A DNA stretch of 25,977 bases from a virus: IMG/VR virus record IMGVR_UViG_3300018432_000041, positions 1 to 25,977 of that record. One strand, given 5' to 3'. The notes under the pieces are model-generated. The model did not search any database, had not been told where the DNA came from, and saw nothing but the letters and a program-made list of their open reading frames with translations. Made by a program: the position numbers and the translations under genes. This document shows, piece after piece, positions 1 through 25,977 of this stretch (positions within the stretch are counted from its first letter, which is position 1; the number at the start of each line of letters is the position of its first letter).

Positions 1-1251
1 ACTGTACGTGGTAGATGTTGTAACGTTGACTTCCACAATGGAATAGAGAAGATTGTTAAACCAGAAGTAGCTAGATGGATACCGCCCAGTCAGTTATTGG
101 GAGGGGGGTGGGATACTGCTTATAATAGAGAACTTCGTATGCTTACTCTTGCTAATGGCTCTTTTTTGGAATTTATGTCTTACGATCAAGATGTGGATAA
201 GTTTGCGGGAACATCCCGACACTTTACGTGGTTCGATGAAGAACCTCCACGAGACATATATATTGAGTGTCTACAGCGTCTTGTTGACGTGGCTGGCTCT
301 TTTTGGATTACCATGACTCCTGTAGAAGGTATGTCTTCTTGGGTATATGATGAACTGTATTTAGCTAAGGCTGTAGATCAGTCTATTCATGTAACAGAAG
401 TAACTCAGGAAGACAACCCACATCTTAATGAAGGAGAAGTAGCTCTCATTCTATCTGGCCTAACAGATGAAGAGAGGAAAGCTAGGCGTGAGGGTAAATT
501 TATTCAAATCGGGGGTCTGGTATACGACAAGTATTTTTCAGAAAAAAACGTTATTAAACCCCTGGATACATACCCTGAATCTTGGTTGCATGTCGCAGCT
601 TTGGATCATGGATTTAGTAATCCTACTGCCTGGTTATGGGCTTGTATTGATTCAGATGGACGTATCATCGTCTACGATGAATATTACCTCAGTGGCGAAA
701 TTGTCCGATACCATGCGGCAGAAGTTCATAAGATAAACGAGTCTCATAAAAGGATTCCAGATTACTATGTCGGAGATCCATCGGTTAGAAATACTGACCC
801 GATTACAGGAACTTCTGTTCTACTGGAATACATGGATTTCGGGATACCTATCGTCCTGGGAAATAATGACGTCCGAGCGGGAATTAATCGTGTTGCACGA
901 TATTTCCAAGGAATTGAAGGGACTCCAAGACTCTATATCACAAAGAATTGCACGAATTTGCTCAGAGAGATTCCTAGATATAGATGGGGACAGTGGGCCC
1001 AGCGAAAGCTAAAGCATGATAGAAATAAGAAAGAAGAACCTCATAAGAAAGATGACCATGCCGTAGATGCGTTACGCTATCTTATCTCTAGTCGCCCTGA
1101 AATGGATACTGGTAGTGAAGTACCTGAGGTCAAACATTCGCATGGAACGTCAACAGCGGCTACATCAGTGATAAGATACGATACGGACCTAAGGTCTGCT
1201 GTAAGTAGCCAGAACTATGATTCACATGAAGGTCTAGAGTACGATTGGTAA
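1..1251 (+). CDS. terL: Terminase large subunit, C-terminal part (5' end outside the window)
   Basis: This is the DNA-packaging motor ATPase/nuclease that docks on the portal and cuts the concatemer. The reading frame is open from base 1, so the gene starts upstream; the first in-frame TTG at 97 is not a credible start. The Walker A region is therefore missing, but a Walker B/catalytic Glu motif is visible (WFDEEPP, D and E codons at 235-243). The RNase H-fold nuclease follows, with its three acidic positions: LDHGF (Asp at 604), VGDPS (Asp at 775) and the DDHAVDALRY box (1051-1080). The Ser/Thr-rich tail after the nuclease is typical of the end of the protein. The family is clear from motif order; only the N-terminal portion is unknown here. 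Confidence 0.95.
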   Translation, partial: TVRGRCCNVDFHNGIEKIVKPEVARWIPPSQLLGGGWDTAYNRELRMLTLANGSFLEFMSYDQDVDKFAGTSRHFTWFDEEPPRDIYIECLQRLVDVAGSFWITMTPVEGMSSWVYDELYLAKAVDQSIHVTEVTQEDNPHLNEGEVALILSGLTDEERKARREGKFIQIGGLVYDKYFSEKNVIKPLDTYPESWLHVAALDHGFSNPTAWLWACIDSDGRIIVYDEYYLSGEIVRYHAAEVHKINESHKRIPDYYVGDPSVRNTDPITGTSVLLEYMDFGIPIVLGNNDVRAGINRVARYFQGIEGTPRLYITKNCTNLLREIPRYRWGQWAQRKLKHDRNKKEEPHKKDDHAVDALRYLISSRPEMDTGSEVPEVKHSHGTSTAATSVIRYDTDLRSAVSSQNYDSHEGLEYDW

Positions 1252-1293
1252 TTTAGTATAGTGGACTTCATCCCATATACCGTGAGACTGTCA

Positions 1294-1315
1294 GGGAGCA
1301 GGGAAATCCTGCCCT
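1294..1315 (+). terminator. GC-rich hairpin in the terminase/next-gene gap
   Basis: GGG-A-GCAGG pairs with CCTGC-CCT around a five-base GAAAT loop, giving five strong pairs, one bulged A and two or three more pairs including a G-U. It lies in the largest intergenic gap (1252-1344), between the terminase stop and the next ribosome-binding site (GGAGG 1329-1333). It is not followed by a real T run (only CGTTTC), so it may be a weak or factor-dependent terminator or an mRNA processing/stability element. Confidence 0.3.
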
Positions 1316-1344
1316 CGTTTCGGCTATTGGAGGTAGACTAAGTT

Positions 1345-1791
1345 ATGGGCTTCAGGCTTAAGGTTAATGGTGAAGAAGTTTGGGAGTCTGAATTCGATGC
1401 TAGTACTGTAACAAACGTTTCTGTTCGTACTGCTGCTGGAGAAGCTACAGCAGTGGGTAGTCCTTCTGGGCATGACTGGGTAGACATTGTATTCACTACT
1501 CTTTCTCCCGGTGAGGAACTTCGTTTCCATTCTAATGCGGAACAGCAGAAGCGTCAGGAACTTGCAGACAAGATTGATGAACTTGAAGGTGATCGAGTAG
1601 AGGAAGGACGTGCCCAAATGGCTGAAGAGGAAAAGAAGAGGGAAGAAGAAGCAGCCGAAGTTGAAGGCGCAGATGTAGAACCAGATGAAAATGCATCTGT
1701 AGCTGGTACGGATTCTCCTGAGTATCAGGATGGTCCTACTAACGATCCTGCATATGATGAAAATCAAGATAAAGAAGAACTTAGTCTGTAG
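1345..1791 (+). CDS. Hypothetical protein with acidic Glu-rich C-terminal half
   Basis: I do not recognise a family. The 148-residue product has an N-terminal half (about 1-65) that looks like a small beta-rich domain, with alternating hydrophobic residues and a VNGEEVWESEF stretch. A charged helical segment follows (about 66-105, rich in Glu, Lys and Arg, probably coiled coil), then an acidic disordered tail. A GGAGG at 1329-1333 lies 11 bases before the ATG, acceptable though a little long. It sits between terminase and portal, so a structural or packaging accessory role is possible but unproven. It ends at the TAG at 1789-1791, just before the ribosome-binding site of the next gene. Confidence 0.75.
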   Translation: MGFRLKVNGEEVWESEFDASTVTNVSVRTAAGEATAVGSPSGHDWVDIVFTTLSPGEELRFHSNAEQQKRQELADKIDELEGDRVEEGRAQMAEEEKKREEEAAEVEGADVEPDENASVAGTDSPEYQDGPTNDPAYDENQDKEELSL

Positions 1792-1800
1792 GGAGTTACA

Positions 1801-2328
1801 GTGAAACTGGTATACGAATGCACCTCTCTGCCAGGACAGTGTTTTATTTGCTGTTCTCCTAACAGAGATTGGTTTATTGACACTCTTATGTCTGTAGACC
1901 GAGATGATCCGTTTTTAGCTAACGGGCATTTGGGTGCTGTATACATTTGCTGTGAGTGTGTTCGTCAAATGGCTACTATGGGAGCTTGGATTTCTCCTGA
2001 CGAATACCAAAACATGAAAGAAACTGCACACATTCAGGCTGGTATGATTTCTGAGCTTACAGAAAAACTAATGGGAATGGAGCAGGCTCTTGATGGCCTC
2101 CGACAAGCTGGTTACACAGTTACTGAGGGTATTGGAGCTACTCGGATTGGGGGCTTTTCTCCACAAATTGATGAGGGACCAAGAGAAAAGTCACCAGAAG
2201 AGAGAAAGTCAGTGGCTACTAGAGAGAGAAAGACTCCTGAACCGATTGATGACGAAGGAATGGACTTCTTACGTTCAGATGGAAGCGAATCTCCAGAGTC
2301 CAGTGAAGGAATCACCCTCGAACTCTGA
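1801..2328 (+). CDS. Hypothetical Cys-rich (zinc-binding type) protein with coiled coil
   Basis: The GTG start is chosen because GGGAG at 1791-1795 sits five bases upstream and the frame begins just after the previous stop. The 175-residue product has CxxCC at residues 14-18 and CCxC at 50-53, plus Cys7, a layout expected for a small two-knuckle zinc site. It is followed by a helical region (about 68-105) and an acidic Ser/Glu/Arg-rich, probably disordered tail. I cannot name the family. Its place between terminase and portal suggests a packaging or head-assembly accessory, but nothing in the sequence shows this directly. A zinc-dependent regulator is an alternative. Confidence 0.75.
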   Translation: MKLVYECTSLPGQCFICCSPNRDWFIDTLMSVDRDDPFLANGHLGAVYICCECVRQMATMGAWISPDEYQNMKETAHIQAGMISELTEKLMGMEQALDGLRQAGYTVTEGIGATRIGGFSPQIDEGPREKSPEERKSVATRERKTPEPIDDEGMDFLRSDGSESPESSEGITLEL

Positions 2329-2338
2329 GCCTACAGGT

Positions 2339-2455
2339 ATGTCTGATGAAGAAGAACTACGACGTTGGACTAATGCATTAAATAATGCAATGCCAGTGGA
2401 AGAAGAAGTGGTTAATCTAGCTGAAGAACTTAGAAACCTGGGAATTGAATCATGA
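2339..2455 (+). CDS. Small acidic hypothetical protein (38 aa)
   Basis: This short frame fills the gap between the Cys-rich gene and the portal gene. It starts with ATG at 2339, ten bases after the previous stop, and its TGA overlaps the portal ATG as ATGA. The product is acidic and helical, beginning MSDEEELRRW and ending LRNLGIES. The fit to the gene boundaries is the main support; the ribosome-binding site (ACAGG) is weak. The same frame stays open further upstream, but that part lies inside the preceding gene and looks like a shadow. Function unknown. Confidence 0.55.
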   Translation: MSDEEELRRWTNALNNAMPVEEEVVNLAEELRNLGIES

Positions 2456-4398
2456 GTATGGTAGAGTCGCAAACTCAGCCGGTATCATTGGACTCCATTA
2501 GGTCCCATCGTGCCAATGTTGAACTTGTTGACTACTGTAACCGCATGTTCAAAATTGCCAGGCAGGCTAGATTGAATTTTGAACGTCAGTGGTACGTTAA
2601 TATGGCGTTCTATTCTGGGAAACAGTGGGTTCAATGGCAAAACTCAGTATTGAATGCTACTGCTTTAGCAACAGAGGCTAGTTTTACTAGATTGTATGAA
2701 CCAGCGGCACCTCCGTGGCGAGTACGGATGGTGTCGAATAAGATTCGCCCTATTATCCGTGGCGAATTGGCTAAGGTTACAAAAGAAAAGCCTAGAGGTT
2801 TTGTTATTCCCCGCACTACGGATGATGCTGATTTGGCTGCTGCTAAAGCAGGAGATTCTCTAATTGAATATCTGTTTACAGAAAGAGCTTTGAAGAAAAT
2901 CTCCCGTCGGAGTATGTGGTGGACGTTGATGTGTGGGACATCTTTTATTAAAGACTGGTATGATCCAAACGTTGTTGATTCTTCTGGCGTTAACGGCTCT
3001 ATTATGGTGGAGCCTGTATCCCCATTTCACTTAATGGTGCCAGATGTACAACAAGAAGAAATTGAGGATCAACCTTTCGTTATTCATACTATGGCGAAAG
3101 ATCCTGACTGGGTTAAGAAAGCTTTTAAAGGTAAGGACGTTCAAGCAGATGCAACATCTGTGGGTGGGGCTCTGGAGCAGAAATTCCTCACAGCCTTGGG
3201 AATCACAGAGCAGCCAGAAGCTAAACGTTATGTTAACGTGCGTGAGTTTTGGATTAAGCCTAATGGTAAGTTCCCCCAAGGGGCTAAAATCCTAGCCACC
3301 CAGAACGATATTCTAGGAATTCGTGAAGAGTGGGAATTTCAGCACAGTGAGTATCCGTTTTCAAAGCTCGATCACATACCTACGGGCCGGTTCTATGCCG
3401 AGTCTACCATTACTGATCTTATACCTCTCCAACGGGAACGAAATCGTACTCGTTCTCAATTGATTGAGAATAAGAACAGAATGTCCAAGCCTCAGCTGAT
3501 TGCACCTAAGGGATCTATCAATCCTAAGTCTATTACTTCTGAGCCTGGATTGGTTATCTTTTATACTCCTGGATTTACTGCCCCGCAGCCTCTTCAACTT
3601 CAACCTATTCCTTCTTATGTGACGGAGGAGTTGGAACGGATTGACGTTGATATGATGGATATTGCATCTCAGCATGAAATTACTAAGGGTGGAGTTCCGC
3701 CTGGAGTATCTGCCGCAACTGCAATCTCTTTCCTTGCGGAGCAGGATGATTCTAAACTTGCTCCTACTATCTCTTCTCTTGAAGAAGCAATGGAAAAGAT
3801 TGGCCGTCACATGCTGAATCATGTAGCTCAGTTCTGGACTTCTGAGCGACAGATTCAGGTTATTGGGGAGAACGGTCAATTTGAAGCGTATATGTTCTCA
3901 CGCTCCAACATTAAAGGAAATACTGACTTTAAGGTTGAAGCTGGTTCGGCTACACCTACTTCTCGAGCGGCGAAACAAGCGTTCATTCTTGAACTTGTTA
4001 AGCTTGGACTTATTCCTCCGGAGAAAGCTCTGAAGTATCTTGAAATGACTGAGACTGGCAGACTCTATGAAGAGATGCAACTGTCTGCACGTCAGGCACA
4101 AAGAGAAAATCTTAGGATGTCGCAGGGTGAGCAAATTGGAATTAATGATTGGGATGAAGATGCTATCCATTTGATGGAACACGACAACTACTGTCGTACT
4201 CAGCAATTTGAATATCTTCCTGATGAATTGAAGATGATATTCCAAACTCACCGTAAGCAGCATCAAATGAGAATGTCTGCAATGATGGGGCAACCTAAAG
4301 CTCCCAATGATCCTACTCTTGCTGCTGTTGGAACGCCTCAGGGAGAATTGAATGCAGGACCCCCTGTTGAAGGAAGTGTACCACCAAATGCCGTTTAA
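2452..4398 (+). CDS. Portal protein
   Basis: This would form the dodecameric ring at the packaging vertex that docks the terminase and later the tail adaptor. At 648 residues it falls in the usual range for short-tailed phage portals. Recognisable features are an N-terminal helical segment with WYVNMAFYSGKQW (about 47-60), the RRSMWWTLMCGTSF stretch followed by a PFHLMVPD-type clip/stem entry, and a helical crown region with Gln/Met-rich helices near the C-terminus. The N-terminus offers two close ATGs (2452, 2458); the first fits the ATGA overlap with the small upstream gene. The position directly between terminase and scaffold/capsid supports the call. I assign it by overall composition and synteny rather than by a catalytic motif. 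Confidence 0.85.
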   Translation: MSMVESQTQPVSLDSIRSHRANVELVDYCNRMFKIARQARLNFERQWYVNMAFYSGKQWVQWQNSVLNATALATEASFTRLYEPAAPPWRVRMVSNKIRPIIRGELAKVTKEKPRGFVIPRTTDDADLAAAKAGDSLIEYLFTERALKKISRRSMWWTLMCGTSFIKDWYDPNVVDSSGVNGSIMVEPVSPFHLMVPDVQQEEIEDQPFVIHTMAKDPDWVKKAFKGKDVQADATSVGGALEQKFLTALGITEQPEAKRYVNVREFWIKPNGKFPQGAKILATQNDILGIREEWEFQHSEYPFSKLDHIPTGRFYAESTITDLIPLQRERNRTRSQLIENKNRMSKPQLIAPKGSINPKSITSEPGLVIFYTPGFTAPQPLQLQPIPSYVTEELERIDVDMMDIASQHEITKGGVPPGVSAATAISFLAEQDDSKLAPTISSLEEAMEKIGRHMLNHVAQFWTSERQIQVIGENGQFEAYMFSRSNIKGNTDFKVEAGSATPTSRAAKQAFILELVKLGLIPPEKALKYLEMTETGRLYEEMQLSARQAQRENLRMSQGEQIGINDWDEDAIHLMEHDNYCRTQQFEYLPDELKMIFQTHRKQHQMRMSAMMGQPKAPNDPTLAAVGTPQGELNAGPPVEGSVPPNAV

Positions 4399-4501
4399 GA
4401 GTGAGAAGCAAGAAAAGCTTATGTGGGCTAAACACCCAGCTATCGCTCGTAGGTGGAAAAAGAAGTACGGCTCTAAAATCGAGAAAAAGGAAAAGAAATA
4501 A
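4388..4501 (+). CDS. Small basic protein, MPFKSEKQ family (37 aa)
   Basis: The frame begins with an ATG inside the last codons of the portal gene and ends in a TAA whose last base is the A of the next ATG (TAATG). The product begins MPFKSEKQEKLMWAKHP and continues with IARRWKKKYG and a Lys/Glu tail. Very similar short proteins (MPFKSxKQ, then a Trp/Met, then a basic helix with a YG) are, to my knowledge, common near structural genes of many unrelated tailed phages. Their role is unknown; the strong positive charge suggests nucleic-acid or acidic-protein contact. Confidence comes from the family resemblance together with the exact fit between genes. Confidence 0.8.
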   Translation: MPFKSEKQEKLMWAKHPAIARRWKKKYGSKIEKKEKK

Positions 4502-4755
4502 TGGCAGATGAGCAAGTTCAGGTTGGGAATAATTTAGGGGTTGCTGCTAGAGGTGGTACTGGTGGTACTAATATTAATGGTGGTAATAATGTAGGGGCTG
4601 GGTTGGATGATGATGATTGTGACACCATTAATGCAATGAGAGCCCGCTTGGCAGCTATTGATGCTGGGTTTTATACTGCTGCGAAAATGAACTCTATGAC
4701 AATGAATGACATGGCGTATGCTATTAGGGTTAATGATAATGCTGGGACGATTTAG
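4501..4755 (+). CDS. Hypothetical Gly/Asn-rich small protein
   Basis: The 84-residue product has a flexible Gly/Asn/Thr-rich N-terminal third (about 8-35), an acidic patch DDDDC, and a C-terminal part that looks helical (INAMRARLAAIDAG, then Met-rich TAAKMNSMTMNDMAYA). It is joined to its neighbours by stop/start overlaps on both sides (TAATG before, TAGTG after), so it is clearly part of the translated unit between portal and scaffold. I do not recognise a family. A minor head or head-completion role is possible by position only. Confidence 0.65.
   Translation: MADEQVQVGNNLGVAARGGTGGTNINGGNNVGAGLDDDDCDTINAMRARLAAIDAGFYTAAKMNSMTMNDMAYAIRVNDNAGTI
4552..4569 (+). repeat. Perfect 9-base tandem duplication, GGTGGTACT x2
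   Basis: Two identical in-frame copies of GGTGGTACT encode Gly-Gly-Thr twice. A further degenerate GGTGGTAATAAT follows a few codons on. This is low-complexity, slippage-prone coding sequence inside the Gly/Asn-rich gene. Confidence 0.7.
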
Positions 4756-4940
4756 TGGTTACTCGACGTCCAATGCCCCGTGGTGAACATTCACGGTATG
4801 AGGATAGAACTGCAGATCGAGTTGCTGCTAGTAAAGGATTTCCTGGTCAGAAGGCGGATTATGAAGAACGTCAGAAAGGCCGTGATCTAAAAGCTGCCGC
4901 TGCAAGGCGTCGTAAGAGGGGTAGTAGCAATGGCCAGTAG
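4755..4940 (+). CDS. Small basic protein with KAAAARRRK motif (61 aa)
   Basis: It starts with a GTG that overlaps the previous TAG (TAGTG); GGGA at 4744-4747 provides a plausible ribosome-binding site. The protein is strongly basic, with RRPMPRG near the start, a charged middle, and LKAAAARRRKR at residues 45-55. The same Ala-run/Arg-Lys motif occurs twice in the next gene, so the two proteins seem related in one functional element. The last 11 bases overlap the downstream start. Family unknown; nucleic-acid contact or a positively charged docking peptide are reasonable guesses from charge alone. Confidence 0.7.
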   Translation: MVTRRPMPRGEHSRYEDRTADRVAASKGFPGQKADYEERQKGRDLKAAAARRRKRGSSNGQ

Positions 4941-5658
4941 GTATGATAAGTCTGTTAAAGTACCTCAAAGTACTATTGATGAAATTAAAAAGCTAGGTAT
5001 GTCTGACGCTATCAAGAAAGCAAACTCGGGTGGAGCTTCTCGGGAGTTTGTTGAAGGTGCCAGGCGATACTATGGTGGTAACAGGGTAAGCGGAACTTCT
5101 CCTGATCGTAACGAATCACAAAGTGGTTCTAGGGGACAGGGTGACTCTACTAATCCATCTGGTAATACTGTAGCTGAGAGTCAGAATGTAATTAAAACTC
5201 AACCTATCTCTTCTACTAAGTCTAAGGGTAGTGGACTTAGTTCTAATTTGAAGGCTGCCGCTGCCCGTAGAAATAAGGCTAAGGGTAGTAAAGAAGAATA
5301 TAAGAGCGCACCTCATCGGAGTGGGGGTAGGGGTAGAAATCCTACTAAGGTTCTGGGAGACTTGGGATCTTCTAAAAACCCTAAGGGTATTCCTCAGACT
5401 GTTAATAGGGCTGCTGGTAATGCTGCTAAAGCGGTTGGTAATTTTGTTTCTGGTGGTCCAGATAAGTCAGCCTCTGAGACAGAAGCTGCGTACAATAAGA
5501 GACTCGAAGCTCTTGGCGGAGTTAAGAGTCGTTACAAGGATTATAAGGAAAAAGGTTGGTCTGATAAGCAGCTTAATTACATGCTCACTGATAAGGAGCG
5601 GGGAAAGAGTGAGAGTTCTAAAGCTGCAGCAGCCGCTCGTAGGCGTAAGAAGTCTTAA
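4930..5658 (+). CDS. Basic protein with two KAAAARR motifs (242 aa)
   Basis: ATG at 4930 is supported by GAGGGG at 4916-4921, eight bases upstream, inside the end of the previous gene. The N-terminus (about 20-52) has a compact helical unit, MSDAIKKANSGG then FVEGARRYYGG, of a type I have seen in small phage head-region proteins but cannot name. A long Ser/Gly/Lys-rich, probably disordered middle follows, with LKAAAARRNK at 107-116. A helical segment at about 186-225 precedes the C-terminus KAAAAARRRKKS (231-242). The overall charge is strongly positive. Lying between portal and scaffold, it could be a DNA- or scaffold-binding head component; that is inference. Confidence 0.7.
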   Translation: MASRYDKSVKVPQSTIDEIKKLGMSDAIKKANSGGASREFVEGARRYYGGNRVSGTSPDRNESQSGSRGQGDSTNPSGNTVAESQNVIKTQPISSTKSKGSGLSSNLKAAAARRNKAKGSKEEYKSAPHRSGGRGRNPTKVLGDLGSSKNPKGIPQTVNRAAGNAAKAVGNFVSGGPDKSASETEAAYNKRLEALGGVKSRYKDYKEKGWSDKQLNYMLTDKERGKSESSKAAAAARRRKKS

Positions 5659-5945
5659 TGGCAGTACCTAAGACGCAACGAATTGTTAAAAAAGTAAAGA
5701 AGCCTGTTCCACCGAATCCAGCAAAAGTTACTAGTGAACGCAAGAAATATGTTGGCGATCTTCTAAATGAGAAGGCTTCTAGGGAGCGGGCTAATTACAG
5801 ACAGCAGCAGAACACAGATAATAAGGAAATGTGTTTTGACTGTGAGTGGTATAAACAACCTGGGGAGATGGAGTCTGCATGTGCAAAAGTTGCAGGCCCT
5901 GTAGCTGCAAGAGATGTTTGTGATTTTTGGACAAGTAGACATTAG
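5658..5945 (+). CDS. Four-Cys HiPIP-like phage protein (95 aa)
   Basis: The start overlaps the previous stop (TAATG). The N-terminal half is basic and Pro/Lys-rich, then a charged helix. The C-terminal 40 residues carry CFDCEWYKQPG, a third Cys in the CAKVAGPVAA stretch and a fourth in VCDFW. Cys positions 59, 62, 75 and 88 give C-x2-C-x12-C-x12-C, close to high-potential iron-sulfur proteins (C-x2-C-x13-16-C-x13-C), with the aromatic and KVxGPV surroundings I associate with HiPIP-like phage proteins. A structural zinc site is the main alternative. The gene immediately precedes scaffold and capsid, so it may be a head component, but its role is unknown. Confidence 0.7.
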   Translation: MAVPKTQRIVKKVKKPVPPNPAKVTSERKKYVGDLLNEKASRERANYRQQQNTDNKEMCFDCEWYKQPGEMESACAKVAGPVAARDVCDFWTSRH

Positions 5946-5954
5946 GAGAGTTTA

Positions 5955-6758
5955 ATGACTATGCCGGCTGAAGGTGGTCAGGGCCTTTCTGAAGGTACAA
6001 CCACTGAATCGGGCCAGGGTACTGAGATTAGTACACAGCCCAGTGATTCTGATTATGCAAATCATTTTCTTTCTCAGATTCCTGAGAATGAGCGTAACAT
6101 TGTTGGCAAGTATGTCAAGCAATGGGACGCAGGAGTAACTCGCAGGTTCCAGGACATTAACAACCGCTACAAGCATTACGATGATTTGGGATGGGATCAG
6201 GATACTACATCTCAAATGGCGGAAATTTATCGAATGCTTAATGAAGAACCTGAGACTCTCTATGAGAGGTTGGGGGAACATTTCGGCGGTCAGGTTAATG
6301 AACAGAACCAGCAGGAGGGACAACCTTCCCAAGAAATCCAGGAGTTTCCACCGGAGATTCAATCTAAGTTTGAACAGGTTGATAAGCTGCACACTGTCGT
6401 TGAGGCACTCGCTCAGCATTTTCTGGATTCTCAACAGTCTCAACAAGAGATGCAGGAAGATTCTGAACTCAATGATTATCTGGAACAGTTACATGAAGAG
6501 TTTGGAGATTACGACGAAGACTATGTTTGTATGTTGTTGGAAAATGGTCTTGATGGGGCAGAAGCTGTCATGAAATGGCAGCAGGTCATTCAAGAGCAAA
6601 TCAACGCTGCAAGCCAAGCTACGTCAGGTATGATTCCTACTCTTTCTAGTTCTGGTGGTGGTGCAGTTCCGATGCCGGAACAACAGAATCTTGGGAAGGT
6701 TCCCTCCAAGGATATTGTTAACATGATTAAAAATGTCCTTGGTTCTGTGAACCAGTAA
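5955..6758 (+). CDS. Capsid scaffolding protein
   Basis: This would be the temporary internal core on which the procapsid shell assembles. The 267-residue protein is highly acidic and Gln/Glu-rich with a disordered N-terminus (Ser/Thr/Gly, about 1-35), a long helical and probably coiled-coil middle, and a short C-terminal helix with Lys residues (KVPSKDIVNMIKNVLG) of the kind that contacts capsid protein in known scaffolds. It lies directly upstream of the major capsid gene, the standard place. AGGAGAG at 5944-5950 provides a strong ribosome-binding site before ATG 5955. The assignment rests on composition plus synteny; sequence conservation of scaffolds is low. Confidence 0.8.
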   Translation: MTMPAEGGQGLSEGTTTESGQGTEISTQPSDSDYANHFLSQIPENERNIVGKYVKQWDAGVTRRFQDINNRYKHYDDLGWDQDTTSQMAEIYRMLNEEPETLYERLGEHFGGQVNEQNQQEGQPSQEIQEFPPEIQSKFEQVDKLHTVVEALAQHFLDSQQSQQEMQEDSELNDYLEQLHEEFGDYDEDYVCMLLENGLDGAEAVMKWQQVIQEQINAASQATSGMIPTLSSSGGGAVPMPEQQNLGKVPSKDIVNMIKNVLGSVNQ

Positions 6759-6776
6759 TTGAAAGGGTTTGTTTAA

Positions 6777-7976
6777 ATGGCATCTGCTACAATGACCACT
6801 CTGGACGCTATTCTGAAAGAAGTCTACGGTCCTCGCATTGAGACTCAGCTTGTTGACGAGAATGTTGCTCGTAAGCGGATTGAGCGCACTTCTGATGGTG
6901 TGGTCGAAACCGTTGGTGGAAAGTATGTTGACTTTCCTATTCATGTAACTCGTAACACTGGTATTGGTTGGCGGCGTGAGGAAGAAATTCTTCCTGCTGC
7001 TGGGCGCCAGGGTTATGCAGAAGTTCACGTTCCGCTGCAGTATGGTTATGGGCGTGCAAAGATTACTGGTCAGGTTATGGAGCTTGCTGAAACTAACGTT
7101 CAGGCATTTGCTTCTGGTCTTGACCAGGAAATGACTCGTCTTAAGGATGACATTGCAAAGGACGAGAATAGGATTACCTATGGTGACGGTAACGGCCTTC
7201 TTGCTAGCGTTACTGCTGACGGAGTTAACACAGTTACTGTGGACAATATTCAGTACCTGGAAATTGGTATGCTCATTGATATTCGTACTCGTTCCAACGG
7301 TGCTGCTGTTATTTCGTCACGAACTATTGACGCTATCAACGAAACCACCAAGGTAGTTACTTATTCTGGTGCAGATGCGGCAGCTACTGCTACAGAGGGT
7401 ATTTACCGTGAAGGTAACTACGCTGGTGGTACTAGGCGAGAGCCTGCTGGTTTTGATCTTATTGTTTCTGAAACACTTCCTCTGCATGGTCTGGACCCCG
7501 CTCTGCAGCCGAAGTGGAAAGCTACTGTTCGTGCAAACGGTGGAACTCCTCGGGCACTTTCCGAAGGTCTTATGATCGAACTGTGTGACGCAGTTCGTAC
7601 TAAGGGTGGGAAGACTAGTGCTATTTTCACCAACCTGGGTGTTAGGCGAGCTTATTTTAACTTGCTTACCCAGCAGCGTCGTTACACTGATACGAAAGAG
7701 TATGCGGGTGGATTCCAGGGGCTTCCGTTTAACTACGGAACCGAAGTCCCAGTAGTTGAGGATGTGGATTGCAAGCCCAACCGTATGTACTTTATTGACG
7801 AAGACAAGATTAAGATTTTCCGCAGCAAGGAATGGCACTGGGCTGACAAGGATGGATCTATCTTTAAGTGGGTCCATGACTATGACATTTGGGAAGCTCT
7901 TATTAAGAGCTACTACGAGTTCGGTACTGTTCGCCGTAACGCTCAGGGCGCATTGATGGACTTGATTGAAGGGTAA
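6777..7976 (+). CDS. Major capsid protein
   Basis: The 399-residue product follows the scaffold gene and has the size and layout of an HK97-fold shell protein. There is an N-terminal helical arm, then an E-loop-like beta region rich in Gly/Arg (GIGWRREEEILPAAGRQGY), a spine helix region (VQAFASGLDQEMTRLKDD, about 105-122), a Thr/Val-rich insertion (about 140-215), and a C-terminal domain with FNYGTEVPVVED and a final helix. AAGGG at 6763-6767, nine bases before ATG, is a good ribosome-binding site, and the gene has a rare true gap in front of it (6759-6776), fitting high expression. Family membership is inferred from position and fold-like pattern. Confidence 0.88.
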   Translation: MASATMTTLDAILKEVYGPRIETQLVDENVARKRIERTSDGVVETVGGKYVDFPIHVTRNTGIGWRREEEILPAAGRQGYAEVHVPLQYGYGRAKITGQVMELAETNVQAFASGLDQEMTRLKDDIAKDENRITYGDGNGLLASVTADGVNTVTVDNIQYLEIGMLIDIRTRSNGAAVISSRTIDAINETTKVVTYSGADAAATATEGIYREGNYAGGTRREPAGFDLIVSETLPLHGLDPALQPKWKATVRANGGTPRALSEGLMIELCDAVRTKGGKTSAIFTNLGVRRAYFNLLTQQRRYTDTKEYAGGFQGLPFNYGTEVPVVEDVDCKPNRMYFIDEDKIKIFRSKEWHWADKDGSIFKWVHDYDIWEALIKSYYEFGTVRRNAQGALMDLIEG

Positions 7977-7978
7977 AA

Positions 7979-8476
7979 ATGGATAAATCTCTGCAAGAAA
8001 TTCAACGTAAACATCTGGTTGCTCTAGGTGAAGGATATTATGTAGAGCGAGATGTCTTACGAATTGTAGAGAAAGTCAGAGAGTATGATAGCGCTCTCCG
8101 AGTGAAGTTTTTAGCTGAGGCTTCTTCACTCGGAGACGCTCCATACTGTATTACGGAGATTTGTAAAGATGGTGTGGAACGTGTTGTTATGTTTATCTGG
8201 GATCTCGACGATACTGTCATTGAACGACTGTATGCTGCAGATACTCAGCAGTTCAATGTCTTGGGGGATCTTGACGCCAAAAACCTTCAAGCATTAGCAA
8301 ATCAGAATAGAAGATTTAGAGAAGAACAAGATCAAGCTCTGGATATTTCTAAGCACATTTTGAAATCACCTAAGGGTACTTACTCTTTCACTGACGAAAT
8401 AGACGGTCAGAAAAGAAAAGTTACTGTGGATGATGACCCTACATCCGGTCCTGCTAAGGTAGAATGGACTGACTAA
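7979..8476 (+). CDS. Hypothetical protein downstream of capsid
   Basis: The 165-residue product is charged and mixed alpha/beta. It has an N-terminal helix, a central region with CITEICKDGVERVVMFIWDLDD that looks like a beta-hairpin domain, a helical Gln/Arg/Asn stretch (about 99-125), and an acidic C-terminus. GAAGGG at 7968-7973 precedes ATG 7979, and the stop overlaps the adaptor start (TAATG). I cannot name the family. Between capsid and adaptor, a head-completion, decoration or assembly role is the natural guess, but no motif decides it. Confidence 0.75.
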   Translation: MDKSLQEIQRKHLVALGEGYYVERDVLRIVEKVREYDSALRVKFLAEASSLGDAPYCITEICKDGVERVVMFIWDLDDTVIERLYAADTQQFNVLGDLDAKNLQALANQNRRFREEQDQALDISKHILKSPKGTYSFTDEIDGQKRKVTVDDDPTSGPAKVEWTD

Positions 8477-9171
8477 TGCCTGTACCCGCTACTGATGTCA
8501 CAGCCGCTGTTAGAGCAATAATCGGAGATAAATCCTCTCTTATTGTCGAAGATACTGAAATGCTTACTTATCTTCGTATGGCGGCTAGGGATATCGCTAG
8601 GCGCACGAAGGTACTAAAGCAAGTCGCTACTCTATCCGAAGCTACTGTAGCTGCACAGGGTTATGTTGTGTTTGATGGTATTGCTGCTGGTACTGGGGTT
8701 GCCGAGATTGATGAAGTAATTATTACTGGGTCTGGTCAAGTTAAAGAATTACAATATGCATCGAATGATCTACTCAGACAATTATTTACAGATCTCACAG
8801 CCCAGGGATTCCCAGAGTATTATAGTGTGACTAGAAGCGATGCCGCTGCTGATACACTAACTCTATTCCTGTATCCAGTACCTAACCTTAGTACCTTCAC
8901 ATTGACTATTAGCTACTATTTAATTCCTACACTTGCTACAGTTGCTACAGCAATACAACTTCCAGTCGATTATCAACATGCAGTATTCTTGTTCGTTCTC
9001 TGGAAATGTCGTCAGCAACTAGAACAGTGGGAACAGGGTGAAGTCGCTAAGAGGGATTATGAATTAGAAGTAGCCTCGTTGGAATACGATGTACACTCTA
9101 TTGATGGAGAATATCCATCAATACGTGTACTTCCTGGAGACTATGGGGATTCGCTCTATGGCCCGTACTAA
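8476..9171 (+). CDS. Head-tail adaptor protein (T7 gp11-like)
   Basis: The 231-residue product resembles short-tailed phage adaptor proteins, which bind below the portal and carry the nozzle. It has an N-terminal helix pair with the pattern TYLRMAARDIARRTK (residues about 33-47), a central beta-sandwich rich in Val/Thr/Gly (about 55-150), and a return to helices with LPVDYQHAVFLFVLWKCRQQ (about 158-177) and a final charged helix. That helix/beta/helix plan and the place between capsid and nozzle match gp11-type connectors. The start overlaps the previous stop (TAATG). The last 14 bases overlap the next gene. Sequence similarity to T7 itself would be low. Confidence 0.75.
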   Translation: MPVPATDVTAAVRAIIGDKSSLIVEDTEMLTYLRMAARDIARRTKVLKQVATLSEATVAAQGYVVFDGIAAGTGVAEIDEVIITGSGQVKELQYASNDLLRQLFTDLTAQGFPEYYSVTRSDAAADTLTLFLYPVPNLSTFTLTISYYLIPTLATVATAIQLPVDYQHAVFLFVLWKCRQQLEQWEQGEVAKRDYELEVASLEYDVHSIDGEYPSIRVLPGDYGDSLYGPY

Positions 9172-10672
9172 ACTACAATTAGATGGGTTTGGCGGGCTGA
9201 ATACAAAATCTCCTGCCCATATGCTCAAAGATAAAGAATTAGCAGTATGTCAGAATTTTTATTTTGGACAGGACGGAGAACTTAGAAAGCGTCCAGGATT
9301 AAAAAGACTGGCCAATACTATAGATAGTAGTTTGCCTAGCTATAGTGAAAGTTCAGTACTGTTGTGGTCCCATTGGGCTAGCGCTGTCACAGACCCGCAG
9401 GTGTGGTTTGCAGCGGGATCTACTGTGTATAAAAGTAACTCAGATGCAAACTTTGTAAATCCTGGATTCGCAGCCATGAATATTCATTGGGCTGAATCAT
9501 ACAATGGAGCGCTGTATCTAGGAACAACAGCACAGATTAAACGTGTAGATGGAGATAGTACATTAGTTACATTAGCTAACTCACCTATGCGTTCAGATCA
9601 TGGGTGTTTCCACAAGAATAGATTATTTGTTTCGGATAATGGTGTGACGGCTCATAATATTATCTGGTCCGATGCACCTGGAGATCCTAGTTTTCCAGTT
9701 CCGTATACTGATTGGCCAGCTACAAATACCTGGACTATTGGCGGTTCAGGATACACTGACACCATTCACATGCTGGTTAGTTTTAATGATATTCTGTATA
9801 TCTTTAAGAAGCGGAGTATTTGGGCTCTGCATGTGCAAGGAGATTCCCCCGCTAGCTGGACTCTTCGGCTTATTAGCAAAGACTTTGGATGTTCAGCTAG
9901 ACATGGAGTTATTGTAGTAGAGAACTACATGTATTTTATTGGGACTACATCTCTCAATAAAAACGTATTTGTTAAAACAGACGGATATACGTTTGCTGTT
10001 GTTTCCGATCCTGTTGAGCCGTTAATGAATTATGAGGATAGACCCTTTGAATTAGTTTGGAATATGTCTGGATTTACTCCAGTTCGTTATGATGATAATA
10101 TTCTGTTTCTGCGTTATGAATTGACAGGGTCTGATTTTCTACATCTAGTTCTTTGCTATAACTATAAGTTAGATATATGGTCTACCTGGTATTTTCCCAA
10201 CCACTACATCACAGGACTACTGCAGGGGTATTCGGGAAGTACTAATAGGTGGGTTATTTATGCTATGGGGATGACGGTAGTTGGGAATGTTTCTGGTATG
10301 TATAGATTTTCTAACTTAGGTGATTCTACTGATCTAGTTTTTGCAGATCAGGATCTTGGGTATCAGTCTAAATTCCGTACTAAGGAATTTATGAGTGGTG
10401 GATCTGAGTATCAAAGAATTCTACAGGGAAATCTAGACTATGAGAGCGCATCTGCTATAGACGCCAGATATATTACTGAGGGTGGGACCACAGAGCTACC
10501 TGTAGCTGCTGCTGGCGGGACTCGTTCTAATATCAAGGTAGCAGGTCCTCAAACCTGTAGGCGTGTATCATATGAATTTGATGATGTTAGTGTTACTAAC
10601 AATTTGAAAGTTTATTCATTTGGAATAGATTTTAGTAAGAACGCCAGTCAAGGTAAGGCAAAGGCTAGTTAA
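9158..10672 (+). CDS. Tail nozzle / tubular-B-like structural protein
   Basis: The frame is open from 9089, but ATG 9158 is preferred: GGGG at 9145-9148 sits nine bases upstream, and the product then begins MARTKLQLDGFGGLNTKSP. This 504-residue protein opens with a phrase typical of phage tail beta-propeller proteins (GFGGLNTKSPAHML, then VCQNFYF and LRKRPGLK). The body is dominated by Trp/Tyr/Gly beta strands in repeated blocks such as YNGALYLGTTAQIKRV and FNDILYIFKKRSIW, as expected of propeller-like nozzle subunits (T7 gp12, P22 gp10 type). It follows the adaptor gene directly, overlapping it by 14 bases. The exact family is inferred. Confidence 0.75.
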   Translation: MARTKLQLDGFGGLNTKSPAHMLKDKELAVCQNFYFGQDGELRKRPGLKRLANTIDSSLPSYSESSVLLWSHWASAVTDPQVWFAAGSTVYKSNSDANFVNPGFAAMNIHWAESYNGALYLGTTAQIKRVDGDSTLVTLANSPMRSDHGCFHKNRLFVSDNGVTAHNIIWSDAPGDPSFPVPYTDWPATNTWTIGGSGYTDTIHMLVSFNDILYIFKKRSIWALHVQGDSPASWTLRLISKDFGCSARHGVIVVENYMYFIGTTSLNKNVFVKTDGYTFAVVSDPVEPLMNYEDRPFELVWNMSGFTPVRYDDNILFLRYELTGSDFLHLVLCYNYKLDIWSTWYFPNHYITGLLQGYSGSTNRWVIYAMGMTVVGNVSGMYRFSNLGDSTDLVFADQDLGYQSKFRTKEFMSGGSEYQRILQGNLDYESASAIDARYITEGGTTELPVAAAGGTRSNIKVAGPQTCRRVSYEFDDVSVTNNLKVYSFGIDFSKNASQGKAKAS

Positions 10673-12096
10673 TGGGTTTAGCTCTGGGTCTAACTAAAAT
10701 TGATGTCCTCACCTATAAAACGTCACCAGAACGTTTTGTAAATCTTATCGAGGATAACTTTAGGCGGATTCAAGACTACTCGTTTAGTACGCCTACCCAA
10801 ATGTTGAACGGTATTGAATTATATGCTCCTAACTCTGCACCTTATATTGATTTCCACAGGGCAATAGACCCGTCTGGAGATGCTGGCGCAGATTACAATA
10901 TGCGGCTGGTAAATGGTGCTGCTGGGGAATTACAAGTTTTAGGTGGTAAGTTTGTAGTTAATAGTTCTACCGGTACTAATGTAGTTTCTACTGGTACAGG
11001 TGGCGGTTATGAATTTGCTGAACGAGATTCACTGACTAATAAATGGGTTTGGTATGCAAATGCCAGTAGAGCTAGATTGTGGCGTGGTGGAGATTTAGTT
11101 ACTGTAGATACTGGTGGTAGAATTTATAGTGGATTAGCAGCAATGGGTACACACCCAATTCATAGTACTTATGCTTGGTTTGGACGAGCCGATCAAGCGG
11201 CTGCACAGAACTATGCACTTCTTATTATGACTAATGAGACTCTTCTCAATGGCCCTAATGGTGTGTATCTTTCTGAAAATGGGACTGTTCGTTTTTATGT
11301 TACTGCCAGTGAAGTTCATACCGCTGTAAGGCTTAATGTCAGTGGCGGTCTCAAAGTGTGGTCTGACTGGTTGAGAGTCAATGGAAATGCTGGGCTGAAC
11401 TGGGATACACACGGCGGTCAGTTCTTCATGCAGGACGGCACCTGGATTCGAGCTAATCGAGGTATCTATACACCGAATCCATATGCTATTATGAGCGAGG
11501 GAAAAGTTGTCGCCAACGCTCAATATGGTAGTACTGGGTTTTATATTTATAATGACACTGACACAAACCATCGAATTTGGTATGACCACGGAACTGGTGG
11601 TGATACTTGGACAGGTTGGTTATTTGTTAAGCTTGCTGATGTTGACAATGATATGTCATTTGAGGTGGGTAGAGGTGGCACTAATCGTCACGTTAACGTA
11701 GCAAGTAGTGCTTGGAAAGTTTCTGAGGCTTTAGCTCACAATAATATGTCAGACCCTCGTTTTAAGGAGAGTATTCAACAGCTAGAAGAACAAAAAGAAC
11801 TTGTAAAAACTATTAAACCTATTAAGTTTAAGTGGGACGAGAAGCATGATCCTGAACAAACAGGACGTGTTCGTTACGGGTTCAATGCCGATGAATTACC
11901 TGAGCAAGTTACTAACACTTCCTTTCTTATTGATGAAGAAACAGGTGAGCCAGTTGAAGTAAAAATGATGGACCCTGTTGGCGTGTTAGCTATATTGTGG
12001 GAAGCGTTCCTTGAAGAGGAAAAAGGGAATATTGCTTTGGAACATAGAGTAGCTGCCATAGAAAGAAAGTTGAATAGTGGAAATAAAACCCAATGA
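10672..12096 (+). CDS. Tail fiber with C-terminal S74 intramolecular chaperone
   Basis: This is the likely receptor-binding fiber. The N-terminus (about 1-55) is probably the virion anchor. The middle is a repetitive beta-rich, Gly/Asn/Thr-rich shaft beginning PYIDFHRAIDP and DYNMRLVNGAAGELQVLGG. The last 115 residues form a peptidase S74 domain: the cleavage box SDPRFKES has Ser360 and Lys365, the S+5 Lys dyad known from endosialidase-type fibers, followed by IKPIKFKWDEK and RYGFNADELPEQV. In that family the domain trimerises the fiber and then cuts itself off. The start overlaps the previous stop (TAATG) with AAGG at 10661-10664. At 474 residues it is short for a fiber. Confidence 0.88.
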   Translation: MGLALGLTKIDVLTYKTSPERFVNLIEDNFRRIQDYSFSTPTQMLNGIELYAPNSAPYIDFHRAIDPSGDAGADYNMRLVNGAAGELQVLGGKFVVNSSTGTNVVSTGTGGGYEFAERDSLTNKWVWYANASRARLWRGGDLVTVDTGGRIYSGLAAMGTHPIHSTYAWFGRADQAAAQNYALLIMTNETLLNGPNGVYLSENGTVRFYVTASEVHTAVRLNVSGGLKVWSDWLRVNGNAGLNWDTHGGQFFMQDGTWIRANRGIYTPNPYAIMSEGKVVANAQYGSTGFYIYNDTDTNHRIWYDHGTGGDTWTGWLFVKLADVDNDMSFEVGRGGTNRHVNVASSAWKVSEALAHNNMSDPRFKESIQQLEEQKELVKTIKPIKFKWDEKHDPEQTGRVRYGFNADELPEQVTNTSFLIDEETGEPVEVKMMDPVGVLAILWEAFLEEEKGNIALEHRVAAIERKLNSGNKTQ

Positions 12097-12331
12097 AATA
12101 GATGTCATTAATTATCTTCTAGGTGAAATCAATCGCCACACCTACACTGTTGCATCTATGAACTCTATTATTAATCAGTTACAGGCTAAGGTAGAAGCAC
12201 TTGAAATTAAGGCCGGAGTATCTGATAAAATTTCATCTGGCGATGATGGTACTGTGGGTGCTAGTGACTCCGGTAACGGTAATGTACCCAAACTCGGTCC
12301 TATGGGTAGCATTGATGAGCCAGTACGCTAA
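12077..12331 (+). CDS. Small coiled-coil hypothetical protein (84 aa)
   Basis: It begins with GTG 12077 inside the last codons of the fiber gene, after the purine-rich GAAAGAAAG stretch. The N-terminal 45 residues form a helix with heptad-like hydrophobics (NYLLGEINRH, then NSIINQLQAKVEALEIK), so a coiled coil is likely. The rest is a Gly/Ser/Asp-rich flexible tail. The 20-base overlap with the fiber suggests coupled translation. A fiber- or tail-associated partner is a position-based guess; I do not recognise a family. Confidence 0.6.
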   Translation: MEIKPNEIDVINYLLGEINRHTYTVASMNSIINQLQAKVEALEIKAGVSDKISSGDDGTVGASDSGNGNVPKLGPMGSIDEPVR

Positions 12332-12370
12332 TTTTGTAGGACATTTTTCTGGCTGGGATGCAGCTAGAGC

Positions 12371-12375
12371 GGAGG
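12371..12375 (+). promoter_or_regulatory. Strong Shine-Dalgarno GGAGG deciding the start at 12385
   Basis: GGAGG lies nine bases before ATG 12385. The upstream in-frame ATG at 12358 has nothing comparable, so the product begins MAVPENAMRQ. Confidence 0.75.
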
Positions 12376-12384
12376 CATCTAACT

Positions 12385-12888
12385 ATGGCGGTTCCTGAAA
12401 ACGCAATGAGGCAACTAAACCGTAAGAAGACTTTGTTGGGCGGACAAGATAGCGCTAGAGGCAAAAGTCTGTTAGAAAAACTTCAGGGATTTAAAGATTC
12501 TAGAGGTCCTGTAGGTCAGCTGTCTCGTGGAAATAATGTATATAATGGGGCTAGTAGTGCTGCTCAGTCTGGCGGTGGTATGCAGTTTGGTAGGCCGCCA
12601 GAACAAACACAGCAACGTCCTGCAGCAGCTGTTATTCCATCCGATCAAAGAGCGCAGCAACCGGAACAGGCTAATCCACAAGATGCTGTAAATGCTGCGA
12701 AGCAGGCAATGTTGAGGAGATTTGGGCAGCAGGGTCAAGCAATGTCACAACAGAATCAACAGCAGAGATTGCAGATGGATCAATCTAAAATGATGGATCA
12801 GCAGAATACTGATAAGATGGCTACCAAGACCAGGCAAGCCGAGATTATGAACCGACTTAGGAAGGTGCAGGGTGGCGCTGCTAGATGA
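12385..12888 (+). CDS. Gln-rich probable internal virion protein (167 aa)
   Basis: The start at 12385 is fixed by the GGAGG nine bases upstream. The product has a basic N-terminus, a disordered Gly/Ser/Pro/Gln middle, and Gln/Met-rich helices in the C-terminal half (AVNAAKQAMLRRFGQQGQ, then a Gln/Asn/Met/Lys stretch). Ala/Gln-rich helical proteins in the slot after the fiber and before the large virion protein fit the ejection-protein block of short-tailed phages (compare T7 gp14-gp16 by position). No named family can be seen. Its last 17 bases overlap the following GTG start. Confidence 0.65.
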   Translation: MAVPENAMRQLNRKKTLLGGQDSARGKSLLEKLQGFKDSRGPVGQLSRGNNVYNGASSAAQSGGGMQFGRPPEQTQQRPAAAVIPSDQRAQQPEQANPQDAVNAAKQAMLRRFGQQGQAMSQQNQQQRLQMDQSKMMDQQNTDKMATKTRQAEIMNRLRKVQGGAAR

Positions 12889-13852
12889 AATCACTAAGCG
12901 GCTAACTGAAACCCCTGGCCGTAAGTTTGATTCTACATATAATGCTGGTGTTAGGAACATTCAAACTAACCTAGCTCAGTTAGGATCTAGCGAAGAAGTT
13001 GCTACTCGTCGTCGTAATGAAGATTATGGTTTAAATCAGAATAATCTTAATCGTACTTCTGAGGAAGAACGTGAACGTCTTGAAGAAAGAATGGGTAACA
13101 GTGGTGGTTCTTTCTCTGGCGTTCATGTAGGTGAGCAGGGAAATATTGCTTCTGCAAAACAACGTTCTCTAGCTGCATTAAACACCAATAAAACTAGGCA
13201 AGAGGAAGATCAAGCTTTTAATCGTGCAAATACTGAACAAGACTGGTTAAATGAGCTTAACAGTTTAGATGTTGGTCGTGCTAATCGTGAGGAAGCAGCT
13301 GCTAAGGAAGAAGCAGCTAAAATTGCACAAGCTGAAGCTGATAGGATAGCTGCGGATCAGCAACGTGCATGGATGGATGGTCTTACTCAGCAATTGATTC
13401 AGTCTGCACAACCACATATCGGTGCTACTGGATCTGCTCCTTTTCCTACACCGCAGATGCAGCAACAGCAAGTTCAACAAGCTGTTCAGCAGAATCCACC
13501 CCCCAGTGGTTTAGGTAGTATGTTGCAGAAAACTCAAAACATGGCTAGTCAGATTCAACCTCAACAAGCTAGTCTGGGTAACTTGCTTAACCGAGTTAAA
13601 ACTATGGCTACTAGTATTCAAAGTCAACCTAGTGGACTTGGTAGTATGTTGCGGAAGACAGAAGCTATGGCACCTAAGGATCTGTCTTCTGCTATGTTAA
13701 ATCTTCAAAGGCAGTTGACTACCCCATCCGCAATTAGAGAATTCCAGCAGCAGTTAGCATCAGCGGGATTTAATCCTGGCCCCATTGATGGTAAGTTAGG
13801 TCCTAAGACAGCTACAGCTTATCTCAACTCTATTAAGGCTGCGGGGTTGTAA
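12872..13852 (+). CDS. Virion protein with internal repeats and C-terminal peptidoglycan-binding domain
   Basis: GTG 12872 is supported by GAAGG at 12861-12865, six bases upstream. The 326-residue product has a charged helical N-terminal half (Arg/Glu/Gln, about 25-165, with an Ala/Glu stretch EEAAAKEEAAK) and a Gln/Pro linker. Three imperfect repeats beginning PSGLGSML or ASLGNLL follow (211-270). The end (about 285-326) matches the PG_binding_1 pattern: IREFQQQLASAGF, then GPIDGKLGPKTATAY. Such a domain normally anchors an enzyme to the cell wall. No catalytic domain is visible, so this is more likely a virion component that engages peptidoglycan during DNA entry than a lysin. Confidence 0.75.
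   Translation: MALLDEITKRLTETPGRKFDSTYNAGVRNIQTNLAQLGSSEEVATRRRNEDYGLNQNNLNRTSEEERERLEERMGNSGGSFSGVHVGEQGNIASAKQRSLAALNTNKTRQEEDQAFNRANTEQDWLNELNSLDVGRANREEAAAKEEAAKIAQAEADRIAADQQRAWMDGLTQQLIQSAQPHIGATGSAPFPTPQMQQQQVQQAVQQNPPPSGLGSMLQKTQNMASQIQPQQASLGNLLNRVKTMATSIQSQPSGLGSMLRKTEAMAPKDLSSAMLNLQRQLTTPSAIREFQQQLASAGFNPGPIDGKLGPKTATAYLNSIKAAGL
13502..13681 (+). repeat. Three imperfect ~20-residue coding repeats
   Basis: Units begin at residues 211 (PSGLGSMLQKTQNMASQIQ), 233 (ASLGNLLNRVKTMATSIQ) and 253 (PSGLGSMLRKTEAMAPKD) of the peptidoglycan-binding virion protein. Units 1 and 3 are most alike. Each looks like a short amphipathic helix with a Gln/Ser linker. Confidence 0.75.
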
Positions 13853-15120
13853 TGGCTACTAGACCTAAACTAGACGTTCCTCTCATTGCCCCACAGGATT
13901 CTAATCCTGGAGATGTTCAGTATGCTACAGATGCTATTAATGCTGAATATATTCCACAGGAAAATGCTATTGATCGTGCGTTAGAGATTCTCACCCAGAC
14001 ATCCGAAAGAGATATTAGCGCACAGCAAAAGTATGGTGCTGTAGCAGATGAAAAGATGGGCCAAATTGGAGAACAACTTGCCGCTACGCTTACAGGTGGA
14101 GTTGCTGCAACAAAAGATATTTTTAATCAAGGCATTGGAAACGTTGGTAAGTACTACGACGAAGCTAGTGGAGTCCAAGCGGGTTCAGATAGAGCTTCAA
14201 TCTCGGGAATTGATGCAGTAGCTGGGGGGTTGGGTCATGGGGCTGCTGGAGATTCTGTACTTGCTAGACTCCAACAAGAAGGATCTAACATTCAGGCTAG
14301 AGCAGCTGGAAATAAAGCCGCTTCTAAGTCTAATCTAGAAACACTGTCTGCACAACTTCAAGCTATTGGTCAAGCTGCTGTTGGGGATTCACAACGTAAC
14401 TCTGCTCAGAAAAGAGAAGATTTAGCTACACAAGTACTGGATAATATCACTGAGATTCAAAAGAGGACGGGCGAAGAAACTGGCGATTTGATGGCGAAGT
14501 TTGTAAGCTTGGCACAGACTAAGAGTGCTAAGTTTAGAAACCTTCTTGCCGATGTTGCTAAGGCTAGAACACAGCAAGAGCATGACAACGCTATGGATGC
14601 GTTGACTATGCAGATTAAGCAGCAGAAGCACAGCGCAGACATGGCTAATATTTCTTCACAGATTGCCAAACGTGGCACTGACAGTGATATTGCTGTAGCT
14701 AAGTTTGCATCCAGTGAGCAAACTAAGGCTGATAAGGCTAAGACTGAAGCTAAAGATAAAGCTAAGAACGTTACTTATAGTAAAGGACACCAGGGTCTTA
14801 CTTCTTGGATGAGGAATTATTGGAAAGACCCTAAGACTGGTGGACAGGTTAAAGGTGCTGGTCCTCAGAAGGGCGCTATTCGAGACTTCATTGCAGGCAT
14901 TGAAACTAGTAGTGCAGAAAGTAAGTCTATGGGAGATACTTCAAGTTCATTTGATCGTGCAATGGCAGAAACTAAAAAGTATCTTGAATCTACTGGTGGA
15001 GCATATGTTCCTTACGCTAGGCCGGATGGTAGTATTGCTAAGGTAGATCCTCAGGTTTGGTATAACGCTATTAGAACTTACTTCCAGGGATCAGGTGGGG
15101 CTAAGTATGGCAGCAAATAG
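13852..15120 (+). CDS. Ala/Gln-rich helical internal virion (ejection-type) protein
   Basis: The start overlaps the previous stop (TAATG) with GGGG at 13843-13846. The 422-residue product is mostly helical and rich in Ala, Gln, Lys and Ser, with long probable coiled coils (about 55-80, 140-290) and a Lys/Ala/Asp segment TKADKAKTEAKDKAKN. The final quarter seems more globular, with LTSWMRNYWKDP and a VPYARPDGSIAKVDPQVWYNA stretch. Composition and the slot between fiber and the 1002-residue protein resemble ejected internal proteins of short-tailed phages. No enzymatic motif is visible. The C-terminal 14 bases overlap the next gene's start. Confidence 0.7.
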   Translation: MATRPKLDVPLIAPQDSNPGDVQYATDAINAEYIPQENAIDRALEILTQTSERDISAQQKYGAVADEKMGQIGEQLAATLTGGVAATKDIFNQGIGNVGKYYDEASGVQAGSDRASISGIDAVAGGLGHGAAGDSVLARLQQEGSNIQARAAGNKAASKSNLETLSAQLQAIGQAAVGDSQRNSAQKREDLATQVLDNITEIQKRTGEETGDLMAKFVSLAQTKSAKFRNLLADVAKARTQQEHDNAMDALTMQIKQQKHSADMANISSQIAKRGTDSDIAVAKFASSEQTKADKAKTEAKDKAKNVTYSKGHQGLTSWMRNYWKDPKTGGQVKGAGPQKGAIRDFIAGIETSSAESKSMGDTSSSFDRAMAETKKYLESTGGAYVPYARPDGSIAKVDPQVWYNAIRTYFQGSGGAKYGSK

Positions 15121-18115
15121 TAAGACTAAGCCTAAGAAGCAAGTAACCTTAGCTGATCTAGTAAATATGGGTGCTGCGCCCATCTCTGTTAAATCTGCTG
15201 TTAAGAACATTAAGACTGGCGGACCAGCCGATCCTAAGGTTCGTAAACTAACTGCGGAATTAACACGTCAACGAGCTAGAATTGACTCTCTAGGCGGTGG
15301 AAAGAAAAAGGGCGGCCCTAGCATTATGAATAGGGTGTTCGATGTATTGTCTCGGGGGACTTATGCTTCAGCGAACATTGCTAAAGATATTGTTGGTGGT
15401 CCTAAGGGTTTTAATCCCGCTAGTGCTGGGTGGCAGGGATTAAGTGGTAAGAAGAAAACTACTTATTCTGGTGTGTTGGAGGAAGCTGGTGTAAAGAATA
15501 AGTGGGTTAAGGGTATTGCGGGATTAGTTGGAGATATTGCACTAGACCCTACTACTTATCTGGGTGTAGGTTTGATTAAAGCTCCTACCTCAGCAGCCAA
15601 AGCTGTTAAGGGTGCTAAAGCTGCAGCCTCTGAAATTTCTGTATTGGAGAAGGTAGCTAAGGCTGGTAAAGCTACGGCCAAGGTTGATGGTGTACCTGTA
15701 CCTAAGGTTGTAAAAGAATCTGTTGGGCGTCCCAGTGTTAGTCAGCAAATGATTAACAAGAATAAGGCTAAGACTAAGGCATCCCCCACTAAAATTGAAT
15801 CAGATGCCATAGTAGCTAAGGTTACTGGTACTAATCCTCTGAAAGTATCCGCTAAAGAAAAAGCTGCTATCGTTAAAGAGCAAGCTAAGATTACTAGAGC
15901 TGAGAATGTTGCACGTAAGGCTGATGTTGCTGAAGATCTAAATATTCCAGACATGCTAGCAACAGTAACTAAAGCTCCTAGGGATGCCAGAGGTAGGTTT
16001 GTTAAGGGTGCTGCGGCTGCGTCTGCTACAGCTACTAAGACTAAAAATATAACTCATGCTGAGGCAGTAGCTGAACAGACAGCTAAACTACTTAAGCAAA
16101 CAGATATGGCTGCAGCACATGCGGCGGGTGATGTTGCAGAAGCTGGTCTTAAGGGTGGTGCTGTACGCCTGACCTTTGGATTTGGTAAGAATAAGAAAGT
16201 TCTTGGTGAATCTGAGAAACTCTATAAGGGTGTAGCTAAGGCTGGTAAAGTATTAGGAGCTACTGAGGTAGGTTCGCATCTTAATAAAACATTCCGCACT
16301 AAGGCTATGTTCCCTGACGGAACTAATGATATAAAACGTGTTGCTGAATTGCGTGGAGTCAACAAGGCAGAAGATGATGTACTCAATAAGGTTAATCCTG
16401 TCTTTGAAAAAATGAGTAAGGAAGAACGAGAGTTAGTAAACGTCGCTATTGATGAGGGTATTGTAGATACTCTGCCAGCACATATGCAGGAAGCAGCAGA
16501 GAAAGTTTCTAAAATTTATGAGGATATGCGGGTAGCGGAAGTTGCTAGCGGGGTTATTAAACCTGAGAAACGTATTAAGAATTACGTCTATCACGGCTAT
16601 CGTAATCGTAATAACCCTAACTACAAAAACTTTAAGAACCTGCGTGCCGTAGGTACTGAAACTCCTGGCTATGCTATGGAGCGTAGTGTTGCTTCGCTAA
16701 GAGATGCTAAGGCTGCTGGACTTGATCCTGTTATGGATGCAAGAGAAGCGCTTACTCTTAGAATTCAGAAGCATCATGAAGTTATGGCACGTAAGGATTT
16801 CGTCTATCAGGTATCTGAAGGCTGGGGAGTTAAACCTACTAGTGCTGCACAAGCTAAGGTAATTAAGCAACGTGGACTACGACAGGTTAAAGGTGCTGAG
16901 AAATCCCCATTCCTTGACAAGGATATGTATTTTCCTGACAACATCGCTAAGACTCTTGAAGGCATCGAAGAACTAGCATCGAATAGAGCATCAAGTCAAG
17001 CGATGTTCCGTATGATGGGAAGAGTACAGAACGAATGGAAGTTCCTTGCTACTGCTGCAAATCCTGGGCACCATTTCCGTAATGTCGTTGGTGATGTATT
17101 TAATAATTATCTTGATGGAGTAGTAGACCCTAATATGTATAAGCACGCTGCCAAACTTATTAAAGGCGGCAAGGGTCAGATTAAAATTGGCAAAGACTTA
17201 GTAGACTACAATGACATTAGAAGATTGTATAGAGAGTCTGGTGCTAAGTCTGGATTCTTCCGCTCTGAAATGGGTACAGCTAGCTTCAAGCCTAAGGAAA
17301 AGATTCGACAGTTCTCAGATGCTCGTGAAAACTTCACCCGTATGGCTCACTTCGTTGATGCAATGAAGAAAGAAGCCAAGGGTGGTAAGATTAAAAGTCT
17401 AGACGAGATATCTGATGCTGCTGCAATGCGTGTTCGTAAGTGGAACATTGACTACGGTGATCTTACAGAAGCTGAAAAGAAAATTAAGAACTTCATACCG
17501 TTCTACACTTGGTCCCGTAAGAACATTCCTTTGCAGCTAGAAGCATTAGCTATGCGTCCAGGCAGAGTAGCTGCTGTACCTAAGACATTCACCGCTGTAG
17601 AGAAGATCCTTGGTACTGATGAATATTCTGACGAAGGACCTATCGCTATCCCTAAGTGGCTGCGTGACATGGCGCCTATTAGACTTAGTGGAGAAGGTCA
17701 AGCTCCCTGGGTGTTAGCTCCCGCTCTACCTATTCATGATATTGGTAGATACACTGAGGGTGGTAAGCAGGGTATTCTTCGTAGCTTAGTTTCACAGGTA
17801 TCTCCAATGGCTCGCATTCCCATTGAACAAGCTACAGGTACAAAAGTATTCTCTGGTGCCCCAGTTGGTGATAATACACAGTATCTCGCAGAGCAAGTCC
17901 CTATGGGTAGGATAGCGCTTAATGCATTAACTAAGGGTGAAGGTCCTGGCGGTAGGAAACTTAAGGCAGATCAGATTCTAAACTATCTCACAGGTGCTGG
18001 TGCTTACCAGATCGACCCCAGTGAACAAGCGTCTGAACTTAGGCGCCAACAAGATCCTTTGCAGGCAGAGATTTCAGGGCTGCGTAAAAAGGCTATGAAA
18101 AAGAAATATGGGTGA
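15107..18115 (+). CDS. Very large virion protein, probable ejection/polyvalent protein (1002 aa)
   Basis: A GTG at 15095 is in frame, but ATG 15107 has GGTGGGG at 15094-15100 six bases ahead and is preferred. The N-terminal third is very rich in Lys and Ala (about 1-340), with hydrophobic patches such as WVKGIAGLVGDIALDP that could touch membrane. The remainder is helical and charged. Near residue 645 there is FLATAANPGHHFRNVVGD followed by an NNYLDG element, and near 795 FIPFYTWSRKNIPLQLEAL; I associate both with large phage inner/polyvalent proteins (LPD-type). As the last and longest structural gene before the endolysin it fits a DNA-ejection core protein. A transglycosylase or protease motif was not found. 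Confidence 0.7.
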   Translation: MAANSKTKPKKQVTLADLVNMGAAPISVKSAVKNIKTGGPADPKVRKLTAELTRQRARIDSLGGGKKKGGPSIMNRVFDVLSRGTYASANIAKDIVGGPKGFNPASAGWQGLSGKKKTTYSGVLEEAGVKNKWVKGIAGLVGDIALDPTTYLGVGLIKAPTSAAKAVKGAKAAASEISVLEKVAKAGKATAKVDGVPVPKVVKESVGRPSVSQQMINKNKAKTKASPTKIESDAIVAKVTGTNPLKVSAKEKAAIVKEQAKITRAENVARKADVAEDLNIPDMLATVTKAPRDARGRFVKGAAAASATATKTKNITHAEAVAEQTAKLLKQTDMAAAHAAGDVAEAGLKGGAVRLTFGFGKNKKVLGESEKLYKGVAKAGKVLGATEVGSHLNKTFRTKAMFPDGTNDIKRVAELRGVNKAEDDVLNKVNPVFEKMSKEERELVNVAIDEGIVDTLPAHMQEAAEKVSKIYEDMRVAEVASGVIKPEKRIKNYVYHGYRNRNNPNYKNFKNLRAVGTETPGYAMERSVASLRDAKAAGLDPVMDAREALTLRIQKHHEVMARKDFVYQVSEGWGVKPTSAAQAKVIKQRGLRQVKGAEKSPFLDKDMYFPDNIAKTLEGIEELASNRASSQAMFRMMGRVQNEWKFLATAANPGHHFRNVVGDVFNNYLDGVVDPNMYKHAAKLIKGGKGQIKIGKDLVDYNDIRRLYRESGAKSGFFRSEMGTASFKPKEKIRQFSDARENFTRMAHFVDAMKKEAKGGKIKSLDEISDAAAMRVRKWNIDYGDLTEAEKKIKNFIPFYTWSRKNIPLQLEALAMRPGRVAAVPKTFTAVEKILGTDEYSDEGPIAIPKWLRDMAPIRLSGEGQAPWVLAPALPIHDIGRYTEGGKQGILRSLVSQVSPMARIPIEQATGTKVFSGAPVGDNTQYLAEQVPMGRIALNALTKGEGPGGRKLKADQILNYLTGAGAYQIDPSEQASELRRQQDPLQAEISGLRKKAMKKKYG

Positions 18116-18677
18116 TATGGACATTAAGCAGATTCAAACCAAACTTAATAACAACGGCTTTCCTTGCGGCATTGTAGATGGTGATGTTGGGCCTAGGACT
18201 AAGCAAGCTGTAGCTCATTTTCAAAGAGCGTGTAATACTGTTCCTTGGCTTACCGTAGATGGTGTGCCAGGACCTAAGACTGTAGCTGGTTTGGAAGCAC
18301 TACCCCATCTCTCTTCTAATTTTGTAGTAGAGGAACTTAAGTCTAATGGCAACGGTGATTGCTATGTGATGAGAGAACTTCTAAAGGCACTAGAAGAGTT
18401 TAGAAATCGTCTTGGTATGCCATTGCATATCATCTCTGCTTATCGTGATCCTGTTCATAATAAAAAGGTAGGTGGCGCACAGTACTCTATGCATCTCCTG
18501 GGATTTGCTGCTGATGTACCTCAGTTAATGTCCTGGCGTAGAGTGGCAGAGATGCGTATCTTTTCTGGTATTGGACAGAGAAATGGTATGATCTCTCATG
18601 TAGATATGCGTCATCTTTCTAATAAAAATCAAACTGCCAGTGCTTCACCTACCAATCCCGTGGTGTGGAGTTACTAA
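18108..18677 (+). CDS. Endolysin: peptidoglycan-binding domain plus M15 peptidase
   Basis: This enzyme would cut peptide cross-links of the host wall at the end of infection. Residues about 6-40 form a PG_binding_1 domain (IQTKLNNNGF, then GIVDGDVGPRTKQAVAHFQ), and a second partial copy, VDGVPGPKTVAG, follows at 50-61. From about 70 on lies a zinc DD/LD-peptidase of the M15 type: SAYRDPVHNKKVGG, then SMHLLGFAAD (zinc ligands His129 and Asp136) and HVDMR (His164). All expected metal ligands are present. The start is either ATG 18108 (overlapping the previous stop) or ATG 18117. It opens the lysis cassette and is followed by four membrane-protein genes. Confidence 0.92.
   Translation: MGDMDIKQIQTKLNNNGFPCGIVDGDVGPRTKQAVAHFQRACNTVPWLTVDGVPGPKTVAGLEALPHLSSNFVVEELKSNGNGDCYVMRELLKALEEFRNRLGMPLHIISAYRDPVHNKKVGGAQYSMHLLGFAADVPQLMSWRRVAEMRIFSGIGQRNGMISHVDMRHLSNKNQTASASPTNPVVWSY
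18667..18670 (+). promoter_or_regulatory. Shine-Dalgarno GGAG deciding the start at 18680
   Basis: GGAG lies nine bases before ATG 18680. The in-frame GTG at 18665 has nothing comparable, so the shorter product is favoured. Confidence 0.6.
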
Positions 18678-18679
18678 GC

Positions 18680-18937
18680 ATGGTAGAAACAGACGTCACA
18701 CATTCTGAATTAGTGAGACGTGTTCAACGATTAGAAATTTTAGCAGATGCTAAGATTGTAAGTGTAGATGTATATACAGCAGAGAAGGCGGTACATACTA
18801 TAGAAGTGGCGGGCATGAATAAAAGAATTGAAGCTATTGAAGATAACATTCAAGCAGCTACAAGATTACTAATTGGTGCCTTCCTTACTATGATTGGGCA
18901 GGCTGTTTTTGTAGTCATCTCACTCTTTGGGAAGTGA
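18680..18937 (+). CDS. Holin-like protein: coiled coil plus one C-terminal membrane span
   Basis: The 85-residue product from ATG 18680 has an N-terminal charged helix with heptad pattern (SELVRRVQRLEILADAK, then NKRIEAIEDNIQAA) and one hydrophobic span at about 62-82 (LLIGAFLTMIGQAVFVVISLF), ending in GK. This resembles haemolysin XhlA-type phage proteins, whose coiled coil precedes a C-terminal anchor. It directly follows the endolysin, two bases after its stop. A holin or holin partner is therefore likely; whether it acts alone cannot be judged because three more membrane proteins follow. Confidence 0.75.
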   Translation: MVETDVTHSELVRRVQRLEILADAKIVSVDVYTAEKAVHTIEVAGMNKRIEAIEDNIQAATRLLIGAFLTMIGQAVFVVISLFGK

Positions 18938-18938
18938 T

Positions 18939-19316
18939 ATGTCAGATCCTATACCGGCCCCACCCGTTACTGATTTAACCGATGCAGGTTGGGATGGCGT
19001 AGAGCGTAGGACTGATCCCACCACACCATTAGCTAAGGCTGTAGAGAAAGCGATTAATTCAGCAACTAATAGCACTCCTGTTGAGAACTATACGAGGACA
19101 GCCCTATTCAAAATTCTTGATGGTGTCCGTTTTGGTATAGTTATCCTTATAGTGTTTCTTTTGTTTATCGTGATGGATAAGGTTCAAAGTGATAACGAGG
19201 ATCAACAAAAATTCCGTGATGGAATTACCTGCTTCGTAATCGAGGTCACTAGTGCAACAGAGCGTAGTGATATCCTTACTAAGTGTGGCTTTGTTAACAC
19301 GCCGGGAAATAGATAG
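18939..19316 (+). CDS. Membrane protein of the lysis cassette, single central span
   Basis: ATG 18939 is preferred over the in-frame TTG 18927; GGGAAG at 18929-18934 is close upstream. The 125-residue product has a Pro/Asp-rich N-terminus with WDGVERRTDP, a short helix, one strong span at about 65-80 (FGIVILIVFLLFIVM), and a 45-residue C-terminal domain with two cysteines (98, 116) that could form a disulfide if outside the cell. It has neither a signal peptidase nor lipobox motif. Holin-like or lysis regulator (antiholin) are possible; a spanin-like role is not supported by any recognisable feature. Confidence 0.65.
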   Translation: MSDPIPAPPVTDLTDAGWDGVERRTDPTTPLAKAVEKAINSATNSTPVENYTRTALFKILDGVRFGIVILIVFLLFIVMDKVQSDNEDQQKFRDGITCFVIEVTSATERSDILTKCGFVNTPGNR

Positions 19317-20065
19317 TGGCTGGTGAGTCGCAACAGACCCCAGAATCTGTACCTGACCCGACAGTCCTAGTTACTGATGCTATTGCTCGTTCTGAAAAGG
19401 CTCAACGTGATTATTTTGATGGACAGATCAAAGTTCTCATGGCTCATCTTGAGCGTATTGATAAAGCAACTAAGGTCTTAGACGATGCGGTTAATCGTAC
19501 ACCAACAGAGATACAGAAAGCTACAACACATTTACGAGATGTTATAAATTCAGAGCTAACTGGTATTAAAGACATTCAATTACAACGCAAGGACGCAGTA
19601 GATAAGCACTTTGAGCATCTGGACAAGGTGCGAGCAGAAGACAAACGTGAAGCTCGGGATCTAGTTAATATAGCTCTCAGTGCTGAGAAGGATGCTAGAG
19701 CTGTTGCTCTTACCAACGCCAACAATGCTATTACTAAGGCAGCCGAAAGCACTGACAAACGGTACGAGATACTTGATAAAGTTGTTGGTGAGATTAGAAT
19801 TGCTATGGCATCCATGATGCCTCGCAAAGAATCCGAAGCACGCCACGCCGCTCACGAAGCCGCTGTTAGTTTGCTTACTTCCAGAGTAACAGCCATTGAA
19901 GCGACAAAAATTGGTAGTCAGGAGCGTATTGTTGAACAGCGCCAAGCAACTGTTGGTATTAATGCGTCATTGATGTTAGCTCTTGGTGTTATCGGAGCTA
20001 TACTGACAGTAGTGGTGATTGGTGTAATGATTTATACTGCAACAGTGAAGGGCGGAGCATCGTGA
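19316..20065 (+). CDS. Long coiled-coil protein with C-terminal membrane anchor (249 aa)
   Basis: It begins with GTG overlapping the previous TAG (TAGTG). Residues about 20-210 are almost entirely helical and charged with Leu/Ile/Val heptads, which makes a long coiled coil (ALTNANNAITKAAESTDKR, then DKVVGEIRIAMASMM). A single hydrophobic span lies at about 218-242 (SLMLALGVIGAILTVVVIG), followed by a very short tail. Such coiled-coil, tail-anchored proteins occur in lysis cassettes of actinobacterial phages as holin-like proteins, to my knowledge. The length is large for a holin, so a scaffold or spacer function at the membrane is an alternative. Confidence 0.7.
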   Translation: MAGESQQTPESVPDPTVLVTDAIARSEKAQRDYFDGQIKVLMAHLERIDKATKVLDDAVNRTPTEIQKATTHLRDVINSELTGIKDIQLQRKDAVDKHFEHLDKVRAEDKREARDLVNIALSAEKDARAVALTNANNAITKAAESTDKRYEILDKVVGEIRIAMASMMPRKESEARHAAHEAAVSLLTSRVTAIEATKIGSQERIVEQRQATVGINASLMLALGVIGAILTVVVIGVMIYTATVKGGAS

Positions 20066-20406
20066 TGCTTAACTTTCTCCAAAATGAAACAGCTATAGTC
20101 AGTGCTATTGTTACAGCCGCTACAGGGTTATTGACCGGCCCTGTATTCAATATGGATGCAGCAGCGGTGGGTTCTATTACAGCTTTAGTAGTTGTTATTT
20201 TTAATACTTGGGTTAGATTCAGTGTGTATTCTAAGAGGGGTGCTGCTCATGCTGCTACTGCTGCAGCTACAGAAGCTGTGGCATCTCTCTCTAAGACTAC
20301 ATCTGGTAACATAGGTGTTGTAACACCTAAGGGTGCAGAGGCAGTATCAGATGCAGTAGAGAGTGTGATGGGTACTGGCGAGGAAGTAATTAAACCTCCT
20401 GGTTAA
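20065..20406 (+). CDS. Two-span holin-like protein
   Basis: ATG 20065 has GGAG at 20054-20057 seven bases upstream; the overlapping GTG 20062 is less well placed. The 113-residue product has two hydrophobic segments, about 9-28 (TAIVSAIVTAATGLLTGPVF) and 36-53 (GSITALVVVIFNTWVRF), then a positively charged turn (SKRG) and an Ala/Thr/Ser-rich soluble tail with a Gly/Glu/Pro end. Two spans with a charged soluble C-terminus suit a class II holin. It is the last late gene, and its TAA shares bases with the stop of the opposing gene. Confidence 0.7.
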   Translation: MLNFLQNETAIVSAIVTAATGLLTGPVFNMDAAAVGSITALVVVIFNTWVRFSVYSKRGAAHAATAAATEAVASLSKTTSGNIGVVTPKGAEAVSDAVESVMGTGEEVIKPPG

Positions 20407-20591
20407 TCTTCGTCATAGGTCATAAAGAGTGTTATCTCTCCTGATTCATACGAGATACCAAAGTCCTTGATGGAGAAATATAGTTGACCTAGTGTTGGGT
20501 GATATGCTTCTGCTGTTACTACCCATCCATCGAGCGAGGTAACTTCATCAAGAGGAGATTTGAGTATTCGTTGTAGATCAACGATAAACAT
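20403..20591 (-). CDS. Small hypothetical protein, last gene of the minus operon (62 aa)
   Basis: The start overlaps the stop of the upstream minus gene (TAATG) and is preceded by GGAGAG. The product has a compact beta-type pattern with SLDGWVVTAEAY, QLYFSIKDFG and ITLFMTYDED. No family is recognised. Its stop codon falls in the TTAA shared with the convergent holin-like gene. It may be a small single-domain accessory protein. Confidence 0.6.
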   Translation of the reverse strand: MFIVDLQRILKSPLDEVTSLDGWVVTAEAYHPTLGQLYFSIKDFGISYESGEITLFMTYDED

Positions 20592-20791
20592 TATTCATAA
20601 CTCTCCGGTGGAACCTCATCTAATATAGTAAAGCTAGGTTCTATTCCTCTCTTAAGTTTGATTGTAGCTTCCTTTTCTTTGTTGCAGATAGGACATCCTT
20701 TCTTATTGGTAGGATCTATCTCAACGTACAATATGTTGTGTATCTTACACTCACCCAAATGATCCATTGCTCTTTCATATTCTTCACTCAT
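20591..20791 (-). CDS. Small zinc-ribbon-like protein (66 aa)
   Basis: CxxH at residues 15-18 (CKIH) and CxxC at 33-36 (CPIC) are separated by 14 residues, the classic layout of a small zinc ribbon, here with one His ligand. The C-terminal part is charged and ends in an acidic stretch, DEVPPESYE. The start is coupled to the upstream stop by TAATG, with TGGAG upstream. It is one of several Cys-pair proteins in this operon. Function unknown; nucleic-acid or protein contact is typical of zinc ribbons. Confidence 0.7.
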   Translation of the reverse strand: MSEEYERAMDHLGECKIHNILYVEIDPTNKKGCPICNKEKEATIKLKRGIEPSFTILDEVPPESYE

Positions 20792-20988
20792 TAGCTGGCT
20801 CCATCAGGTTCTCTTACTATTCCCTGTATAGCTTGCAAAGCTTTCAATGCTTCCTTTAATGCACGCTTAGGATTCCACGCCCAACCATCGGCAGATAAAC
20901 CATACCCATTATCTACATGCCAATCCCAACTAGGATCTACCTCAACATGACCGGACACATACTCTAATGTAATTGTTACTTTACCCAT
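20791..20988 (-). CDS. Small hypothetical protein (65 aa)
   Basis: The start lies within the end of the resolvase-like gene (8-base overlap). The product begins with beta-type sequence (MGKVTITLEYVSGHVEVDP), has a Trp-rich loop with SWDWHVDNGYG and DGWAWNPKRA, then an amphipathic helix, ALKEALKALQAIQG. I do not recognise a family. Position in the replication/recombination operon is the only functional hint. Confidence 0.6.
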   Translation of the reverse strand: MGKVTITLEYVSGHVEVDPSWDWHVDNGYGLSADGWAWNPKRALKEALKALQAIQGIVREPDGAS

Positions 20989-21409
20989 GTTTCCAGAGTC
21001 CTTGTTTGTGAAGGTATGTTACTGCGTGACAGAGTGCATCCTGGTAATGCTTACCTTGTGTGGGTTTAGCCGGTAGACCCATCAACCTAGCACCTATAGT
21101 CTTATCACTAGGTTGCTGTAGCACGAAGTTAATATTGTTATCCCAACATATATACTGAATAGCTCCAATGATTCGGGCCGGACCTACGCTACTCCAAAGG
21201 TGGCTGTAGCCGGCCTTATTTACTGGCCTGACTTTGTAATCCTCAACTATACAGATGTCTAACTGGTAATCATATCTACTAGTTAGTCTGTCACGGAGGA
21301 AAGGATATAGTTCTTCTACGTGTTGTAAGTTTCCAAATTCTTTAGGGGTACAGTCCTCAAAGATTGCCCAACCTGTAGTTTCTCCAGGGTCAAATGATAT
21401 GAGCTTCAT
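20981..21409 (-). CDS. RuvC-like Holliday junction resolvase / RNase H-fold nuclease
   Basis: The frame is open to an ATG at 21436, but ATG 21409 is chosen because AAGGA lies ten bases upstream and the resulting protein starts MKLISFDPGETTGWAIF, right at the first strand of the fold. This 142-residue product has the RuvC acid pattern: first Asp in the strand-1 motif (FDPGETTGW), a Glu in CIVEDYK, and a late Asp in HYQDALCHAVTYL. Resolvases of this kind cut branched DNA before packaging. Length and motif spacing match small phage RuvC-like enzymes. Substrate preference cannot be read from the sequence. Confidence 0.85.
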   Translation of the reverse strand: MKLISFDPGETTGWAIFEDCTPKEFGNLQHVEELYPFLRDRLTSRYDYQLDICIVEDYKVRPVNKAGYSHLWSSVGPARIIGAIQYICWDNNINFVLQQPSDKTIGARLMGLPAKPTQGKHYQDALCHAVTYLHKQGLWKHG

Positions 21410-21419
21410 AAGCAAAAGG

Positions 21420-21424
21420 TCCTT
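21420..21424 (-). promoter_or_regulatory. Shine-Dalgarno AAGGA deciding the resolvase start
   Basis: Minus-strand AAGGA, ten bases before ATG 21409. The alternative ATG at 21436 has an A/T-rich leader with no purine-rich site. Confidence 0.5.
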
Positions 21425-21448
21425 TGTTTTTTTCATACAAATTTTTTT

Positions 21449-21476
21449 AGTATAGGGGATGGTAAGGGGCTTGAAG
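21449..21476 (-). promoter_or_regulatory. Possible minus-strand promoter upstream of the resolvase
   Basis: The 50-base gap 21437-21486 is the only sizeable gap seen on the minus strand. It contains a good -10-like TATACT (minus strand, 21454-21449) followed by an A run. A -35-like CTTCAA sits 16 bases upstream, but it is weak. It could drive the resolvase and the three genes after it separately from the rest of the operon. Only the -10 match is persuasive. Confidence 0.25.
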
Positions 21477-21486
21477 GAGAATCCGC

Positions 21487-22152
21487 TTACAGGTCGTCGA
21501 AGTCCAAGGTTGGGGGGTCCTTCGGAGAGTCCTCTGAGACGGCCTCAGATGGGCCTACAAGCTCTGAATCGGAGCCAACAGGGTCTTCTGTGACGGCCAA
21601 TCCCCCACTATTTTGCAACTCTATTTCTGATAAACTAACTAACTTGGCGGCCCTAAAAAGATGAACCATTTCTTGATAATCTAGGTGTGTGTTTAGTTGG
21701 TACGCATCAATGAAAGCATTTAGTGCTTCTACTGAGCCTAAGGATTTAGCTGCTTCTTGTAGAGTTTCTTTATTAAGCTGGCCTAATGCTAAATTGAGGT
21801 GTCTATTTACTTTTCTACCAAATCTGTTACAGAGCGCACACCTACAGCCTAACATGAATCTAGCATACGATCCGTGCTGAGCCAGCTCTTCTTTAACCAG
21901 GAGAGGTATCCTTTTCTTTCTAAGATTATATGCGTGCCACTCGCAAAATGAATCAGCTAAACTAACATACATCCTACAATCAAGATATCTGCAAATAAAA
22001 TTGTACTCTGTCTCACCAGATTCTAGATAGTTTTTTCCACCAGGGACTCGTTCCATACATTGTTTATAATCAATACAGAGATATCGAGTTTTATCAAAGG
22101 ACAGGACTAGAGTATCGGGACTCTGTTCTGTATCACAATATCCGCAGTTCAT
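21487..22152 (-). CDS. Multi-zinc-site protein with SSB-like acidic C-terminal tail (221 aa)
   Basis: Three Cys/His clusters are visible: CxxC at 3-6 with Cys26 and Cys32; Cys54, Cys59, Cys70 and His73; and a C-terminal cluster at 93-108 (HGSYARF, then GCRCALC). The last resembles a His-Gly...GCRCxxC element that I associate with actinophage DNA-associated proteins. A helical domain follows (about 120-175), then an acidic disordered linker ending TLDFDDL. That acidic/aromatic end recalls the docking tips of SSB and of T7 replication proteins, and the helicase at the right edge has a similar end. The start overlaps the upstream stop as ATGA. A DNA-binding or primase-like helper is plausible but not shown. 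Confidence 0.7.
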   Translation of the reverse strand: MNCGYCDTEQSPDTLVLSFDKTRYLCIDYKQCMERVPGGKNYLESGETEYNFICRYLDCRMYVSLADSFCEWHAYNLRKKRIPLLVKEELAQHGSYARFMLGCRCALCNRFGRKVNRHLNLALGQLNKETLQEAAKSLGSVEALNAFIDAYQLNTHLDYQEMVHLFRAAKLVSLSEIELQNSGGLAVTEDPVGSDSELVGPSEAVSEDSPKDPPTLDFDDL

Positions 22153-22307
22153 GTTTGCTCGGTATTCTTTTTATCTAGTTCATTAGTTTCTTTATAAGCA
22201 TCAAAACATTCAGGGCTACAGAGATAAACTCTATTATCAGGTTCACCCATCTTACGAACAGGGATAACTCTAGCGAGGATAGGGTTGGCACACATATAAC
22301 ATTTCAT
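22149..22307 (-). CDS. Small zinc-finger protein, CxxC...CxxxC (52 aa)
   Basis: This short frame bridges a 151-base gap and overlaps both neighbours by ATGA, which strongly supports it. Cys3 and Cys6 (KCYMC) pair with Cys30 and Cys34 (LCSPECFDAYKE), a pattern like FCS/MYM/TRASH-type zinc knuckles (second half CSxECF). GGGA just before the ATG and GAAGG upstream provide ribosome-binding signals. The remainder is charged. Function unknown; it belongs to a run of Cys-pair proteins in this operon. Confidence 0.75.
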   Translation of the reverse strand: MKCYMCANPILARVIPVRKMGEPDNRVYLCSPECFDAYKETNELDKKNTEQT

Positions 22308-22651
22308 TCCCACACCTTCCCCGGTCCCGCTGTAGGATTATGCTCATAGAAACAATCATGGGGTGAGCAACTATGAATTGAACACCACGCTTTAGCATGA
22401 GAGACAGGTTCTGGGTATGATTGTTCTATTGTTTTAATAGCTTCTGTGATTGAGTCTACTGTCACCACATCTTTGTCTTCAGCATACATCCACTTACGTC
22501 TATCTTCCATAGCATTACGAACAGCTATCAAGTTAGTATACATCAACTCAGCCAATATAAAATCTGGCATCTCTGTTTCATTATCCATGCTGTGTTTATT
22601 GATGAGTTTAGTTAGCTCATCTACAAAGGCTTTATGGCTGTCAAGATTCAT
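22304..22651 (-). CDS. Hypothetical helical protein with Cys/His-rich C-terminus (115 aa)
   Basis: The N-terminal 90 residues are helical with a pattern of alternating hydrophobic and charged residues (HKAFVDELTKLINKH, then DFILAELMYTNLIAV and RNAMEDRRKW). The end carries CSIHSCSPHDCFYEH, four Cys/His-dense positions that could bind a metal. A GGAGGAG lies about twelve bases before the ATG, and the start overlaps the upstream stop as ATGA. I have the impression that the N-terminal pattern occurs in many actinophage accessory proteins, but I cannot name it. Confidence 0.7.
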   Translation of the reverse strand: MNLDSHKAFVDELTKLINKHSMDNETEMPDFILAELMYTNLIAVRNAMEDRRKWMYAEDKDVVTVDSITEAIKTIEQSYPEPVSHAKAWCSIHSCSPHDCFYEHNPTAGPGKVWE

Positions 22652-22776
22652 TCTGACTCTAACTCCTCCGGCTCACCTTCCCAAGTACAGTTCTCATTCT
22701 CGCATACAATCAAATCTTGGTCTGGATACTTAGTGAGATAGTTACCTGAGTGGCAGATTGGACACTTGACTGTCAT
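22648..22776 (-). CDS. Small zinc-ribbon protein, CPIC...CENENC (42 aa)
   Basis: The frame fills a 121-base gap and overlaps its neighbours by ATGA on both sides. GAGGGG lies four bases before the ATG, a good ribosome-binding site. Cys5 and Cys8 (KCPICHSG) and Cys25 and Cys30 (IVCENENCTWEG) make a small zinc ribbon of the kind seen in transcription- or replication-associated ribbons. The tail is acidic. No function can be named; the start and fit make it a real gene. Confidence 0.75.
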   Translation of the reverse strand: MTVKCPICHSGNYLTKYPDQDLIVCENENCTWEGEPEELESE

Positions 22777-23042
22777 ATTCCCCTCAACTTGAATATATAA
22801 TACCCATCCCCCGGATAGGCATAGTCATAGTATATCTTAGGAATTCGCACAAGCTCTTGGTCAACATCTGTTGCTACCTCAGATGACGCAATACCCTTTA
22901 TCTCTACTTGTGGGGTATCAGCCATGATTATTTCTTTTTCTAGTGTAGGAACATAGAGAACCTTGCCGTCATATAATCCACCAAGTAACTGCACTCTAAT
23001 AGAGTGGGCATCTGGGTCTTCTTCTGATCTATAGTATGGCAT
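22773..23042 (-). CDS. Hypothetical protein (89 aa)
   Basis: The start overlaps the upstream stop (TGATG). The product looks like a small beta domain: YDGKVLYVPTLEKEI in the first half, and a C-terminal phrase KIYYDYAYPGDGYYIFKLRG that I have seen as a recurrent signature in actinophage small proteins. No catalytic motif or membrane span is present. Position between the polymerase and the small zinc proteins suggests an early accessory role only. Confidence 0.65.
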   Translation of the reverse strand: MPYYRSEEDPDAHSIRVQLLGGLYDGKVLYVPTLEKEIIMADTPQVEIKGIASSEVATDVDQELVRIPKIYYDYAYPGDGYYIFKLRGI

Positions 23043-23350
23043 CAGTCAGGAATCTTTCTATTAGCTGCTTGCCATGCAGCCGAAGCTTGCAGATGAAAGT
23101 AGTCAGCTATTTCCTGTAGCCGCTTCATATTCTCTTCTGCCCACATAGAAATAGAGGGGGGTGCCTTCTTCATTAGCTCTAATGTAGCCATGATACAGTT
23201 AGCATAAGCATCTAGTGCTGGCGCAGCGAAGCAATCTTGTCTACGAATTACTATTGCATCCTTGACTGGGGTAAGTCTTTCAGTACTGTTATCCTGAACC
23301 CAATCTTCCCGCTTGAATACTATATATTTGTCATCTTTGGGGAGTGCCAT
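23042..23350 (-). CDS. Hypothetical protein downstream of the polymerase (102 aa)
   Basis: The start is coupled to the polymerase stop by TAATG. The N-terminal third is beta-like (YIVFKREDW, then DAIVIRRQDCF), and the rest forms helices (LDAYANCIMATLELM, then NMKRLQEIADYFHLQAS). It is an alpha/beta accessory protein of unknown family. No zinc pattern is seen here, unlike most of its downstream neighbours. Confidence 0.65.
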   Translation of the reverse strand: MALPKDDKYIVFKREDWVQDNSTERLTPVKDAIVIRRQDCFAAPALDAYANCIMATLELMKKAPPSISMWAEENMKRLQEIADYFHLQASAAWQAANRKIPD

Positions 23351-25080
23351 TACTCACAGTCCTTTGCTAGCAGCTTAACATCAACGGGAAAAGGTATGCG
23401 AAATCTTTCATCCCTACTAGCCCATTCAAGACAGAACTTAATACGTTCTATCTCATCTGCGAGATGTCTCTTAGGTATCTGTACCAGCAATGAGTCATGC
23501 ACAGTAGATACCATCTTACTAGGTCCCTTTGAGTTATAGACATTGATAATACCGTACTTCATGATCTGATGGGCTCCACCCTGGATCAATCTGTTCCAAG
23601 CTTTCTTTGCTTCATAGAACACTTGGAATTCAGTACGGTGTCCAGTCCACAGATTAATATAACCTTGCTTTTCCGCTTTGTAGTTTACTTCGTGTGCCTT
23701 GCTATACAGCTTAGAGTACAATCGGTGATATCTGTTCTTGAAATCTTTAGCTGCATTAAATGTCAGCCCCAGTTCAGATGCAAGACGCTCCGGCCCACCC
23801 AGATACAGCAATAGGAAGTTAGTCATCTTCCCATCTTGACGAGTAATACCCAGCATGTTAGATGTTAGCTCATGGAAGTCGGCACCAGTAGAATATGCTT
23901 CTAAGATCCGCTCTTCTTTGGCGTAGACGGCGGCAAGACGGTATTCGATCTGGGAATAATCGAATTCATAGAGATAGTGATCCGGTTCAGCGCAGAAAAG
24001 TTTTCTAACGGGTGTTTCTTCAAGGTTGCGAGGAAGTTGTTGTAGATTTGGTTGAGAACTGGTAAGTCTTGTTGTAACAGTTCCGATCTGGTTGAAGTGG
24101 GTGTGAATTCTACAGTTATCGTCACAGAATTCCGGCAAGCCGACATACCACGTACTCCTAGCTTTCTGTAGCCCACGATATTCGATTACCAAGTCTACAA
24201 TGGGGTGCTTGTACTTAGACAGCGCAGCTTCATCCATATCTGGCTGACCATTAGGAAATGACTTAGTTGGGGTGTACTTCTTCTTCTTTGATGCGTATGT
24301 CGGCTCAAATCCTAACTCTTCAAAGAGAACTCTCGCCAAATCAATACTTTTTGCAGGATCAAACTTTAAGGTGTCTTTTATTTCTTGCATTCGTGCATAT
24401 GACTCATCATCTAGCTTGTTAGCTGCTGGAATATCGAACTGCATACCGCTATACTCTAATGTAGCCAATGCACGACAGTATAGTTCCTCTTCTTCCCACA
24501 GTTTCCAAAGATCGCTTTTTTCCAACAATTTTTTTAGCACATGGAACAGATTATACGTGAGCTTAGTATCTTTACACGCATAGGGCTCCATGACACTAGC
24601 AGGGATTTGATCCCACCGCTTATACTGCTTTTGGGCTACAGCCATCAACTTCTTTTCGTGGTCTGCATTCTTGTCGATACCGTACAGCTTTGCCAGTTCT
24701 TTCAATGCATGAGTCCCGTTAACCTGCAACAGGTGACTCATTATCATAGTATCGTAGAATGGCTGCTCTAAGACTATTTTGTCTCTTCGGAGGATGTTGA
24801 GGTCGAATTTTGCGTTGTGAAATAGGAGTTGATTAGGTCCCTTAAGTCCTGTTGCAAGCTTAGAGAGATATGCGACCGGAAGGTTATTTGTATTCCCATG
24901 CCTGAATGGGAAATAGAAATTTGCGGCCTGTCCTGACTGTAGTTTACCATAAGTACTCACCCCAAGCAGAATACGGCTTTGCCACGATGCTGTCTTGTAT
25001 GTTTCTGTGTCGATAGCTAGAGTATCTATCTCGCTAAGATAGGCTAGCGCTTTGTCGAACTTATCCGCAGTAATAAGCAT
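23350..25080 (-). CDS. DNA polymerase, family A, with 3'-5' exonuclease
   Basis: This is the phage replicase, 576 residues, without a 5' nuclease domain (T7-like size class). The proofreading domain shows Exo I (AIDTET, Asp24/Glu26), Exo II (HNAKFDLNILRRD, Asp93) and Exo III (YACKD, Asp171). The polymerase domain shows SSQPNLQQLPR (341-351), motif A DYSQIEYR (Asp374), motif B with Arg414, Lys418, Phe422 and Tyr426 (RQDGKMTNFLLLYLGG), and motif C VHDS (Asp529). Motif C usually reads HDE, so Ser530 is unusual; the catalytic Asp is kept. It starts where the helicase stops (TAATG), so the two are translated together. Confidence 0.95.
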   Translation of the reverse strand: MLITADKFDKALAYLSEIDTLAIDTETYKTASWQSRILLGVSTYGKLQSGQAANFYFPFRHGNTNNLPVAYLSKLATGLKGPNQLLFHNAKFDLNILRRDKIVLEQPFYDTMIMSHLLQVNGTHALKELAKLYGIDKNADHEKKLMAVAQKQYKRWDQIPASVMEPYACKDTKLTYNLFHVLKKLLEKSDLWKLWEEEELYCRALATLEYSGMQFDIPAANKLDDESYARMQEIKDTLKFDPAKSIDLARVLFEELGFEPTYASKKKKYTPTKSFPNGQPDMDEAALSKYKHPIVDLVIEYRGLQKARSTWYVGLPEFCDDNCRIHTHFNQIGTVTTRLTSSQPNLQQLPRNLEETPVRKLFCAEPDHYLYEFDYSQIEYRLAAVYAKEERILEAYSTGADFHELTSNMLGITRQDGKMTNFLLLYLGGPERLASELGLTFNAAKDFKNRYHRLYSKLYSKAHEVNYKAEKQGYINLWTGHRTEFQVFYEAKKAWNRLIQGGAHQIMKYGIINVYNSKGPSKMVSTVHDSLLVQIPKRHLADEIERIKFCLEWASRDERFRIPFPVDVKLLAKDCE

Positions 25081-25977
25081 TAAAAATCAAGGTCCTCTAT
25101 ATCTGATGCCGACTCTTGAATTACAGTTTCTTCTCGCACATCAACTGTAGTTTCTTCTTCTTCGTCAATCTCAATTAATGGGTTGAATCGTTGCTTAGAC
25201 TTGTCTACCTTCTTGTGAAGGTCATAGTTGAGGTTCTTGTCCTTGATAATTGAGAATGGTTGTTGAAGTGGAGCCATTCTAATCTTCAAGGGGATTACTT
25301 CTGCATCATCCTCATAGATATTACTCTTCCACAGAGTAAATACTGCTGATGCATCCGCTGTAATGAATGTGCTACCAAATACATCTGAAAGAGTAGTAGG
25401 TTTCTTGTTACCCGCTCCTGCTTTCCTGTTGTGGTGGATAAACCAAACGAATATACCATATCGTTTGGTCATCTGAGCTACCCAGTTCAAGATAGGTCTA
25501 ATCTCTGTGTCCAAAGACATATCATCGACAGCAGAACTAAGTGCGTCTATCACAATCCCATCAAGTTCATACTTCTTTATATTTTCTTCGACGAACTCCT
25601 GATTTTTTTGATTGGTGAACTTCAAGTCTTCGCCGATAGCCCAATACTTTATGTGTTGATTGATCTGTTCTAGCTGCTCGGGTGTATACGCTAGGATTTG
25701 CTTCTTCCTAAAGTACTGTAGCTGAACAACACCCATCTCCAATGAGAATACACCTATCTTCAACGGGACAGGTATGTTAGCACCCAGGAAAGGTTGGCCT
25801 AATGCAGCCTTAGTAGTAAAGTCCAAACTAAAGCTAGTTTTACCTACTCCTGGCGGTCCTGTTAGGAATAGGATTCCACCCTTTTCTAATCTATTCTCCC
25901 AAGCCCAATCGAGATGAATTTCTAAGTTCTGAAGTTCTAGTTCTGATAGGGCTTCGGTGAGGGTAGGATCATAGGAT
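25080..25977 (-). CDS. RecA-fold replicative helicase-like ATPase (5' end outside the window)
   Basis: The frame is open to the window edge, so the N-terminus is missing; an in-frame TTG at 25826 is inside the domain and is not the start. Visible are Walker A GPPGVGKTS (25859-25833), the following strand-helix FSLEMGVVQLQYFRKK (DnaB/RepA type), Walker B DGIVIDALSSA (about 25563-25531), and the later FVWFIHHNRKAG element. This order is that of AAA_25/RepA-like hexameric helicases. The C-terminus is acidic and ends ASDIEDLDF, like the terminal Phe tail of T7 gp4 that docks on its polymerase. No primase domain is seen in the visible part. It is translated together with the polymerase. Confidence 0.88.
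   Translation of the reverse strand, partial: SYDPTLTEALSELELQNLEIHLDWAWENRLEKGGILFLTGPPGVGKTSFSLDFTTKAALGQPFLGANIPVPLKIGVFSLEMGVVQLQYFRKKQILAYTPEQLEQINQHIKYWAIGEDLKFTNQKNQEFVEENIKKYELDGIVIDALSSAVDDMSLDTEIRPILNWVAQMTKRYGIFVWFIHHNRKAGAGNKKPTTLSDVFGSTFITADASAVFTLWKSNIYEDDAEVIPLKIRMAPLQQPFSIIKDKNLNYDLHKKVDKSKQRFNPLIEIDEEEETTVDVREETVIQESASDIEDLDF

Follow-up and report, generated by a model that had tools for sequence, protein, structure and literature searches.

The window, by which we mean the whole 25,977-nt stretch of IMG/VR record IMGVR_UViG_3300018432_000041 that was analyzed, comes from a bacterial virus. The open reading frame at positions 25080 to 25976 on the minus strand crosses the edge of the window, and therefore only the C-terminal 298 residues of its product are visible. 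They matched the DNA primase/helicase family phrog_239 (E=2e-20) and the DnaB-like PHROG 19 (E=6.5e-19), as well as AAA_25 (2.5e-19) and DnaB_C (4e-9) in Pfam, and showed 32-34% identity with five full-length relatives from IMG/VR. The matches to phrog_239, AAA_25 and DnaB_C bore out the original prediction of a helicase-like replication protein, and by sequence the ATPase is identified as the C-terminal part of a replicative SF4/RecA-type phage primase-helicase, a class judged on the ATPase half, which is all of the gene that the window holds. The primase half of its relatives is presumably of the RepA/archaeal-primase-like type, unlike the TOPRIM type of T7. The stop codon of the helicase gene overlaps the start codon of the next gene in a TAATG (25078 to 25082, minus strand). 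This gene (23350 to 25080, minus strand) encodes a 576-residue family-A DNA polymerase with a 3'-5' exonuclease domain (Pfam DNA_pol_A, 6e-62; DNA_pol_A_exo1, 3e-17), residues 14-549 of which are collinear with Klenow 22-579. As had been proposed, it lies between the ATPase gene and the gene of a 221-residue Cys-rich, putatively zinc-binding protein (21487 to 22152, minus strand; CxxC and HG(S)...GCRCxxC motifs), along with several small ORFs. Adjoining the zinc protein gene is a RuvC-like resolvase-family gene (20981 to 21436, minus strand; a family of 12), which matched PHROG 1981, of unknown function (2.3e-14), and PHROG 1770, Holliday junction resolvase (5.5e-4).

The two acid-rich tails described from the sequence were confirmed. 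The helicase ends in ...ETVIQESASDIEDLDF, with the tip ASDIEDLDF encoded at 25083 to 25109 and the stop codon at 25080 to 25082, and its last 32 residues (25083 to 25178, minus strand) contain 14 D/E and 1 K/R. The zinc protein ends in ...SEDSPKDPPTLDFDDL, with the tip TLDFDDL encoded at 21490 to 21510, and its last 39 residues (21490 to 21606, minus strand) contain 11 D/E and 1 K/R. To judge from this composition, both tail linkers are probably disordered.

A hydrophobic-x-hydrophobic tip was found at the C-terminus in 16 of 25 clusters of related helicases and in 3 of 73 control clusters (polymerase, RuvC, portal, and nuclease; P=1.5e-9), a comparison for which the pattern was broadened after the second data set had been seen and in which clustering at 70% identity leaves some dependence between clusters. 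This count excludes the window, the duplicate loci (L020, L022-L024), short ORFs and partial profile matches, and the helicases of DS1 and L016 were entered by hand. With the earlier pattern, fixed in advance, the tip was found in 9 of 15 relatives in the first set, the one that had prompted the pattern, and in 5 of 11 helicase clusters versus 1 of 33 control clusters in new records (P=0.0022). The tips of the relatives are mostly FxL, IxI, FGI and similar, that of the window helicase is L-D-F, and 9 of the 25 clusters have none. A hydrophobic final residue by itself is not special, being found in 38 of 49 helicases and also in 17 of 29 RuvC proteins. The C-terminal hydrophobic tip of the helicase is thus conserved in kind above background, and this conservation makes a docking tip on the helicase a well supported prediction. 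The T7-like form of the tail fared differently: neither the exact tip residues, nor a terminal aromatic, nor acidity is conserved across the helicase relatives. Only 1 of 49 ends in F, W or Y, and docking by a terminal Phe, as in T7, was therefore rejected as a trait of the family. A net charge of -2 or less in the last 15 residues was found for 25 of 49 helicases, but also for 15 of 34 polymerases; acidity is thus not distinctive of the helicases and was rejected as a family trait as well. An origin of the tip as a by-product of overlap between the helicase and polymerase genes was also rejected, because the relatives in which the helicase stop precedes the polymerase start (G003, G004, G009, and L084) all carry the tip, as does the window, where the tail codons do not overlap the polymerase gene.

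We consider it somewhat short of an even chance (a probability of about 0.45) that the tail of the helicase serves as a docking peptide at its C-terminus, most likely for the polymerase, and that the tail of the zinc protein imitates its tip. A flexible linker would end at the carboxyl terminus of the helicase in a hydrophobic-x-hydrophobic docking tip, by which the helicase ring would most likely be held to another component of the fork. By comparison with T7 gp4 and plant Twinkle, the family-A polymerase encoded directly downstream would be the best candidate for this partner, and the zinc protein, by imitating the helicase tip, may compete for the same site. Docking itself, the polymerase as its plausible receptor, and a function for the zinc-protein tail are all inferences. 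In 33 of 33 relatives for which both genes were found, the polymerase gene lies directly or closely downstream of the helicase gene and on its strand. No within-genome match was found between helicase and polymerase C-termini, which is expected and uninformative because the polymerase would be the receptor.

In T7, the acidic tails of gp4 are reported to bind basic patches of gp5 (PMC12593628, PMC8472574) and the terminal Phe is essential (PMC12230644). The window primase-helicase resembles gp4 in having an acid-rich tail that ends in Phe and in adjoining a family-A polymerase. The comparison with T7 originally drawn is apt as an analogy to this extent, whereas its more specific elements found no support, neither the terminal aromatic and the acidity, which the relatives of the helicase do not share as family traits, nor the thioredoxin-binding insertion of gp5. 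As judged from an alignment with Klenow and Taq through the thumb rather than from the T7 enzyme itself, the window polymerase has no room for an insertion of this size. Another precedent is plant organellar Twinkle, in which a short C-terminal extension couples the primase-helicase to AtPolIB without T7-like acidity, and removal of the 10 C-terminal residues of the Arabidopsis protein lowered binding to the organellar family-A polymerase approximately 25-fold (PMC12230644). However, the extension is positively charged in the plant protein, and the likeness is drawn as an analogy. Bacterial SSB tips and T7 gp2.5 likewise combine a flexible tail with a hydrophobic tip, and the SSB-like proteins of the relatives end in NPFA-, NPFG- or EPPF-like sequences; the window zinc protein, in contrast, falls outside the SSB sequence families. 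A tip common to SSB and helicase within each genome, as in T7, gave no signal in 7 genomes (P=0.13 and 0.99) and was dropped. If the tip does dock the polymerase, helicase-polymerase tethering by a C-terminal peptide would reach a further, distinct group of phage primase-helicases, those that work with Klenow-like polymerases, and the hydrophobic end, rather than acidity or a terminal Phe, would be the selected part in that group.

Alternatively, the tip may dock a different hub in place of the polymerase, some protein of phage or host origin to which TAZ, the terminase-adjacent zinc-ribbon protein, binds as well; we regard this as unlikely, at about one half the weight of docking to the polymerase. 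TAZ, a zinc-ribbon plus helix protein encoded between the terminase and portal genes (1801 to 2328, plus strand), ends in ...SSEGITLEL, a tip of the same kind as that of the helicase, which hints at a possible receptor different from the polymerase. The TAZ family had 10 members in the first 15 records and was present in 17 of 26 further records; the AF2 model (mean pLDDT 75.7) matched no solved structure at E<1, and of two viral hits at E<=0.001 one carried the label uncharacterised and the other no name. The tip pattern was found in 11 of 21 TAZ clusters (P=1.3e-6), a count in which a weak and wrong ORF stood for G019, to no effect, as neither of its ORFs has the tip. If the tips of helicase and TAZ both fit one receptor, they would be expected to co-vary from genome to genome, and their within-genome likeness ranked first among the role pairs (10 genomes, P=0.0004 and 0.001), although it became borderline once corrected for the 84 tests (0.03-0.08) and had been spotted before it was tested. 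Near-identical tips were found in G003 (RFKL/RFKL) and G004 (DKFEL/DKFEL), and LEFGF/LDFGF was common to both tips in Arthrobacter phage Casserole, but there was no match in G009, G011 and MW202795. Pooling of all 24 genomes gave P=0.0007 and 0.0004, while the values were 0.07 and 0.10 without G003 and G004, and 0.15 (anchored) and 0.04 (local) in the 14 new genomes; for this pairing the better-scoring ORF was taken as the TAZ of G019, and G016, G017 and G032, for which TAZ but no helicase end was available, remained unpaired. The near-equal tips in two phages make TAZ a better candidate partner for the helicase tip, with weak replication in new records. An improbable extension is that unrelated proteins of this lineage (primase-helicase, TAZ, and here also the zinc protein) carry one genome-specific tip that fits one receptor, with a late protein perhaps displacing the helicase from it and thereby aiding the switch from replication to packaging. 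If helicase and TAZ do have one receptor, replication and packaging could be coupled through competition between peptides, and fishing for the receptor would be made easy by tips that are near-identical within single genomes.

The tails could also be generic acidic or hydrophobic C-termini of the kind common in phage proteins, with roles such as solubility, nucleic-acid mimicry, autoinhibition or degradation tagging, and the likeness between the two proteins could be a coincidence. Of the 685 ORFs in 15 related records, defined by a longest-ORF rule rather than from annotation, 46 combine a net charge of -2 or less in the last 10 residues with F, W or Y in the last 4; outside the window the count is 40 of 651. 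Within the window, 6 of 34 ORFs have such an end, among them the helicase, the zinc protein and the large terminase (...GLEYDW); therefore, this property is not specific to replication proteins. Composition produces it readily, in 10.5% of shuffles of the last 30 residues of the zinc protein and 12.4% for the helicase. LDF within the last 8 residues was seen in the helicase and zinc protein only (2 of 685 ORFs). This pairwise likeness of the tips is suggestive, but it is not proof, because for 68 of 685 ORFs the terminal tripeptide is seen again close to the end of a different protein encoded in that record. What this explanation leaves without a cause is the enrichment of the helicase tip over four control families, including in the new records, which were collected once the pattern had been set, and for the two tails together we consider it rather improbable, slightly more so than a hub other than the polymerase. 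For the zinc protein, whose D-D-L end does not fit the pattern fixed in advance, it is quite possible. Terminases of related phages also end in acidic and aromatic residues.

The zinc protein had been proposed as an SSB-like protein or primase helper that its tail would tie to the polymerase, a role for which its place in the replication module, the LDF in common with the helicase, and the acidic and aromatic ends of replication-module zinc proteins in DS1 (...DPFDGFDF and ...DQDDPFA), G012 (...FQMEDF and ...DPFSFDLFAES) and Casserole (...LDDFLNL) could speak. This role was not supported. No family match was found at E<0.1 in PHROGs, Pfam and NCBIfam, no SSB family match at that threshold in these or in PDB sequences, and no OB-fold or primase match in the family and PDB-sequence searches. 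The place of an SSB is filled in the relatives, in which an SSB-like gene lies upstream of the helicase gene in 36 of 36 records with both (the window ends inside the helicase gene). No homologue was found in 40 related records, and the zinc-finger family X of the relatives, whose profile did not detect the zinc protein, carries the tip in 1 of 10 clusters. A single-sequence AF2 model was uninterpretable (mean pLDDT 42.1). Because of the absence of an SSB match and the separate SSB-like gene of the relatives, SSB identity was rejected; the protein is probably not an SSB, and docking as an SSB or primase helper is very improbable. Searches of IMG/VR with exact seeds found no relatives of the zinc protein or of the polymerase and RuvC-like protein, nor did a DNA search against phage records, and among 50,697 phage records the zinc protein had partial, weak matches in 2 and no full-length homologue. 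Membership of family X was rejected, as was identity as an HNH endonuclease, since only an accessory zinc motif is common to both and the best HNH match had E=0.22 in PHROGs, with none in Pfam. Our preferred reading of the zinc protein is that of an orphan accessory protein of the DNA module with several putative zinc knuckles. Over 62 residues it shows 35% identity with orf71 of Pectobacterium phage Arno162. Neither it nor the Arno162 proteins have a Pfam match; orf70 and orf71 contain, in addition, an upstream CxxC...H...H stretch that by our reading resembles the HNH core and that the window protein lacks, and all three share the HNH-associated zinc motif HG(S/T)xxxYxxGC(R/K)CxxC.

The window, 25,977 bases long, is an IMG/VR virus record and probably a fragment. 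Its plus strand encodes the terminase, portal and major head proteins; the minus strand at its right-hand end carries a replication module in the order primase-helicase-type ATPase (25080-25976, referred to as the helicase), family-A polymerase (23350-25080, 576 aa), small ORFs, a Cys-rich protein of 221 aa (21487-22152, the zinc protein) and a RuvC-like protein (20981-21436). Only the C-terminal 298 residues of the helicase are covered. The sequence bears out the two tails of the original prediction, ASDIEDLDF on the helicase and TLDFDDL on the zinc protein, both at the positions assigned to them. Among 685 ORFs of 15 related records, 46 satisfied a simple acidic/aromatic C-terminal rule, as did 6 of the 34 ORFs of the window alone, terminase included, and LDF occurred within the last 8 residues of the helicase and the zinc protein only. 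Because recurrence of a terminal tripeptide within the same genome is not rare (68 of the 685 ORFs), the resemblance between these tails merits attention but cannot count as proof on its own. The large terminases of this lineage (1-1251 in the window, and relatives) likewise end acidic and aromatic, for instance GGIW, GYGDYY and FFLGEDW.

Relatives of the helicase were collected by seed searches in IMG/VR, which gave five, by two IMG/VR motif scans, which returned 11 and 56 stretches, and by tblastn, which gave 167 phage records, mostly of Microbacterium and Arthrobacter phages. The nearest named record was the Manatee Spring podovirus MW202795 (helicase ~35% and polymerase ~34% identical). 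Twelve records were read at full length, along with three partial records, the window among them. The helicase family without the window had 49 members in 25 clusters at 70% identity; 27 of the 49 ORFs, in the clade of loci L062-L110, are only 400-450 aa long, with the primase half in a separate upstream ORF, i.e. a split primase-helicase.

The feature conserved among these helicases is a hydrophobic-x-hydrophobic end, or tip, such as RFKL, DKFEL, GFEL, NPYGI, NPFGI, NSFLGF, PSLGL, DNDIKL or DDDGFEL, which was present in 16 of 25 helicase clusters versus 3 of the 73 control clusters, drawn from polymerase, RuvC, portal and nuclease. A narrower pattern was fitted by 9 of 15 helicase relatives in the first set, which itself had suggested it, and, fixed before new records were added, by 5 of 11 new helicase clusters (17 of their 34 sequences) versus 1 of 33 control clusters (P = 0.0022). 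A hydrophobic last residue alone was also frequent in RuvC (17/29). The T7-like features of the acidic, aromatic tail originally proposed are not conserved in relatives: the terminal aromatic occurs in 1 of 49 helicases, and acidity does not distinguish the helicases, as a net charge of -2 or lower over the last 15 residues was found in 25 of 49 helicases versus 15 of 34 polymerases. Several tip-less relatives, such as Arthrobacter phage Casserole, MW202795 and L096, have longer helicase-polymerase gene overlaps, and G001 has a long overlap and a tip nonetheless; overprinting as the source of the tip is ruled out, since the tip is present without overlap in G003, G004, G009, L084 and the window. 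These comparisons give good support to the reading of the helicase end as a docking tip. Our literature search found no mention of tips in this phage group, which is no proof of their absence from print.

The polymerase is the best candidate for the receptor of the helicase tip, on grounds of position and precedent only: its gene lay downstream of the helicase on the same strand in 33 of 33 relatives where the two genes were recovered, and T7 and Twinkle provide the precedent. Basic patches of T7 gp5 bind the gp4 tails; one patch lies close to the thioredoxin-binding domain, the other at the front (PMC12593628). The window polymerase aligns collinearly with Klenow and Taq and thus, unlike T7 gp5, has no counterpart of the patch close to the thioredoxin-binding domain. 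In plant Twinkle, a non-acidic C-terminal extension can bind a family-A polymerase, and removal of 10 residues lowered the affinity about 25-fold (PMC12230644).

The zinc protein had been suggested to be SSB-like. This is unlikely because it matched no family (nothing below E = 0.17 in PHROGs, none in Pfam or NCBIfam) and because relatives have a separate SSB-like gene, whose G012 member matches PHROG 378 (E = 1.4e-6); wherever this gene and the helicase were both found, in 36 of 36 relatives, it is the upstream one, a place beyond the window edge in this phage. These SSB-like proteins mostly end in NPFA, whereas Sak4-like proteins of one clade end in EDDEPxFVGETN. No full-length homologue of the zinc protein was found: exact seeds gave none in IMG/VR, 50,697 phage records gave only partial matches in two Pectobacterium phages (E 0.3-0.6), and 40 related records gave none at E<=1, an empty result that shows little without a positive control. 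Around HGS...GCRCxxC, its residues 61-121 are similar to the end of orf71 from Pectobacterium phage Arno162 (35% of 62 positions), and a single-sequence AF2 model had a mean pLDDT of 42. Some relatives (DS1, G012 and Casserole) do have zinc proteins with acidic/aromatic ends in their replication modules, but in X, the sole zinc-protein family that could be counted, 1 of 10 clusters had the tip. In the G012 locus L025 (3375-11106), acidic, aromatic tails are found on a Sak4-like ATPase, the SSB-like protein, two zinc proteins and the helicase. Adjoining the zinc protein in the window, a 54-aa protein (22149-22313, minus strand) has a CxxC...CSPxC zinc motif and no family match.

For comparison with the helicase tip, a better partner than the zinc protein is TAZ, a zinc-ribbon protein encoded between terminase and portal (1801-2328, plus strand), with 10 family members in the first records and hits in 17 of 26 others. 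A CxxC...CxxC ribbon is present in most of the first members and lost in many new ones; a long helix is predicted (AF2 mean pLDDT 75.7), and the low-complexity tail has an end fitting the helicase tip pattern in 11 of 21 clusters. In G003 and G004, the TAZ tip nearly equals the helicase tip of the same genome. Of 84 role-pair tests, that of within-genome tip similarity between helicase and TAZ gave the strongest result (P = 0.0004 and 0.001), the likeness having been noticed first and tested afterwards. Leaving out G003 and G004 gave P = 0.07 and 0.10; the 14 new genomes gave P = 0.15 and 0.04, and all 24 together P = 0.0007 and 0.0004. The tip was present in both proteins in 13 genomes, in the helicase only in 5, in TAZ only in 1 and in neither in 5 (Fisher P = 0.05). 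That both tips might share one receptor is an interesting possibility, not a result. Between terminase and TAZ, the window also encodes an acid-rich 148-aa ORF (1345-1791, plus strand) that ends in DKEELSL.
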